Of a stretch of 64,000 nucleotides of DNA, positions 1 to 64,000 are shown in pieces; the first letter of the stretch is position 1, and each line of letters starts with the position of its first letter. The notes under the pieces were generated by a model. The model saw only the letters and a program-made list of their open reading frames with translations. It was not told the origin of the DNA and did no database searches. Source of the stretch: Thraustochytrium sp. TN22 (lineage: Eukaryota; Sar; Bigyra; Thraustochytrida; Thraustochytriidae); NCBI GenBank assembly GCA_013306675.1, contig JABLUY010000027.1, positions 1 to 64,000 of the forward strand, in the 5' to 3' direction. Made by a program: the position numbers and the translations under genes.

Positions 1-32
1 CGAGAACAGGCAAGCCATCCTCTGGCAGCAAG

Positions 33-80
33 CTCGACTCGACTCGACCCGACTCGGCTCGACTCGACGCGACGCGACCC
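33..80. repeat. CTCGA-type pentanucleotide repeat
   Basis: Imperfect tandem CTCGA/CGCGA units lie at the left edge of the window, 3' of the adenylate kinase 7 gene. The flanking bases 1-259 contain no supported gene. It is one of several GC-rich pentamer arrays in the window. Confidence 0.7.
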
Positions 81-259
81 GGCCCTGCTCGCCTGGGCTG
101 GGACATGTCCACGAGGAGGCGAACGCGGGCAAGGCCGGCGCCATGACGGCGCGCGGCGAGGAGCCAAGGAGTTTTAAGGGGGGCGGGGAGGATTTGGAGG
201 GCATGGGTGATACTACAGGCTTGCTCACGTCGGCTTGGCTTGAGAGGCCGCTGTTGGCC

Positions 260-2857
260 TCAGGGCTCCTTGGCCTCGGACTCGCCGCTGTGCTTGAAGA
301 GGTACTCGGCGAGGTAGTCGACAGGGTCGTCGGGCTGCGCGCGGCAGGTCTCGATGAGGCCGCGGGAGAGCGTGGGCATGACGTGCTCCATGAGGAAGTT
401 GTGCAGCGGCTCGGCGCGCGCGCGCAAAAGGGCCTCCTCGTGCTCCAGGGCCTGCTTGCGGCTGAGGTCGTTGGCCTTGTGGCGGTCCTCCTCCTCGAGG
501 CGGCGCGTCTGCTCGGCGGTGACGCGGTCCTGGCGGTCGGCCTCCTCGCGCGCGAGGCGGTCGGCCTTGGCCTGGGCCTCCATCTCTGCGCGCTCCTCGG
601 CCGTGGGCCGGTAGTTGTGCGGGCGGCCGCCGCGCTCCACGTAGAGGCGCACGGCGTCGGTGTCGACGCTGGGGCCGGCCTGGGCGGCACCAGCGCCGGC
701 ATCGGCGCCAGCCTCGTCAAGATCCTCCTTGGACTCGGCCCCGCTCTTGGACTCGGCCTCGTCGCGGGCGCGCTGGGCGGCCTCGGCACTGGCCGTGGCC
801 GGGAGGTCGACGCGGATAAGGAGCGACTCGATGCCGCAGTTGCCCTCGAGGAAGCTGAGGGGCGTCTGCGCGAGGTGCTCGGAACTGTGATCGCGGAAGC
901 GCGCCAGCGCCGCCTCGAAGGCGGCCTCGTCGGCGTCGGCGCGCGCCATGGCGAAGGCGCGCAGCGCGTCGTCCGCCGCATCCAGAGCGATGACGCCCGT
1001 CGGCACGATGCGCGGGTCGATGGTGAGCTCCTCGAGGGCGCCAGCGGCGGCGTCGCCGGCGGCGGCCTCGTCATCGTCGCCGGCTGCGGCGCCGACGCCG
1101 GGTGCATCGTCCGCGTCCTCGAAGTCCGGGTCGGCCTCGGCCTCGCCGTCCTCGGCCTCGGCGGCAGCGGCGTCGTCGTCGGCCTCGGGCGCCGGCGTGG
1201 CCGTGGCGGCCATGGTGTAGATGGAGCGAAGCGAAAAGTAGGTCTGGTCGTAGCCATCCAGGACGTAGCCCTGGCTCTGGCAGGCGGGCGAGAGCAGCTT
1301 GGCGCGGATGATGCGCGCGGCCAACTTGTTCGAGAGCCGGCCCTTGGTCTCGATGCAGCGCTCAAACTTCTCCGCGAGCAGCTCGAGCGCCGACTTGCGG
1401 AAGAGCAGGCGGCGCTCCGGGTCGTTCTCCGGGTCGTCGTCCTCCGCGTTCTCGGCGTCGGCGTCGGCGTCGTCCGCCTTGCCCTCGGCCTCAGCGTCCT
1501 TCTCCTCGGCCTCCTTGGCCTCGGCGAGGCGCTGCGCCTTGCGACGCGCCTTTTCCTCGTCGTGGGCCGCGACGCGCGCGTCGCGCGCCGCGCGCAGGCG
1601 CTGCAGGTCGTCGATTATGTCCTGCGTCGCGGATTCCAGCGTCACGAGCGGCAGGCGATAGTCGTCCGCGAGGTCGCGCGCCGCTGCGGACTTGCCGCTG
1701 CAGGGCGGGCCGGTGAGCACGACGCGGAGCGGGCGCAGGTCGCGCGTCGCGCGAAACTCCGCCGCAACGCGCGGCATGTTCTCCACCGGACCCTCCCGCG
1801 AGTGCCACTCCGGGACGAGCTCCTGGACCGTACTCTCCGCCGTGTCAAAGCGCAGCGAGCAGCGCAACATGGACCACGCAGGGTTGGCGAGCAGCAGATC
1901 TCCCGTGTCCTCCGGCGAGGCCACGGCGACCTCGGCCGGGTACTCGCGCCAGCGGCCCTCGCGCTCGCGGCGCGCCTCATCGTCCTCCTCCTCGGGCGGC
2001 AGGCTGTCCTCGAGCAGCGCCAGCTCCGGGTGCGGCTTGACGACCGAAAAGATGGCCGTGACGATCTCCGATACGGTATTGTGCGCCGCGTCAGCCACCA
2101 CGACGTACTGCTGCGCCGGCGCCGCCGTCAGCACCGAGCAGGTGGCGCGCGCCAGATCGCGCACGTGGACCGTGGGCACGACGTTGGAGCAACCATCGTT
2201 GAGCTCCGGCAGGATGGCCTGGCGGCCGAGCCAGGCGTCGCGAAAGAACTCGTGAAATGGGCCCTCCTCCGCGCCGTACAGCAGGCCGGCCGCCAGCACC
2301 GTCGTGGACAGCGACTCGTGCGCCAAAGCCAGCACCTGCGACTCCAGCGTCTTGTGCACCAGATAGGCGGGCGACGGCTTGCGCTGCGTGAAAGACTGCT
2401 CGCCGAAGATGGTCGGCGCCGCGCCGTCCTCCTCATCCTCGCCGTCGTCCGCCTTGCCCTCCTCGGCAGGCAGCGCCACGGTGCGCGGCGTGTTCTCCCA
2501 CGTCAGCAGCGTCGACACCAGCACGACGGCCTTGCTGCCCTGGAAGGGCTGCTTGAGTGCCTTGACCACGGCCGAGGCCTCCATCACGGACTCGTGCGTG
2601 TCCAGCACGATGGCATCGGCGGACCGCGCCAGAGCACAGACCGCGTCCAGGTCCGCGCGCGGCGCGGTCTCCGCGACGCCTTCCACCGGCACGCTGCGCT
2701 CGCGGGCGCCATCGACCGAGCCGACAATCTCCAGCTCTTCCGGCACCTCCTCGCCGCCCTCCGCCAGCTCCGCCAGCTTCGCCGCGCGATCTGCCAGCAG
2801 CAGCTGCTTCACCGCCGTGCCCACATAGCCGTCCACGCCCTCGATGAAGACCCTCAT
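260..2857 (-). CDS. AK7: Adenylate kinase 7 (Rossmann-like + AK + Dpy-30)
   Basis: Adenylate kinase 7 is a flagellar nucleotide kinase that interconverts ATP, AMP and ADP in the axoneme. The predicted protein is 865 aa. The first ~330 residues are an NAD(P)-binding-like Rossmann domain beginning MRVFIEGVDGYVG. A P-loop GPPCSGKSA sits near residue 383, followed by AK-type segments (LDGYDQTY). A long Glu/Arg/Lys-rich helical stretch leads to a C-terminal Dpy-30 helix pair (NFLMEHVMPTLSRGLIE through VDYLAEYLFKH). This domain order is that of AK7; the acidic linkers inside the AK domain make it longer than the human protein. The start is the ATG at the Rossmann strand; the open frame continues upstream but with repetitive, non-conserved sequence. 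It is divergent from a radial spoke gene, which fits shared flagellar expression. I am very confident of the family and less so of AK catalytic competence. Confidence 0.92.
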   Translation of the reverse strand: MRVFIEGVDGYVGTAVKQLLLADRAAKLAELAEGGEEVPEELEIVGSVDGARERSVPVEGVAETAPRADLDAVCALARSADAIVLDTHESVMEASAVVKALKQPFQGSKAVVLVSTLLTWENTPRTVALPAEEGKADDGEDEEDGAAPTIFGEQSFTQRKPSPAYLVHKTLESQVLALAHESLSTTVLAAGLLYGAEEGPFHEFFRDAWLGRQAILPELNDGCSNVVPTVHVRDLARATCSVLTAAPAQQYVVVADAAHNTVSEIVTAIFSVVKPHPELALLEDSLPPEEEDDEARREREGRWREYPAEVAVASPEDTGDLLLANPAWSMLRCSLRFDTAESTVQELVPEWHSREGPVENMPRVAAEFRATRDLRPLRVVLTGPPCSGKSAAARDLADDYRLPLVTLESATQDIIDDLQRLRAARDARVAAHDEEKARRKAQRLAEAKEAEEKDAEAEGKADDADADAENAEDDDPENDPERRLLFRKSALELLAEKFERCIETKGRLSNKLAARIIRAKLLSPACQSQGYVLDGYDQTYFSLRSIYTMAATATPAPEADDDAAAAEAEDGEAEADPDFEDADDAPGVGAAAGDDDEAAAGDAAAGALEELTIDPRIVPTGVIALDAADDALRAFAMARADADEAAFEAALARFRDHSSEHLAQTPLSFLEGNCGIESLLIRVDLPATASAEAAQRARDEAESKSGAESKEDLDEAGADAGAGAAQAGPSVDTDAVRLYVERGGRPHNYRPTAEERAEMEAQAKADRLAREEADRQDRVTAEQTRRLEEEDRHKANDLSRKQALEHEEALLRARAEPLHNFLMEHVMPTLSRGLIETCRAQPDDPVDYLAEYLFKHSGESEAKEP

Positions 2858-3524
2858 GGCGCCCGCGCTCGCTCCCAGTTTGGACCTGGCTCGCTGCCGC
2901 GCCGCGCACGACCAAAGTCGCGCCCCGGACCAGCTCAAGCTTAGCCTGCCAGCGGGCCTCCGCGCCGCGCGGCCGCTCCGCGCCCTCCAGTTCCGGCGCG
3001 CCTTGCCGTGCAGTGCCTTGCTGCCGCCGCCCAAAGTCCTTCTTTCCTTCTCAGCTCCTTCTTCGAGTTCCGTCCGCCAGCCCTCGTTGAAAACTACAGG
3101 AGCAAAGCTGAGAGTAAGGCGAGACGCGATGCACCGCAATGAAATGCGATGCGATACAATGATGCATCGTGCAAAGAGCAAGGTGCGCGCTGCCGCGGCG
3201 CGGGCCGCCACATCGCGCGTTCTCCAGCGATCCGTTGCGCTTAGGCCGCTTGGCTTCCGCACCGAACGCAGGCTGCGCGCGGCGCCGCGGCCGCGCACGC
3301 GGGACCGTTGGGCCGCCGAGGCGCGGCGCGACGACCTTGACTTGGCGAGCGTCAGCTTGAGCCGCTGCAGGCAGGAGCCCGAGCCAGGAGTCGCGCGCGA
3401 GGTCGGTGAGGTGCGCAGCAGTGTAGAGCAGCGCGAGAGGCCAGGCCAGGCTAGGCCAGGCCAAGCCAAGCCAGGCGAGGCGAGGCGAGGCGTGGCGAGG
3501 CGAGGCGAGCGCGCGGCTGGCAGG
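2858..3524. promoter_or_regulatory. Divergent promoter of AK7 and RSPH4/6
   Basis: This 667-base stretch separates two flagellar genes transcribed outward, so it must hold both promoters. It contains an ATG/GCA-rich patch (about 3126-3180) and a pentamer repeat next to the RSPH4/6 start. I see no convincing RFX X-box or TATA box by eye. Confidence 0.55.
3439..3510. repeat. GGCCA/GGCGA pentanucleotide array
   Basis: Tandem GGCCA units change midway into GGCGA units. The array ends 15 bases before the ATG of the radial spoke gene, so it probably lies in the 5' UTR or core promoter. Confidence 0.8.
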
Positions 3525-4856
3525 ATGGCGGACTTCGAGGAGGCCAAGGCCTTCCTGCTCAAGGACCAGGACGGCGCGAACCTCTTCGATCATGTGGCGG
3601 ACGTCCTGCTCAAGGTGATCTCGGAGCGGCCGGAGAACGCGCTCGAGGTCTTCGAGCAGCTGTCTGCCAGCGTCAAGGCCGGCAGGCTCGCCAGCGGCAC
3701 CGCAGACGAGGCCTCGCAGGCGCAGCGTGAGCTCGAGGCGGCGCACAGCAAGCTCGTGTCCAAGCTGTACCGCGACCCCGAGGCGCCGGAGGGCGGCGAC
3801 GAGGACGGCGCGGATGGCGCTCCCGCTGCCGAGCCCGAAGAGCCGCTGCCCGCGGCCCGCGCCGACGTGCTCATCGACCTCGACAAGGAGTGCGCCGCCT
3901 GGCGCGCCGCCGGCATCAACATCCCGCAACACGACCTCTTCAAGCTGCAGCTCTCCTTGGCGCGCCTGGCCGGCGCCGACACCTCCATCGAGACGCTGCA
4001 GCTCTGGGGCAAGCTGCTCGGCCGTCAGGGCGACTACTTCGTGGCCGAGGGCCGCGGCGGCGCCGCGGAGGACGAGGATGAGGACGCCGAGGGCGTCGAG
4101 CCGGCCGAGCCCGAAGCCAACAAGCACACCTACTGGGTCTGCTCGTACCCGGGCGGGCCCTGGACGCGGCTGCCGCCGCTGCGCCCCGGCGCCGTGCTCT
4201 GCGCGCGCCAGATCAAGCGCTTCCTCACCGGCAACCTCGACGCTGATGTGCTCGGGTACCCGGCCTTCCCCGGGCCCGAGCGCGCCTACGTGCGCGCGCT
4301 CATCGCGCTCGTCAACGAGGGCTGCGCCATCGCGCCCAAGGGCTACTTTGCCGTCGCCGAGGACGGGTCCGCCGTCGATGTCGCCGAGGACTTCGCCATG
4401 CCGGCCGCCGCCGACCTGCTTGACCCGGCCGCCTGGGAGGCCTTCGGCCCGGCCTTTAGCTCACTCGGCCGCGTCGCCCCGCTCGAGAGCGAGGACGCCG
4501 AGGGCAACCCGGTATCGCAGCCGGAGGGCTGGGAGCTCCAGTGGGTGCGCGAGGTCGCGCCCGAGTCCTGGACCGCGCGCGCCTACCCGCGAAACCTGCC
4601 AGAACTCAAAAACGCCATGGCCGTGCTGCGCTCCGAGTCCTGGCCTGGCGCCGTCGCCGTCGCCGCGCCCGCCTCTGGTACTTGGTCCAACCTCTACGTC
4701 GGCTACGGCTTCTCGCGCACCGATGCCCTCTACACGCCGCCGATGCCGCCCCCGCTTCAGTCCGAGTTCGCCGCCGCCTCGGCTTTCAAGGAGCAGCCCG
4801 ACGTAACCGAGGACCCCACCCCGCCCGAGGCCGCCGACGACGCCGACGACGCCTAA
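3525..4856 (+). CDS. RSPH4A: Radial spoke head protein 4/6
   Basis: This is a structural protein of the radial spoke head of motile 9+2 flagella. The predicted protein is 443 aa and starts MADFEEAKAFLLK. The N-terminal ~190 residues form the helical RSP4/6 leader. From about residue 203 the diagnostic block appears: YWVCSYPGGPWTRLPPL, then ARQIKRFLTGNLDADVLGYP and FPGPERAYVRALIALV. These align with Chlamydomonas RSP4/RSP6 and human RSPH4A/6A. A late Trp-rich segment (GTWSNLYVGYG) and an acidic Asp/Glu tail are also typical. It is slightly shorter than animal homologues (about 500-700 aa). The ATG chosen follows a repeat array; the frame is open upstream but non-conserved. RSP4 and RSP6 cannot be separated from sequence alone. 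Confidence 0.93.
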   Translation: MADFEEAKAFLLKDQDGANLFDHVADVLLKVISERPENALEVFEQLSASVKAGRLASGTADEASQAQRELEAAHSKLVSKLYRDPEAPEGGDEDGADGAPAAEPEEPLPAARADVLIDLDKECAAWRAAGINIPQHDLFKLQLSLARLAGADTSIETLQLWGKLLGRQGDYFVAEGRGGAAEDEDEDAEGVEPAEPEANKHTYWVCSYPGGPWTRLPPLRPGAVLCARQIKRFLTGNLDADVLGYPAFPGPERAYVRALIALVNEGCAIAPKGYFAVAEDGSAVDVAEDFAMPAAADLLDPAAWEAFGPAFSSLGRVAPLESEDAEGNPVSQPEGWELQWVREVAPESWTARAYPRNLPELKNAMAVLRSESWPGAVAVAAPASGTWSNLYVGYGFSRTDALYTPPMPPPLQSEFAAASAFKEQPDVTEDPTPPEAADDADDA

Positions 4857-5150
4857 TGTCCATCGCCAGCATGTTCATCGACGCCATTCATTTGTCTCGC
4901 TGTCTCTGTTCTCTTTTTTCTCTTCTCCTTGCGAGGTCAGTGCCTCTGAAGCAAACGTCGACCGGCCTTAGCCGTGAAGGCAAAGCGCGGCCGACGACGC
5001 CGAAAACGCCCAATGTTCATCGCCAGCATGCCCATCGACGCCATACATTTGTCTGCTGTCCCGTTCTCTTCTCTCTTCTCCTTGCGCCGAGGTCTGCTTC
5101 GGAAGCAACGTCGACCGTCATTGACAGTGAAGGCAAAGCGCGGCCTCCAA
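4828..5150. repeat. 157-bp tandem duplication over the RSPH4/6 3' end
   Basis: Two diverged copies lie end to end with an offset of 157 bases. Copy 1 contains the last codons and stop of RSPH4/6 plus its 3' flank. Copy 2, from about 4985, repeats the GCCGACGACGCC coding tail, then the ATGTYCATCGCCAGCATG block, a pyrimidine-rich tract and the GAAGGCAAAGCGCGGCC end. The copies differ by substitutions and small indels. Confidence 0.8.
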
Positions 5151-5414
5151 CCTTGTGCGCCCAGCACGTGCACGCCCAAAGACCCGCCTTAAGCTCCGGG
5201 TTGTTCACCAATAACACCCTCGTTAAATTAAGGCGTGCCTGGCGCACGCGCTGAGAGCGCCGCCTCGCCAAAGCATACCTGCAACAAGGGCGAGGACGAG
5301 GAGGAGGAGAAGGCGCACGAGGACAAGGGCTCCCGGGCGCCGCCGCAGCCGTGCGCGGCGCCGGCCTCTCGCGGCGCTCGCCCTCCCCCCCCCGCCCCCC
5401 ACCCCCTGGTTAGG
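4857..5414. other. Intergenic: RSPH4/6 3' flank and kinase promoter
   Basis: This 558-base stretch holds the 157-bp tandem duplication and then a less GC-rich patch (5185-5235) that may be the promoter of the downstream kinase. A C-rich run precedes the kinase ATG. I see no separate gene. Confidence 0.5.
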
Positions 5415-6443
5415 ATGGACGCTCTGACCGGGCTGGAGCTCGTGGTCGGCCTTGCGCGCGACGTGTCGAGCATGCTGCAGGAAGCGCGCACTTGCAGGCG
5501 GCAGGCGAAGCACCTGAGCGGGCTCATGGACCAACTCGCGACGCGCCTCGCGCCCCTGAGGGACGCGGACGTGGACGTCTCGCAGCTGGAGGCGCAGATG
5601 CGCGACATCCAGGCGCTGCTGCAGCCACACTTCGGGCGATCCCAAGGCATGGCCGCCCGCGCGCTGGCCATCCTCAACGCCCGGCCCGCGCGCCTAGCCC
5701 TGACCAGCGCCGAGCAGGGCCTCCAGACGATCCTGCAGATCTGCCAGGTCGACCTGGCCCTGCAGCGGCCCGCCTCGCTCCCCGCGGAACAGGCGCAGCG
5801 GGAGGACGCCGCCGAGGACAACCTCGCGCTCATCGAGGCGCTCCAACAGCTGTGCGAGAACGGCGATCTAGACCAGCGCCAAGTCACGGAGATCGTGGAG
5901 ATGCTGCAGCGGCAGCCCGGCATCGACGTGGAGGCGCTCCTGGGCGGACGGACATCGACGACGCGCCGCCAAAAGAAGGCGCTGGACAAGCTCACCAACG
6001 ATCTCATCCGCGCACACGAGCACGAGAGCGCGACCCTGCCCAGTAACCGCGTCGTGCTGGACGACCCCGAGGTGATCCTCGGTGAGGGCCGCTTCGGCCA
6101 GGTGGTGCGCGCAACGCTCTTGGGCGAGGGAGGCAGCGAGCTGGTCGTGGCGGTGAAGCGCGTCGCGCCGCACGCGCAGCGCGCCCTGCTGCGCGAGCAA
6201 GCCATGCTCACCAGCGAGGCCGAGCACTGGCTGGGCCTTGACCACCCCAACATTGTCCTCCTCCACGGCACCTGCATCGTCGATGGCCGGTTCGCGCTGA
6301 TCATGGACAAGTGCGACCTCTCCCTGGAAGACCTGCTGGAGGAAAACGAGCTCAACGACGAGCGCCACCAGCAGCTGACGCTCGACGACAAGGAGGCGCT
6401 CCTGCGCGGAATCGCGCGCGGCCTCGCCTACCTCCACGGCAAG

Positions 6444-6476
<33 letters not shown>

Positions 6477-9041
6477 GTGCTGCTGAGCCGCGACCTCGGC
6501 CGCGTCAAGCTCGCGGACTTTGGCCTGGCGCGCCGCACCGTCTCGGACGCCAGCTACGCCGACACCACCTCGAGCGTCGGCACGCCGCTCTACATGGCGC
6601 CCGAGGTCCTCCAGGCGCCCGCTCGCTGGACCACGCGCGCCGACATCTACGCCTTCGGCATGATCATCTGGGAGGTCTATCACGGCCAGGCGCCCTACGT
6701 GGAGTCCGGCGGCGCCGACGAGGACCTCTCCTCGCGCGTGTTGCACGGCGACCGGCCCCACATCGCCGACGACATCGACATCCGCCTCTGGGTTGTGCGC
6801 ATCATCGAGCAGTGCTGGCAGCACGACCCGCAGGCGCGCCCGCGTGCCTCCGAGGTGCTGCAGCGCTTCTTGGACCGCGGCAGCACCCGCCGCTCGACGC
6901 GCGTCATCCGCGGTCTGGTCGCAATGCTCACGCGGAGCCGCGCGAAGCGCGGCAGCCAAGCCGGCCAGGCCGCCGACGCAACCAGCCTCGCCATGCTGCA
7001 GGGCCTCCTCAGCGATCTCGCTGACGGCTCCGGTCATGTGGCGCGCACGCTGCACGCGCTCCGCGACGCGCTCGAGGACGAGTTCGAGAACGGCGACGAG
7101 GTCCAGACCTTCCGCGCCGAAGCGCTCTCACGCGGCGTCGTGGTCGACCTCAAGCGCGTTCTCGAGCGCGAGGCCGACGAGGACATCCTGGCGGGCGCTC
7201 TCTGGACGCTGCGCTACGCGCTCTCCGGCTCGCAAGCAGCCGCCTTCCGTGATGCGGCGCTGCAGGTCTACGGTCTCGATAGGGTCGTCGCGAGCCTGCT
7301 CAGCGCGCACTCCGCATCCGCCAATATCCAGGCCGCAGGCTGCGGCGTGCTGTGGGCATGCAAGGCCGACATGGGCGCGCCGGTCATGGAGGCCCTGTGC
7401 GCCTTTCCCGAGGATGGAGACGTGCAGGAGAACGCCTACGGCGCGCTTCTGACCGCGGAGAGCGGGCTCAGCGGCTGGCGCAAGGCCGGCGGCATTGTCT
7501 TCGCGGCCATGGCCGCACATCCGAGCCGTCTTCACCTGCAGGAAAGTGCATGCGGGCTCCTCGCGAAGCACGCCTCGAGCATGTCCAACTATAGCCATGC
7601 CACACAGCGCACAGCTGCAACTTGCGTTGTTGAGGCAATGCGCCGATGGTCAGCGCTCAGCACGCTCCAAGCGCAGGGCTGTCAGGCGCTCGCCGCCATC
7701 ATCGACTCCGACTCCTGCCGGCGGACTCTGGGACAGGAAGTCGGAGTCGTCGCGGACGTCACGAACGCCATGCGCACGCATCGCAGCCACGTCCAAGTGC
7801 AGGAGGCCGGGTGCCAGGCACTGTGGAAGCTAAGCATTTGGAACGATCGCAACAAAATCATCATTTGCCAGGAGCTTGGCGCTTGCGCAGATATTCAGGC
7901 GGCCATGCAGGCGCACAGAAGCCACGCCGGCGTCCAAGAGGCTGCGTGCTCGGCTCTGTGGAACCTGAGCGCTTCGAACGACCGCAACGGAGACATCATC
8001 TGCCAGGAGCTGGGCGCGTGCGCAGACATCCAGGCGGCCATGCAGGCGCACAGAAGCCACGCCGGCATTCAAAAGGCTGCGTGCACGGCTCTGTTGAACC
8101 TGAGTTTGAATGATCGCAACCAGGTCATCATCTGCCAGGAGCTGGGCGCATGCGCAGACATCAAGGCGGCCATGCAGGCGCACAGAAGCCACGCCGGCAT
8201 TCAAGACGCTGCGTGCGCGGCTCTGTGGAACTTGAGCGCTTTCATCGATCGCAACCAGGTCATAATCTGCCAGGGGCTGGGCGCGTGCGCAGACATCCAG
8301 GCGGCCATGCAGGCGCACAGAATCCACGCCGGCATTCAAGAGGCTGCGTGCTATGCTCTGCGGAACCTGAGTGTGAACGATCGCAACAAAGTCGTCATCT
8401 GCCAGGAGCTGGGCGCGGGCGCAGACATCCAGGCGGCCATGCAGGCGCACAGAAGCCACGCCGGCATTCAAGAGGCTGCGTGCAGGGCTCTGTGGAACCT
8501 GAGCCATTTGAACGATCGCAACCAGGTCGTCATCTGCCAGGAGCTGGGCGCGTGCGCAGACATCCAGGCGGCCATGGAGGCACACAGAAGCCACGCCGGC
8601 GTCCAAGAGGCTGCGTGCACGGCTCTGTGGGCCCTGAGCACTTCGAATGATCGCAACAAAGTCATCATCTGCCAGGAGCTGGGTGCGTGCGCAGACATCC
8701 AGGCGGCCATGCAGGCGCACAGAAGCCACGCCGGCGTCCAAGAGACTGCTTGTGCCGCCCTCGCCAACCTCAGCGTAAACAGTCGCAACAGGGAGATGAT
8801 TGGGCTCGAGCTCGACGCAGGCAAGGACGTTGTGGCGGCGATGCGCGCGCACTATGGGAAAGGGGGTGTGCAGCACCAAGGCTGTCGGGCGCTCGCAGAT
8901 TTGGCAGGCAACACCAGTGTTGCGCGGAGGCTCAACACATGTGGCGCTGCTGAAGCCGTGCGCAGCGCCGAGAGAAGTTTTTCGGACCTTCCCGAGGCCC
9001 AGCGCGCACTGGACAGGCTCGCAGCAGCCAATGACTCATAG
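5415..9041 (+). CDS. MLKL-like helical bundle + TKL protein kinase + ARM repeats
   Basis: This is a predicted Ser/Thr kinase of 1208 aa with an unusual architecture. Residues 1-~150 are all-helical. Features such as EARTCRRQAKHLSGLMDQL and QREDAAEDNLALIEALQQL resemble the four-helix bundle plus brace of MLKL and the HeLo/MCAfunc family; this is my alignment by eye. The kinase domain spans about 216-490 with all catalytic motifs: GEGRFGQV, VAVK, HRDLKPAN (Asp349), DFG (Asp368) and APE. It reads as TKL/RIPK-like and active. The C-terminal ~650 residues are ARM/HEAT-type helices, including seven near-identical 44-45 aa units from residue 810 (NDRN..ICQELGACADIQA). The ATG at 5415 is the first in frame next to conserved sequence. 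The gene converges on a ubiquitin protease only 61 bases away. Kinase and ARM calls are secure; the MLKL-like call is tentative. Confidence 0.85.
7842..8780 (+). repeat. Seven near-identical ARM-repeat units in the kinase gene
   Basis: In-frame tandem units of 132-135 bases each encode one ARM-like helix set. Seven units are almost identical in both protein and DNA, with mostly single-base differences. More diverged ARM units flank them on either side, which points to recent local amplification rather than ancient repeats. Confidence 0.9.
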
Positions 9042-9102
9042 GCTGTGGATGTATCATGAAAGGGAATTTGGTTTGGCGCACCTCCCCGGCCCGAGGTGGG
9101 GG

Positions 9103-10544
9103 TCAGGGTTGGGGCACTGCGAGTTCGCGTCGTTCGTAGAAGAGCATGTAGGCCTGTGCACCGAGCACGGTGGCAAGGTCCACCCTTGCGACGCGTGCGT
9201 CGGAGACGTGCACCCAGGTGTTGGGCGCGAGGCGACGAAAGGCGGTAAAGTGGCCGCCGTCGGCGCTGCCGTGGTGCACGATGACGGCGCAGAGGTCGTA
9301 GGCGCTGGAGGGACCGTGCCGGAAGTCTGGGACTTGGTCGAGACGGGGCGCGCGGTCGCGCGAGACTGAGGCGGCGCCGGCCGGCGGGCGCAGCATGGGG
9401 AAGTTGGCCATGAGTCCGGTGCGCAGCTCGTTCTCGTGGAATGCAAAGGAGGAGAAGTCGCAGGCGCTGGGGAAGGCGACGTGGTGCGTGAGCTTGATGA
9501 TACGGCCCATCATGGGGCTGTAGTGGCGGCGGCCTAGGTGGATGCAGAGCACGGGCGGCATCTGGCCGAGCGATACGCGTCGGAACATGGCGCGGCGAGC
9601 CTTGTTGCAGAGGCCGAAGCACTCGACGCCCTCGACGGTCTCCTGCTTGACGAAGGCGCGCAGCGCGTCCTCGAGCGAGTGCGCCGCGGCGTTGGTATCA
9701 AAAGCCACAAGCGGGAGCAGCAGCACGTGCATGCTGGCGGCGCGCAGCGGGGAGATGGAGCCGCAGGTGGCGCACATCATCTGGCTCATGGTGGTGCCGT
9801 GCAGCGGGTTGCGCGAACGGGCATCACCGGCCCAGGGCGGCGCGCAGGCGGTGCGCAACCCGGCGAGGCCGAGCGAGCGCGCCCGGCGGCGGCGGCGCGT
9901 GCAGCCGCTCTCGGTGTCGACGGCGTCCAGGACGTGATGAAGGAGCTCGTCGGCGTCCTGCTGCTGCTCGCTGAAGCGAAAGGCCGGCGAGAGGCGCAGC
10001 AGGCGCCAGCGCAGGTCCTGGATGCTCATGGCGCGCGGCGCCGCGCCGCCGTCGGCGCGCCGCGGCGCCAGCTGCTCGAGCACGGCGGCCAGGCGCTCCA
10101 CGAGCACGGCGCGCGCCCCGCGCTCTCCGTCCTCGGTGGCGTCCTGCGCGGTGGAGCGCACGTAGCGGACCGCGGCGGGACATGAGGCGAGCGCCTGCAG
10201 CAGCGCGTTGATAAAGCACGAGTTCCCGAGGTTATGCAGGCCCGGCACGGCCCAGGGCCTCGGGTCCGGCTTCGCCAGGAGCCCGTCTGCGCCGAGCGCC
10301 TCGGCCGAGGCGCCGTCCATGCGGAAGAGCGCTCGCGTCGGCGCGCCCAGCAGCGCCTGCACGAGCGTCCACTGCAGCGTTACGGCGTCGGCGCCATGGT
10401 GCGGTGCCTGTGCCTGCCTTCGAGGCCGCGGCGCAGGCGCAGATTGCGGGCTCGGCTGCCGCCGCGGCTGCTGCTGCGGCGGCTGCCGCGACGCTGGCGG
10501 TGGCTTCTCCGCCGCGCCCTGCGCTCGGCCGCCCGCCGGTTGCT

Positions 10545-10576
<32 letters not shown>

Positions 10577-10590
10577 TCGTCGTGGTGCAT
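9103..10590 (-). CDS. Ubiquitin carboxyl-terminal hydrolase (USP family)
   Basis: This is a deubiquitinase of the C19/USP family that removes ubiquitin from proteins. The predicted protein is 495 aa. The Cys box GLHNLGNSCFINALLQAL has the catalytic Cys near residue 125. A QQQDADELLHHVLDAV block follows, and then a CxxC pair (MCATCG). The His box is YDLCAVIVHHGSADGGHF with the catalytic His near residue 447, followed by WVHVSDARV. The N-terminal ~100 residues are Gly/Ala/Pro/Gln low complexity with a Gly run from a GCC repeat. An in-frame ATG at 10707 would add 39 basic, Cys-rich residues; I prefer 10590. The size and compact catalytic core recall small USPs such as USP30, but no transmembrane segment is visible, so the subfamily is open. 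Confidence 0.9.
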
Positions 10591-11481
10591 CCGATCGAGG
10601 CGTGGGCGGGTGTTGGTTCTGCAGCGACACGTACCTCGCCTCGCGGCCTCGGCACGGTCGCGACGTCGCAACAAGCGCAAGACAGCACAAGTGCAATGCT
10701 CGCACATACGCCAAACGCGTGTTCACGCGGCGTCAACGTCGTCAAGGTCTTCCATTTCCTCCTCCTTCGTTGCCCCAAAGACCTCGGCCCTTAGTAGTAG
10801 AGCATCACCATCAAGTCACACATCCTCATGCCGACACCAGCACCGCCACCGCGGCCCTTCACCCGCACAAACTCAATCCAGGTTGATCTTCGACACCTGC
10901 CACGTGCATTGCGTTCTCGAGCACTACCTCCGAGGCCTCGAGCGCCTCTCCCGCACGGCAGCCCGTCCACGTTCGCGACGACACCGAGCCCACCCTCGCC
11001 GTCCCGTCCTCCCTCCTCCGCACCGGCCGCCCCCCTCGCCAGACTCCCTCCGCTCGCCTCTCGCCCCTCTCGCGGTCTCTCCCGGTTCTCCAGGTCGCTC
11101 TCCAGGTGCTCGAGCCCGTCCGTGGCGGCGCTCTGCGCGTCCACGCCGTCGGCCGTGCGCGGTGGTTAGTGTCCGAAACCCGCGGCGCCGGGTCCGGTGC
11201 GGGCGGCGCCTGCTCGCGCCGGCGCGCGCGCGCCACGGGACCGGCCGTCCGAAACGATTCCGGACGCTCGAAATCAAATGCTCCAGCGGCGCCCAAGCAG
11301 CAAGCAGCAACGAACGAATCACGAGGCGCGAGCGCGCGACAAACCAGCAACGCGCGGCGGCGGCGGCGGCGCGCGCGGCGGCGCGCGGCGGCGGCGGCGG
11401 CAGCGGCGGCGCGGCGGCGGCGGCGGCGCGGCGGCGCGAGGGCGGCGCGGCGGCGCGTGCGCGCGCATCCCGTTGGGCCCT

Positions 11482-11527
<46 letters not shown>

Positions 11528-11604
11528 AGGGCGAGCCGGGCGGTCGAGCGCCGGGCAGCCGGCCTGCAGGCGCGGGCCAGGCCCGGCCGGCGCTGGCTCG
11601 CGCG
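10591..11604. promoter_or_regulatory. Divergent promoter region of USP and CHD genes
   Basis: About 1 kb lies between two outward genes. It contains less GC-rich sequence at 10700-10900, a pyrimidine-rich stretch (10960-11110) and long (CGG)n-like tracts at 11355-11520 next to the CHD gene. The CHD frame is open back to 11197, but that part translates into Gly/Ala/Arg low complexity and is more likely 5' UTR. No other gene is supported. Confidence 0.5.
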
Positions 11605-14600
11605 ATGGCGGGCAGGCCCACGCGCAAGGCGGCCGCGGCGGCGGCGGCGGCCGTCGCGAACTCGAGCTCGAGCAGCGGCGGCGAGCAGGAGCAGCAGCAG
11701 CAGCAGCAGCAGGAGCAGCAGCAGCAGGAGGGCCCGGAGGAGCTGGGGCGCAAGCCGTCGGCGGGGAGCTCGGCGGCGAGCAAGCGGAGCGGCGCACGCG
11801 AGCGGTCGCCGATGCGCAGGTCAGCGCGCGAGAAGCTGCTCAAGAACTACACGGAGGCGGATGAGGACGATGATGAGGACGAGGCGACCTCGGCCGGCGA
11901 CGAGGATGGCGGCGGCGGCGGCGGCAGCGCGCCGCGGTCGCGCGCCTCCAAGAAGCGGGCCAGCCGCGGCGAAGGTGCGGGCTCGCCAGCCAAGGCGAAG
12001 CGGCGGCGCAGCGGGCGCGGCAGCACGGGCGACTCGGACGAGGTCGCGGACGCGGTGGACGCGGCCATGGCCGAGGACGAGGACGACATGGACCTGGACG
12101 ACGACGACGACGACATGGATGACGATGATCTGGACGACGACGACGGGTCCGGCACGGCGCCGCGGCAGGAGCAGGCCGCCGAGCTCAAGATCGAGAAGCT
12201 GCTGGCGCACGACCGCAAGTCCAAGGGCGAGTGGCTGACGTACTGCAAGGAGATGACGACCTCGCGCGTGCTGCGAGGGCGGCGGCGCGAGATGCTGGCC
12301 TTCGAGGACTCCTCGGGGGAGGGCGAGGGTGGCGAGGGCGAGGAGGACGAGGACGAGGACGCGGAGGCCGGCGCGAGTGCGAGCGCGCCGTCGTCGTCCA
12401 CGAGCAAGCGCCCCAAGAAGCGCGTAAAGTTGTCCAAGAAGAAGCTCAAGAAGCAGGAGACGCGCTACCTGGTCAAGTGGCTGAACAACTCCTTCATCCA
12501 CGTGTCGTGGGAATCGGCCAAGGGCCTGCGCGCCTTCTTCGGCGACACGGCCATGGTGGAACGGCACCTGCGCAAGCTGGAGAACAGCTTCGCCATGATG
12601 GACTCGGAGGAGCTCAACGACATGCAGCAGGTGGACCGCCTGGTCGATTACAACACCTTCGTGGACGAGCCCGAAATCGCCGCGGAGAACCAGCCGCCCG
12701 GCAAGGGCCCGAGCCCGAGCCCGAGCGCGCCAGCCAGCGCCAGCAAGAAGCGTGGCGGTGCTGGGACTGGTGCTGGTGCTGCCGGCTCCGCTGCCAAGGA
12801 CAAGACCAAGGGCAAGGGCAAAGACGCCGAGGAGGACGAGGACGAGGACGAAGGCGGGTCGGACGAGCCGGTGTCTTGGGAATACCTGGTCAAGTGGAAG
12901 AGCCAGGGGTACGAGGACGCGACGTGGGAGCTTTGGAGCGACCTCAAGAATCGGCCCGACATCGCGGACAAGCTGGCGCTGCATGACCTCCGCAACGGCG
13001 TGGCGTACCGGCGGAACCGCAACAAGGTGGGCGAGCAGCAGTCGGACTACTCGTCGGCGCAGCTCTTCAAGAACGGGCGCAAGCTGCGGTCGTACCAGGT
13101 GGAGGCCGTGACGTGGCTGACGTTCAACTTCAGGAGCGGGCGCAACTCCATCCTGGCGGACGAGATGGGCCTGGGCAAGACGTGCCAGACAGTGACCTTC
13201 ACGCACCGGCTGCGGCACCAGTTCAGCCGCAACGGGCCGTTCTTGGTGGTGGCGCCGTTGGCGACGCTGCCGCACTGGCAGCGCGAATTCGAGGCCTGGA
13301 CGGACTTCAACTGCATCACGTACCACGGGAGCTCCGAGGGCCGCGAGCTGATCCGCAACAAGGAGTTCTTCTGGGACGACGGGCGGCAGATCATCAAGGG
13401 GCCCGGTGGCCTGCCCAAGTTCGACGCGCTCGTGACCAACTACGAGACGATCCTGGCGGACGCCAGCATGCTGAAACGGTTCAAGTGGGACCTGCTTATC
13501 GTGGACGAGGCGCACCGGCTCAAGAACCGCGACTCGAAGCTGACGGTGTGCCTGCGCGAGAGCTTCAAGTTCCACGCCTCGCTGCTGCTCACAGGCACGC
13601 CCATCCAGAACAGCCTGCCGGAGCTGTGGACGCTGCTGAACTTTATCGCGCCCGAGGACTTTGCCTCGCTGGACCGCTTCAAGGAGAACTTTGGCAACAT
13701 GCAGACGGCCGAGGAGATGGACCGTTTCCACGACCGGCTGCGCCCTTATATGCTTCGGCGCATCAAGTCGGAAGTGGAACCGCTGCCGGAGCGCGAGGAC
13801 ACCATGATCGAGGTGGAGCTCACGACCATGCAGAAGCGCTTCTACCGCGCCATCTACGAGAAGAACACCGAGTACTTGCTGGCCGGCGTGGTCAAGGGCG
13901 CGCGCGTCTCGCTCAACAACGTGGCCATGGAGCTGCGCAAGTGCTGCTGCCACCCGTACCTGATCGACGGCGTCGAGTCCAAGGTGCTCAAGGACGACCC
14001 GGCGCCCAAGGCGGCCTCGTCCGAGGAGCGCCAGGCGCACGTCTTCCAGAAGCTCATCAACGCCAGCGGCAAGCTTATATTGCTGGACAAGCTGCTGCCC
14101 AAGCTCAAGGCCGAGGGTCACCGCGTGCTCATCTTCTCGCAGATGACGCGCATGCTCGACATCCTCGAGGACTACCTGCTGTACCGCAACTACGCCTACG
14201 AGCGCATCGACGGCAGCGTGCGCGGTGTGGACCGCCAGTTCGCCATCGATCGCTTCTCCAGCAAGAGCTCGCAGGCCTTTGCCTTTTTGCTCAGCACGCG
14301 CGGCTGCGGCCAGGGCATCAACCTGACGGCCGCCGACACGGTCATCATGTACGACGGCGACTGGAACCCGCAGAACGACGTGCAGGCGCTGGCGCGCTGC
14401 CACCGCATCGGCCAGACCAAGCGCGTCAAGGTGTACCGGCTCATCACGCGCAAGACCTACGAATACACCATGTTCGAGCGCGCCTCCATGAAGCTGGGCC
14501 TGGACCACGCCGTCATGAGCGGCATTACCAAGGAGGAGGGCGGCGCGGGCGACAGCACCGGCAAGCGCGGCAGCCGCGGCAAGGTCAAGTCCAAGAAGGA

Positions 14601-17574
14601 GCAAGACCTCGAGACGGAGCGTCTGCTCAAGTACGGCGCCTACGCGCTCACTGCGGAGGGCGACGACGAGGCCGCCACGCAGCAGTTCATGAATGCCGAC
14701 ATTGACGAGATCCTCAGCAGCCGCGCCAAGCACATGGTCACCAGCAAGGAGGACAATCAGCTCTCCAAGGCCACCTTTGTCACCGCCGACAACGACACCA
14801 GCCTCGACATCAACGACCCCGAGTTCTGGACCAAGGTCGTGGGGCTCACGGCCAAGCCCGAGGACGACGAGGACGAGGACGAGGGCGAGCGCCGCTCGCG
14901 CCGCCGCGGCAAGAACAAGGTCAACTACGCCGGCAACGGCTTCGCCGCGGTCAACGCCGACTTTGACGACGACGACGACGATGTGGTCGATGACGACGAC
15001 GACGACGATGACGACGCCATGGAACCGCGCAAGGACGAGGACGAGAACGGCCGCAAGCTCTGGCAGAAGAAGCACTTTCACGTGCTCTTTGTGGCCATTC
15101 AAAAGTACGGCTACGGCCGCTGGGACCGCCTCTATGCGGACGTGGAAGCGCGCTTCCCGGGCCGCTTCTCGCGCGACGACGTGGAGCGCGCGACGCGTGG
15201 CTTCTTCATCTTTTGCATCTTCAAGCGCCAGAAGACCGCGCGCAAGAAGCGCGGCGCCGACGAGGCTGCGGCCTCCCCGGCGGCCGACGACAGCGACGAC
15301 GACGACGACGACGACGACAGCGACATGCAGGACGTCACGGACTCGGGCCGGCTCTCGGACTTCTTGCTCGTCAACATGACGCACGCGCAGGTTGTCGAGG
15401 GCATCCACAGTCGCATCCCGTACGTCGACTTCAACGTCGCCTACGAGCAGCTCATCCGCGATCTGGAGGCCGGCAGGTCCTGGATTGTGCCGGACGTCCT
15501 CGTCACGCGCCGCCGCATCCTTCCGGACTCACTCAACGAGATGCCCAAGCCCAAGCCCGCCCCGGGTGCCGAGGACGAGGCGGCCGCCAACGGCGACGCC
15601 GAGGACGAGAACGGCGTCAAGAAGGAGAACCAGGTCAAGGAGGAGGAGGAGGAGGAGGAGGGGGGCGGCGACAAGGTCGCCACAAAGAAGGAGGAGGCTG
15701 TCGCCGAAAGGGGCGAAGGGCCCGAGTCCAAGGCGGCGGATGGTGAGGCGCCCTCGGACTTCAAGCTGGAGGACTCGGATTCGGACGACTCGGACTTGGA
15801 CGACGAGGCACGCGCCGAGCACCGCCAGATGCGCCGCGGTTATGCATACCAGGAGCGCGCGGCGAACCGCGCGCGCGAGGCCTCGGCCAAGTACCTCCGG
15901 CTCTTTGAGAAGCACGCCATGATGCAGGACATCATCAACAAGTACACGGACAAGGAGACCGGCAAGCTGCGAGTGGACGAATTCCCGCGCATCCCGGGTA
16001 TCCCGCCCGTGGACTGGTGGTCACCGCAGGACGACCTGACGGTGATCAAGGGCCTCTACGACCACGGCTGGGACCCGCGCCGCTCCGGAGACACATTTTC
16101 CAAGATCCGCAAGGACAGCTCATTGCACTTTACCAAGAACCCCCCCTGGACCGCCGACGCTGAGGAGGACGACGAGGGCAAGGCGCCCTCGCCGGCGCCG
16201 CCCTCTGCCGCCGCTGAGGGCGAGGGCGAGGGCAAGGAGGATGCCCAAGAGGCGACGAAGACGGATGCCGATGCCGAGGATAAAAAGGAGGCGACGAAGA
16301 CGGATGCCGAGGCCAAGGAGGACGCCAAGGCCAAGGCCGAGGACGCCAAGGCCGAGGCCGAGGTCCCCAAGCAGGAGCAGGAGGCAAATAAGGAGAAGGC
16401 TGGCGAGGAGGACGGCAAGATGGAGGTGGACGAGGCCGGGGCAGAGCGGACAATCGACACGGACGCCTCGTGGCCGCGCAACCACAAGCTGGGCCTGCGC
16501 GCCAAGCGCGTGGTGGACTGGTTCAGCGCCGGCACGCGCAAGGCGCGGCGGGCCGAGGCGACGGCCGCGCGCAAGGAGGCCAAGAAGGACGCGAAGCGCG
16601 CCGCGCGCGCCAGCGCGCCGCGCGCCAAGCAGGCCCGCAGTACCGTGCTGTCGCCGGACTGGATTCGCGCCGAGCTCAAGACGCTCTTCAAGACGCTCAT
16701 CCGCTTCGGCGTGCCGTCGGACAGGCCGCTCGACCCGCGCTGGCGCATGACGTACGTGGACTTTATCTGGCACGCCAAGTTGCGGCGCAAGACGCCCGAG
16801 ATGGTGCGCGAGCAGGTGCGCCTCGTCGTGCAGGACGCCGTGCAGGTTCGTCTGCAGGAGGACTTTCGCATCGATCGTTCCAATGAAATCCTCGCCTCGT
16901 CCGGGTCGGCTCGCAAGCTGCTGGAACGCGTCAAGGTCCTGCGCGAGCTGCGCGAGTCAGTGCTGTCCATCGACGAGAAGGAGCTCATGCGCTTGCTGGT
17001 GCGCTTCGAGAAGCAGCTTGACTCCAAGAAGCGGACCGAAATGCCGGCCTGGTGGCGAGGCGCCGAGTTCGACATGGCCATGCTCAAGGGCTCCTCGCGC
17101 CACGGCATTGGCAACTTCCATGCGGTCGACGCCATCCGCGCCGACAAGGACTTTCCCTTTTACAAGATCTGCGACCGCACCACGGGCGCCTCGCACACGC
17201 GCAAGCGCAAGAAGGCCGAGCTTGAGCTTGCCACGCGTGGCCCCAAGTCCGGCGGCGCCGGCGAGGAGGACGAGGACGATGAGGACGAGGACGAGGATGA
17301 GGACGAGGATGACGAGGACGGTGAGACGTCCAAGGCGCCTGCGCCCACGCCGGTGCCCGCCGACGACGACGGCAATCGCCCGCCTATGGAGGCCTTTCCC
17401 TCGGTTGTGCAGTTTCTCAACCGGCTGCGCACCATCGTGGAGCTTGTCACGCGATCCCGCCGTGCCACCGTCACGAGCTACTTTTCCAAGGCGACGCCTG
17501 GCGCAAGCAATGGTGCCTCCGCGCCCAAGACCAACGGCGCGCGCCTCATCGATTTGTCGGGCGCCAAGGCCTGA
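11605..17574 (+). CDS. CHD-family ATP-dependent chromatin remodeller
   Basis: This is a nuclear SNF2 ATPase that slides or evicts nucleosomes. The predicted protein is 1989 aa. An N-terminal Ala/Gln/Ser and acidic region precedes chromodomain 1 (near 286, RYLVKWLNNSFIHVSWE) and chromodomain 2 (near 422, WEYLVKWKSQGYEDATWE). The ATPase follows with DEMGLGKT near 519, DEAH near 633 and helicase C (LIFSQMTRMLD near 841, CHRIGQTKRV). Beyond it are a SANT-like segment (FVAIQKYGYGRWDRLY near 1150) and two WW..D..HG modules (WWSPQDDLTVIKGLYDHGW near 1468; WWRGAEFDMAMLKGSSRHG near 1815). The first half is CHD1-like, while the WW..HG modules recall CHD6-9/Kismet, so I do not assign a symbol. Very long Asp/Glu runs separate the domains. 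AATAAA occurs near 17666, after the stop. The start is the ATG before MAGRPTRK. Confidence 0.93.
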   Translation: MAGRPTRKAAAAAAAAVANSSSSSGGEQEQQQQQQQEQQQQEGPEELGRKPSAGSSAASKRSGARERSPMRRSAREKLLKNYTEADEDDDEDEATSAGDEDGGGGGGSAPRSRASKKRASRGEGAGSPAKAKRRRSGRGSTGDSDEVADAVDAAMAEDEDDMDLDDDDDDMDDDDLDDDDGSGTAPRQEQAAELKIEKLLAHDRKSKGEWLTYCKEMTTSRVLRGRRREMLAFEDSSGEGEGGEGEEDEDEDAEAGASASAPSSSTSKRPKKRVKLSKKKLKKQETRYLVKWLNNSFIHVSWESAKGLRAFFGDTAMVERHLRKLENSFAMMDSEELNDMQQVDRLVDYNTFVDEPEIAAENQPPGKGPSPSPSAPASASKKRGGAGTGAGAAGSAAKDKTKGKGKDAEEDEDEDEGGSDEPVSWEYLVKWKSQGYEDATWELWSDLKNRPDIADKLALHDLRNGVAYRRNRNKVGEQQSDYSSAQLFKNGRKLRSYQVEAVTWLTFNFRSGRNSILADEMGLGKTCQTVTFTHRLRHQFSRNGPFLVVAPLATLPHWQREFEAWTDFNCITYHGSSEGRELIRNKEFFWDDGRQIIKGPGGLPKFDALVTNYETILADASMLKRFKWDLLIVDEAHRLKNRDSKLTVCLRESFKFHASLLLTGTPIQNSLPELWTLLNFIAPEDFASLDRFKENFGNMQTAEEMDRFHDRLRPYMLRRIKSEVEPLPEREDTMIEVELTTMQKRFYRAIYEKNTEYLLAGVVKGARVSLNNVAMELRKCCCHPYLIDGVESKVLKDDPAPKAASSEERQAHVFQKLINASGKLILLDKLLPKLKAEGHRVLIFSQMTRMLDILEDYLLYRNYAYERIDGSVRGVDRQFAIDRFSSKSSQAFAFLLSTRGCGQGINLTAADTVIMYDGDWNPQNDVQALARCHRIGQTKRVKVYRLITRKTYEYTMFERASMKLGLDHAVMSGITKEEGGAGDSTGKRGSRGKVKSKKEQDLETERLLKYGAYALTAEGDDEAATQQFMNADIDEILSSRAKHMVTSKEDNQLSKATFVTADNDTSLDINDPEFWTKVVGLTAKPEDDEDEDEGERRSRRRGKNKVNYAGNGFAAVNADFDDDDDDVVDDDDDDDDDAMEPRKDEDENGRKLWQKKHFHVLFVAIQKYGYGRWDRLYADVEARFPGRFSRDDVERATRGFFIFCIFKRQKTARKKRGADEAAASPAADDSDDDDDDDDSDMQDVTDSGRLSDFLLVNMTHAQVVEGIHSRIPYVDFNVAYEQLIRDLEAGRSWIVPDVLVTRRRILPDSLNEMPKPKPAPGAEDEAAANGDAEDENGVKKENQVKEEEEEEEGGGDKVATKKEEAVAERGEGPESKAADGEAPSDFKLEDSDSDDSDLDDEARAEHRQMRRGYAYQERAANRAREASAKYLRLFEKHAMMQDIINKYTDKETGKLRVDEFPRIPGIPPVDWWSPQDDLTVIKGLYDHGWDPRRSGDTFSKIRKDSSLHFTKNPPWTADAEEDDEGKAPSPAPPSAAAEGEGEGKEDAQEATKTDADAEDKKEATKTDAEAKEDAKAKAEDAKAEAEVPKQEQEANKEKAGEEDGKMEVDEAGAERTIDTDASWPRNHKLGLRAKRVVDWFSAGTRKARRAEATAARKEAKKDAKRAARASAPRAKQARSTVLSPDWIRAELKTLFKTLIRFGVPSDRPLDPRWRMTYVDFIWHAKLRRKTPEMVREQVRLVVQDAVQVRLQEDFRIDRSNEILASSGSARKLLERVKVLRELRESVLSIDEKELMRLLVRFEKQLDSKKRTEMPAWWRGAEFDMAMLKGSSRHGIGNFHAVDAIRADKDFPFYKICDRTTGASHTRKRKKAELELATRGPKSGGAGEEDEDDEDEDEDEDEDDEDGETSKAPAPTPVPADDDGNRPPMEAFPSVVQFLNRLRTIVELVTRSRRATVTSYFSKATPGASNGASAPKTNGARLIDLSGAKA

Positions 17575-17760
17575 TGCGGAGCACGCGCGTTTAGTATGAT
17601 GGTAAATAGGGAGACTTGCGTTTGACGATGATACAATGCAATGCATTCGAGGAGGAGAAAGAAAAATAAACAGAACAGAATACACGGTGATGAGTTAGAA
17701 GAAATCCTGTACGTTGTCGGCGTCGGCGTCATCGTCGGCGTCGTTCGACTTGTTCACATT

Positions 17761-18351
17761 TCACAGATGATCGACTTGGTCGCCCTCGACTGCGTCGTCA
17801 TCGTGGTCGTCATTGTTGCTGTTGCCAGCCTGCAGTCGGGCGAGAAAGGCCTCCCGCGCAGCGCGCAAGGATTGCGGATTGTTGCCACCCGCACCACCGG
17901 CGCCGCCACTGCTTCCGCCACCACCACCTCCTCCACCAAGGCGGTGCGCGGTTGACGTGGTCCGCTGGGGCGCCCTGGCTCGCGGCTGGCGCGGCGCAAT
18001 GGCGTGAAAGGCGCTGGCCCCGGGACGACTGCTCGTGGCGCGCGCCGCGGCCACCTCAAAGCGCCGGCACCCGTGGCCCTCCTTGGCGGCCTGCTCAATA
18101 CGGCGGTCGCGCTCCTCACGCTTGCTGACGGTGCGCTCCGTGAGGCCAACGACCTCGTTCAGGTGGTCCGCCACGCTGCGCGAGGAGCTCCCAAAGCCCG
18201 GCCGCTTCTTCTTGGCCTGCGAGAGCCGCTGCTTGCGCTGCTTCTCCGCGGCCGTCGGCGCAGCCTGGCCCGTCAGCTGCTTTTGCACGGTGCGCTTCTC
18301 GCGCTGCTGCGCCCTCCACTGCGCGATGCGCCGCTCCGTCTTGATGTCCAT
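17761..18351 (-). CDS. Hypothetical basic helical protein
   Basis: I do not recognise this 196 aa protein. The N-terminal ~100 residues are Lys/Arg/Gln-rich and predicted helical (RRIAQWRAQQREKRTVQKQL, then REERDRRIEQAAKEG). Between these lies a short motif RPGFGSSSRSVADHLNEVV that looks constrained. The middle is Ala/Arg/Pro low complexity, followed by a Gly run and an acidic Asn/Asp-rich end. A small nuclear or RNA-associated protein would fit, but nothing shows it. It converges with the CHD gene and starts at a clear ATG. The base composition matches its neighbours. Confidence 0.6.
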   Translation of the reverse strand: MDIKTERRIAQWRAQQREKRTVQKQLTGQAAPTAAEKQRKQRLSQAKKKRPGFGSSSRSVADHLNEVVGLTERTVSKREERDRRIEQAAKEGHGCRRFEVAAARATSSRPGASAFHAIAPRQPRARAPQRTTSTAHRLGGGGGGGGSSGGAGGAGGNNPQSLRAAREAFLARLQAGNSNNDDHDDDAVEGDQVDHL

Positions 18352-18571
18352 CGTGTGCCCGCGCGCGAGAGCGCCAGCGCCAGCACCAGCGCCCCGGCGA
18401 ACGAATGCAGGTTTGCGTCCCGCTCGTACGCGCGCGCGGGCGCCTCACGCACGCGCGCGCGCGCCTCACGCGCTCGAGCCGTTGGAGACCGGACGCAGGT
18501 GTCCCGGCTACCTGGAGAAAGAAGGACCCTGAAAAAGAGACCGAAAGAGGAAGAGGGGCCGCCACACGCGA

Positions 18572-18729
18572 TCAAATGATCTTGGAGATGCGCTTGGGGA
18601 TGAAGCGCGCAGAGCGCGGCCGTGAGGCGCCCGGGCCCGGAAGCGCGGCGAAGCGCTCTTGGCCGAAGAGGTCCTCGATGGGCGGCGGCGGCGGCGGGTC
18701 GTCGTCGTCGTCGTACTGGCGGCGGTGCT

Positions 18730-18760
<31 letters not shown>

Positions 18761-20371
18761 GCGGCTAGCGCCGGCAGCGCCGGTTCCGATGTAGACCGGG
18801 TTGATGCGCGAAACGCCGGAGCCCTCGGAGAAGCGGCGCGAGCGGTCGCTGTGTCGGTCGCCCCCCGGGTAGTCGCCAAAGGCCGCGGCGGCTGCAGCTG
18901 CCGCGCCGCTCCCCCCGCTGCCGCCGCTGCCGCGTGGGTCGCCAAAGGTGTAAGGCGTGACCATCTCGATGCGCGAGTTGCGCGTGTCCTCCGGGACGGG
19001 GTTCATCCTGCGGCGACGATGGCGCATCACAGCCAGGGCCAGGAGCGCGCCGGCACCGGCGGCACCGCCCACAGCACCAAAGACGACGGCCGGGGAGAAG
19101 GACTCCTCCTCTTCCTCCCCGCCGCTGTTGTTGTTGCCCTCGCCCGAGCCTGTGACTGCGCCACTGAGCGTGGTGGGCGCTGACGTGGGCGACGAGGTGG
19201 ACTCGTCCGTGGGCGCTGCCGTGGTGGGCGCCTGCGAGGGCGCCGCCGAAGTCGGCACGCCGGTGGTGGGCGGCTCGCTGGGCGCTGCCGTCGTGGGCTC
19301 CATGGTGGGTGCTGCCGTGGTGGGCACGCCGGTGGTCGGGCTCTTGGTGGGCGCGCGGGTCGGTTCGATCGTGGGCGCCGCCGTGGGCGACCCCGTGGTG
19401 GGCCGCTTGGTGGGCGCCTGCGAGGGTGTTGCCGTAGGTGTCCGGGTGGGCGCGCGGCTCGGATACTGCGTGGGCTCCAGCGTCGGGGGCTCCGACACGG
19501 CCAGGTCCGTCACGCCGAGGGTGTCCTCGAGCCAGGGCAGGTAGGTGCTCATTCGGGTCGCGTTGGCCACGAAGGAGTCCACGTCGCAGCCCACGCGGTA
19601 CTGCAGGATGCCGATGAGGACGCCACGGCCGTCTGAGTTGACCTTCCAAAACGGCGCGCCGATGTCGCCGAAGCAGGTGCTGTCCGAGACGGTGCCGTCC
19701 TCGAGGGTCTCCGAGACCGCGCAGAGCCCTGTTTGGTCGCTGCTCGGGGTGGAGAAGGCGTCCGCGCACTCGCTGGGGTCGCGCAGGGGCTGCTTGACGT
19801 ACTGCATCTTGCCGTAGTTGGAGAGGTCTGAGGGTTCGGTCTGGTCGCTGGCCCACCAGCTGGCGATGCGCACGGCCGTATCGATGTTCTCATAGTAGCC
19901 GTCGTAGACGGAGCTCACGAGCATGGGCTCCCAGCCGCTCTGCTCGATGGGGCTGTCGAGCGGGATGAGCACCAGGCCGGCCTCCGCGTTGAGGACGCGG
20001 CGCTGCGGCTTGAGGTCGATCACCTTGGCGAAGCTCGAGCTCGAGTCCAGCTTGGCGCGGTTGAACATGACTCGCATCGACCGTATTGACGTGTACAGCT
20101 CCAGGCACCGCTGGCTCGTCAGCACCCAGCTTTCATGCACGAGCGCGCACGCGCACATGTGCTGCCACTGGCTGCTCACGCGGCCCTGCACGGACCCAAT
20201 ATACTTGGGCACGTTCTGCGTGTCCGCGTCCGTCAGCTCCAGCTCGCGCCCCAGCAGCAGCTCGCGCCGCCGGAGCCCTCCTGCCTCGGCGCGTCCCAGC
20301 GCCGCCAGCGCCAGCACCGCTGCGGCCAGCACGGCCCGCGCCACGGCCCTCGCCGCGCCTGGCGCCGCCAT
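18572..20371 (-). CDS. Membrane-anchored trypsin-fold pseudoprotease with PT-rich stalk
   Basis: The predicted protein is 599 aa. Residues 1-~30 form a signal peptide (MAAPGAARAVARAVLAAAVL). Residues ~45-280 have the chymotrypsin/trypsin fold (S1), but the catalytic positions are changed. The His box TAAHC reads TSQRC near residue 83, and the Ser box GDSGGP reads GDIGAP near 236. The Asp segment reads AGLVLIPLD. Paired Cys residues are kept, so it is probably a secreted non-enzymatic homologue. Residues ~293-395 are a PTxxP/APT repeat, likely a glycosylated stalk. A transmembrane helix follows near 425-448 (VVFGAVGGAAGAGALLALAV), then a basic stop-transfer and a cytoplasmic tail with Gln, Asp and Pro runs. 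Pro-Thr repeat stalks of this kind are common in stramenopile surface proteins. Role unknown; adhesion or inhibitor binding is possible. Confidence 0.85.
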
Positions 20372-20660
20372 GCTCGCCGCGCCGCTCGCCGCTCGCCCTC
20401 TCGCCGCCCGCGCGCGCGCGGCTCCTCTCCGCTCTGCTCTGCCTTCCGCTCTGGCCGCGCGCCGCGCGCGTCCGAGTCCCGCCGCGCGCGTGCTCGGCGC
20501 TCGGAGCCGGCCGCCGCTCCCCCGCTCGCGCGCTCGGCGCTGCTCGCCGCGCCGCGCCGCCGCCCGGCCGCGCGCCGTTGCGCGTCTGCCGCGCACGCGA
20601 CGCGACGCTCGCCGCGCGCCGCGGGTGCATGCACAAGCGGTCGCGGCGGCCTGGAGAGAA

Positions 20661-20683
20661 GGATGGATGGATGGATGGATGGG
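20661..20683. repeat. (GGAT)n microsatellite
   Basis: Five GGAT units in tandem lie upstream of the pseudoprotease gene. Confidence 0.85.
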
Positions 20684-21025
20684 CGATGCTCGAGCATGCA
20701 TGCGCGATGGAATGCACGATCGCCGACGCGCGCTGCATGCGCGCATGGCAGGGCAGGGCAGGGCGCGCGCGGCGCGGCCGGCGCGCAGGCGCGTGCGCGC
20801 GCGTGCCGCCGCCGCGAGCCGCCTGGCAAGTTGGCGCGGCGCCGAGCGCGCGCCGAGCGCGGGCGCGGGCGAGCGAAACGACGCGCGAGAGCCGGGCTCA
20901 GCAGCGCCGGGGTTCAACGCGCGCCGAGGCTGCGCCGGCGCCGCCAAGGCGCGAAGGCGCGCGGCCGGAGCGCGCGGGCGCGGTGGCGGAGGGCGCGAAG
21001 GCGGCATGCGCGGCGCGCGCAGCTC

Positions 21026-21047
21026 GCTGGCTGGCTGGCTGGCTGGC
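21026..21047. repeat. (CTGG)n microsatellite
   Basis: Tandem CTGG units; a shorter array of the same unit lies at about 21160-21175. Confidence 0.85.
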
Positions 21048-21636
21048 TAGTTGCTCCTGCTGGCCGCGAACCTGGCGGGCTCGGAGGAGGCGAGCTGATG
21101 TGAGGCGAGACTCGGAGAGTCGGAGACCAAATCGTAGAAGCCACAGCTGAGTTGGCTAGCTGGCTGGCTGGCAGCCGGCGGTGCGGGCACGGCGACGATG
21201 CACCGCGGCGGCGCCCGGCTCGCGTTCGCTGGCGTTTCGCTGGAAGCGCCGCCGGTCCTAGTGGCCGGGCCGAGGGCCGAGCTTGCGTTTCGTCTCGTCA
21301 CGTCACCGCGGTTTCTCGTCCCGCCGGTGCCTGCTGCCTGCCGGTGCAGCGGCGTCCTGGCTGCTCGTCCTGCAGCGTCCTGGAGTGCAGGGAGTGCAGC
21401 TGCCTGGCGGCCGGTTTCACCAGAAGCGCACGCGCATCTGTGTCTGTGGCTCGCCGAGCATGGCTCAGCGTGCCCGGTGGCCAGCCGGCCGGCCGCCAGT
21501 GATGATGATGATGGCTGATGGCCAGGCGATGGCCAGTACCAGCGTACGTCGACCGCGAGCGCCGTGCGCGACGTGCGTGCACAGGCACTGCGGCCATTAC
21601 CAGCTGTGTGGCAAGCGTTACCCGGATTACCCGGAG

Positions 21637-21668
21637 TACCGCCATTACCGCCATTACCGCCATTACCG
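21637..21668. repeat. 9-bp tandem repeat TACCGCCAT
   Basis: Three full copies plus a partial one. A related ATTACCCGG block lies just before it, which suggests a longer degraded array. Confidence 0.8.
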
Positions 21669-21803
21669 TGGATCTCGGCGTTCCCGCCGGGGCGCGCAGG
21701 GACGCGGGGCGCAGGGAGCGCAACGCGCCAAGGCCGCACACAACGCACAAGGCGGCCGCGGGTGGGCACCGACAGCTTGGCGGCAGGCCGCGACAAGCCT
21801 GAT

Positions 21804-21859
21804 GTGAGTCAAGGCGACGGCCACTTTCATCGTGAGTCAAGGCGACGGCCACTTTCATC
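21804..21859. repeat. Perfect 28-bp direct tandem duplication
   Basis: Two identical 28-bp copies abut exactly (21804-21831 and 21832-21859). Each begins with GTGAGT, a consensus 5' splice donor on the plus strand. Confidence 0.9.
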
Positions 21860-23660
21860 TTGATCACCCCTTGATCGCTGCTGCGCCGGCGTACTTGAAT
21901 CGCAGCGCTGGCTGACGGCGGGCGGCCGCGATCATTGGACACCGGCAGCTCACATTTATTTCAAGAGATTCACGATGATTCGCTTGGGCCGGGCATTCCC
22001 TGAATGACAGCGAAGCCAATGCGTGCAAACGATTCCCAGCGAAGCCGCTTTGAAAGCTGCTCAACTCGCGAAAGCCTTGACCCCGAGCGTTGAGCTTGTG
22101 CTTGATGCCCGGCAGGATTTTTGCTGTTCGCCACGGGGCGGCTCCGACCTCGGCGACCACGAGCATCACGGCGTTCATGGACGAACTGAAGTATCCTCCT
22201 TGCCAGCTTGGTGTGCGTGGCCGGCAATAGAGCCTTGTACGTGCAATACTCGAGGTACTCGGAATGCCACGCTATGCCTTGCCGATGCAGCTGATCTCGA
22301 CCATCCAGTCCGTCCAGGTGACCCTTGCGCCGTTCGCTCGAGAGCCGCCAAACAGCGGCTGCACAAAAAGCTTGTTTGGCCGCCGACCAGCATCCAGTGG
22401 TGAGCCCGACCTTCGGTGCCAGGTCGGTGGTGGTGCAGCGGCAGCAGCCACGGCAGAAGAGTATAGACGGATCATGAGCCCGGGTCGAGATCCGAAGCGC
22501 AATGTGCGACCTTCCATCCTTGGCCCGCTCGGCGGCTGAATCCTCGGTATCGCGAGCCCTTGGAGGCTTGGCACCCCGTATGCTACGCAAATGCAGGCAT
22601 TTGCGCCTGGGTGGCGTTTGGCTTGCTGGATGGCTGCCAGCAGCCAGCAGACAAGTTTGCGCCTCTGGCCCACAAGGTTTCCCCTGAATTTCCGTTTGTT
22701 GTCGTCAGCATCTGCCTGCCGCCTGCGCCGGCCGCAGCGCCCTTCTGCCTGGCTTGCTGCAAGCGCCGCCGCCCAGAGTGACGCGCCACGTGCCGAACTG
22801 CAGTGGGGCGTACGCCCGCGACAGTCTCCGGTAGGAAGCAAAACAGAGCCCATTCCACCGTTCCACCGGCGAGGCCTTGGCTTGCGGCCTCCCGCCGCTG
22901 CAACCGCAGCCGGCGGTGACCGTCCTTGCGCTGGCCGCCCACGCGGCTGTCGGGCGCTTTCATTCATGCGCCGGCGCCGCGCTGACGGTGTTGCGCCCCG
23001 AGTGGCTGCTCCTCGCGCTCCGCTGCACCGGCCCTGGCGCCAGTGGCGCCCTGTGTGACGTGACTCGGCCTCGGTGCACTGCCACAGTCACAGCAGGAAG
23101 CATGCAAGGGAAAAACCCTTCTGCGAGACTGCGGCTGCTGCCTGCCAGTGCTTTGTACGTCCAGCGCCGGGTGAGGCGCAGGCCCTCGCGCAGACGCGCC
23201 AGAGAAGCGGCGCGCGGCGCCGGCGGGGCCGGCGCCGGCGCGCGCAGCTATCAAGCGTCTGCGTACGTCAACAGCGTCCGCCTCAGGCTGGCTGACGGTG
23301 CGAGAAGCTCGCTCGCCCGCTTGCTCGCGGCTCGCGCGCTCGCCCGGTCGTTCGACGCAGCTTCTCGCTGCCTTCCTGTTGGACGCGCTCCACCTTCGCT
23401 AGCCGATGGCGGCGTTGGCGGGAGCCTCGGAGGAGGCTGGCGGACTCGACGCAGCAGGGGAGGCACGTACGACAACGAGACAGCCCGCCTGGCGAATCGC
23501 ACGCGAGCGAGCATCAGAACTCAAACCCGCGTCTGGACGCTCGGCTAGCTCGCTCGCTCGCTAGCTAGAGCACCACCACTGGCGCCTACGTAGCTGCCCG
23601 GTGATCACAGGTCGGGCCGCAAGGAACGGGAGGGGGAAAGGGCACCAAGGAGACGGGCCC

Positions 23661-24689
23661 ATGTTGTCGGAGTCTTCGTCGGAGGGGCCGGGCCAGCCGG
23701 CAGATGAGCACGAGATCACCATGGTGAAGGAGAAGGAGCTAAAGCACCGCGAGGGCATGGGCGAAAAGCTGAACGAGGCCGGCGTGGGCCTGGCCGGCGC
23801 CTACGCGCGCTACGGTGCCTTCATTGAGCACACGATGCGCGGCAACCCGACGGACTCCCCCGACCACACGCGCAAGCCCAGTCTCCTGCGCGAGATGCTG
23901 GCCGAGTTCATGGGCACCGCGCTCATGGTGGGCATGGGCCTCGGCGTGAACGCCTCGGCCGTCATCGCCGGCGCGCAGTCGGGCCTCTTCCAGATCGGCA
24001 TGGTGTGGGGCCTGTCGATCTGGGTCTCCATCTGCGCCTTTGGCAGCATCAGCGGCGCGCACATCAATCCGGCCGTCTCCTTCGCCTTCGCCGTCCTGCG
24101 GCCCTTTGACTTCCCCATTTATAAGCTTGGCCCGTACTGGGTGGCGCAGCTGGCCGGCGGCATCTTGGCTGGTGTCATCAACTACATCGCCTTCTCCTCG
24201 GCCATCGAGGCCTTCGAGGAGAGCGAGGGCCTCGTGCGCGGCGAGCCGGGCTCCGAGTGGTCCGCCATGGTCTTTGGCGAGTACTTTCCGAACCCGGACA
24301 TTCGCCAAAACACTGCCTTTGACTGGAACAAGGAGACCGTGCGCTGGCAGGGCTGCCTGGGCGTCGAGATCTTCGGCACGTGCATCCTCATGTTCACCGT
24401 GCTGGCTCTCAACGACCCGCGCAACCACTTGCGCCTGCACCCAGCGGCTGCCGCCTTCGGCGTCGGCATGATCGTTGCCGTGCTCATCACCAACTACGCG
24501 CCGCTCAATCAGACCGGCTTCAACCCGGCGCGCGACTTCGGCCCGCGCCTCGTCGCCTACGCCTTTGGCTGGGGTGACATCGCTATTCCCGGCACCAAGG
24601 GCGGCTTTTGGTGCTACATCGTCGGCCCGCTCATCGGCGCGCCCATCGGTGGCGCCCTCCACGACTTTGTGCTCATGCGCGGCTTGTGA
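23661..24689 (+). CDS. Aquaglyceroporin (MIP family)
   Basis: This is a membrane channel for water, glycerol and similar small solutes. The predicted protein is 342 aa with six membrane segments and two half-helix loops. The first NPA motif is SGAHINPAVSF (near residue 135) and the second GFNPARDFGPR (near 287). Asp directly after NPAR is typical of the GlpF-like aquaglyceroporins rather than strict water channels. A long hydrophilic N-terminal tail (~75 aa, Glu/Lys-rich) and a loop of about 50 residues between the halves (EESEGLVRGEP region) are larger than in bacterial GlpF. The first in-frame ATG after the upstream stop is 23661; the one at 23721 (MVKEKEL) is an alternative. It converges on the methyltransferase gene. 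Osmolyte handling is the likely role. Confidence 0.92.
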   Translation: MLSESSSEGPGQPADEHEITMVKEKELKHREGMGEKLNEAGVGLAGAYARYGAFIEHTMRGNPTDSPDHTRKPSLLREMLAEFMGTALMVGMGLGVNASAVIAGAQSGLFQIGMVWGLSIWVSICAFGSISGAHINPAVSFAFAVLRPFDFPIYKLGPYWVAQLAGGILAGVINYIAFSSAIEAFEESEGLVRGEPGSEWSAMVFGEYFPNPDIRQNTAFDWNKETVRWQGCLGVEIFGTCILMFTVLALNDPRNHLRLHPAAAAFGVGMIVAVLITNYAPLNQTGFNPARDFGPRLVAYAFGWGDIAIPGTKGGFWCYIVGPLIGAPIGGALHDFVLMRGL

Positions 24690-25115
24690 TTCGGGAGCCG
24701 CTGCGCCGCGTCGGGCACTGCAGCGCCCCTTTGTTTGAAACCCCACCCCTCGTCGTTCGCTATCGACCCGGGCCGACCTGCTCCAAATAAGTAATGTATT
24801 TGCGATTCTCAATCTCTATCACCTCATCACCGGCGCGCGCCCGTGTGACGTGGCACGCGGCGGCCACATTGACCTTTTGAAATTGTAAAAGAGCGAGGCG
24901 ACTCTTGGCATCTGAGTCAGCGGTCTGCAGCTGGTTCTAGCTTCGTAGCTCTGCATTGGCTCGCTCCCATTGACCTTTTGAAATTGTAAAAGAGCGAGGC
25001 GTCTCTTGGCATCTGAGTCAGCGGTCTGCAGCTGGTTCTTGCTTCGTAGCTCTGCATTGGCTCGCTCCCATTGGCTCCCCCTCCCATGACTTGTCCGGCA
25101 GCGCTCTCTTCGTGC
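24690..25115. other. Convergent intergenic region
   Basis: 426 bases lie between the aquaglyceroporin and methyltransferase stop codons. It is less GC-rich than the genes and holds a 101-bp tandem duplication. Terminators or polyadenylation sites for both genes should lie here; ATAAGTAATGTATTTG near 24786 is AT-rich. No gene is seen. Confidence 0.5.
24867..25068. repeat. 101-bp tandem duplication
   Basis: Two copies, 24867-24967 and 24968-25068, differ at about two positions (ACTC/TCTC and TTCTAG/TTCTTG). The sequence following copy 2 restarts the unit with CATTGGCTCCC. The near identity implies a recent event. Confidence 0.92.
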
Positions 25116-25988
25116 TCACGTTGCATCTTCCTCGGCTGCCAGAGCTGCGTCCGGCTCGGCAGTCGCGAGGGCGAGAACCTCGAGCGCCTCGTGCAGACTC
25201 GCGCGCTCGAAGGCCTCGCTGCCCGTGTCCCCGGTGAACGGGGTGCTCCAGACCGCGCCAGAGGCCGCGGCGTCGTCGGCGTCCTCCTCCGCAAGCGCAT
25301 CCTCCAAGCTCGTTTCGTAGACCGCGAGGCCGGAGGCATCCCAAAGCGAAGCGTCAAATTCCTCGCTAGCGTCGTGCAGCACCGCCAGAATCGCATAGCC
25401 CTGAACGTGGGTGGCGGAACCCGAGACGGCCTTGGCCAGCGCAAAGACATCCAGGTAGCGCGTGACCAGACCGTGTCTGGCCGCCGCGTCGCGCACTTCG
25501 CGCAGCGACTTGCCGCGCAGAAAGGAGCACAGCACCCAGAGTCCGCGCGGGCGGCGCAGGAGCGCGGCGCCCGCCCTCACGAGCGTGTCCACATCCACAT
25601 TGTAGTAGAGCACTTCGGAGGCCACCACGATCTCAAAGGCGCCGCGCAGCGCTTCGATGGCGCCCGCGTCCGCCCAGTCGAGCGTCTGCACGCTCACGTC
25701 CGCCTTGCCGGGCTCGCCAGTCTCCAGCGCCGCCTCCGCGCGCCTGAGCGCCTCCTCATTCACGTCCGTGAGCAGCAGCCTCCCGCACACGCCGCGCAGC
25801 GGCAGCGCCGCCGGCTGCGACCCGCAGCCGAGCTCCACGGCGTCCGCCTCTCTCGCCGCGCCCACGGCCTCCACGGCGTCGCCCAGCGCCGCCGCCGCCG
25901 CCGCCGTCACCTGCGACAGCGACCACGTCGCGAGCCCGGTCGCGTCCGCCTCCCAGCCGGCCTCGCGCGCGCGCGCGCCGCCCTGCAT
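25116..25988 (-). CDS. METTL21/FAM86-like methyltransferase
   Basis: This is an AdoMet-dependent methyltransferase of the family that modifies lysines of chaperones and translation factors (Methyltransf_16). The predicted protein is 290 aa. Motif I is AVELGCGSQPAALPL near residue 50. Motif II is LLLTDVNEEALRRAEAAL, motif III the DWADAG region, and motif IV the family-typical IVVASEVLYYN near 124. The C-terminal ~90 residues are acidic and poorly conserved. The short N-terminus includes WSLSQVTAAAAA, equivalent to the family's W...L...L segment before motif I. The ATG at 25988 gives a Kozak-neutral context. It is divergent from the MBL-fold gene (433 bases). The substrate cannot be told from sequence. 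Confidence 0.82.
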   Translation of the reverse strand: MQGGARAREAGWEADATGLATWSLSQVTAAAAAALGDAVEAVGAAREADAVELGCGSQPAALPLRGVCGRLLLTDVNEEALRRAEAALETGEPGKADVSVQTLDWADAGAIEALRGAFEIVVASEVLYYNVDVDTLVRAGAALLRRPRGLWVLCSFLRGKSLREVRDAAARHGLVTRYLDVFALAKAVSGSATHVQGYAILAVLHDASEEFDASLWDASGLAVYETSLEDALAEEDADDAAASGAVWSTPFTGDTGSEAFERASLHEALEVLALATAEPDAALAAEEDAT

Positions 25989-26187
25989 CCCGCCCCGCGC
26001 GCGTGCGCCGCGCCGCGCCCCGCCGCCCGCGGCCCGAGGGCTTTCGAATTTGAATTTCGAATGGAATCAAACTTCTCGCTGAGCCTGCGAACCAGCCGGC
26101 AGCAAATTCGAAATGCAGCCCGCCAGGCTCGCCGCCGCGGCGGGGCGCGCGCGCGCGCGCGGGCGCGCGCCGGCGCTGAGGCGGCGG

Positions 26188-26222
<35 letters not shown>

Positions 26223-26421
26223 CCGAGCTGATTTGCCGCCGAGCCCGAGTCCGAGTCCGAGTCCGGGTCCGACTCGGAGTCCGAGTCGCGGGCCATGGCG
26301 TCGTCAACGACGACGACCCTGGCGCGGCGCGCGGCGGCGACGCGGCGCTCGGCGCGCACTGGCACTGGCAGACTCGGAGCTGGCAGGCACTGCAGCGGCT
26401 GCAAGGGCGCCGGAGCGGAGG
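25989..26421. promoter_or_regulatory. Divergent promoter of methyltransferase and MBL genes
   Basis: 433 bases. It contains an AT-richer palindrome-like patch TTCGAATTTGAATTTCGAA (26041-26060), a (GAC)n microsatellite at 26192-26221 and a GAGTCC-rich array at 26244-26290. No gene is supported. Confidence 0.5.
26192..26221. repeat. (GAC)n microsatellite
   Basis: A near-perfect GAC trinucleotide array lies between two divergent start codons. It is followed by an imperfect GAGTCC hexamer array. Confidence 0.8.
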
Positions 26422-27180
26422 ATGCAGGCGGCGGCGCGCGCGGCGGGCGCGCTGGCGGCGCGCGCGCGCGGCGGCGCGGCGGGCGCGCGGCGGGCGCTGT
26501 CGTCGTCGGCGCAGCGCATGCTGGAGCGGCTGGCGGTGGTGTCGGCGCCCGTGGGGCCGCTGGCGGCCAACCAGTGGTGCCTGGCGTGCAAGGAGACGCG
26601 CAAGGCGGCGATCGTGGACTCGGGCGGCGAGCGCACGGAGTGGGAGACCTTCAAGGGATTCCTCGAGGGCCAGGGCTACGAGCTGGACGCGCTGCTGCAC
26701 ACGCACGCGCACGCCGATCACATCGCCGGCGTCGGCGTGGCGCACGAGTTCTACCCGGACGTTCCGCTCTACCTGCACAAGGACGACCTGCCCAACTACC
26801 GCGATGTGCCCTCCTTCTGCGAGGAGCTCGGCTTCCCGCTGCCGGCCAAGCTGCCGGCGGAGGACGCCTTCACCGATCTCGCGCCGCTCAAGACCATCAA
26901 CTTTGGCACCTTCACCTTTGAGGTGATCCACACGCCGGGCCACGCCCCGGGCCACGTCTGCTTTTACGAGCCGGACCTCAAGCTGCTCGTGGGCGGCGAC
27001 ATGATCTTTCGCGGAGCCATCGGCCGCACCGACCTGGCCTACGGCTCGCCCGAGGAGATGCGCGCCTCCCTCAAGAAGCTTGTCGACCACGTCGACGCAG
27101 AGACCACTATTCTCCCCGGTCATGGCGAGGTGACAACCATGGGCTCCGAAATTGCTTCGAACTCCCTGCTGCAGTTCTGA
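26422..27180 (+). CDS. MBL-fold hydrolase, glyoxalase II-like, probably mitochondrial
   Basis: This is a metallo-beta-lactamase-fold hydrolase close to hydroxyacylglutathione hydrolase (thioester hydrolysis in methylglyoxal detoxification). The predicted protein is 252 aa. The first metal motif is HTHAHADHIAG near residue 92, where the usual THxHxDH reads with Ala. The next ligands are HTPGHAPGHVCFY near 170, VGGDMIFRGAIGRTDL with its bridging Asp, and PGHGEVTTMG near 232. The N-terminal ~30 residues are Ala/Arg-rich with no acids (AARAAGALAARARG), a likely mitochondrial presequence. It lacks the C-terminal glutathione-binding domain of classic glyoxalase II, so a bacterial YcbL-type or another thioesterase role is possible. 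The frame is open upstream; the ATG at the presequence was chosen. Confidence 0.88.
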   Translation: MQAAARAAGALAARARGGAAGARRALSSSAQRMLERLAVVSAPVGPLAANQWCLACKETRKAAIVDSGGERTEWETFKGFLEGQGYELDALLHTHAHADHIAGVGVAHEFYPDVPLYLHKDDLPNYRDVPSFCEELGFPLPAKLPAEDAFTDLAPLKTINFGTFTFEVIHTPGHAPGHVCFYEPDLKLLVGGDMIFRGAIGRTDLAYGSPEEMRASLKKLVDHVDAETTILPGHGEVTTMGSEIASNSLLQF

Positions 27181-27500
27181 TGGTCTACCTCCAAGAAAGA
27201 GCTTGCGATTGTTTGACTGCGAGGCCCGCTCGGCGAGCGACCAACGAACACTCACCAACCTCGAGCGCGAGCGTACTTTCGAAGACTGAGAGAATTGAAC
27301 TTTCAAGTGCGAGCGCACAAACGCCTGGCCGCTATGTGGCAAGGCTTGTTACTTCGCGCTCTCACACCAGCTCCCACCTTGAAGAGACAGAGCCGCCGAC
27401 CCATGCTCTCAGCGTGCGCTGAGGCATTGCCATCTCGTCCAACACGAACGAGAAACACACAATCTTGATCAACACCATGGCATCTCGCGCGGGCAGAGCG
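27181..27500. other. Convergent intergenic region
   Basis: 320 bases separate the stop codons of the MBL-fold gene and the kinase-like gene. It is moderately AT-enriched, as expected for two facing 3' UTRs. I see no repeat or gene. Confidence 0.45.
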
Positions 27501-28859
27501 CTACTGAGACACGACGCGGCGCAACCTAGCCTCCGCCTCGGCGAGGTTTGCCAAATCCTCGACCAAGTCCCCTGTTTCGGATGGGTCCTCCTGGATGCGA
27601 GCATGGCCCAGGTCAATTACCCGCACCGACAGATCGTCCTCGCGAATGACATAGTTGCGCAACGCCACGTCTCCGTGCGCCACGCCTGCCTTGTGGATGG
27701 CCAAGAGGTGCGACCTCATCACAGCCAACACCCCCTCGAGGCCGCCAGGCGCCGCTCTCACCAGCGGCACGGCACGTCGCGACGCCAGGCTCACGCCCTC
27801 CTCGGTGAGCACGAGAGCGTGAACACCACGCAACTTGTCGACACCGTCGATCACCACGCGCGGCAGCACAGTGCCTTGCAGGGAGCGGAGCCGCGAGTAC
27901 GCGCGCCCCTCCGTCCGAAGCTCGACCTGAGCGCGCTCCGCGCCGACCGGAGCAATCTTGACGAAGCATCGCCGCCCCGCGAGCGTGAGGCCCGGGTACC
28001 CCAGACCCTCGTCGCCCATGAGCAGCCCGAAGCGCCTCGCCGCGAAGGACTCACCAAGGTCGACCGAGAGCCGCGGCACGGGCAAGGAAGGGAGGGCTGT
28101 CTGGTCCTGAACGTCGGCACTCACGTCATCCCGCGACGCGTCCCTTGGCGACCCTGACACGCCATCAGCCTGCGCGTTGTTTCCGGCGCTCTTGGCCTTG
28201 CGACTCGGGGTCTCACGACTCTGGGTCTCTCGAGTGCTTCGGGGTTTCCTTGACACCGTCGGAAAGGACCGCCCAGGCCTCTCCGCATCGAGCTCTGGCG
28301 CTGTCGTGTCGACGGGCTCCTTTTGGATCGCCTTGAGTCGCTTGCTCCGCCTTACCGGGTTCGCTGCCTGCGCAGTCGACGGACGCTTCGGCATGAAGTA
28401 ATCCTTCTGCTTCACATCGACCTGCATCCGTTCACGGATAGGGCTCCAGTCCTCTCCTTGAACCACTCCTTGAGCCATGCCCATGACCGTGCCCTTGTAG
28501 GTGGAGACGCGGGTGATTAGTTTGTTCAGGGGCAAGAAGTCTGGGAAGGAGATCCTCTGGCTGTAAAAGTGCTCCGCCAGCTTCTCCTGGAGCGCCTCAA
28601 GTTGCGCGATGCTGTACTCCATCAACCGGTTCGCACCATCGACCCTGTCCAGGATCAACTCCGCAGGCCAGTCTTTACAAAAGTCCACGTACGAGGGGTC
28701 GTCCGTGATCCGCTTCACCACCGCGGCCTCCGAGTCATCGTAGATGTCCTCCAGGGGCGTCGGTTCCACGCGCCCCAGGTCCACCTCGCCCTGCGCGTTG
28801 CTCTCGCGCTTGTCAGCGCCGGCTTTGCCGCTGTCGCGCTTCTTGCCGCCGCGCGGCAT
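27501..28859 (-). CDS. Divergent protein kinase-like protein (HGD-type)
   Basis: The predicted protein is 452 aa. The C-terminal half resembles a minimal kinase fold. A candidate ATP-site lysine lies in RCFVKIAPV near residue 300. The catalytic loop AHGDVALRNYVI is near 393-404, with HGD in place of HRD and Asn kept. The metal motif is VIDLGHA near 414, DLG in place of DFG. HGD loops are found in atypical kinases and in some phosphotransferases of fungi and oomycetes, so it may phosphorylate protein or a small molecule. The N-terminal half is predicted helical (DPSYVDFCKDWPAELILDRV) and then Ser/Arg/Thr-rich and disordered. The start at 28859 (MPRGGKKRDS) is the first ATG near non-repetitive sequence; the frame extends upstream to 29291 through repeat-rich sequence. 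The family name is uncertain. Confidence 0.75.
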   Translation of the reverse strand: MPRGGKKRDSGKAGADKRESNAQGEVDLGRVEPTPLEDIYDDSEAAVVKRITDDPSYVDFCKDWPAELILDRVDGANRLMEYSIAQLEALQEKLAEHFYSQRISFPDFLPLNKLITRVSTYKGTVMGMAQGVVQGEDWSPIRERMQVDVKQKDYFMPKRPSTAQAANPVRRSKRLKAIQKEPVDTTAPELDAERPGRSFPTVSRKPRSTRETQSRETPSRKAKSAGNNAQADGVSGSPRDASRDDVSADVQDQTALPSLPVPRLSVDLGESFAARRFGLLMGDEGLGYPGLTLAGRRCFVKIAPVGAERAQVELRTEGRAYSRLRSLQGTVLPRVVIDGVDKLRGVHALVLTEEGVSLASRRAVPLVRAAPGGLEGVLAVMRSHLLAIHKAGVAHGDVALRNYVIREDDLSVRVIDLGHARIQEDPSETGDLVEDLANLAEAEARLRRVVSQ

Positions 28860-28910
28860 CTTCTCGCACGCGCGCCGCGCCACCGCGCACTGCGCACGCA
28901 GCCGCGCCCT

Positions 28911-28940
28911 CGCCGCGCCGCGCCGCGCCGCGCCGCGCCC
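28911..28940. repeat. (CGCCG)n pentanucleotide array
   Basis: Tandem CGCCG units about 50 bases upstream of the kinase-like start codon, on the template side of its promoter. Confidence 0.8.
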
Positions 28941-29446
28941 CGCTCGCGAGCCTGCGAGCCTGCGAGGCTTGGAGGGGTCTCGCCGCGGTTCGTTCTGGGT
29001 CTGCGGCGCGTGCGCGCCCGAGAGGACCGCGAGGGCGGCGCCGCTGCGTTCTGCAGGCAGGACCGCACCAGCCGGCCTGCGCGCGCTTGACGACGCCATC
29101 AGGATCTCGCCTTGCTCATGCGTTCCGCAAGCAGCACTGACAGCGACAGCAAGGCTGGCCGTGACGGTAGCCTGCATGTCCCGGCGCCGTCCTGCCTCCC
29201 GATGGGACGCTGGCGCTTCCTTCGCAGGGCAGAGCAAGTGCGTGCAAGTGGCGTGGAACGGGGTGCTGAAGCGATCCGCAGCGATCATCACGGCGGCTGA
29301 GGACTGCTCAGCACCAGGGAGAGATGGAAAAAGGAGAAAAACAGATCACACGGATGATCTACAAAGTGCCAGTGGCCCGAGTCTGAGGGAGGGACTCGGA
29401 GTGCGTTGGCGCTACGATGAGCTTGCTTGCCAAGCCTCTGGGCCGG

Positions 29447-29537
29447 GCGCTGCTTGACTCGGTGCTTGTCTGGTCTGGGCGCTGAGCGCTGCTTGACTCG
29501 GTGCTTGTCTGGTCTGGGCGCTGCTTGACTCGGTGCT
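29447..29537. repeat. Triplicated GCGCTGCTTGACTCGGTGCT block
   Basis: Three copies begin at 29447, 29486 and 29518 (spacings 39 and 32). The third copy is shortened. They lie just outside the stop codon of the ARF-GEF gene, probably in its 3' UTR. Confidence 0.85.
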
Positions 29538-29555
29538 TTTGACTCGAAGGGCCAG

Positions 29556-32500
29556 TCAGGGCGCAGCAGACTCGACGCCCTTGGCCTCTGGCGAGAGCGG
29601 CACGGAGGCCTCGACAGCATCGCGCAGGCCTGGACGGCGGTCGAGGACGGCTGCGAAGCGCTGCCGGTCCTCGTCGGAGCCGAGGGCGGCGACGTCGGCG
29701 GCGATGCGAATGCAAAGCTGCTCGAGCTCGACGGAGGACAAGGTGTGCAGGACGGTGCTCATGCGGTCGAGGACCTCGAGCTGGAGAGCCAGCTGCGCGG
29801 CGGCCGTGTCCTTGCCGCAGTTGCGCGTGGAGAGCGCCTTGGTGAAGAGCGCGGCCCACTGGTCGCCGGCGAGGCAGTTGGCCTCGGCGAGCTCGCGCAC
29901 GGCATTGCGCAGGAGCTCGAGCGCGTGCGAAGAGGCCTGCGCGGCCATATCCTCCGGCAGCTCCGTGGTTTCGATGAGCGCGTGCAGACTCTCGAGGATG
30001 CCGCGCTCGTCGGCGAACCAGGCAGCGTCCCGTTCGCGCGTCTCCATGAGACGCGAGTGCAGGATGAAGAGCAGGTTGAGAAGGTCGGTGAGCAGGTCAA
30101 CGCTGTCGAGGTCCTCCTTTTGCTGCGGCGGCGCCTGCTGCGGCGACACCGGTTGCGCCTGCTGCTGGGCGTACTGCGGGTCGGCGCCGTTCTGCACGAC
30201 CACCCACTTGCGGTGTGCCAGGCTGCGGCCCACAAAGGAGCGGTGCGCGTTGAGAAGCTCCGGCACGTTGACCTCGGCGAGGCGCACATGCGTGAAGATC
30301 TTGTTGAGCACCTGCAGGCCGCGCGCACAGGCGCGAAAGTCCTCCGCCTGGCTGATGAGCACTAGCGTGCGCGCCACAGTCTCGTTCCAGATGGGCCGGT
30401 CCTCGCGTGGCGCGTCGTAGGCGCGCACGAGCGCATCGCAAAGCAGCGTGCCCAGGTCCGGCGCCACGGCCGAGGGCAGCCGCAGCAAGAACCGCAACGC
30501 GCCGCTCACGTCCTCGCCGCCGTCCCACATGCGGCGCACGGCAAGCCGCAGCAGCGCCACCGAGGCCTTCTCCGTGAGGCAGGACGCGTGGTCGGCAGAC
30601 CGCAGCACCTGCACGAGGTACAGGCGCGCCATGGGCCAGATCACGTCGAGGCGCGCCTCGTTGGCGAGTGTCACCTCCATGAGCAGGTGCACGCCAAAGA
30701 GGCGCGAGGCGCGCGACGGCGGTGCCAGCATGTCGACGCGGATGTCGCTGCGCAGGTCCGACGGGTCCTCCTCCTCGGCCAGGCTCACGCGTGCGTCCTT
30801 GAGCAGTGCGTCCTCTGGCGGCAGGTGGCTCTCGGAGCCGCCGGACGCCACAATAATGCCGCGAACCAGCGCCGCCAGCGTCAGGTCCGGCAGCTCTGTT
30901 GACCGGGTCACGAGCGCGCCAACGCCGGCCAGGTCCACCTTGACCTGGTTCGGCGGCGCCGTGGGCGACCGCTTGTCGCCCAGGCTCTGCGCGGCAAAGG
31001 CCACGGCGCGACGCACCGTGTAGAGTTCCTCCTCTCGCGCCTGCAGCGCCGCCTCCGCTTCGGCGCGGTTCTCGCCGTTGAACCAGCTCACCCAGCCCTT
31101 GGACCGCTCCAGCGCGGCGCGCGCCGCCGCCGCCGCGTTCTCCGCATTGCGCGTCCACGCCGTCGAGCTCAGCCGGTGGTACTTGCCGCGCAGGCCGGGG
31201 TCCAGCAGGGCGTCGCGAGACTCCTGCAGGAGCGCGTCTGGCAGCAGGTCCAGGTCAAAGAGGCGCATCAGGCAGTACACCACGTACGGCCACGCCAAAC
31301 GCACCTCCTCAGCGTGGCGCAAGACGATCTGGAAGACCGAAGTCGTCGCCGTTTGTGCCTTGGGACTGCGTTCCAGGGCGCGCATCGCGCCGGCCACGCT
31401 GGACGGCGTGCCCAGCACGTCGCGCGCGAGCTCGCGCGCTCGCGAGCTCGCGTCGTTTGCTTCCGAGTCCGCCTCGTCCTCGTCCACGTCCGCCTCGTCG
31501 CCGTCCACATCGTCCTCGTCCAGCGTGCGCTCGCCGGCGGCGGCGCGCGCGGCGACCTGGGCCACGCGTGCCGCCGAGGCCGAGGTGGAGGCGCCCGAGG
31601 CGCCCGGTGCGCCCTGTGCGCCGGGTGCGCCGCTACCGCTGCCGCTGCCGCTGCCGCTGCCGCTGCCGCTGCCGCTGCCGCTAGAGCTGCTGCTGCCGTC
31701 GCCATCCGGCGACGGCACCTCCTGCTGGCCATCCACCGAAACGTCCTCGGCCTCGTCGTCCTCGTCGTCCTCCAGGTCCGTGTCCTGCACCTCGGAGGCG
31801 GCGCCGCTGGCCGCCGTGCCGGCAGCGCCGCCACTGCTTGCGCGGCGCAACTCGGGCGGGAGCACCTTGCGCACCGACCCGGTACGCCCGAGCTTGTGGC
31901 CGGCCGCGCCGCGCGGCATGCGCACGCTCGAGGAGGACTGCGCGTACAGGAGGAGCGTCGTGAACTTGCAAATGTCCACGATCGCGCGGTCCAAGACGCG
32001 CACCATGCGGAAGCGCGCGGCAATCTCGGCGCAGCTGACCATGCCCTCGTGCGCCAGCTCCACCGCGCCGCGCTGGCGTTGCAGGTCGCCGGCCTGGTAC
32101 ACGACGCTGAGCGCCGTGAATGCTGGCTTGTGGATAAAGGCGAAGATCTGCTCGTCGTACAGGCGGCAGGCCGCAGCGCTTGGCACGAGCCGCATCGGCT
32201 CAGACGCGCGCCGCCGCTTGACCAGGTCCGCCCAGCGGTCCGCGGTGACTTCGGCCGTGAGCGCCGACCCGTCCGTCATGGTGTTGATCTCGCGCGCGCG
32301 GATGTCGTCGTAAATGCCCCGCAGCAGCGACATGGGCATGTCCTGGCCCTTGGACACGGCCTCGCCGTAGTTGCGGTTGCTGATGGTGAAGGACTCAAAG
32401 GTCATCTTCTTCTCCGGGCGGATGTTGGGGTTGTGCAGGTCCGTGTTGAGCAGGATGATGGAGAAGCACAGCAAGAAGCAGCAGTCCACCGTCGGGAAAT

Positions 32501-34907
32501 GCCGCGCGTCGCCGCATGCCGCGTGCGCGCGCGTGGCGAAGGCCTGCACGATGCGGTCGATGACCTGCGCCTCGCCCGGCAGCCGGAAGCTCTCCAGGAA
32601 CATGCGCAGCGCCGGCAGCAGCGCCATGTTTTCCATGGCAAAGGTGCCCACGAAGGCCTCCAGGACCGCCACGTTGCGCTCATGGAAGTCGCCAATGTAC
32701 TCGCCAATGGCAGCCTTGTCGAGGCCGGGCGTCTCGCGCAAAAAGTGCGCGAGCTCCTCGGGCGTGGGCGGGTTGCTCACGAAGCCCGCGTCGATGAGCG
32801 CCGCCACTCCGGCCTTGGGCTTGCGGTTGAAGGTCTCCACGCAGCGGCGCAGCTTGCACTTGCGCCGCTTGCTGTCCAGCAGCGCCTCCGGATCGTGCAT
32901 GCGGTCCGTGATGCGCAGGGCGGCGCTGCTCTGATCCAGCGGCGCGGCGCACCGGGACGCGATGGATTTGACCCCCAGGTGGATGCACCGCAGCGACATG
33001 AGCTGAAGCGGGTCCAGCGCCAGCTTGCGCAGCTGCCGTGGGAAGCTGTGGTTCGAGAGGTGCCGGAAGAGCTGTTCCAGCACGTCGTTCGCATTCGGGT
33101 CGCAGTCGAAGTTGCAAAACAGGTCCGCCGCCACCGTCGGGTCCGCGAAGAGGTCCGTCAACGTTTCCAGCACGAGCCGCCGCGCCTCGTTGTCCGCCTG
33201 CCGCGCCTTGGCCTCTAGCGCGCGCAAGAACACGCTTCCGCAAAAGGCCTCAAGCTGCACGCGCAGGTGCTGCCGAGTGTTGGAGTGCGACACCAGCACG
33301 TGCACGATGCGCAGCGCACGCGACAGCAGGCTCAGCGGCACGCGAGGGCCGAACTGGCCAGACGGCCCGGCGGAGCCAACCAGCTCGAAGGTCTCCGCCT
33401 TGTATTGCGCGTCCAGCTCGCGGAACGTGCACGGGATGCGCGCGAACGGCGAGTCGGCGCGGGTGACGCTTGCACTTCCGCCCATTGTTCCGGCCGTCGA
33501 TGACCTCCTCCGCGGCGACCTGCTGTTGTTGTTGTTGTTGTTGTTGTTGCTACTGCTGCTGCTGCTACTGTTGCTGGTCCCGGCCTCGCCGCCGCCTTCG
33601 CCGCCGGCCTCGGCGTCGGCGCCACCGCTTGAGCCGTTGCCCTGGCCGCTGTTGCCCTTGCCGCCGCCGCCGCCCTCCGCGTCCGAGTCGAGGTCGTCAA
33701 CATCCGAGTCCGCGGCATCATGAATCAGCGGCACGGAGGCGGGCGGTGGCATCATGTGCAGCAGGTCGAGGCCTGCGGCGTCGCGGTCGCCGGCCGGCAC
33801 AGGCCGGCAAGCGACCTGACAGGTCTGCAGGAGGCCGCGGAAGAGCTCGTCGCAAATGAGCGCATGGATCTCCGGCTGCGCGTCGACGCGCACTTCGCCG
33901 GTCTCTGCATCGATGGTGGCCACGAGCGCGCTCAAGACCAATTCTAGGCAGGTTTGACGCAGTTCCGGCTCGTGCCAGCCGACGCCGTGCGGGTCGATGC
34001 GCCGGCAAAGGAAGCCAAAGAGCCGCCGTGCCAGCTTCTCGTCGCGCTCCTTTTTGGTCTTCTTGGTCCGCTTTTTGGCCGGTCCACTCGCCACCGCCGC
34101 CGCGGCCGCGGCCGCGGCCGCGGCGGCGCTCTCGGCCTCGGGTGAGGCGGCCTGCGCGCCCTTGCTGCTCTCACTGCTCTCGCTGCCATAGAGCGAGGCG
34201 AAGAGCTCGCAGACCATGGCGCCGAGCTTGCGCGAGGCGAGGCGGCGCAGCATGTCAGCATTGGAGGAGACCACGCCGTTCTTGAAGACTGTAACGAAGA
34301 CGGCCTCCAGCTCGCGCGGCGTCAGCGCCGCGGCGGCCGGGCAGGCCAGACAGGCCTCGAGCAGCTCGAGCGCCCACATGACAGCGATCTCATCGTCGCC
34401 GCTATCGGTCTGCCGGAAGACGCACTCTACCGTGGCCTCCACGACATGGTGCAGAGCGCGCTCCACGCGCTCCGAGCGGTTCTTGAAGAGCTGCAGAGAG
34501 ACCACGAGCCGGTGCACGGACGCAAGCGCCTCGCCCGTCACGGTTGCGCTCGTGCTCGGGCTACGGATGCACTCCAGCAGCGGGCGCAGCACCTCGGACG
34601 GGTCCAGCGCGTCGTCCGCGCGCGCCACCGACGTGTACATGCGCAGCTTCTCGCGCACATTGCCGGCCGCCGACGTCAGCACGCCCACCTCCTTGCGCAC
34701 CTCCTTGAGCGGCATCACCTGGAAGATGTCCAGCACCATGCCGGGCTCCCGCAGGCAGAACAGCCGCCGCGCGCGCAGCGCCGTGGCAGCGCCGCCTGTT
34801 GCGCCCGGGCCCTCTTGCACCTGCAGCAGCGTGTACGACTCCTGCCGCAGTTTCGCGATCACGCCCTGGTACTCCCCGCACAGCACGGGGATCTCCGGGT
34901 GCTGCAT
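29556..34907 (-). CDS. GBF1: Large Sec7-domain ARF guanine nucleotide exchange factor (GBF1/GNOM type)
   Basis: This protein activates ARF GTPases at the Golgi or endosomes and so drives COPI vesicle formation. The predicted protein is 1783 aa, the usual size for the family. The N-terminal region (GEYQGVIAKLRQESYTLLQV; PLLECIRSPSTSATVTGEAL) matches the DCB domain of GBF1/GNOM, followed by a HUS-like region. The Sec7 domain starts near residue 687 (FNRKPKAGVAALIDAGFV). The catalytic glutamic finger is FRLPGEAQ with Glu near 779, followed by FSIILLNTDLHNPNIRPEKK. HDS-type helical repeats fill the C-terminal half. Low-complexity Ser/Asn runs, a Ser-Gly repeat and acidic stretches interrupt the domains. 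The ATG at 34907 begins directly at the DCB domain. GBF1 rather than BIG is chosen from the DCB and Sec7 wording. Confidence 0.93.
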   Translation of the reverse strand: MQHPEIPVLCGEYQGVIAKLRQESYTLLQVQEGPGATGGAATALRARRLFCLREPGMVLDIFQVMPLKEVRKEVGVLTSAAGNVREKLRMYTSVARADDALDPSEVLRPLLECIRSPSTSATVTGEALASVHRLVVSLQLFKNRSERVERALHHVVEATVECVFRQTDSGDDEIAVMWALELLEACLACPAAAALTPRELEAVFVTVFKNGVVSSNADMLRRLASRKLGAMVCELFASLYGSESSESSKGAQAASPEAESAAAAAAAAAAAVASGPAKKRTKKTKKERDEKLARRLFGFLCRRIDPHGVGWHEPELRQTCLELVLSALVATIDAETGEVRVDAQPEIHALICDELFRGLLQTCQVACRPVPAGDRDAAGLDLLHMMPPPASVPLIHDAADSDVDDLDSDAEGGGGGKGNSGQGNGSSGGADAEAGGEGGGEAGTSNSSSSSSSNNNNNNNNSRSPRRRSSTAGTMGGSASVTRADSPFARIPCTFRELDAQYKAETFELVGSAGPSGQFGPRVPLSLLSRALRIVHVLVSHSNTRQHLRVQLEAFCGSVFLRALEAKARQADNEARRLVLETLTDLFADPTVAADLFCNFDCDPNANDVLEQLFRHLSNHSFPRQLRKLALDPLQLMSLRCIHLGVKSIASRCAAPLDQSSAALRITDRMHDPEALLDSKRRKCKLRRCVETFNRKPKAGVAALIDAGFVSNPPTPEELAHFLRETPGLDKAAIGEYIGDFHERNVAVLEAFVGTFAMENMALLPALRMFLESFRLPGEAQVIDRIVQAFATRAHAACGDARHFPTVDCCFLLCFSIILLNTDLHNPNIRPEKKMTFESFTISNRNYGEAVSKGQDMPMSLLRGIYDDIRAREINTMTDGSALTAEVTADRWADLVKRRRASEPMRLVPSAAACRLYDEQIFAFIHKPAFTALSVVYQAGDLQRQRGAVELAHEGMVSCAEIAARFRMVRVLDRAIVDICKFTTLLLYAQSSSSVRMPRGAAGHKLGRTGSVRKVLPPELRRASSGGAAGTAASGAASEVQDTDLEDDEDDEAEDVSVDGQQEVPSPDGDGSSSSSGSGSGSGSGSGSGSGSGAPGAQGAPGASGASTSASAARVAQVAARAAAGERTLDEDDVDGDEADVDEDEADSEANDASSRARELARDVLGTPSSVAGAMRALERSPKAQTATTSVFQIVLRHAEEVRLAWPYVVYCLMRLFDLDLLPDALLQESRDALLDPGLRGKYHRLSSTAWTRNAENAAAAARAALERSKGWVSWFNGENRAEAEAALQAREEELYTVRRAVAFAAQSLGDKRSPTAPPNQVKVDLAGVGALVTRSTELPDLTLAALVRGIIVASGGSESHLPPEDALLKDARVSLAEEEDPSDLRSDIRVDMLAPPSRASRLFGVHLLMEVTLANEARLDVIWPMARLYLVQVLRSADHASCLTEKASVALLRLAVRRMWDGGEDVSGALRFLLRLPSAVAPDLGTLLCDALVRAYDAPREDRPIWNETVARTLVLISQAEDFRACARGLQVLNKIFTHVRLAEVNVPELLNAHRSFVGRSLAHRKWVVVQNGADPQYAQQQAQPVSPQQAPPQQKEDLDSVDLLTDLLNLLFILHSRLMETRERDAAWFADERGILESLHALIETTELPEDMAAQASSHALELLRNAVRELAEANCLAGDQWAALFTKALSTRNCGKDTAAAQLALQLEVLDRMSTVLHTLSSVELEQLCIRIAADVAALGSDEDRQRFAAVLDRRPGLRDAVEASVPLSPEAKGVESAAP

Positions 34908-35585
34908 CTCTCCCCGGGCTTCCGCCCCTCCCTCGCGCCTCCCCTGGCCTCGCCTCGCCTCGCGCGCGCGCGCCTCCCGCTCCTCGCGTCGCCTCGCCTG
35001 GCGTCGCCTCGCGTCGCGCGCTGCTCTTCCCTCTTCGCCGCGCCTCTCCGGGCTCGCCGCCTCGCCGCGATCCGCCGCCGCGGCGCCGCGGGCGGCGGCT
35101 CCGGGCGGCGCTGCTGCGCGGCCCTGCGCTGCGCGGCGCTGCGACGCGGCGCTGCGCGGCTGCGCGGCTGCGCGGCTGCGCGGCGCGGGCGCGCGAGCTA
35201 GGATTTTGCCTTCTCGCGGGCAACTTACCGCGACGTGGAAGCGGTGTACTAGCTGGGCACAGTCGCTGTAACTAGTAGTTGCTGCGAAAGCGGCCTATCT
35301 GCGCCACGCAACTTACTGACGCAACCGGCGCCGCCGCGCCGCGGCTGCCGTCCGAGTCGTCACGGTGATGATCACGATGTAGCAGGCCCTCTGCGTCAAG
35401 CCCGAGCGCAGATGGCCGATGAGCATCGCGACGGCGGAGCTCGCGAGAATAGAAGAGCAAACTGGCAGTTTGCGGAGCCGATGGGCGTCGAGAGGCTTGC
35501 AGAGACAAGTGTCTTTAGCAGCGTGGAAGTAAGGGCTGGACCGCGTTTCACGGTCTCGCGCTCCTGCTCTGAGCTCTCAACTTTC

Positions 35586-35622
<37 letters not shown>

Positions 35623-35792
35623 AAGGTACTGGGCGAACGTGAACGTGACGAGGACAGTCAGATGGTTGTGAAAAAAAGAGGGCAGCTAGCTGCAAGCACG
35701 CGAAAAGTGCGCAACGCCAAATCCTTGTGAGAACTCCTTGGCAGGATGTCACACCGACTTGGCTCGCGAAGTCGCTTGGCTCACTCGGCATC
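34908..35792. other. Intergenic: ARF-GEF promoter and APX 3' flank
   Basis: 885 bases. The part nearest the ARF-GEF is GC-rich with GCCTC/GCGGCT-type short repeats. A GTAAGT on the minus strand near 35227 could be the donor of a 5' UTR intron for the ARF-GEF, which is only a possibility. A (CT)n tract lies at 35591-35619. No protein gene is seen. Confidence 0.45.
35591..35619. repeat. (CT)n microsatellite
   Basis: A perfect CT dinucleotide tract of 29 bases lies 3' of the ascorbate peroxidase gene. Confidence 0.9.
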
Positions 35793-37039
35793 TTAGAGCT
35801 TGGGCTTGTAGGCCGCCAGCTTGATGCCGCCCGGGACAGCCCAGACGACGCCGAGCTCCGAGAGGCGGCGGTGCGCGTCGGCGTACTCGACGAAGAAGGC
35901 GCCCTGCGACTCGGCGTAGCGGTCAAAGTGCGGCTTGAAGGACGGGTCGGTGGCGATGATGTTGTCGGTCTCGAGCGAGAAGAGCTGGTCGTCCTTGACG
36001 CGCTTAAAGTAGCTGTTGTCGAAGGACAGCCACTTCTTGGTCCAGCTCTGGCCGCCAGGCATGCCGAGGCCCTCCTTGCCGTCGGCGCGCGCGCGGTGCT
36101 CCTCGTTGGAAGTGTACTGGGTGCCCTTGGAGCCATAGCCGTACGAAGTGGTGCCGCTGCGCTCCTTGAAGGCGCGGCCGACCGTGTGCGCGCCGGAGAG
36201 CGCCACGATGTCGCGGTCCGAGAAGCCCATGCGGTGGAAGACGTCGCGCAGGTGCTGCTTCGAGTTCACGTCGCGCGGGAACGGCGCGTTGCCGGCCGGC
36301 AGGTTGCCCTCCATCGGGCACTCGTCCGCGTCCAGGCGGCCGTAGCGCATGTCGATGCACGGGCCGCCCATGAGCGCGATGGCCTCGGCGCTGGCCATCT
36401 GCAGAATGTCCGCGATGGACAGCGCCGGGTACTTTTGCTTGAACGAGTCCGCGTACCGCAGCGCCTTGTCCAGGCCCGCGTTGGCGGCGTGGCCCAGCTC
36501 GTCCGACAGCCGGATGCTCCCGTTCGCGCCGCCAATGCCCGGCTTGCTCACGTCGTACGTGCCGGAGTCATGCCAGGCCGCGCGGATCATGATGGGGCCG
36601 CAGTTCATCTTGTCAATGAACGCGCGCAGCTCCTCCCGGCACTCCAGGAGCGCCTTGGTGTACGCCTGTGGTTTGTTCCGCCCATGCCGTCAGCGCTCCG
36701 AGTGCTTCGCCGAGACCGCCGCCGCCTCCTTCTTGCCGCAACGCTTGCCACCGAGCACGAGCGCGAGCGCGAGCGCGATCACGAGCACAAGCACGAGCCC
36801 AAGCGCGCCTCCCGTCTGCGCCCGCGCGCGGGCTGTTCGCGCGCGCCGCAGCTCTCCTGTGTCGGACACGGTCCAGGCGCAGCGCAGCGCGGCGCATCTC
36901 GTCGCATCCATTGCATGCCTTCCCGTGCCGCCGCCACCTCTGGCTGCCTGGGCGCGCGGGGCGGGGAGAGGGGGCGTCGAGCCCCGCGCCCGCCGTCCCG
37001 CCCGGCCACGCCGCCACTTACCTGCTCGTCGAAGCCCAT
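35793..37039 (-). CDS. APX: Ascorbate peroxidase, two exons
   Basis: This is a class I haem peroxidase that reduces hydrogen peroxide with ascorbate. Exon 1 is 37022-37039 (six codons, MGFDEQ, with an ACCATGG start context). Exon 2 is 35793-36665. Joined in phase 0 they give 296 aa. Distal site: IRAAWHDSGTYD (Arg, Trp, His). Proximal His: ALSGAHTVGRA. The radical-site Trp region is SWTKKWLSFDNSYF. An insertion between the proximal His and FDNSYF contains GYGSKGTQYT and MPGGQSWT, like the stromal/thylakoid APX of plastids and unlike cytosolic APX. However, the N-terminus has no transit peptide, so the protein appears cytosolic unless another first exon exists. Without the intron the ORF would start at MNCGPIMIR and lose the conserved ELRAFIDK helix. 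It is divergent from RRN3. Confidence 0.9.
36666..37021 (-). other. Intron of ascorbate peroxidase gene
   Basis: A 356-nt intron with donor GTAAGTGG and acceptor CCACAG. A CTGACGG branch-like motif has its A 25 nt before exon 2. Inclusion of the upstream codons restores the conserved APX helix in frame, which is the main evidence for splicing. The intron interior is GC-rich and includes GAGCGC-type short repeats. Confidence 0.85.
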
Positions 37040-37734
37040 GGTCGCGAGGGAGTCCGACGCGCGCTCGGGGGTCCTGGTGGTGCCTCTGCTTGCTCCGAGT
37101 TAGGGATCTGCTTTTCTGCGTGCTTTGCTCTGCAGCCTCTTCTTGTCGGGCATCATGATGCGCTGCGCTGGTGCCGCTCTTGCGCGCTCCTTTGTCAGAG
37201 GAGATCAGCTTGATCAGCTACGTTACGTCCGCTGCAGCGGTCGTCTGGAGGACTCGTCCGAGGCGCGGTCGAGGCCAGCCTGTGAGCGTAGCTTACCACT
37301 GCCTCTCCACGGCCTCCAAGTCGGAATCGCTCGTGGAGTTGGGCGGTGGCCTGTGTCTCTTGGCTGACTTGGCAACGTCGTCGAGATCGCGATCTCGTCG
37401 GCCAGGTCCTGCACGATCACCGTCAGTCAGCTCAACACCGCCATGGCGCCGCTGGCCATGAACTCCTTTCCTTCTGAGGTCACGCTTTGTTGCAATCAGC
37501 TTTGAGAGCCTGGCGCGCGAAGGCTCCGGGTCTAGCCGACTTTGTTCGCGGCGCTCTCGCGGGGCTCGCTCGCACGCGCGCGCAGGCACGCGCAGCGATT
37601 CACCATGACCGCGACGATCGGCGCGGCCGCTTGTTGCGCCGATTCGGGGGCAGGATAGGGCGTTTAGGCGGCTGGCGGCGGTGGCGCGGCGCGGGCAGAC
37701 GCGCGCGCGGGCGGGGCGGCGGCGCGGCGGCGAC
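37040..37734. promoter_or_regulatory. Divergent promoter of APX and RRN3
   Basis: 695 bases between divergent start codons. The centre (37100-37500) is less GC-rich; the 250 bases before RRN3 are very GC-rich and probably its 5' UTR. No repeat array or gene is apparent. Confidence 0.5.
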
Positions 37735-40110
37735 ATGTCGGCGGCGGAGGCGGGCGCGCTGGTGGCGGCGGCGCTGGAGAGCCAGCTGCAGGGGTCCGCG
37801 GCGGCGCCGGAGGCGTACGGCGCGCTGGTGCGCGAGCTGCGCACGGGGGAGGACCCGGCGCGGTTCTGCGAGGTCTTCAGAGCGCTGGCGCAGAACGCGG
37901 CCACCATCGCGCGCGGCCACCAGCGCTTCGAGGACCTGCTGGCGCTGGCCTTCGTCTTCAACTGGACCTTCGACGATGACGTCTGCACGGCCTTCGAGGG
38001 CTTCTTGCGGGGCCTCGTGTCGGCACACGCCGGCTTCTTGCAGCCCGTCCTGGAGTTGCTCGTGAAGAACTTCCTGCCGCCGAGCGCGGCCCTCGGCGAC
38101 GACAGCGGTCGCGCCGTCGCAGGCGCCGAGGCCGCGGTCGCCGCCGCCGCCGATGACGACGACGACGACGACGACGACTATGAGGACGAGGACGAGGACG
38201 TCCTGGACGAAGCCACGCTGCAGCGCCGCGCGGACCGCGTCCACGAGACGGTGCGGTCCATTCTGCGCATCCTGCCGCTGGGCTGCACGACCCTGCTCAA
38301 GGTCGTGCTCAAGCACTTCCCCAAGCAGGAGCACGAGCTGGCGCTGCATCAGGCATACATGGAGCAGGCGCTGCGCGTGAGCGACTACGTGCCCATCCTC
38401 AAGGACCGCCTCGTGGCGGCGGCCGTCGAGCGCCTTCTGGCGCTTGACGCGCTCGTGCGGGTGGACGACCTCGAGCCGGAGGTGCCCGCTGCGGCCGCGG
38501 TCTTCTCCATGGAGGAGGAGGACCAGCAGCTGCAGGAGCAGGGCGCCGGTGCGGACCAGGAGCTCGAGAAAAAGCAGCAAGAGCAGCAGGAGCAGGCGGG
38601 TGAGGGCGGCTCCAAGGCCGCCGAGACCGCGGCCGCCGCGCTGGACCTGGCCCAGGTGCGCGAGCTCGCAGACAAGCTCGACGTTCTCCTGGACGTCTTC
38701 ATGCAACACGCCGACGCGCAACTGGAAGCGCGTGGCCGCACCGCGGACGTCTTCGTCAATCTTTTGCTCAACGTCTTCGACCGCATGATCCTGCCCCGCC
38801 GCAACGTCACCAGCACGCAGTTCGTGGTCTTCTACGTCTGCCGCAAGCGGCCCGAGTGGGTGGAGCGCTACCTGCACCGCCTCCTGGAGCGCGCTCTGAA
38901 CTCCTCCACCGAAACGCCCGCGTACGTGCGCCTCAACGCCATCAGCTACCTCGCAAGCTTCCTGGCCAGGGCCTTATATGTAAGCAAGGACACCGCGCTG
39001 CGCGCGCTGGACTGCATGGTGCGCTGGCTCAAGTCGTACGATAAGGACTTTCGGACCAAGCGCGCAGACGAAATCGCAAAGGGCGGCTTTGTCATCAACC
39101 CGGAGGACCACCTCCGCTTTCTGGCCGTGGCGCAGGCCGTCGTGTACATTCTCACCTTCAAGGCCAACGAGCTGCCCGCTGAGAAGCTGCGCGCCTGGGG
39201 ACTCAGCGACCTCTTCTCCTCGCCACTCTGTCCGCAGGCCTACATCGCGGACGACATTGTCGACGAGTTTGCCCGCCTTGCCAGTTCGCAGCGCCTGCTT
39301 GACGCCGCGGCGCACGCGCGCCTCGAGAGCGGCCTGCATGGCCTGCATGAGACGGGCTTGCAGCTGCAGCATGGCGCGGGCCGCCGCAAGGTCATGAACG
39401 AGCTCGCCGCCACCTACCCGTTCGACCCGTGCGTACTCAAGCGCACCGCTACGCGTGTCGGCCCGTACTATCAGTGCTGGTTCGGCTCCGAGGGCGACCT
39501 GCACACCGATGCCTACGAGACCGCGCAGGCCGGCATCGACGACGCGGACGACGACTACGCGTCCGACGCCGACTACGTCTCGGACGCACCCTCGCTTGCC
39601 GACGAGCAGATCCGCGACGCCCAGGCTCACCTGCCCCCCGCTATTCACATCCCCGGCGTCGTCTCGGAGCGTGCCGCGCGCATCCTCAGCCAGCTCGGCG
39701 CCTGGCGCCAGGGCAGCAGCGGCGCCTGGCACCAAGGCAGCAGCGGCGCCGCCGCTCCCAGGAGGTCTACGCGCACGCCCGCGCCCGTGCCCGCGCCGGC
39801 CTACGATGGCAAGAACTTCTGGGGCTTTGACGCGGCCTCGGCCTCGCTGGCCTCCTCGCATGACGACGCCATGTCGGTCGAAAGCAGCAGCTTCCCCAAG
39901 AGCACGCTGTCACCGCCGCGCAACCTGTCCACGTCGTTGCGCTCCAACCTCTCTCTCGCCTCCTCCATCAGCTCGCCTCACGCAGGACCTTCTCTGCAGC
40001 TGCCGCCGCCGCTGTCGCCGCCTCTCGTAGCTGCACGGCCCATCCCCATTGTCCAGCAAGCCGACGACGCCATCCAAAGCGACCACGAGTCCCTCTCCGG
40101 CTCGTGGTGA
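37735..40110 (+). CDS. RRN3: RNA polymerase I initiation factor RRN3/TIF-IA
   Basis: RRN3 links RNA polymerase I to the core promoter factors of rRNA genes and is the growth-regulated step of rRNA synthesis. The predicted protein is 791 aa. HEAT-like helices run through the protein. Family-typical blocks are VHETVRSILRILPLG, VVLKHFPKQEHELALHQAYM, NVTSTQFVVFYVCRKRPEWV, AYVRLNAISYLASFLARALY and RFLAVAQAVVYILTFK. YPFDPCVLKRTATRVGPYYQ near the end of the fold is the most diagnostic. An acidic Asp/Glu insert and a Gln/Glu-rich insert break the N-terminal third. The C-terminal ~200 residues are Ser/Pro-rich and disordered and could be phosphorylated. The start MSAAEAGALV is the first ATG; the upstream frame opens with GTG only. 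Human RRN3 is about 650 aa, so the extra length is in the tail. Confidence 0.92.
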   Translation: MSAAEAGALVAAALESQLQGSAAAPEAYGALVRELRTGEDPARFCEVFRALAQNAATIARGHQRFEDLLALAFVFNWTFDDDVCTAFEGFLRGLVSAHAGFLQPVLELLVKNFLPPSAALGDDSGRAVAGAEAAVAAAADDDDDDDDDYEDEDEDVLDEATLQRRADRVHETVRSILRILPLGCTTLLKVVLKHFPKQEHELALHQAYMEQALRVSDYVPILKDRLVAAAVERLLALDALVRVDDLEPEVPAAAAVFSMEEEDQQLQEQGAGADQELEKKQQEQQEQAGEGGSKAAETAAAALDLAQVRELADKLDVLLDVFMQHADAQLEARGRTADVFVNLLLNVFDRMILPRRNVTSTQFVVFYVCRKRPEWVERYLHRLLERALNSSTETPAYVRLNAISYLASFLARALYVSKDTALRALDCMVRWLKSYDKDFRTKRADEIAKGGFVINPEDHLRFLAVAQAVVYILTFKANELPAEKLRAWGLSDLFSSPLCPQAYIADDIVDEFARLASSQRLLDAAAHARLESGLHGLHETGLQLQHGAGRRKVMNELAATYPFDPCVLKRTATRVGPYYQCWFGSEGDLHTDAYETAQAGIDDADDDYASDADYVSDAPSLADEQIRDAQAHLPPAIHIPGVVSERAARILSQLGAWRQGSSGAWHQGSSGAAAPRRSTRTPAPVPAPAYDGKNFWGFDAASASLASSHDDAMSVESSSFPKSTLSPPRNLSTSLRSNLSLASSISSPHAGPSLQLPPPLSPPLVAARPIPIVQQADDAIQSDHESLSGSW

Positions 40111-40192
40111 CTTTTTTGGTCTCATATGCAGTGCCTGAACTTGTCTCATGATGATGTTGACTTTGAGAGGTGACCTGTTGTTCTCTCTTCCT

Positions 40193-40254
40193 CTGACTGA
40201 CTGACTGACTGACTGACTGACTGACTGACTGACTGACTGACTGACTGACTGACT
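40193..40254. repeat. (CTGA)n microsatellite
   Basis: About fifteen perfect CTGA units lie in the short interval between the converging RRN3 and carboxypeptidase genes. Confidence 0.95.
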
Positions 40255-40353
40255 TTAGTTAGTTAGTTCGTTCGTGAGGTTTGCTATCCATGATGTACCG
40301 ATTCACTCTCTACGTTTTCCTCGTCGTGTGCCGGGCCGAGTCTCCCAAAGCAG

Positions 40354-41883
40354 CTAAAACGCCACGTCGTCGAGAAGACGACGCACCATCTCAAAGGCCT
40401 GCTCCGGAGCCGTCTCGGGGACCTCGTGGCGGCCACCCTTGATGGTGGTCACCACGAAGCGGTGGCCCTTCTCCGGCGTCTTGTACGCGATCGCGTAGCC
40501 GGCCACCTGCGGGCCAATGCCGTCCACCGGCGTGTACATCCACGGGTGCCAGTCGGCTGCCCTCTCAAAGCCGAGACTCTTCGTCCAGCCGAAGGAGTCC
40601 GTCCAAGGCACGCAGGAGTCCCAGTCGCCGTTGTAGATGATTACGCGCTCCAGGTACTCGACGAGCTCCGGATACAGGTCACGCGGCAGATTCTTGCGCG
40701 TGCTCGTGTAGTTCTTGAGCTGGTTAGAGCAGGTGCCCCAGACAAAGGACTGCTTCTTGACGTGGAAGGCCTCCATCACGGCCGGCTGCGTCAGGTACGC
40801 CGTGGCGGCGCGCGAGTCAATGCAGGCGACGGGACCATCAAAGGCGCCCAGCTCACGCGCGCGCAGCGGGCCAGGCGGCCGCAGCGAGGACGACCCGGCC
40901 AGCTGCTGCTCCTCGCGCGCCGTGCGCGCGCCCACGGGCGCCTTGAAGCCCTCCAGCGTCCCGTTGAAGCACTCGCCGTACACGTTGTACATGTTTACGT
41001 TGCCCACCTCGGCGTGCATGGCGTCAATGGCCGCGGCGCACGCGCCGTGCGCAAACGGCATCTGCTTGCTGAAGTCGCCGCACGCCGTCCGCAGCTCCTC
41101 CTTGATGGTCGGCGAAATGAGCGCCGTCTGGCTCAGGTACGCCACAATGTATTGGTCGCGCTCCGACCCCGGCGCGCAGACGCCCACCTCCGTGCCGCTG
41201 CACCCGTTGCCGACCGCCATGCCCAGGAGGCGGGCACCCTTGTACTCGCCCGCCTTGTCCGCCTTCATGATGGCCTCCGCCAGCGTCGGCACATACACGC
41301 CCGCGTACGACTCGCCCGCCAGATAAAAGGGCGCCTTGAGCCGCTCCGGATACAGCTCGAAGAACTTCTGCACGGCGGCCAAGTTGTCTTGCGCCGTCTG
41401 ATCGTCGTCTGCGTAGTAGTCCGTGTCCGGGTCGTCCGAGTAGCTAAAGCCCACGCCCACGGGCGCCTCCAGGTACAGCATGTGCGCAAGACGGCTCCAC
41501 GCGAACGGGAACGGCGTCAACTTGCCCGGGTTCTCCACGGTCACCCGGAACGGCCCATTCTCATACAGGAAGCCGTCCAGCGACGAGCACCCGGGGCCGC
41601 CGTTGAACCACGCCAGCAGCGGCGCCTCCTCGTCCTCCTGTTGCTGCTGCTGCTGCTGCTGCTGCTGGTCCATCTGCACTTGCGCCTCATCCACCTGGCG
41701 CTCCACATACACGTAGTGCACGTGCTTGCGGCCCTCCGCAATATCCAGGTACCCGGAATACATCTTCAGCGCCGGCCCATCGTACCCCGGAATCTCCGTC
41801 ACCCTATCCTCCTCCACGGCGCCCTGCACCTGCACGGCGGCCACGGCGGCCAGGGCCACCGCCACCACGGCCGCGGTCTTCAT
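40354..41883 (-). CDS. Serine carboxypeptidase (S10), secreted or lysosomal
   Basis: An S10 peptidase that removes C-terminal residues in the vacuole, lysosome or outside the cell. The predicted protein is 509 aa with a signal peptide at residues 1-~27 (MKTAAVVAVALAAVAAVQVQG). Conserved segments are WFNGGPGCSSLDGFL (oxyanion region), GESYAGVYVP with catalytic Ser near 192, NGDWDSCVP near 418-427 with the Asp, and KGGRHEVPE with His near 486. The His segment differs from the common GHMVP and reads RHEVP, as in a subset of protist enzymes. A run of ten Gln interrupts the N-terminal part just before WFNGGPG. The signal-peptide ATG was chosen; the frame continues 66 codons upstream. It is divergent from the tandem kinase gene. 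Confidence 0.92.
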   Translation of the reverse strand: MKTAAVVAVALAAVAAVQVQGAVEEDRVTEIPGYDGPALKMYSGYLDIAEGRKHVHYVYVERQVDEAQVQMDQQQQQQQQQQEDEEAPLLAWFNGGPGCSSLDGFLYENGPFRVTVENPGKLTPFPFAWSRLAHMLYLEAPVGVGFSYSDDPDTDYYADDDQTAQDNLAAVQKFFELYPERLKAPFYLAGESYAGVYVPTLAEAIMKADKAGEYKGARLLGMAVGNGCSGTEVGVCAPGSERDQYIVAYLSQTALISPTIKEELRTACGDFSKQMPFAHGACAAAIDAMHAEVGNVNMYNVYGECFNGTLEGFKAPVGARTAREEQQLAGSSSLRPPGPLRARELGAFDGPVACIDSRAATAYLTQPAVMEAFHVKKQSFVWGTCSNQLKNYTSTRKNLPRDLYPELVEYLERVIIYNGDWDSCVPWTDSFGWTKSLGFERAADWHPWMYTPVDGIGPQVAGYAIAYKTPEKGHRFVVTTIKGGRHEVPETAPEQAFEMVRRLLDDVAF

Positions 41884-42300
41884 CCTAACTGCCGCGCGGA
41901 TGCAGCCACACCGTGACCTGCCCCTGACGTCGGCGCCCGTGCGGCGAGGGCTCTCCCGCGCTCCGACTCGCGGGTCTTCGGGCGCGGCCGAGTCGGTTTG
42001 CCTTTTGTCATTGCTCGCCGGGTCCGGCGAGGCGAAGGACCCGAACTTGAAGGCCAAGATCGAATTCGGCCGTTGGCGCAACGGCGCCGCGGCCGCTGCG
42101 CGCGCCGCCGTTTCGGCCGCGCCGCGTCTCAGGTTGCCAACTTGATGAGCGCGCAGACAGTCCCGAGTCCGAAGTCCGCTCGCGCGCGGCGCGGCGCGGC
42201 GCGGCGCGGCGCGTGCGAGCGGCGCCTGTGCCGCTCGGGCCCTCGCGGCGCGGCTTCGCGCGGCGGCAGCTCGCGCCGGGGCGAGGGGCGGCTCGCGAGC
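41884..42300. promoter_or_regulatory. Divergent promoter of carboxypeptidase and tandem kinase
   Basis: 417 bases between divergent start codons, with a (GCGGC)n pentamer array at about 42186-42213, close to the kinase start. An AT-richer patch near 42000-42065 may hold the promoter core. No gene is supported. Confidence 0.5.
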
Positions 42301-45300
42301 ATGGGCCTGGAGCAGATGCTGCTCGCGGCGGACCCCGAGGCCGCCCGCGGCGGCGAGGACGCGCTGGCGCTGCGGCGGCGGTCGCTGGAGGCGATCTCGG
42401 GCGGCGGCGTGGCGGCGATCGTGCTGGGCGTGCTGCTCGCTGCGGCGCTAGTTGCCCTCGGGAGGCTCTACATGCGGTACCTGTCGGCGCAGGACGCCTT
42501 CAAGTACGAGGAGGAGGATCTCGCCGCCAAGAGCGCGGACTCGCTCGCGGCGGAGAGTCCGTGGCACGCCCGCGAAAAGGCCAGTGCGGATAGCGGTGAG
42601 CCGGATGAAGACGAGGACGAGGACGAGGAGGACGAGGACGCGCTCGGGAGTCCGTTCGCAGGCGGCTTGAGGCGGCGGCGGCGCGAGCTGGGCGCCGCCA
42701 GGAGCACGGAGGATGACTTCGACGGAGAGGATGAACTTGGGGCGCCCTCGGCGCTCGGTGCGGGCCCGGCTGCTGGTGCGCCACGGTCCGCCAAGCGTGG
42801 CGCGGCCAGCTCGCCGGAGGAGAGCTTCCTCGGCCGGGTCAAAGGCCTGAACGCGGCGTCCGTCTTTGGCATCGACCTGTCGAAGCTGAAGCTGGGGCCG
42901 ACCATTGGCGAGGGCGCGAACGGACGCGTCTTCCGTGCCTCGTACCTGGGCTCCGACGTGGCCGTCAAGGAGATCATGTCGCTGGCGCCCACGGATCACG
43001 TGGAGCAGCACTTCATGACGGAGCTCGAGGCGCTGAGGCGTCTGCGGCACCCGCACGTGGTGGAGCTCTACGGCGCGGCAGTGAGCCGCAGCCTGGCCTC
43101 GTCCAACCGCCTGCGGTACCTTCTCGTGACCGAGCTGGCGCCCTGCAGCCTGCGCGACTTGCTGGACTCCGAGGAGCTCATTACCTTCAAGCAGGCGCTG
43201 CGCATCGCGACGGAGCTCAGCAAGGGCTGCGCCTACATTCACGCCATGAAGGTGGTGCACTTCGACATCAAGCCGGCCAACGTGTTGCTTTCGGACTCAG
43301 GCAAGGTCAAGATCTGCGACCTCGGCGTCTCGCGGCTCGGCAGCAATGCACACCAGTACAAGAACTCCACGGAGGCCGCCGCGGTGCGCGGCACACCCAC
43401 CTACGTGGCGCCCGAGATCATGCGTGGCAAGACCACGCTGCTTTCGTACGGCGTTGACGTGTACAGCTTCTCTATCCTCTTTTGGGAGCTGCTGCACCGG
43501 CGCGCGCCCTTTCCGGCGACCTGGACGCTGGCCGTGCTTTTCAACCGCGTGCTGGATGGTTACCGCCCGGCGATTGGTCCGCTCGTTCCGGCGCGCCTGC
43601 GCCGCCTGCTCATGCAGTGCTGGGACCCGGAGTCGCTGCGCCGGCCCGAGTTTGAGCAGGTGCTGGTGGAGCTTGCCTGGGCCGAGAGCGAGCTGCGCCA
43701 CCCGGAGCATGCTTTTCTATCCACGCACAAGGTCGAAGTCTGGTTTGGCGGCGAGTTCCGCAACGCGCGCATTAGCCGCAACGTTGGCCGCGGCCTCTAC
43801 GAGGTCGTGCTTCACGGCGAGATCGAGGAGCGCACGTTCCCGGCCACGGAGATCGTCCTGGTCGACGGTGGCGGCGGTGTGTCCACGACACTTGCCACCA
43901 TCGAGGACTTTGAGGGGAAGCACGACACGCAGGACGGCTTCGTGTTCCACATTGTCAATGACGAGGCGCCCACGCCGCGGCCGTCCGAGGCCCGTGGCCA
44001 GGGCCGTCACAGCCGTCTGAGCCCGCGCGTGCAGCCGGACCCGCGGTCCGCACCCTCGAGCAGCGACGACGACGACGCGGGCGGCGGCGGGAGCGGGCGC
44101 GGGCGCGGCGGCGGCGGCGGCGGCGCGGGGGGGCGCACGCGGGCCGGCGATTTGGCGCGGCGCCTCTCGCGGCGCTCGCGGCGACGCGGCGACGGCGACA
44201 GCAGCGGCGACGGCCCGCAGTCCACCATCAGCTCGGGCTTTACCACGTCGACGTCCACCAACACACTGACGCCCACGTCGCGCGTGAGCCAGTCGTCTGG
44301 CACGGAGGAGCTGCTCAGCGACGAGGCTACCTGGGGCCACGGCTCCCACTCTGTGGAGATTGAGGGCATCCGCATCGACGAGTACGGCATCATGTCGCCC
44401 TCGGGCGACCTGCTGCCTGGCGGCGCCGATCTGGAGGGCGACTCGCCGCCGCTCACATCCGCGCACCGGAGCAACTTCCGCGCAGACCTCGTCATTCTGA
44501 ACGAGATCGGCCGCGGCGCCTCGGGCGTCGTGCATCGCGCGCTCAAGCTGCGCAGCTTCGAGCTCGTAGCCGTCAAGGCCATCCGCGTCAAGGACACGCT
44601 CAGCCGGTACCAGATCGCCAAGGAGATTCGTGCGCTTGACGCCGTCGTCAAGACGTCAGCGACTGGAGCCTCGGCGCCGACCGCCAACGCCGCCAGGACA
44701 AGGTCGCCGGGCGGCGACTCTGGCGACGGCCTCGAGAACAAGGCCGAGGACGCTGAGGAGGCGTCCTCGCTCACGCAAATGTTCGGCGCGTACTGGGAGC
44801 CGGAGGACGCGTCCGTGCGCATCCTGCTCGAGTACATGGATGGCGGCAGCTGTGATGATATGCTCATCAGCTGGCGGCCGCCATCGGAGCACCTTCTTGC
44901 CGCCATCGCTATCGGTGCGCTGCGCGGCATGCGGCAGCTGCACGCCTCGTACCGGCTGCACCGCGACATCAAGCCGGCCAACATCCTCATCGACCGCCGC
45001 AAGGGCGCCAAGCTTTCTGACTTGGGCCTTGCGCGCGACATGATGGCGCAGGAGGGCGCGCGCGACAGCATCAACGACGCGCTCGCCGAGACCTTTGTGG
45101 GCACCATCTCGTACATGAGCCCAGAGCGCCTGGAAGGCAAGTCGTACAGCTACGCGGCGGACGTCTGGTCGCTGGGACTCACCGTCATCTCGCTTGCGCT
45201 CGGCAAGAGCCCGTTCCGCAACTACAGCTTCTTCCAGCTGCTCGAGTTCTTCCAGACCTCCCCGGTTCCGTCCATCCCGGACATGTACAGTGACGAGCTG

Positions 45301-45648
45301 CGCGACTTTCTGGACCAGTGCACGCAAAAGTCTCCCCAGGACCGCGCCACGACGGAGCAGCTCCTGGAGCATCGCTGGATCGCCGCGTACACGCGCGGCG
45401 ACCGTCCCGACCCGATGGGCTTCTTGCGCCAATACATTAACGACGCCTCGGAGGGCTCCCGTTACAAGCGCGACGACCTCAACTTTGTCTCTTCCCGCGT
45501 CAACGAGCACCTGCGAGATATTCTCGCGGACCAGGCTGGCGAGAGCCCTGCCCAGGTTGTGGTCCCGCTCTCCAAGGTGCGCCGGCTTGCCACCCAGCTC
45601 GGCGTGCCGACGCGCCATGTTATCAAGAGCTTCAAGGCGCGCAAGTGA
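42301..45648 (+). CDS. Membrane-anchored tandem kinase: TKL-like + MAP2K-like
   Basis: The predicted protein is 1115 aa. One transmembrane helix lies near residues 37-60 (GVAAIVLGVLLAAALVALG). An acidic linker leads to kinase 1 (about 197-460), with GEGANGRVF, VAVKEI, HFDIKPANVLL, DLG and APE. It is TKL-like, with HFD for HRD. A small SH3/Tudor-like segment follows near 475-520 (KVEVWFGGEFRNARI). A disordered Ser/Gly/Arg linker precedes kinase 2 (about 729-1030), with GRGASGVVH, VAVKAI, HRDIKPANILI, DLG, FVGTISYMSPERLEG and YSYAADVWSLGL. These are the wording of MAP kinase kinases (STE7/MKK). The activation loop keeps Ser and Thr at plausible MKK phosphosites. The C-terminal ~85 residues are helical. 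Both kinases look active. The combination suggests a receptor-proximal TKL module acting on an attached MAP2K, which is inference. Confidence 0.9.
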   Translation: MGLEQMLLAADPEAARGGEDALALRRRSLEAISGGGVAAIVLGVLLAAALVALGRLYMRYLSAQDAFKYEEEDLAAKSADSLAAESPWHAREKASADSGEPDEDEDEDEEDEDALGSPFAGGLRRRRRELGAARSTEDDFDGEDELGAPSALGAGPAAGAPRSAKRGAASSPEESFLGRVKGLNAASVFGIDLSKLKLGPTIGEGANGRVFRASYLGSDVAVKEIMSLAPTDHVEQHFMTELEALRRLRHPHVVELYGAAVSRSLASSNRLRYLLVTELAPCSLRDLLDSEELITFKQALRIATELSKGCAYIHAMKVVHFDIKPANVLLSDSGKVKICDLGVSRLGSNAHQYKNSTEAAAVRGTPTYVAPEIMRGKTTLLSYGVDVYSFSILFWELLHRRAPFPATWTLAVLFNRVLDGYRPAIGPLVPARLRRLLMQCWDPESLRRPEFEQVLVELAWAESELRHPEHAFLSTHKVEVWFGGEFRNARISRNVGRGLYEVVLHGEIEERTFPATEIVLVDGGGGVSTTLATIEDFEGKHDTQDGFVFHIVNDEAPTPRPSEARGQGRHSRLSPRVQPDPRSAPSSSDDDDAGGGGSGRGRGGGGGGAGGRTRAGDLARRLSRRSRRRGDGDSSGDGPQSTISSGFTTSTSTNTLTPTSRVSQSSGTEELLSDEATWGHGSHSVEIEGIRIDEYGIMSPSGDLLPGGADLEGDSPPLTSAHRSNFRADLVILNEIGRGASGVVHRALKLRSFELVAVKAIRVKDTLSRYQIAKEIRALDAVVKTSATGASAPTANAARTRSPGGDSGDGLENKAEDAEEASSLTQMFGAYWEPEDASVRILLEYMDGGSCDDMLISWRPPSEHLLAAIAIGALRGMRQLHASYRLHRDIKPANILIDRRKGAKLSDLGLARDMMAQEGARDSINDALAETFVGTISYMSPERLEGKSYSYAADVWSLGLTVISLALGKSPFRNYSFFQLLEFFQTSPVPSIPDMYSDELRDFLDQCTQKSPQDRATTEQLLEHRWIAAYTRGDRPDPMGFLRQYINDASEGSRYKRDDLNFVSSRVNEHLRDILADQAGESPAQVVVPLSKVRRLATQLGVPTRHVIKSFKARK

Positions 45649-45823
45649 TGGGAGCGCTGCGTTGCGTGAAGGAGAAGGACGCCTGATGAGTGACTGGTAC
45701 GAAATTATGTGGTGATGTTCAAGTTGCGATGCACACTTGTCCCAAGGGCAAGGTGGTGGCGACGCAAACTCAGCGGCAAGGCAAGTAGAGTGCGATCGCA
45801 TTTCAGCCTGTTCAGATGAAGTT

Positions 45824-45850
45824 GCGACGCGACGCGACGCGACGCAACGC
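45824..45850. repeat. (GCGAC)n pentanucleotide array
   Basis: Five tandem GCGAC units with a final substitution, 3' of the tandem kinase gene. Confidence 0.85.
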
Positions 45851-46042
45851 GTCGCCCGACGGAAGCAAAGTAAAGCACAAAACAATAACAAAAGATTGCC
45901 ATTTTCAGCCGTCTGTTGGCGCTTGTTGCGCGCGATGGCGCGCGTGAAGAAATTGTACACAATTCAAGCTTTGCCTCCTCCTCGACCGCTCTCACTCACC
46001 CCGTGACTCTCACTCGCCTCGTGAGACTGTCCTCTCGCCACG

Positions 46043-46141
46043 TGCAGTGCAGTGCAATGCAGTGCAGTGCAGTGAAGTGAAGTGCAGTGCAGTGCAGTGC
46101 AGTGCAGCGCAGCGCAGTGCAGCGCAATGCAGTGCAGTGCA
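46043..46141. repeat. (CAGTG)n pentanucleotide array
   Basis: About twenty CAGTG units with scattered variants (CAATG, AAGTG, CAGCG), ending 55 bases from the F-box gene stop codon. It is the longest pentamer array in the window. Confidence 0.92.
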
Positions 46142-46195
46142 TCTCGCTATTGCCCTGAAGGGACCATCGGTCGATTCACCCCTCCGCGACTTGGC

Positions 46196-48181
46196 TCATC
46201 CATAGACACCGTCGGGTAGAGCTGCACCAACGAGAATTTGCTTGTCCGGAAAGGTGCGCTGAAGCTGCTCTGAGGTGGGCTTGTCAATTGTCGTGCCGCG
46301 AATGTTGATGCTCCGCAAGGAGGCAATGGCCAGGACGGCCTCGACTCCGGAGACAGAGACGTGGCGACAGGCGTAAAGGTTGAGGTTCTCGAGGCGCGGG
46401 CAGGACTCGCGCAGGCGTTCCAAGAAGGTGTCGGTGACGCCCGTGGTGGCCACGTTGAGGTGGGTAAGGTGCACGAGGCGGTCGAGATGCGCAAAGGCGT
46501 CGTCGCCAAGGCGACGGCAGCCCCCGAGCGCCAGGCGGCGCAGGTAAACGCAGTCAACAATGTACTTGGCAAACTCCTCGTCGACGAGGTCATCAACGTT
46601 GCGCAGCTGCAGACTGGTAAGGTGGCGGCAACGCTGCACAAAGGAGAGTAAATTGATGCGGTCCTCGAGCGAGATGATGCCGGCGTACTCGCCATTGACG
46701 CGAATACTGAAGACGTGCTGCTCGGCGGCGCGGCACCAGGTGCGCGAGACGAGGCGCGAGGTGCGCACCCACCGGCCCTTGTACTGGAGAATGCGATAGA
46801 TGAGATCATGCGGGAGGCGGTTGAGCAGGCGCAGCCACTCGGCGTCCTCGCGCGTGGCGCGGCGCGGCGCGTCGAGCTGCGTGAGCCGTTCGGGCGCCTG
46901 CGCGTGACCGCTGAGGCGCACGAGGTGCTTGAGCTGCGGCGGTGCGACCACGAAGAGGCCCTCCTCGATGGAGCTAAGTTGGAGCTGCGCGTGACCTGGT
47001 TTGGCCACGAGGAAGCAGCCGGGTCGGCTGCGGCTCTCGAGCGTCACGACGTCCCCGAAGCGCAGCGTGCGCTCGTTCTCCTCGCTAGAGAGCACGGGGT
47101 CTTCGCGGGACTCCTCGTCCTCCTCGCGCTCGTGGGCGGGGCTGCGAGTCTGCGCAAGGCCGGCGGCCAACCCTGGAACGCGCAACTCACTCGGCGCGCC
47201 GGCGGTTCGCGTGCGGCGGAGCGCGTGCATGTCTTGCTGCGACAGGTTGCGTCGTAGGCCCGTGCTGGCATTGGTCGACCCGGAGCCAGCCTCGGAGGGC
47301 GGGTTCTGGCGCGCGCGCGCCGCGGCCGCCGCCGCGTGGGCCGCCGAGGTGCGTGGCGAGGTGGCTCCGGGCGGAAGCGGCGGCTGGTGCTGCTGGTGCA
47401 GGCTGCGCATGACGGCCTCGTCGAGCGAGGGCCGACGGCGGCCAAAGGAGGGTAGCATGCGCAGTTTGCGCTTGAGAAAGCTGGAGGCGCGCGATGGATT
47501 GTCGGAGCGCGGCGCGCCGGTCTCGTCGAGGTCCTGCAATGTGCCGTAGCGGCGCATCTTCCACTCGTACATGCGCGGCTCGCGGTTCATGTGCTGAGCG
47601 CTGGACTTCCAGTACAAGCGGCGAGTGGACTGCGGGCCGGGGCACAGGTACTTGCCAGACTCAATGTTGGCGTATATGGTGACAATGTGGCCGTCCTCGA
47701 CATTGATGAGGTCCTTGTCGCCGCGAAAGTTGATCTGCTCTGCGCCGCGCGAGTGGAAGGTGATGAGGCTACTCGCCTCCACCGTCTCACTCTGGCCGGC
47801 GCAGTTCCCGTCGGCGGAGAACACGAAGCGGTCAGACTCGACGCCTTTCAAGAAGAAGGTGGACGCGTACGCCACCGCGCTGCCGTAGCCGCGCGCCTCG
47901 TCCACCTCAAGGCCGGCGGTCTGGCTCGCGCGCGGCGACCCGCTCGTGGGCGTGTTCCCGTCCTCCGGGCCTCCCGTCGGGCTCATGATGATGTTGTTCG
48001 CATCGTGCAGTGGCCCGTGCGGCCCGCGCCGGCTGTCCGCCGCGCCCAGCTCGTCCAGGTTCCCAGGGTACGCCGGGTCTTCGTCGCCGCGCGACTCCGG
48101 CAGCAGCACGGGCTCCGGCCCGCAGTCCACCGTGCCGCCCACGAACGACGGCAGCGGCAGCAGTCCGAGCCGGTTGCCCAT
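46196..48181 (-). CDS. F-box/LRR protein with N-terminal beta-rich domain
   Basis: This is a likely substrate receptor of an SCF ubiquitin ligase. The predicted protein is 661 aa. The N-terminus MGNRLG fits a loose N-myristoylation pattern (Gly2, Gly at position 6), so membrane attachment is possible. Residues ~100-215 form a beta-rich segment (VTIYANIESGKYLCPG; RRYGTLQDL) that may be a beta-trefoil or fascin-like fold; this is uncertain. The middle is Ser/Arg/Pro-rich and disordered. The F-box lies near 450-490 (LLNRLPHDLIYRILQYKG), followed by LRRs near 520-650 (CRHLTSLQLRNVDDLVDEEF, LRRLALGGCRRLGDDAF, RLENLNLYACRHVSVSG), the cysteine-containing LRR type of FBXL proteins. It is divergent from the Kelch gene. 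Possible partners are SKP1 and a ubiquitinated target, unknown. Confidence 0.85.
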   Translation of the reverse strand: MGNRLGLLPLPSFVGGTVDCGPEPVLLPESRGDEDPAYPGNLDELGAADSRRGPHGPLHDANNIIMSPTGGPEDGNTPTSGSPRASQTAGLEVDEARGYGSAVAYASTFFLKGVESDRFVFSADGNCAGQSETVEASSLITFHSRGAEQINFRGDKDLINVEDGHIVTIYANIESGKYLCPGPQSTRRLYWKSSAQHMNREPRMYEWKMRRYGTLQDLDETGAPRSDNPSRASSFLKRKLRMLPSFGRRRPSLDEAVMRSLHQQHQPPLPPGATSPRTSAAHAAAAAARARQNPPSEAGSGSTNASTGLRRNLSQQDMHALRRTRTAGAPSELRVPGLAAGLAQTRSPAHEREEDEESREDPVLSSEENERTLRFGDVVTLESRSRPGCFLVAKPGHAQLQLSSIEEGLFVVAPPQLKHLVRLSGHAQAPERLTQLDAPRRATREDAEWLRLLNRLPHDLIYRILQYKGRWVRTSRLVSRTWCRAAEQHVFSIRVNGEYAGIISLEDRINLLSFVQRCRHLTSLQLRNVDDLVDEEFAKYIVDCVYLRRLALGGCRRLGDDAFAHLDRLVHLTHLNVATTGVTDTFLERLRESCPRLENLNLYACRHVSVSGVEAVLAIASLRSINIRGTTIDKPTSEQLQRTFPDKQILVGAALPDGVYG

Positions 48182-48208
48182 GACTGGGTGGCTGGCGCCG
48201 CGCAGCGT

Positions 48209-48247
48209 CGCGCCGCGCCGCGCCGCGCCGCGCCGCGCCGCGCCGCC
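48209..48247. repeat. (CGCCG)n pentanucleotide array
   Basis: About eight near-perfect CGCCG units, 28 bases upstream of the F-box protein start codon. Confidence 0.88.
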
Positions 48248-48680
48248 CGTCTGCCTGAGCGGCCGCGCGCGCCGCCGCGGCCGCCGTTGCCGTCCCGGGA
48301 CCTACTTGCGCCTTGCCATGCACGAGGCCCGCTGCCGCCGCGCCGCGCCGCGCCTCGCCGCGCCGCGACCGGGAGCGGCGCGCGGGGAGGAGGCGGGGCC
48401 TGCGCGCTCCGCCGCCGCCGCCGCCGCCGCGGCCCGCCGCCGCCGCCGCCATGCGCGGTGCCACCCGCGCCGCCGCGCTCGCTCCGCTCCGGGGCCGCCG
48501 CGCCGCCCTGCTCGGCGGGCGCGGTTGGTTTGCTTGGCTGGCTTGGCTTGGCTTCGATTTGGTCTGCTTTGATCTGCGATTCTGGGCTCGCCGCGCACGG
48601 GCCCGCGCGCGCGATCGATCCGTTGAGCGCTTAGCGTGCACGAGACCGCGCGCGCGCAGTCTGCATTTTCTGCAATCGCG

Positions 48681-48745
48681 GCGTTGCGTTGCATTGCGCG
48701 GCATTGCATTGCGCGGCACTGCATTGCGCGGCACTGCATCGCGCG
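48681..48745. repeat. GCATTGCGCGGC-type short repeat
   Basis: Alternating GCATTGCGCGGC and GCACTGCATTGCGCGG units, about 120 bases upstream of the Kelch gene. Confidence 0.8.
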
Positions 48746-48866
48746 CGGCGCTGCAGACGCAGGCGGCGCGAGGCGGCGCGACGCGACTTGAGGCGAGGCG
48801 ACGCGAGGCGGCAGCGGGTCTCAGCGGCTGCGGCTCGCGGTTCGGGTTCGCTCAAGGGCGGGCAGG

Positions 48867-49982
48867 ATGAGCGGCGCGGCGGCGGCGGCGAGGGGCGGCG
48901 AGGAGGACGCCGAGGCGGTGATCAAGTGGCGCAAGCCGCAGACGGAGGGCCGGCGCGTGAGCGCGCGCGGCGGCCACGCGGCAGCGGTGGTGGGCAGCGA
49001 CCTGCTCTTCTTCGGCGGCCACTGCTACGGCGGCAAGGGCAACTTCGAGTACTATAACGACACCATGGCGCTGGACCTGGAGACCAACACGTGGCACAAG
49101 GTCAAGACGGGCGGCCGCGCACCCAGCGCGCGCTACGGCCACCGCGCCAGCGTGGTGGGCGAGCGCATGTATATCTTCGGCGGCAGCGGGCCCAACGGCA
49201 AGCTGCACAACGACGTGTACTACCTGGATGCCCTGACGTGGTGCTGGGTGGAGGTCTCAGCCACGAACAAGGGCCCGCGGCCGCGGTTCAACCACGCGCA
49301 GACGCTTGTGGGCGATAAGATCGTGGTCTTTGGCGGCTGGGACGGCCAGCAGTGCTTTGGCGACATGTGGATCTTCGACACGGCCACGAGCACGTGGATG
49401 GAGCCGCGAACCTCGGGCCGGCCGCCGTGCGCGCGCCAGGGCCACAGCATGGAGCTCACCTTTGACGGCCGCCTGCTCGTCTTCGGCGGCTCGACCATGA
49501 ACGAGGACGGCTACCCGAGCTACCTGAACGACCTATGGTCGCTCGACATCGAGACCATGGTGTGGACGAGGCCCAGCACGACCGGCGACGTCGTGGACCC
49601 GCGCATGTACATGACCTCGTGCATGATGGGCAAGTATCTGATTTGCATCGGCGGCTTTATCCTGCGCAAGGACAAGCGCAAGAGGCTAGAGGCCGAGGCC
49701 AGCGACGGCGTCGGCAAGCGGATCAAGAACCCGACCGCCTCGGACCGCATCATCGCGCTCGATACCGACACGCTTCAGTGGTTCAGCCCCAAGTTCTTCG
49801 GCAACTGCCCGGACGACCTCTACGGCCAGAGCATCTCCATGGCGGCCGACCAGATCATTCTCTACGGTGGCTGGGGCGGCAACCGTGCGCTGGACGAGCT
49901 CTTTGTGGGCCAAGGTCTGGGCGCCATTGCGCGGTCCATCGACGAACAGCGCGCCGAGCTGGAGCGTGACGAAGACGAGTGA
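48867..49982 (+). CDS. Kelch-repeat beta-propeller protein
   Basis: A predicted six-bladed Kelch propeller of 371 aa, a protein interaction scaffold. Repeats follow the pattern of G-H near the strand start, GG, a Tyr or Asn, and a Trp near the end. Examples are LLFFGGHCYGGKG with DLETNTWHKV, MYIFGGSGPNGK with DALTWCWVEV, IVVFGGWDGQQ with DTATSTWMEP, LLVFGGSTMNEDG with DIETMVWTRP, YLICIGGFIL, and QIILYGGWGG. A basic Lys/Arg insert (RKDKRKRLEAEA) in repeat five may be a nuclear signal. There is no BTB, F-box or other partner domain, so it resembles stand-alone Kelch proteins such as RNGTT/tea1-type adaptors only in a general way. No specific role can be assigned. The start ATG precedes an Ala/Gly leader. 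Confidence 0.9.
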   Translation: MSGAAAAARGGEEDAEAVIKWRKPQTEGRRVSARGGHAAAVVGSDLLFFGGHCYGGKGNFEYYNDTMALDLETNTWHKVKTGGRAPSARYGHRASVVGERMYIFGGSGPNGKLHNDVYYLDALTWCWVEVSATNKGPRPRFNHAQTLVGDKIVVFGGWDGQQCFGDMWIFDTATSTWMEPRTSGRPPCARQGHSMELTFDGRLLVFGGSTMNEDGYPSYLNDLWSLDIETMVWTRPSTTGDVVDPRMYMTSCMMGKYLICIGGFILRKDKRKRLEAEASDGVGKRIKNPTASDRIIALDTDTLQWFSPKFFGNCPDDLYGQSISMAADQIILYGGWGGNRALDELFVGQGLGAIARSIDEQRAELERDEDE

Positions 49983-50186
49983 GACAAGCCGATTGATGAG
50001 CGTGCGTTAACTAGGGCCTAGGCCTAGCGAGGCGTGAGTGTGTTTGTGTATGTTTTGTGTTGAACTTGTAGTTTGCCAATGCCTTCGCGCTGTGTCTTCT
50101 TCTTGAGTGTGGTTTGGCTGGCGGCAACACGAGACCATGAAAGTCCGTCACTGGTTTCTCTTCTTCATTTTTAGCATTCTTGGTCG

Positions 50187-52184
50187 TCAGTTGGTACACT
50201 TGGCAAGCTGCTGCATGAAGCGCGAGGCATTGACGAGCTCAGAGCACCCGTAGAGGTAGGTCTTGTTAACGCGCGAGGCCGCCGAGGAGGAAGCGACGCT
50301 GAGCGGGAGCCCGGACTTGACGGTGAGCTTGCCCTTGGCGTAGTCCTGCAGGTTGTTGTACTCGGCGAAGCAGCCGCCGCCGACGACAAAGAGGATGCCG
50401 CGGTTGAAGGCGGCGCGTATCCTCGAGGCAGGGCCGACCTCGCCCTTGACCTTGGGGTCCATGTAGAGCAGCTGCGCGTCCTGCTCGGCGATCTGCGCCT
50501 CGGTCGTGGTCTCGCGGCAGGCTAGGTCCATGAGGCGCACGGCTGCCAGCACCTTGCTCTCGGAGACCATGCTCTTGACCTGGCGGCGCGCATTGTGCAG
50601 CGCCGTCTTGGTGAGCGACGCGATGTCCCAAAAGTGGCCGCCGGGCTGCCCCTGAGCGTCCGTAGCGGCGGCGGCGGCGGCCGCCGTCGAGGCGCCGCCG
50701 AAACGCGTAAGCGAGAGGATCTTGCGGATGTACTCGAGCGCGCGCATAGACTCCTCGCGCAGCGCGGGGTCGAGCGGCTCGGCTTCGCTGGAGGTCACGA
50801 CGGCCTGCTTGACCTCGTCCACGTCCTGCGGCGAGGGCGAGGCGTAGAGGATGTAGGCCGCGAGGAAGCGGATCTTGTCCTGGAGCGCCAGCTCCGGGTC
50901 CGACGCGAGCGCCAGCACGGTCTTCTTGTCCGCGTACTGCGAAAAGACAATCTGCTCCTCTGGCTCCACGTACTTGTGCAGCTTGCGCCGCGACACCACG
51001 CCCATGGTGGCGCTGAGCACTTCGGCGTGCTTGAGCTGGATGGCCTTCTTCTTCTCCAGCTCCGGCAGCGACTGCACGATGCCCAGCAGCGAGCTCGTGC
51101 CGCTGTCCTCGGCGTCCTGGAAAGACGACAGGTCGCGCCCGGTCTGCTGCTTGATGCGCTCCTCCTGCTGCTTGGCCTGCGCTAGCTCCTGCTTGTGGTT
51201 CTCGATGGCCACCGAGATGATGGACCCGGCGTACTCCGCCCAGAACGGGTCCGAGTCCTTATCAAGCGTCACTACCTTGCCGCCGCTGGCGCCGTTGGCG
51301 GTCGCGGCGCCGTTGGCAGCGCCGTTCGCCGCATCCTTGTCCGGGATGCGCACGCGGTTGAGCCCAAAGTCCATCACGTCGTCCACCAACGTCTGGTACC
51401 CGGCCGTGTGCAGGAGCGGCGCGCCCAGGTCCACGCTGCGGTCCACGATGAGCAGCATGGGCCGCTGCTCCAGAACGCCACGGCCCGTGGTCTGCGCGAA
51501 GAAGCCGGACTGCTCCTCGAGCAGGCTGCGCAGCATCTCGCACACCGAGCGGGCCACCATCTCGGCCGGCCCGCCGGGCGGGCAGCGGATGATGGGCGCC
51601 ACGCCCAGCGTCGCCACCATGGACAGCGCACCGGCGGCGATGGACCGCATGCAGCCCTCAATGGCCGCGTCCGGCAGCGCCGGGCTGTTGTACTTGGCGA
51701 AGGAGTCGCGCAGGTTGAGCGAGCACAGGTACGGCTCCAGCGACACGAAGCCGAGGAACTGGTCGTACACCTTGGCCACGCGGTTCACCGCGTTGATCTC
51801 CACGAGGCGCCGCGCCAGTTGCTCCAGCAGCGGCTTGGGAATGGGCGAGCTAAAGTTCAGGTATGCCGCGTCGTAGAGCTGCTTCTCGCAGTCCTGCACG
51901 AACCGCGCAATGTTGGCCTCCGTCGGCTCGAAAAAGTACACCGCCGGCACCTCCGGAATGCTCTCCCGCGGGCTCTCCAGCAGCATGTGCAGCGTCACGC
52001 CATTCTCGCGCAGCTTGCCAACCGTCATGAGCGGCGAGATCACATCCCGGCACGCCGCGTCGTAGATGAGCACCTTCCACTGCTGGCTCAGATCCGGCGC
52101 CGCGCTCGCGCCCGCCGCGGCCGCCGGCGCCTCCAGCCGCAGCATGCGCTCCACCGCCGCCAGCTGCCGCGCGCGCACGTTCAT
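50187..52184 (-). CDS. SLY1: SM protein Sly1 (SCFD1), ER-Golgi fusion
   Basis: Sec1/Munc18 protein of the Sly1 type that binds syntaxin-5/Sed5 and promotes fusion of ER-derived vesicles with the Golgi. The predicted protein is 665 aa, the normal size. Features include WKVLIYDAACRDVISPLMTV, RENGVTLHMLLESPRESI, PAVYFFEPTEANI, YDAAYLNFSSPIPKPLLEQL, RPMLLIVDRSVDLGAPLLHT, YQTLVDDVMDFGLNRV, and near the end GILFVVGGGCFAEYNNLQDY with TYLYGCSELVNASRF. This last block and the VFFEPT-type segment separate Sly1 from Vps33, Vps45 and Sec1. A 40-residue Ala/Asn/Gly linker interrupts domain 3a. The ATG at 52184 is immediately upstream of the conserved leader. It converges with the Kelch gene and is divergent from a small coiled-coil gene. 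Confidence 0.93.
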   Translation of the reverse strand: MNVRARQLAAVERMLRLEAPAAAAGASAAPDLSQQWKVLIYDAACRDVISPLMTVGKLRENGVTLHMLLESPRESIPEVPAVYFFEPTEANIARFVQDCEKQLYDAAYLNFSSPIPKPLLEQLARRLVEINAVNRVAKVYDQFLGFVSLEPYLCSLNLRDSFAKYNSPALPDAAIEGCMRSIAAGALSMVATLGVAPIIRCPPGGPAEMVARSVCEMLRSLLEEQSGFFAQTTGRGVLEQRPMLLIVDRSVDLGAPLLHTAGYQTLVDDVMDFGLNRVRIPDKDAANGAANGAATANGASGGKVVTLDKDSDPFWAEYAGSIISVAIENHKQELAQAKQQEERIKQQTGRDLSSFQDAEDSGTSSLLGIVQSLPELEKKKAIQLKHAEVLSATMGVVSRRKLHKYVEPEEQIVFSQYADKKTVLALASDPELALQDKIRFLAAYILYASPSPQDVDEVKQAVVTSSEAEPLDPALREESMRALEYIRKILSLTRFGGASTAAAAAAATDAQGQPGGHFWDIASLTKTALHNARRQVKSMVSESKVLAAVRLMDLACRETTTEAQIAEQDAQLLYMDPKVKGEVGPASRIRAAFNRGILFVVGGGCFAEYNNLQDYAKGKLTVKSGLPLSVASSSAASRVNKTYLYGCSELVNASRFMQQLAKCTN

Positions 52185-52313
52185 CCTGGCCTGGCCGTCG
52201 CTCGCGGCCGCCGCCGTGCCGCCGCCTCCTCGCCGCGCCGCGCCGCGCCGCGCTGCGCGCCCGGACGGAGCGGGGCCGAGCCGGGCGGGCCGGACCGGGC
52301 CGCACGACCGCCC

Positions 52314-52347
<34 letters not shown>

Positions 52348-52515
52348 GCCGCCGCCGCCGCCGCCCAATCGGCTTTGCCGCGCGCGCGGCTCGGACCACG
52401 TGGAGGGAGAGAGCTCGCTCGCCGCGTTCAAAAGTGGCGGCCGCGCCATGGCCGCGGCATTCGCGCAAGCCGCCGCCGCCGCCGCCGCTCGCCTCCCGCG
52501 CGCGCGGAGCGCAGC
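52185..52515. promoter_or_regulatory. Divergent promoter of Sly1 and a small coiled-coil gene
   Basis: 331 bases, extremely GC-rich, with a (CGCCG)n array at about 52230-52253 and a (GCC)n tract at about 52316-52370. No gene is supported. Confidence 0.5.
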
Positions 52516-52917
52516 ATGGGCAACACGCTGCGCATGCTCGTGGAGCTGCCGCGCGCCAAGGCGCACCTGCTGTCGGTGCGCGCGGCGGCGCAGGAGAAGC
52601 AGCAGGAGGTCGCGCGCCTGCGCAAGTCCGTGCGCCAGATGGAGCAGCTCAACCAGCAGAAGCTGCGCGCAGCGCTGCAGCACCAGGTGCAGTCGCTCAA
52701 GGTCGCGCAGGAGGAGGTGGACGCCGCCGTGGATAAGATCATCGCGGACATGAACGCTTCAGGCAAGGCCAGCTCGGACCAGGCGGCCGCCATCATGCGC
52801 AAGGCCTTCGCCGAGGAGATGAGCAAGATCGTCGACCGCGCCGACCAGCGCCGCGACCAAGCCATCGCCGATACCGCTGCTCCTGCTGACAAACCTCCAG
52901 CCGCGCCCAAGAGCTAA
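52516..52917 (+). CDS. Small coiled-coil protein, possible myristoylation
   Basis: I do not recognise this 133 aa protein. It begins MGNTLRMLVELPRAKAHLL; Gly2 gives a possible myristoylation site, although position 6 is Arg and the match is weak. Residues ~20-110 form one or two long amphipathic helices with heptad-like spacing (QEVARLRKSVRQMEQLNQQK; EEVDAAVDKIIADMN). The C-terminal ~20 residues are Pro/Ala-rich. It does not match ESCRT-III, SNARE or prefoldin signatures. The frame is open upstream into the Sly1 promoter, but that part is low complexity. Codon use is like its neighbours, and the acidic/basic pattern is protein-like rather than a GC shadow. Confidence 0.7.
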   Translation: MGNTLRMLVELPRAKAHLLSVRAAAQEKQQEVARLRKSVRQMEQLNQQKLRAALQHQVQSLKVAQEEVDAAVDKIIADMNASGKASSDQAAAIMRKAFAEEMSKIVDRADQRRDQAIADTAAPADKPPAAPKS

Positions 52918-53180
52918 CTCAAGTCACGCATGGGAGTCCAGCTAAGCTAGGCCGCGTGGAGAAGGTTTTGTCGCGGGCAGGGAGCCCGCCCTCGAACGAA
53001 AGCGTCCCCAGCGAGTCTGGATGACAGCCCAACGTAACTGATACAAAAAAAAACATCTTCACAGCTCGATGGCTTGTCCGCCCTTGGCTACGAGGACCAA
53101 GTGCCGTTCTAGCTAGCTACTACACAACCGGGCGCCGCGAAGACCACGCCCTCACAGTCCGTGACAGGGGTTGGGTTGCC
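52918..53180. other. Convergent intergenic region
   Basis: 263 bases between the coiled-coil gene and the spliced gene. It includes an A-run (ACAAAAAAAAAACATC near 53043) and is AT-enriched, as expected for facing 3' UTRs. Confidence 0.45.
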
Positions 53181-53614
53181 TCATGCACCCTCGTCCATGA
53201 GCTCCCCGGCACCGCCCTGGCCATCTTCGTCCTCGTCCCGGTCTTGCTGCTGCCTGCCGCCGCTGCTGCTGCTACCGGCCTCCCTCGCCGCTTGGAAGAG
53301 CGTGTCCCATATCCGCATCGACTGCCTCGCGCCATCCCGCTGTCCGTCAGCTCCTCCATTGCACCCGCGTCTCGTGCACCCACGCATGCAGACCTACCTC
53401 GGCGGCCTTGCGTTGCGCCTCGTACAGCCCTCCGCCGGGCTCCGTCGTCTCCCTCAGCCTCTTGAGCGCCACGACGCTTCGCCAGCGCCTCCTCCTCCTC
53501 CGTCAGTTCGCCTCTCGCCCTGCCGGGCGCGCCCTCGTCCTGCACCTACATTTTGTCCACCGTGAATTGCAGCGCGCGTAGCTCCGCGAGCAGCTCGACC
53601 TCGTCCTCATTCAT
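53181..53614 (-). CDS. Small three-exon gene, unknown function
   Basis: I infer a spliced gene here that no single ORF reveals. Exon 1 is 53550-53614 (MNEDEVELLAELRALQF). Exon 2 is 53398-53476 (VVALKRLRETTEPGGGLYEA). Exon 3 is 53181-53321 (SMRIWDTLFQAAREAG, then a Ser/Gln/Asp tail ending DEGA). Phases are 2 and 0, and both introns are GT-AG with a CTGACGG motif. The product would be about 94 aa: two acidic-to-basic helices followed by a disordered tail. An alternative exon 2 acceptor at 53488 would insert MRWR and also keeps frame. I do not recognise the family; small helical subunits of kinetochore, BLOC or dynein complexes are examples of what it might be. It is divergent from RAD5 and shares its promoter. 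Confidence 0.6.
53322..53397 (-). other. Intron 2 of the small spliced gene
   Basis: 76-nt intron: donor GTAGGT, branch-like CTGACGG with its A 26 nt before the exon, acceptor GGCAG. The flanking exons continue in phase 0. Confidence 0.6.
53477..53549 (-). other. Intron 1 of the small spliced gene
   Basis: 73-nt intron: donor GTAGGT, branch-like CTGACGG and acceptor GCGAAG. Without removal the frame stops directly at the donor (ATGTAG). A GAG acceptor 12 nt earlier is possible but puts the branch only 14 nt from the exon. Confidence 0.5.
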
Positions 53615-53636
53615 GGCAGCTCTCGAGCTTCTCCTT

Positions 53637-53667
<31 letters not shown>

Positions 53668-53950
53668 CCCTCGTCCTCCTCGGCGTCGGTCGGCTCGCCG
53701 TCGCCGCCGCCGCCGCGTGGTGGGCGCCCGCGCGAGGCGCGCCGGCTGCCCGGTCCGCGCCGCCCGGGCGCGCGGAGCGAGTCGCTCGGCCGCCGGCCCG
53801 AGCGCCGGAGCCGGAGTGGAACGGGGTTTGACTGCCGACACGGGTGACGACGGCGGGCTCATGGCGCAGAGCCCGAACTTAACGACCACCCTTCGGAGCG
53901 CGGGCGCGCGCGCGCGGGGCTGCGCGCGCGGGCGGCGCCGCGCGGGCGCG
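53615..53950. promoter_or_regulatory. Divergent promoter of the small spliced gene and RAD5
   Basis: 336 bases. A (GCTCGT)n hexamer array lies at 53636-53667 next to the spliced gene start. An in-frame ATG for RAD5 at 53861 lies within this stretch. No other gene is seen. Confidence 0.5.
53636..53667. repeat. (GCTCGT)n hexanucleotide array
   Basis: About five GCTCGT units, 22 bases upstream of the spliced gene's start codon on its promoter side. Confidence 0.85.
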
Positions 53951-56513
53951 ATGGCGGAGCGCGGCGCGGAGACAGGGCTGCTGCGCGCCGTGGTGGGCGC
54001 GCAGCTGTCCGAGGAGGAGATGAGCACGCTGCTGGAGGCGCACGCGTTCAACGCGCAGGCGGCGCTCAACGCGTACCTGGACAAGGGCCGCGGCGCCGTG
54101 GCGGCCGCCAAGGCGCGCAAGAAGGCGCACGCGAACAGCGCCTTCGCGCTGCTCAAGCGCCAGGGCGGCGGCAAGACGCGCGTGGCGCCGGGCAACAACG
54201 GCGCGGGCAGACTCGCCGCCAAGCGCCCCGTGAGCGACCTGACGAACACGACGGGTTCCGCGCGGGCCGAGGGCGGCGCCTGGCCCAAGCGCCTGTGCTC
54301 CCTGGCCGTGGAGGCGGAGGCGACCACGACGCTGCTGCCCGAGGAGACGTGCGAGATCCTGGCGCCACACGCGGAGCTCCGCGTGGTCGTGGAGGAGAGC
54401 GCCAAGGCCAAGTCGAAGCGGCGCAAGGCCGAAGAGGAGGCCGAGCAGAGCGCGGGCGCGCGCGGCAAGGCGCGTGGCAAGGGCCGCGCCAATCCGTTTG
54501 CCTCGCGGAAGCGCACGCCCACCATTGTGCGCATCGGTGCCGGCAGCGGCAAGCACGAGACGCTCTTCGCGCGCCTGCCGCTGTGGCTGTCGCGGCGCGT
54601 GCACCCGCTTCTGGTCAACAAGCTGATCCGCGCCACGGCCTCGCTGCAGGCCTATGTGCCGAGCGAGCTGCGGCCCTTTTCGCAGGTGCCCATCTTGTTG
54701 CACCTAGATGTCACGGGGCCCGAGGTGTTTGAGCACTTCTCGGACGCGGACGCATCGCGCGACAGCGGCGCCGATCCCCTCGGTCTGGCCTTCTTCGAGC
54801 TTGTCGAGGTCGTCCATGACCCCATCAAGTACGGCTCGTGCGCCGTGGGCGCGTCCGGGGAGGTCGTGCTGGGCGGCGAGGAGGAGGACGACACGGCGGC
54901 TGGTCCGCGCACGCTGAGTGAAGAGGACGCGCGCGACCTGGAGGAGCAGCTGGGCGTCAAGCAGATTGGCGGCTCGGCGGACGACCCGCCCGGCCTCGCG
55001 GTCTCCTTGCGCCCGCACCAGTGTGTCGCGCTGCGCTGGATGCTGGACCGTGAGGCGCTCTCACATAGCACGGCGGACGCCAGTCTGTGGCAGGAGCGCA
55101 GGTTCCTGGCCGCGCCTGCGGCGGCTGGCCCTGCATCCTCGTCTGATTCCGAGGCAATCGATATGACTGTCGATCAGGTCGTGATTGATGGGGAGGAGGC
55201 GGAGAAGAAGTCGCCTGGGGCCAAGTACTACGTGAACTCATGCACACGGCAGGTGCGGTTCGCAGAACCGCCGCGGGCAGAGCCGACGCGCGGGGGCATC
55301 TTGGCAGACGAGATGGGCTTGGGCAAGACCGTCTCGGTGATCGCTCTCATTTTGGCGTCCAAGGCAAAGGATGCCGAGGAGGCCAAGGAGCGGCGGAGGG
55401 CCAAGAAGCGCGCGGCAGCGGCGGCGTCGTCTGGCGCCGGCGCCGGTGCCAGCACGCCCGAGGTTGAAGTGGTGGACCTGGAAGGCGGCAAGGCGGCCGT
55501 GGCGGCGCCTTCATTGTCGCCCCAGCGCAAGCCGGCCTCGCCCGCGCCGAGCGCGTCCAGTGCGTCCAGCACGGCGCGGCGGTCCGCGCGCAAGGCTGGC
55601 ACGCTCATCGTCTGCCCGACGTCGCTGGTGGGCCAGTGGGAGGAGGAGCTGGCCGCCAAGGTCGACGACGACTCGCGTCTGCGCGTGGCCCGCTTCTACG
55701 CGGCAGACCGGAACCGTGGCGTCGTGGACTTTGAGGGCTACGACTGCGTGCTGACCACCTACGGCGTGGTGTCTTCCGAGTTCCAGATGCAGACGTCGCA
55801 GCTCTTCGGGACCCCGTGGGAGCGCGTGGTGCTGGATGAGGCGCATAACGTGAAGAACCGCAGCACGGACGCGGCGCGCGCTGCGGCCGCGCTGGAGGCG
55901 CGCTTCCGCTGGTGCCTCACGGGTACGCCGCTGCAGAACACGGTGGACGACATCTACGCCCTGCTCCTCTTTCTCCGGCACGAGCCGTGGAACTCGTACG
56001 CGTGGTGGAGCAAGACGATCCGCACCCCTTTTGAGCAGCAGACGGACAAGGAGGCGAGCGCGGCGGCCATGCAGCGGCTGCGCCTGGTGCTGGGCGATGG
56101 CCCGCTCATGCTGCGGCGCACGAAGCGCGACGTGGCGCGTGCGGATGACGCGGTTGCCGGAGACCAGCTCCCGCGCAAGCACCTCGAGGTGGTCGACGTG
56201 ACGCTGTCCGAGAAGGAGCGCGCATTCTACGACGCCATCTACGCGAGGTCCAAGGCCGAATTCGACGGCTTTGTGGCGGCCGGCTCCGCCAACACCAAGT
56301 ACGCGGCCATCTTCACGCTGCTGCTGCGCATGCGCCAGGCCTGCGACCACCCGTTTCTTGTGCTGGCGAGCCGGGAGGAGGAGGAGGCTGGCAACACGCT
56401 GGTGTCCAGCGAGACCGCCTCGGACAAGGCCTACATCGCGCAGCTGCGCGAGCGGCTCTTTGCGCGATCCGGCGGCGAGGCAGACGAGGCTGTCGCGACC
56501 AGCAGCAGCAGCA

Positions 56514-56548
<35 letters not shown>

Positions 56549-57550
56549 CCACTTTCCTCCTCGCAGGCAACGGGCGGCAACGGCCCATCGCGCGCTTACA
56601 TCGAGGAGGCGCTGGCCAAGCTGGGCAACCTGCGCGATCAGGAATGCCCCATCTGCCTGGACAGCCTGGACACGCCCGAGGCGACGGTCATGACGGTGTG
56701 CGGGCACGTCATGTGCAAGCAATGCCTGGAGGGCGCTTTCGTGTACGCGTCCGAGATGGCCTGTCCGGTGTGCCGGCGGTCCATTTCGCGGCTCGACATC
56801 AACATGGTGCAACTCCCGTCACATGCCAAGTCGCAGGCGCTGCGCGCACCAGATGGCATGCAAGTGCTCTCGGAGCGCAACCTGCGCAAGAACTGGCGCA
56901 GTTCTGCCAAGCTAGATGCGCTTGTCAATCACCTGCAGCGCGTGCTGGGCGTGAACGCTGCGCTCGCGCGCGGCGCCTGGACCAACGAGGCGCAGAAGAA
57001 GGCTGGTGAGGCCCTTCTTGGCAAGCCCCTGGCGCCGCCCGCCGCCGGGTCTCAGGCTGAACCAGAGCCGCCCGTCAAGGCGCTCGTCTTCTCGCAATGG
57101 ACGCGCATGCTCGACATGGTGGAGTACGTTCTGGACGCACGCGGCCACAAGTTCGCGCGTCTGGACGGCAGCCTCTCGCAGGCCAAGCGGCAGGCCGCCA
57201 TCGAGCGCTTCAACAAGGATCCGACCTGCAACGTCTTCCTCGTCAGTCTCAAGGCGGGCGGCGTCGGGCTCAACCTCGTCGCCGCCTCGGTCGTCTTCCT
57301 CCTCGACGCCTGGTGGAACCCGCAGATCGAGGAGCAGGCCATCGACCGCGTGCATCGCATCGGCCAGAAGCGCCCGGTCCACGTCTACCGCCTCATCGCC
57401 ACCAGCACCGTCGAGGAAAAGGTGCTCGCGCTCCAGGCCCGCAAGGCCGCCATGGCCGACGAGGCCTTGCAGGACCACGCCCTCGACCCCGCCGCCCACA
57501 AGAGCCAGAAGCTCTCCATGAGCGACCTCTTCGAGCTCTTCAAGGCCTGA
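53951..57550 (+). CDS. RAD5: RAD5/HLTF-type SNF2 helicase with RING finger
   Basis: A DNA damage tolerance factor that polyubiquitinates PCNA and remodels stalled forks. The predicted protein is 1199 aa. The N-terminus has a UBA/CUE-like helix set (QLSEEEMSTLLEAHAFNAQA). A HIRAN-like region follows (RLPLWLSRRVHPLLVNKLI). The SNF2 core has LRPHQCVALRWMLDRE near 352, GGILADEMGLGKTVSVIAL near 447, DEAHNVKN near 631, a C3HC4 RING (CPICLDSLDT through CPVCRRS) near 898-940 inserted in the helicase as in RAD5/HLTF, and helicase C (VFSQWTRMLDMVEYVL, HRIGQKRPVHVYRL). Acidic and Ser/Gly linkers interrupt it. An in-frame ATG at 53861 would add 30 residues. The next gene is on the same strand, an exception to the local alternation. 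Rad16 is excluded by domain order; HLTF and RAD5 are not separated. Confidence 0.92.
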
Positions 57551-58331
57551 CGCCCTACTTGGCGCAAGCCCGTAAATAGAACGTGCAGAACACACACACA
57601 CACATCAATGTCTTGCGTCCTGCGGCAACCCAACATCGCCCTGCACCCTGCGGCCACGGCAGTGGTCGGCGAACCGCAGACGAGCCAGGCGTAATGTGCG
57701 AAACACACAAACCCAACATCGCCCTGCGCCCTGCGAGCCAGGCCCAAGCCCGTAAATATCAATGTGCGAAACACACACCAAGGTCGTGCGTCCTGCCCTG
57801 CACCCTGCGGCCACGGCAGCGGCCGGCGAACCGCAGCCCCACCCGCTTCGGGTCCGAGTCCGTCAGGTCCCCGTCCCTAGCTCCTCCATTGACGCTCACA
57901 ACGCTAAATAAACGAAGCCCGGCTTCGGTTCGCAGGAGCTCTCCTGGCGTCGCCGGCGACGTCAAGGACTCACCGGGGCTGCACTGCAATCAGTGCAATG
58001 GCGATGCCAGGCAGGGGTCGGCCTGCAGCGCCGTCGGGGTAAGCCTTTCCTCTAGCTGGCGGAGCTAGCCGCGCTGGCCGGCTGGCCGCGAGTGTCTCGC
58101 GAGCGCGCGGTTTGTGCCCGCGAGCTCGCAAGTTCTCTCACGTTGTCGCCTTGGACCCGCCGGCCTCGGCCTCGTCTCGAGCTCGACCCTTCGACCCCCG
58201 CGAGCGCGCAGAACCGCATCGAGCGAGCGCGGACGAGCATCGGCGCGCAGGCGTGCAGGCGCGCAGGCGAGCGGAGCGCGGCGCCCGCGGCCGGCGACGG
58301 CGGCGTAGCGAGTAGCGAGCGAGCGAGCGAG
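57551..58331. other. RAD5 3' flank and PAH promoter, with repeated blocks
   Basis: 781 bases between two plus-strand genes. The first 300 bases hold an imperfect 160-180 bp tandem repeat. AATAAA occurs near 57905. The last 200 bases are GC-rich with GCGA units and form the probable PAH 5' UTR. No gene is supported. Confidence 0.5.
57563..57840. repeat. Imperfect 157-180 bp tandem repeat
   Basis: Blocks CAAGCCCGTAAATA..CACACAC, TGCGTCCTGC and CACCCTGCGGCCACGGCAG..GGCGAACCGCAG occur twice in the same order, with a partial third copy of the AACCCAACATCGCCCTGC block. Spacing varies, so indels separate the copies. Confidence 0.75.
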
Positions 58332-59753
58332 ATGGCGGGCCTCGACAAGGTGGGCCTGCGCGGCCTGGCGCCCGTGGGCCGCGCCGCGCTGGGACGCGCG
58401 CTGGCGGGCGCGCGCGGGCAGGCCGGCGCGAGGCAGCTGGCGTGGGACGCGTCGGAGCAGGTGGCGGCGCGCCAGGAGGCCCTGGCCGCAGCGGCGGAGG
58501 CCGGGCCGTCGAGCGTGGAGGAGGGCGGCGCCAGGACCAGCATGAACTTCAAGGTCTCGCACGAGAGCGGCGCGCTGGAGAACGTGCTGCGCGTGTTCTG
58601 GAAGTACGACCTGAACCTGACGCGCATCGAGTCGCGGCCGTCCATGTTCGACGCGGGCAAGTTCGAGATCGACCTGGACTTTGACGGCACGGCCGACGAT
58701 CCGCGCGTCAAGGAGGTCATGCGCACGCTCGACCGCAGCTGCGAGTCGGTCCGCCTGAGCGAGCCGGTGGTGGTGCCGTGGTTTCCCATGAAGGTGAGCG
58801 ACCTGGACCAGTTCTCGCAAAAGACGCTGGACGCTGGCGCCGAGCTGGAGTGCGACCACCCCGGGTTCTCCGACAAGGTGTACCGCGAGCGCCGCGAGAT
58901 GATCGTGGCCAACGCCGGCACGTACAAGTACGGCAGCGAGATCCCGCGCGTCGACTACAGCAAGGATGAGACGCGCACCTGGGGCATCGTCTGGAACCGC
59001 CTCAAGGAGATCTTTCCCAAGTACGCCTGCCAGGAGTACCTGGACGTGATCGACGCCCTGGAGCGCGAGGTCGGATTCGGCGCCGACGCCATCCCGCAGC
59101 AGGCGGACGTCTCGGACTTTCTGCGCCGGTCCACGGGCTTCCAGCTGCGCCCGGTCGCCGGCCTGCTGTCGGCGCGCGACTTTCTCAACGCGCTGGCGTT
59201 CCGCACGTTCTTCTCCACGCAGTACATTCGCCACCACAGCATGCCGCTCTACACGCCCGAGCCGGACGTCTGCCACGAGCTCATGGGCCACGCGCCGCTG
59301 CTGGCCAACCCGGAGTTCGCGGAGCTCAGCCAGACGTACGGCATTGCCTCGCTCGGCGCCAGCGACCGCGACATCATGCGCCTGGCCACCTGCTACTGGT
59401 TCACCATCGAGTTCGGCCTCTACCGCTCCGGCAAGGACGTCAAGGCCTACGGCGCCGGCCTGCTGTCCAGCTTCGGCGAGCTCGAGTACTCGTGCGGCCC
59501 CAAGCAGCCCGGCGACGAGGCGCCCGAGCTGCTGCCCTGGGACCCGGCCGTCGCCGCTGACACCGAGTACCCGATCACCACCTACCAGCCGCGCTACTTT
59601 GTGGCCGACTCCCTCAAGGATGCCACCGACAAGCTCCAGGACTTTGCAGAGCGCCAGGTCGTCCGCCCCTTTCGCGTCTCCTACCTGGCCGACGAGCAGC
59701 GCGTGCAGTGCGACCGCAACATCGCGCGCGTGCGCTACCATTCGGACGCCTAA
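58332..59753 (+). CDS. PAH: Phenylalanine 4-hydroxylase (aromatic amino acid hydroxylase)
   Basis: A tetrahydropterin- or folate-dependent, non-haem iron enzyme that converts phenylalanine to tyrosine. The predicted protein is 473 aa, close to the animal enzyme. Residues 1-~45 are Arg/Ala/Gly-rich without acids at first (GLRGLAPVGRAALGRALAGA) and look like an organelle presequence. An ACT regulatory domain lies near 70-140 (SHESGALENVLRVFWKYDLN). The catalytic domain shows LRPVAGLLSARDFLNALAFR, the iron ligands PDVCHELMGHAP (His315 and His320) and TIEFGLYR (Glu360), with the same spacing as in human PAH. SFGELEYSC is also conserved. The C-terminal tetramerisation tail is short. Tyrosine or tryptophan hydroxylase activity is not excluded, but an early-branching single-copy enzyme is usually PAH. 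It converges on prefoldin 2. Confidence 0.93.
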   Translation: MAGLDKVGLRGLAPVGRAALGRALAGARGQAGARQLAWDASEQVAARQEALAAAAEAGPSSVEEGGARTSMNFKVSHESGALENVLRVFWKYDLNLTRIESRPSMFDAGKFEIDLDFDGTADDPRVKEVMRTLDRSCESVRLSEPVVVPWFPMKVSDLDQFSQKTLDAGAELECDHPGFSDKVYRERREMIVANAGTYKYGSEIPRVDYSKDETRTWGIVWNRLKEIFPKYACQEYLDVIDALEREVGFGADAIPQQADVSDFLRRSTGFQLRPVAGLLSARDFLNALAFRTFFSTQYIRHHSMPLYTPEPDVCHELMGHAPLLANPEFAELSQTYGIASLGASDRDIMRLATCYWFTIEFGLYRSGKDVKAYGAGLLSSFGELEYSCGPKQPGDEAPELLPWDPAVAADTEYPITTYQPRYFVADSLKDATDKLQDFAERQVVRPFRVSYLADEQRVQCDRNIARVRYHSDA

Positions 59754-60020
59754 CAACTTTATGGGTAGGTAGCCTGCACGGTGGGCCCATGAGAAGTGCA
59801 AGCGAGCATCATTTATTTCTTTCTTTCGTTGTTATTCCCGGGACAAAGAAGAAGAAGAAGTAGTAGAAGAAGACACAGCAGATTATAGACGCCGTCCGGT
59901 CCTGGCTGGCAGGCTAGCAGGTCCTCTCTCCGCGAGAGCACTCCAACGTCGAGCCTAGCTCGTACAGCGAGACTCACAACCCTCCACGCGCTCGCGCCCG
60001 CGCCCCTTTCCTTGCGCACA

Positions 60021-60338
60021 TCAGCCGGCGCGGGTCTTGGCGGCGATGGCCTTGACCTCCTTCTCGATCTCCAGCGAGCGGTTGGTGTCGGCCGCGATCT
60101 GCTTCTGGATGCGCTCCATGTTGCCGCGCACGCTGACGAGCGCCTCGTCGCGCGTCTTCTCCACCAGCACGTCGCCCACCAGCCGGTAGCACTGGCGCGC
60201 GCCGTCCAGCTTGTCCAGCACCTCGGCGGCCACGATGTGCTCGCGCTCCTCGGCCTCGAGCTGCGCCACGCGATTCCTCAGCCCCTGCGCCTCGTTCGCC
60301 AGCTTCTCGAACTCCGCGCGCACCGCGTTCGGGTCCAT
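60021..60338 (-). CDS. PFDN2: Prefoldin subunit 2
   Basis: A beta-type subunit of the prefoldin hexamer that passes unfolded actin and tubulin to the CCT chaperonin. The predicted protein is 105 aa. Two long coiled-coil helices are joined by the family-typical beta hairpin. Helix 1 includes AVRAEFEKLANEAQGLRNRV and EAEEREHIVAAEVL. The centre RQCYRLVGDVLVEKTRDEAL is diagnostic of PFDN2 (consensus CFRMVGGVLVERTV). Helix 2 runs from NMERIQKQIAADTNRSLEIE. The start MDPNAVRAEF is the natural one; a long open frame upstream is low complexity. Slightly shorter than animal PFDN2, which has longer tails. Confidence 0.93.
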   Translation of the reverse strand: MDPNAVRAEFEKLANEAQGLRNRVAQLEAEEREHIVAAEVLDKLDGARQCYRLVGDVLVEKTRDEALVSVRGNMERIQKQIAADTNRSLEIEKEVKAIAAKTRAG

Positions 60339-60450
60339 GCTGCCTGCCTGCCTGCCCGCCTGCGCGCCTGCCTCCCCTCGCCGCCGCCGCTCCGCGCGCC
60401 CCGCCTTGCCGGTCTGCCGCCGCGCCAGCAGGCCGCCAACGGGCGCCGCC

Positions 60451-60855
60451 ATGCCCGCCATGCCCGCCATGGCGGCGCCGGGCATGCCCGCGCCGCCGCC
60501 GCCGCTGGACGCCGCGGCGGCGCGGCGCGCGCGCGACGACACGGCGGCCGCGCGCCGCGAGGCCCGCGCCGCCGCCGCCGCCGCGCGCCGCGTGGTCGAG
60601 GCCGCGGCCGACGGCCTCGCCGGCCTCGCCGCGGCCAAGGACGCGCTCGCGCGCCTCGAGGCCGCGCTCGCCGACGCCGCGCTCGCGCGCCGCGGGCCCA
60701 AGCTCGCCCTCCACCGCGAGCCCGCGCCGGCGCCGGCGCCCGCGCCCGCGCTGGACGAGCAGCTCCAGCCCGGCGAGCAGCTCCGCGGCGGCGGACACCA
60801 TGCTCCTGCAGTTGCTGCTGGACCTCGCGGTGGAGGGCATGAAGCCGCTGCTTGA
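60451..60855 (+). CDS. Doubtful small ORF, Ala/Arg-rich
   Basis: I cannot recognise this 134 aa frame. It begins MPAMPAMAAPGMPAPPPP, then has a long Ala/Arg/Asp helix-like stretch (ARRARDDTAAARREARAAAA; GLAAAKDALARLEAALADAA), and ends in Gly/His low complexity. The heptad-like pattern of Leu and Ala hints at a real coiled coil, and it lies opposite prefoldin 2 as a divergent partner, as is usual here. Against it are the extreme Ala/Arg content that GC-rich noncoding DNA gives and a weak end. A different frame from 60800 (LLQLLLDLAVEGMKPLLDML) looks helical and could be a second exon. Treat as a candidate only. Confidence 0.35.
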   Translation: MPAMPAMAAPGMPAPPPPLDAAAARRARDDTAAARREARAAAAAARRVVEAAADGLAGLAAAKDALARLEAALADAALARRGPKLALHREPAPAPAPAPALDEQLQPGEQLRGGGHHAPAVAAGPRGGGHEAAA

Positions 60856-60998
60856 CATGTTGGCTCGCGCGCTGCGATTAGGCGTCTGTTGCAGGACCGT
60901 AGGCTCGCGCCTCGGCTCGAGGCCCTGGCGAGAGCTCGCTCGCTCGCTCCCTCGCGTACGTGGCGCAGCTGCTGGTGCGCATGGACGAGGCGCTGGCG

Positions 60999-61046
60999 CT
61001 GCTGGTGCTGGTGCTGGTGCTGGTGCTGGTGCTGGTGCTGGTGCTG
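60999..61046. repeat. (GCTGGT)n hexanucleotide array
   Basis: Eight GCTGGT units, the last one changed to GCTGAT. Confidence 0.9.
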
Positions 61047-61058
61047 ATGGTCCTCGCC

Positions 61059-61102
61059 GCAGCCCGAATCCACGCGCTAGGCAGCCCGAATCCACGCGCT
61101 AG
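61059..61102. repeat. Perfect 22-bp tandem duplication
   Basis: Two identical copies abut (61059-61080 and 61081-61102), each starting GCAGCCCGAATCC. Confidence 0.92.
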
Positions 61103-61379
61103 GAGAAGCACGAGCAGGACCGAAGGCTCGCGCTTCGACGTGAAGCCCCGAGGCGCGCCCGAGCGGGACCTCGTGACGAGAAGCTGCGGCTTGACAGTGA
61201 ATTCCATTCGCATGCTTGAGAGCTCTCGTTCGCTGCAGGCACCTTCCTGTGGCTTCGCATGCCTTCTCCGCAGGCATAAGCGCCTTGACAGCTTTGGCCG
61301 GTCTCGCGGTGACAAGGCGCGAGCAAGCGCTCGTGAAAGGCATCACAGCAAATTCACGTCCAGTGATCATCAATCAGAA

Positions 61380-62738
61380 TCAGGTCTCTGTAGTCGTAGT
61401 AGCATCGGAAGCATCGGCCTTGAAGAGGGAAATGACCCAGGCCTCGTCCTTGGCCTTCTCGTTGAGTGTAAAGCCCCAAAGCGGGCTGATGGCCGCCACA
61501 ATCTCGGCGCCGGTGTACTGGGCCCACGGCATGGCGGCGCGGCGATGTGAGGCAAAGTCGACGCGAACGCGAGCCGAGAGGCCGGAGTCAGGGTCCGCCG
61601 CAGACGCGGTGGCGCTCGCCGAGGCACGCCGGCGCAAGCGGTGGATGAGGATGTCGCCTTCGCGCTTGGGGATCATAAAGGTGGGGAGCTTCGCCCGCGT
61701 GGTGGGGAAGATGGCGGCGATGGCCTTGCCAAGGAAGTCGTCCTGCGTCATGCCAGCCATGTGGAAGAGGCCCTCCTCGTCCTTGCTCTGAACGATGACG
61801 AGGCCGAGGGCGCCGGCCTTTTGCGCCAGGAGCGCCTTCTGCTCGAACATGCAGGTGCCGCGCCGCGCGAGCACGAGGCGGTTCGCGACCCTAGCACGCG
61901 GGAAGGCAGCGTCGGAGCAGCCGTCGAGGTCAGCGGCAAGCACGAGGGCGCCCTCGAGCGTGTGTGGCGTCAGGCCAGGCCCAAAGTCCCCCAGGCTGCA
62001 TGGGATGGGCACGTCAAAGAGGCTGGCACCACTCCGGTCGCGCGGCTGCGCAGATGCCGGCTGCGCAAGGAGCACCGCCGCCTCGTGGTCGCGCGCGCAG
62101 ACGGGCAACGCATTGTCGACGGGGCGCGACACGTGCAGGGCGCAAGTGGTGGCTGCCGAGGGCGGCGCCTCGAGGCGTAAGAAGAGGTAGGTGGACTGTC
62201 GCGAGGCGCCGTCGAGCACCTCGATGGAGACGACCGGCTGGCCGAGGCCTGCGATCGTGACGGCCGAGTTGCTAAACTCGTGGTACAGATGGAAGCCGCC
62301 CTGCAGCGGCTGCACCTCAAAAATGGACTCGGCGCCCGGGCCGATCTGCAACGTCTGCACCTCGCCGACCGCAGCCCCAAGGGGGTCGTCCATGTCGCCA
62401 CTGTCGTCACTTTCATAGGATCCGCGCGCGGAGTCGCCCCCCCCGGCCGGCGTGAGCTGGTGCGCCTCGCTGCGGTCTGCGTCGAGGCCCTCGTAGTCTT
62501 CACCGGCGGAGTGGCGCACATCGCGGCCCGCCGGGCGCGCAGCGCCGCGCCCTGCCGCGCCGGACCTCGCCTTGGACATGTAGCCGAACCGGCGCGGCTT
62601 GCGCAGCGTGGGGTCCGCGCCATAGTAGGGCGCGACCTGGTCGGCCTCGTCCAGGTCGAAGGCGGCGCACATCCACTCGTCGCGCAGCTCCTGGTCGTTC
62701 ACAGAGGGCACGCCCCAGAGCCAGGGCGTGGGTGGCGA

Positions 62739-62771
<33 letters not shown>

Positions 62772-64000
62772 AGCCGCAGCCGCCGCCTTGCCCTTGGCCG
62801 GCCTCGAGCGGCGCTTGCGCGGCACGGCAAAGCCCATCTGCCGCGCCTTGCGGTGAAAGTCGTCCCGCACCGGAATGAGGTGCGCCTCCGTGGTGAAAAT
62901 GTAGTTGGCGCCGCGGTCCTCGCGCAGCAGATTGGTGTCGTCGAAGAGCAGGTAGAGGTACTTGACGAGCTCCGAGAGAAAAAAGGACGGCATGGTGTCG
63001 TGCAGGCGCTCGGTCTTGACGTCCTTGACCGAGGCAAAGCCGCACTCGACGCGGCAGGCCTGATCGAGCGCCTTGACCATGTCGCGGCCCGCAACGAGCC
63101 AGGTCGGGTCCCCCGTGGTGACACTCAAGTAGTACACGCTCTCCGCGAGCTCAGGCCGTAGCGGGTAGCCCCGGCGCGTGCCGCCGTTGAGGGGCTGCCA
63201 GGAGTCGATGGAGAAGTCCTCCGGGGTAAAGCCGAACTCGTTCCAGACGCGCAAAAAGGCGTTGGCCGTCTGGCCGGCGGCCTGCACGTCGCCCAGCAGC
63301 GTCTGCATGCCGGGCCAAAACGCCTGCAGGTTGTTGAACTGGCGGCGCTGCACGTTGCCGCGGTACATGTTGACCTCGACGTACCAGGTATCCTCGACGC
63401 GGAGGCGGTGCACGGCGGCGGCGTAGAGCGTCTGGAACATGGCAAAGGCCTCGTCGTCGCCAAAGGCCACGTAGTGCTTGATGTAGTACTCGTAGAGCGA
63501 GTCGATGTTGGAGCCGATGCCCGCGATGGGCTCGGTCCAGCGACCGCTCTTGACGTCGATGTGGCGGCCCACGAGGTCCAGCTTGGACCGGTGGTCGTAG
63601 ATGGCCTTGAGCGCGTCGCGCGCCGCCACGCCGTACCGCGCGTCGTCCGTGAGCACGGATAGCAGGCTGAACTCGAGCGCCAACGAGCCGGCCGCCGCCG
63701 TGCAGGCCTCGGTGGTCTCGCCGGGCGGCACGCCGTGCCGCAGGTTCACCGTGCCGTACGGAATGGACGTGGACGTGTTGAAGGCTGGCAGGAGGCGGTC
63801 GCCCAGGTCGCGCGCCAGCGGCAGGAGCGCGCCGTCGTAGCCCGGCATGATGCCGAGGTCCGGGTCCGAGGCCAGCACGTGCGCCGAGAGCAGGCCGCCC
63901 ATGATGCGGATGGTGGTCTCAAAGACCGAGACGGTTTCGTCCAGGTCGAAGTCGGCGCGGTCCGCAACCAGACGCACGGCGCGCGCAAACTCCGAGTAGT
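61380..64000 (-). CDS. EDEM3: EDEM-type alpha-mannosidase-like protein (GH47 + PA domain), 5' partial
   Basis: ER degradation-enhancing mannosidase-like protein that trims misfolded glycoproteins for ERAD. The frame runs off the right edge; about 872 codons are visible and the N-terminus, with any signal peptide, is missing. GH47 segments include SVFETTIRIMGGLLSAHVLA, VPPGETTEACTAAAGSLALE, GRWTEPIAGIGSNIDSLYEY, VNMYRGNVQRRQFNNLQAFW, YPLRPELAESVYYLSVTTGD and TMPSFFLSELVKYLYLLFDD. These are EDEM wording rather than Golgi mannosidase I. After an Ala-rich linker and a ~200-residue spacer, a protease-associated (PA) domain lies at about 61700-61960 (LVLARRGTCMFEQKALLAQK, GLVIVQSKDE), as in EDEM3. 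Human EDEM3 ends in a KDEL-type signal; this one ends ATTTTET with none. Confidence 0.92.

Follow-up and report, generated by a model that had tools for sequence, protein, structure and literature searches.

In Thraustochytrium sp. TN22, a single gene joins an N-terminal helical domain that is likely related to the four-helix bundle of MLKL, a kinase domain with all of its catalytic residues, and a long C-terminal array of ARM repeats, in that order, and it belongs to a paralogue family in which kinase, pseudokinase, and kinase-less members occur side by side. Variation among the ARM units is gathered on their predicted ligand (concave) face. We tentatively read the gene, with confidence falling a little short of even, as an all-in-one NLR-like receptor that would carry an MLKL-type effector and would work without a nucleotide-binding switch.

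Reading frame, kinase domain, and paralogue family

The gene occupies positions 5415 to 9041 on the forward strand of the 64,000-nucleotide stretch analysed here (the window) and forms one complete coding frame of 1208 amino acids plus a stop codon, for which an intron-free reading suffices. The start at 5415 is favored because a Met stands at the same place in five paralogues (MDAI, MDAL, MDPI, MAAL, and MDDA) whereas the frames upstream of this shared Met look mutually dissimilar by eye. Neither a NACHT or NB-ARC domain nor a TIR domain was found in the Pfam scan of the window protein.

The kinase domain (residues 222 to 484, positions 6078 to 6866) matches PF07714 at 1.9e-49 and, as claimed in the first-pass annotation, keeps every catalytic residue: Lys248, Asp349 of the HRD motif, Asn354, Asp368 of the DFG motif, and the APE motif at 395. 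The motif positions, the alignment of paralogues, and a PDB search agree on this domain. In that search PDGFR (6.3e-29) scored nearly as high as RIPK1 (1.1e-29), so that no specific link to the RIPK proteins is established. The NCBIfam scan returned kinase models that covered the kinase only, none of them near its cut-off.

Eight members of the family are supported within the same genome, of which four are active kinases, three are pseudokinases, and one lacks a kinase; a further three are weak or doubtful. The kinase is intact in the window protein and in paralogues C415, C300, and C248, and catalytic residues are lost in C18, C453, and C331b, as well as in C331a, where the N-terminal bundle is not supported. 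Two further frames, C331c and C331d, contain TIR domains; the former reads as a weak bundle match followed by ARM, TIR, ARM, and TIR (TIR_2, 4.9e-19), with no SAM domain in its Pfam scan. In these two frames the bundle scores are low, at 14.4 and 18.6 bits, respectively, with a profile built from five related N-termini of this genome (A5) and 8.8 and -3.0 bits with an alignment of seven N-termini (A1). The coexistence of kinase and pseudokinase paralogues parallels, by analogy, the pairing of the RIPK3 kinase with the MLKL pseudokinase. No relatives were found in the viral contigs or prokaryote genomes searched, and the phage matches covered the kinase only, among the 10 of 32 that were listed. 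A photosynthesis marker was also looked for and gave no match, a result of little weight because its model was equally silent in every control.

The N-terminal region and its relation to MLKL

The first-pass annotation had proposed that the protein begins with an MLKL-like four-helix bundle followed by a brace, pointing to a Cys/Arg-rich first helix and a later acidic one. Both segments are present, the former as CRRQAKHL at residues 27 to 34 and the latter starting at Asp131, and Cys27, Ala31, Asp131, Leu139, and Leu143 are invariant across seven aligned family members. The N-terminus was found again elsewhere in the genome, at four loci, with 50, 44, 45, and 35% identity (E values from 5.5e-50 to 6.5e-19); therefore, this domain is not a product of chance.

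A single-sequence structure model of low confidence (pLDDT 48, pTM 0.28) predicts a mostly helical chain from residue 1 to about 210, with helices at residues 3-49, 55-73, 79-88, 92-115, 124-149, 154-165, and 184-206. The candidate bundle (residues 1 to 118, positions 5415 to 5768), which is drawn from the A5 profile search, this model, and the paralogue alignment, would then consist of h1 (about 3 to 24), h2 (about 27 to 49), h3 (55 to 73), a short helix (79 to 88), and h4 (92 to 115); the break between h1 and h2 is one that we infer, since the model gives a single helix from 3 to 49. A linker and brace-like helices would follow (residues 119 to 205, positions 5769 to 6029), where a conserved acidic stretch aligns with the start of the MLKL brace. 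The helix order fits a bundle and brace, although the model does not resolve the fold, and a PDB fold search with it, in which MLKL was absent from the best 50 of 83 matches and the best E value was 0.46, was given zero weight. According to PMC9815663, MLKL and HeLo-like domains apparently share a short helix that lies between h3 and h4, and the predicted helix at 79 to 88 would give the window protein the same order.

Support for homology comes from the A5 profile, which ranked MLKL first among 177,635 PDB sequences (E=2.8e-4), the six best of its 15 matches being MLKL chains (E=2.8e-4 to 2.3e-3). The best alignment is colinear through the bundle and into the start of the brace (residues 7 to 143 against 6 to 149), and the reversed profile had no match at E<=10. 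In a shuffle control, MLKL scored 22.3 bits against 14.7 for the best shuffle (19,132 scored of 20,000) and -0.8 for reversed MLKL. The matched chains, which we take to be human MLKL, appear to be one protein; 4btf, presumably the mouse MLKL entry, was not among the matches listed. The match also depends on which sequences enter the profile: MLKL was found at E=0.0084 with a seven-sequence profile and was absent with a nine-row profile that included the N-termini of C331c and C331d, for which 22 of 19,357 scored MLKL shuffles reached the MLKL score. With a bundle-only profile that left off the brace region, MLKL fell to E=0.22 (third row, second molecule) behind a TRAF2 coil, and a chain of the plant disease-resistance protein At5g04720, which we assume to be an RPW8-type NLR, appeared at E=1.0.

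Other searches supported the proposal less well. The single sequence scored 8.0 bits against the Pfam model MLKL_N (PF22215; cut-off 27, E=2.6), and hhalign against one MLKL sequence gave a weak probability of 41% (p=2.9e-4). HeLo, HeLo-like, RPW8, and Rx_N families, the first and third of which the first-pass annotation had named for a profile check, produced no Pfam match at E<=10 in the N-termini of the seven members scanned, where weak matches were mostly filtered out, and no Pfam family matched the N-terminus at its cut-off. When MLKL_N was searched across the genome at E<=10, the family members were not among the matches; the sole match was a frame read by eye as Tim44 and was rejected.

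These results leave some room for a reading that we consider unlikely, though it carries appreciable weight, in which an unrelated helical domain, serving as a coiled coil or for dimerization, makes up the N-terminus, and the protein is an ordinary tyrosine-kinase-like signaling kinase with an ARM scaffold. Helical N-terminal profiles also pick up coils in PDB searches, and the loss of MLKL with the wider profile, the higher rank of the TRAF2 coil with the shorter one, the hhalign probability, and the missing Pfam family all fit such a domain. However, it is at odds with the colinear A5 match and its clean reversed and shuffled controls, and it leaves the variable ARM ligand face unexplained. 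On sequence comparison, homology of the N-terminal bundle to MLKL is therefore likely but not proven, the match being fragile and dependent on the rows of the profile.

The ARM array and its variable columns

Downstream of the kinase, the long ARM array described in the first-pass annotation was recovered by two Pfam models (PF00514, 1e-15; PF23744, 2.2e-21). It begins with a linker and degenerate ARM-like repeats (residues 491 to 815, positions 6885 to 7859), mostly with weak unit matches and with the best PF23744 stretch starting at residue 685, and ends with a diverged ARM-like part (residues 1128 to 1208, positions 8796 to 9041) containing one unit match at 1129 to 1165 (26 bits). Between them, seven near-identical units of 44 to 45 amino acids span residues 816 to 1127 (positions 7860 to 8795; the tandem array was detected at 7803 to 8749). 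Over these 312 amino acids, mean pairwise identity is 84% and the minimum 76%, calculated on columns 1 to 38 of the units. The recognition repeats of fungal NLRs designated HIC were defined by >85% identity across at least 100 amino acids (PMC4986451); the window units are borderline against that 85% threshold, with identity computed otherwise than in that paper.

Differences between the units concentrate at columns 28, 31, 34, 35, and 38, which were chosen after inspecting the window and C415 arrays. Mean entropy at these columns was 1.46 compared with 0.18 elsewhere in the window array (7 units, p=1.2e-4), 2.24 compared with 0.49 in C415 (17 units, p=4e-5), and 0.98 compared with 0.20 in C248 (9 units, p=2.8e-4), and when the set was displaced by -1 to -6, the entropy fell every time in all three arrays tested. 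In held-out tests, where columns picked in one array were tested in another, p ranged from 9e-5 to 0.08 (0.011 from C415 to the window, 0.008 from the window to C415), with two of the six tests at 0.06 and 0.08. Diverged end units were excluded beforehand from both analyses (771 and 1129 in the window, 559 and 999 in C248, and 1527 in C415), as was the whole C300 array, which is diverged (38% identity). The ligand face was predicted from ARM numbering and an alignment to APC, and we take this numbering to place the variable columns on the concave face. APC (2.4e-6) and LRRK2 (9.5e-4) were the best PDB matches of the ARM region.

While this pattern is consistent with diversified recognition, the near-identity of the units could also stem from a scaffold that expanded in tandem recently and underwent gene conversion, retaining variation where the fold tolerates it and with no selection for recognition, an explanation to which we give roughly a quarter of the weight. 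This would fit the nearest unit lying within its own array for 29 of 31 units, the other large arrays of similar units that this genome contains (C141, C422, and C34), and dN/dS values at the variable columns that do not exceed 1 in C415 (0.62 versus 0.43 elsewhere) or C248 (0.85 versus 1.04), so positive selection cannot be taken as general. Against it stand the location of the variation on the predicted ligand face, the entropy loss with every column shift in the three arrays, and a dN/dS in the window units of 1.43 at the variable columns compared with 0.15 elsewhere.

Possible mechanism and comparison with known systems

If the gene is an NLR-like receptor, the C-terminal ARM array would be its sensor, in which repeat turnover would keep the units nearly identical while the ligand face of each unit diversifies. 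Ligand binding may alter the kinase domain, through either (i) dimerization and autophosphorylation or (ii) phosphorylation of pseudokinase paralogues, and this change would detach the brace from the MLKL-type bundle at the N-terminus. Freed bundles could then oligomerize at a membrane and either damage it, as the membrane-permeabilizing role proposed in the first-pass annotation would have it, or signal through it, possibly in immunity or allorecognition. A broader proposal, which we hold to be rather doubtful, is that the paralogues form an expanded NLR-free receptor family, in a protist that is neither animal, plant, nor fungus, whose hypervariable ARM sensor is coupled by way of a TIR domain, a kinase, or a pseudokinase to a membrane executioner of MLKL type. 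A quite improbable alternative, the least favored of those considered here, accepts a true MLKL/HeLo relative and makes it an oligomerization or membrane-tethering switch for kinase signaling rather than a pore former or killer; the intact kinase could then be the output and the pseudokinase paralogues scaffolds. The described animal, plant, and fungal members, however, act on membranes in death or defense (PMC12881547 and PMC10951266).

Like animal MLKL, the window protein would have the order of bundle, brace, and kinase fold, with a family profile that matches through the bundle into the brace, and its genome holds pseudokinase paralogues. Animal and Arabidopsis MLKLs are pseudokinases, whereas the window protein keeps all catalytic residues and adds a long ARM array after the kinase; homology of the bundle itself is moderately supported by sequence. 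The first-pass annotation had regarded an active kinase fused to a bundle and to ARM repeats as a different layout. The first half of this is already known: wheat Pm13, a defense protein, is predicted to join an MLKL-type bundle (MLKL_NTD) to a kinase whose catalytic residues are conserved (PMC10951266), and some fungal HELL domains are located in kinase or pseudokinase proteins according to a review (PMC12881547). In PMC10951266, Pm13 and the plant MLKLs are described as a bundle and a C-terminal kinase, whereas the window protein, from another lineage, carries ARM repeats beyond the kinase. The second half stands to this extent, that neither an ARM-HeLo/MLKL fusion nor protist ARM recognition repeats appeared in the literature among the titles and abstract openings of the matches listed. 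What is new here is a paralogue family with pseudokinases and variation on the predicted concave ARM face.

With fungal HeLo-type NLRs the window protein would share a four-helix-bundle effector at the N-terminus (PMC9815663 and PMC12881547), and with those that have WD, ANK, or TPR repeats it shares near-identical C-terminal repeats with variable sites on the predicted ligand face; in the fungal proteins the TPR and ANK units are highly conserved and their selected sites lie on the concave side (PMC4986451). The window protein differs in having no NOD (NACHT or NB-ARC), a kinase in the middle, and ARM repeats; the word ARM is absent from the main text of PMC4986451 and PMC9815663. With the LRRK2 ARM domain and APC, the best ARM matches by Pfam (PF23744) and PDB, the repeat type is the only common feature. 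SARM1 has the layout ARM-SAM-TIR, and its combination of ARM repeats with TIR domains recurs in the two C331 frames, whereas the window protein has no TIR and the C331c scan no SAM.

If the proposed reading is correct, one protist protein would combine an effector of MLKL type with a kinase switch and a diversified sensor, and this natural array would offer variable positions that could be read directly as a recognition code. On the broader, rather doubtful proposal, a module resembling necroptosis, with paralogous kinases and pseudokinases, would be older or more widespread than thought, and ARM repeats would represent a novel class of diversified repeats for immune recognition. The paralogues of one genome, with an active kinase, a pseudokinase, and perhaps a TIR domain, may likewise indicate how necroptosis-like circuits arose.

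Gene structure and the family of related N-termini

The window protein is encoded by a single frame of 1208 aa (5415-9041, + strand) on contig C199 of a 37.9-Mb genome of 453 contigs. A helical N-terminus, a kinase and an ARM array in one frame, as read in the first-pass annotation, were confirmed: Pfam places a kinase at residues 222-484 (PF07714, 1.9e-49), identifies the repeats of the C-terminal half as ARM (PF00514, 1e-15; PF23744, 2.2e-21), and assigns no family to residues 1-210 at the curated cut-off. The gene is flanked by those for a radial-spoke-head protein (2844-4856, + strand) and for a ubiquitin carboxyl-terminal hydrolase (9103-10707, - strand), which places it in a eukaryote that has one or more genes of motile cilia. 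Elsewhere in the window, a 1243-aa frame (41917-45645) holds two kinase domains, and the remaining listed families are likewise kinase-like.

A genome search with the N-terminus as query returned 16 matches at E<=10, one of them the window itself. The clear relatives, named by contig, were C300 (50% identity, 5.5e-50), C415 (44%, 2.4e-33), C248 (45%, 2.9e-30), C18 (35%, 6.5e-19), C418 (26%, 2.9e-7), C453 (28%, 1.6e-4) and, over part of the N-terminus, C331b (4.6e-4). We also scored a set of 11 proteins with two profiles, A5 (the five closest N-termini: window, C415, C248, C300 and C18) and the seven-member A1, so that E-values are those of a small set and most profile rows are also targets. 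With A5, C453 reached 43 bits, C418 36 and C331b, absent from both profiles, 34. C331c (14.4 bits with A5, 8.8 with A1) and C331d (18.6 and -3.0) scored weakly; the two share 49% identity, and C331d as query found the window at E=0.0041. A bundle in C331a was unsupported in this set (-0.6 bits). These comparisons support eight members, with two weak (C331c, C331d) and one doubtful (C331a).

Like genes are clustered at C331:87000-110000, namely two pseudokinase-ARM and two ARM-TIR forms (weak bundle matches), and a further ARM frame at 107-109 kb has a bundle match at E=0.31. A bundle fragment at C376:11114-11434 (35% to C300, 1.8e-8), with an internal stop in a 131-aa frame, is perhaps a decayed copy.

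Relation of the N-terminus to MLKL

The first-pass proposal of a bundle like that of MLKL, the animal necroptosis executioner, found no support from single sequences, for which Pfam MLKL_N gave E=2.6 and no assignment, but was supported at the profile level. Against 177,635 distinct PDB sequences, six MLKL chains (E 2.8e-4 to 2.3e-3), which we take to be one human protein, led the 15 matches to A5, followed by a TRAF2 coil at 0.041; residues 7-143 aligned with MLKL 6-149 with short gaps only. The exact reversal of the profile, A6, had no PDB match at E<=10, a seven-row reversed set with two inexact rows (A3) had four (best E 0.05), and none of 19,132 scored shuffles of the MLKL stretch (20,000 made) reached the MLKL score. 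The match fell to 0.0084 with a seven-row profile and was absent from the PDB search with a nine-row profile, for which 22 of 19,357 scored shuffles reached the MLKL score. Removal of the brace gave 0.22, so the acidic brace start carries part of the signal. In hhalign, A5 against a single MLKL sequence gave p=2.9e-4 with a probability of only 41%. A single-sequence structure model was poor (pLDDT 48, pTM 0.28), and a fold search on it was given no weight; the order of its helices, with a short one between h3 and h4, fits that described for MLKL and HeLo-like domains in PMC9815663. The MLKL_N model run across the genome matched only a frame read as Tim44, which was discarded. An MLKL-like bundle in the window protein is likely, not proven, and we consider its homology to MLKL quite probable. 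The first-pass interpretation as a whole is partly supported.

Variable columns of the ARM arrays

Residues 816-1127 form seven ARM units of 44-45 aa, whose first 38 residues share a mean 84% identity (87% as DNA). Variation gathers at unit columns 28, 31, 34, 35 and 38, presumably positions 30, 33, 36, 37 and 40 in the usual ARM numbering, on the concave ligand face; column 35 holds the conserved asparagine, which falls on the LWNLSA motif in an alignment with APC. With diverged end units and the entire C300 array set aside, mean entropy at these columns and elsewhere was 1.46 vs 0.18 in the window (7 units, permutation p 1.2e-4), 2.24 vs 0.49 in C415 (17 units, 4e-5) and 0.98 vs 0.20 in C248 (9 units, 2.8e-4), and was lower in all three at every shift of the column set from -1 to -6. 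Because the columns had been picked after inspection of the window and C415 arrays, the top five columns of one array were tested on another: window to C415 gave 0.008, C415 to window 0.011, C415 to C248 9e-5, C248 to C415 0.005, window to C248 0.06 and C248 to window 0.08. The window/C415 pair is fairly independent, since their units are only 46% identical (C248 vs C415, 75%).

Without a recombination model, dN/dS in the window array was 1.43 at the variable columns and 0.15 elsewhere; no such excess above 1 was seen in C415 (0.62 vs 0.43) or C248 (0.85 vs 1.04). The C300 array is diverged (38%), and for 29 of 31 units the nearest unit lies within the same array. By a threshold of >85% identity over 100 aa or more, highly conserved repeats are generally rare (plants 0.4%, animals 0.8%, dikarya 1.2%); fungal NLRs are enriched in them, and selected sites there lie on the concave side in TPR and, with one exception, in ANK (Dyrka et al., PMC4986451). 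In the Podospora NWD family, evolution is concerted and four codons of the interaction surface are under selection (PMC1805685). The window array resembles these repeats, its identity lying at the border of the threshold.

Like ARM units occur at many further loci (at least 148 matches at E<=1e-5, with 150 of 216 candidates scored). The C422 array follows an N-terminus whose LRR match is weak and falls short of its cut-off, and which gave no match to the bundle; this array type is therefore common to different N-termini. That 2959-aa frame (C422:96400-105500) has the weak LRR near its N-terminus, a middle part with no family assigned and many alike ARM units. C141:1-8411 carries a very long run of alike units over several frames (longest 1761 aa), many stretches having identical scores against the query.

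Kinases, TIR forms and a possible mechanism

In an alignment of the eight kinase regions, catalytic residues are kept in the window protein, C415, C300 and C248 and gone in C18 (HRE), C453 (VVVQ, HSN), C331a (HRN, GGF) and C331b (VAVS, HGQ). C418, C331c and the examined part of C331d have no kinase by Pfam. The layout, first read as different from that of animal and plant MLKL-type proteins, is new only in its ARM part, because wheat Pm13 already joins an MLKL-type bundle to a kinase predicted to be active (PMC10951266). In C331c one TIR domain lies between ARM stretches and a second follows them (TIR_2, 4.9e-19), and the C331d frame holds one (6.4e-12). With 123 TIR_2 matches in the genome at E<=0.001, such a fusion is less surprising here than elsewhere; this, together with the weak bundles of C331c and C331d, makes the TIR link of the family a hint only. 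At the same threshold only 2 NB-ARC matches were found, a TIR-rich, NLR-poor genome.

The most valuable part, which goes beyond the original claim, is a family of probable bundle proteins in kinase and pseudokinase forms, several of them with variable ARM arrays of the recognition type. We tentatively propose that (i) the ARM array would be the sensor, a reading supported by its variable predicted ligand face; (ii) the kinase, given its catalytic residues and the family make-up, may be the switch, with its own chain or pseudokinase paralogues as target; and (iii) the bundle, freed from its brace, would be the effector, by analogy with MLKL, where the brace inhibits (PMC8433767). The whole scheme is possible, at somewhat less than even confidence. 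The outcome may be membrane damage or defence signalling, and a killing role of the window protein is putative.
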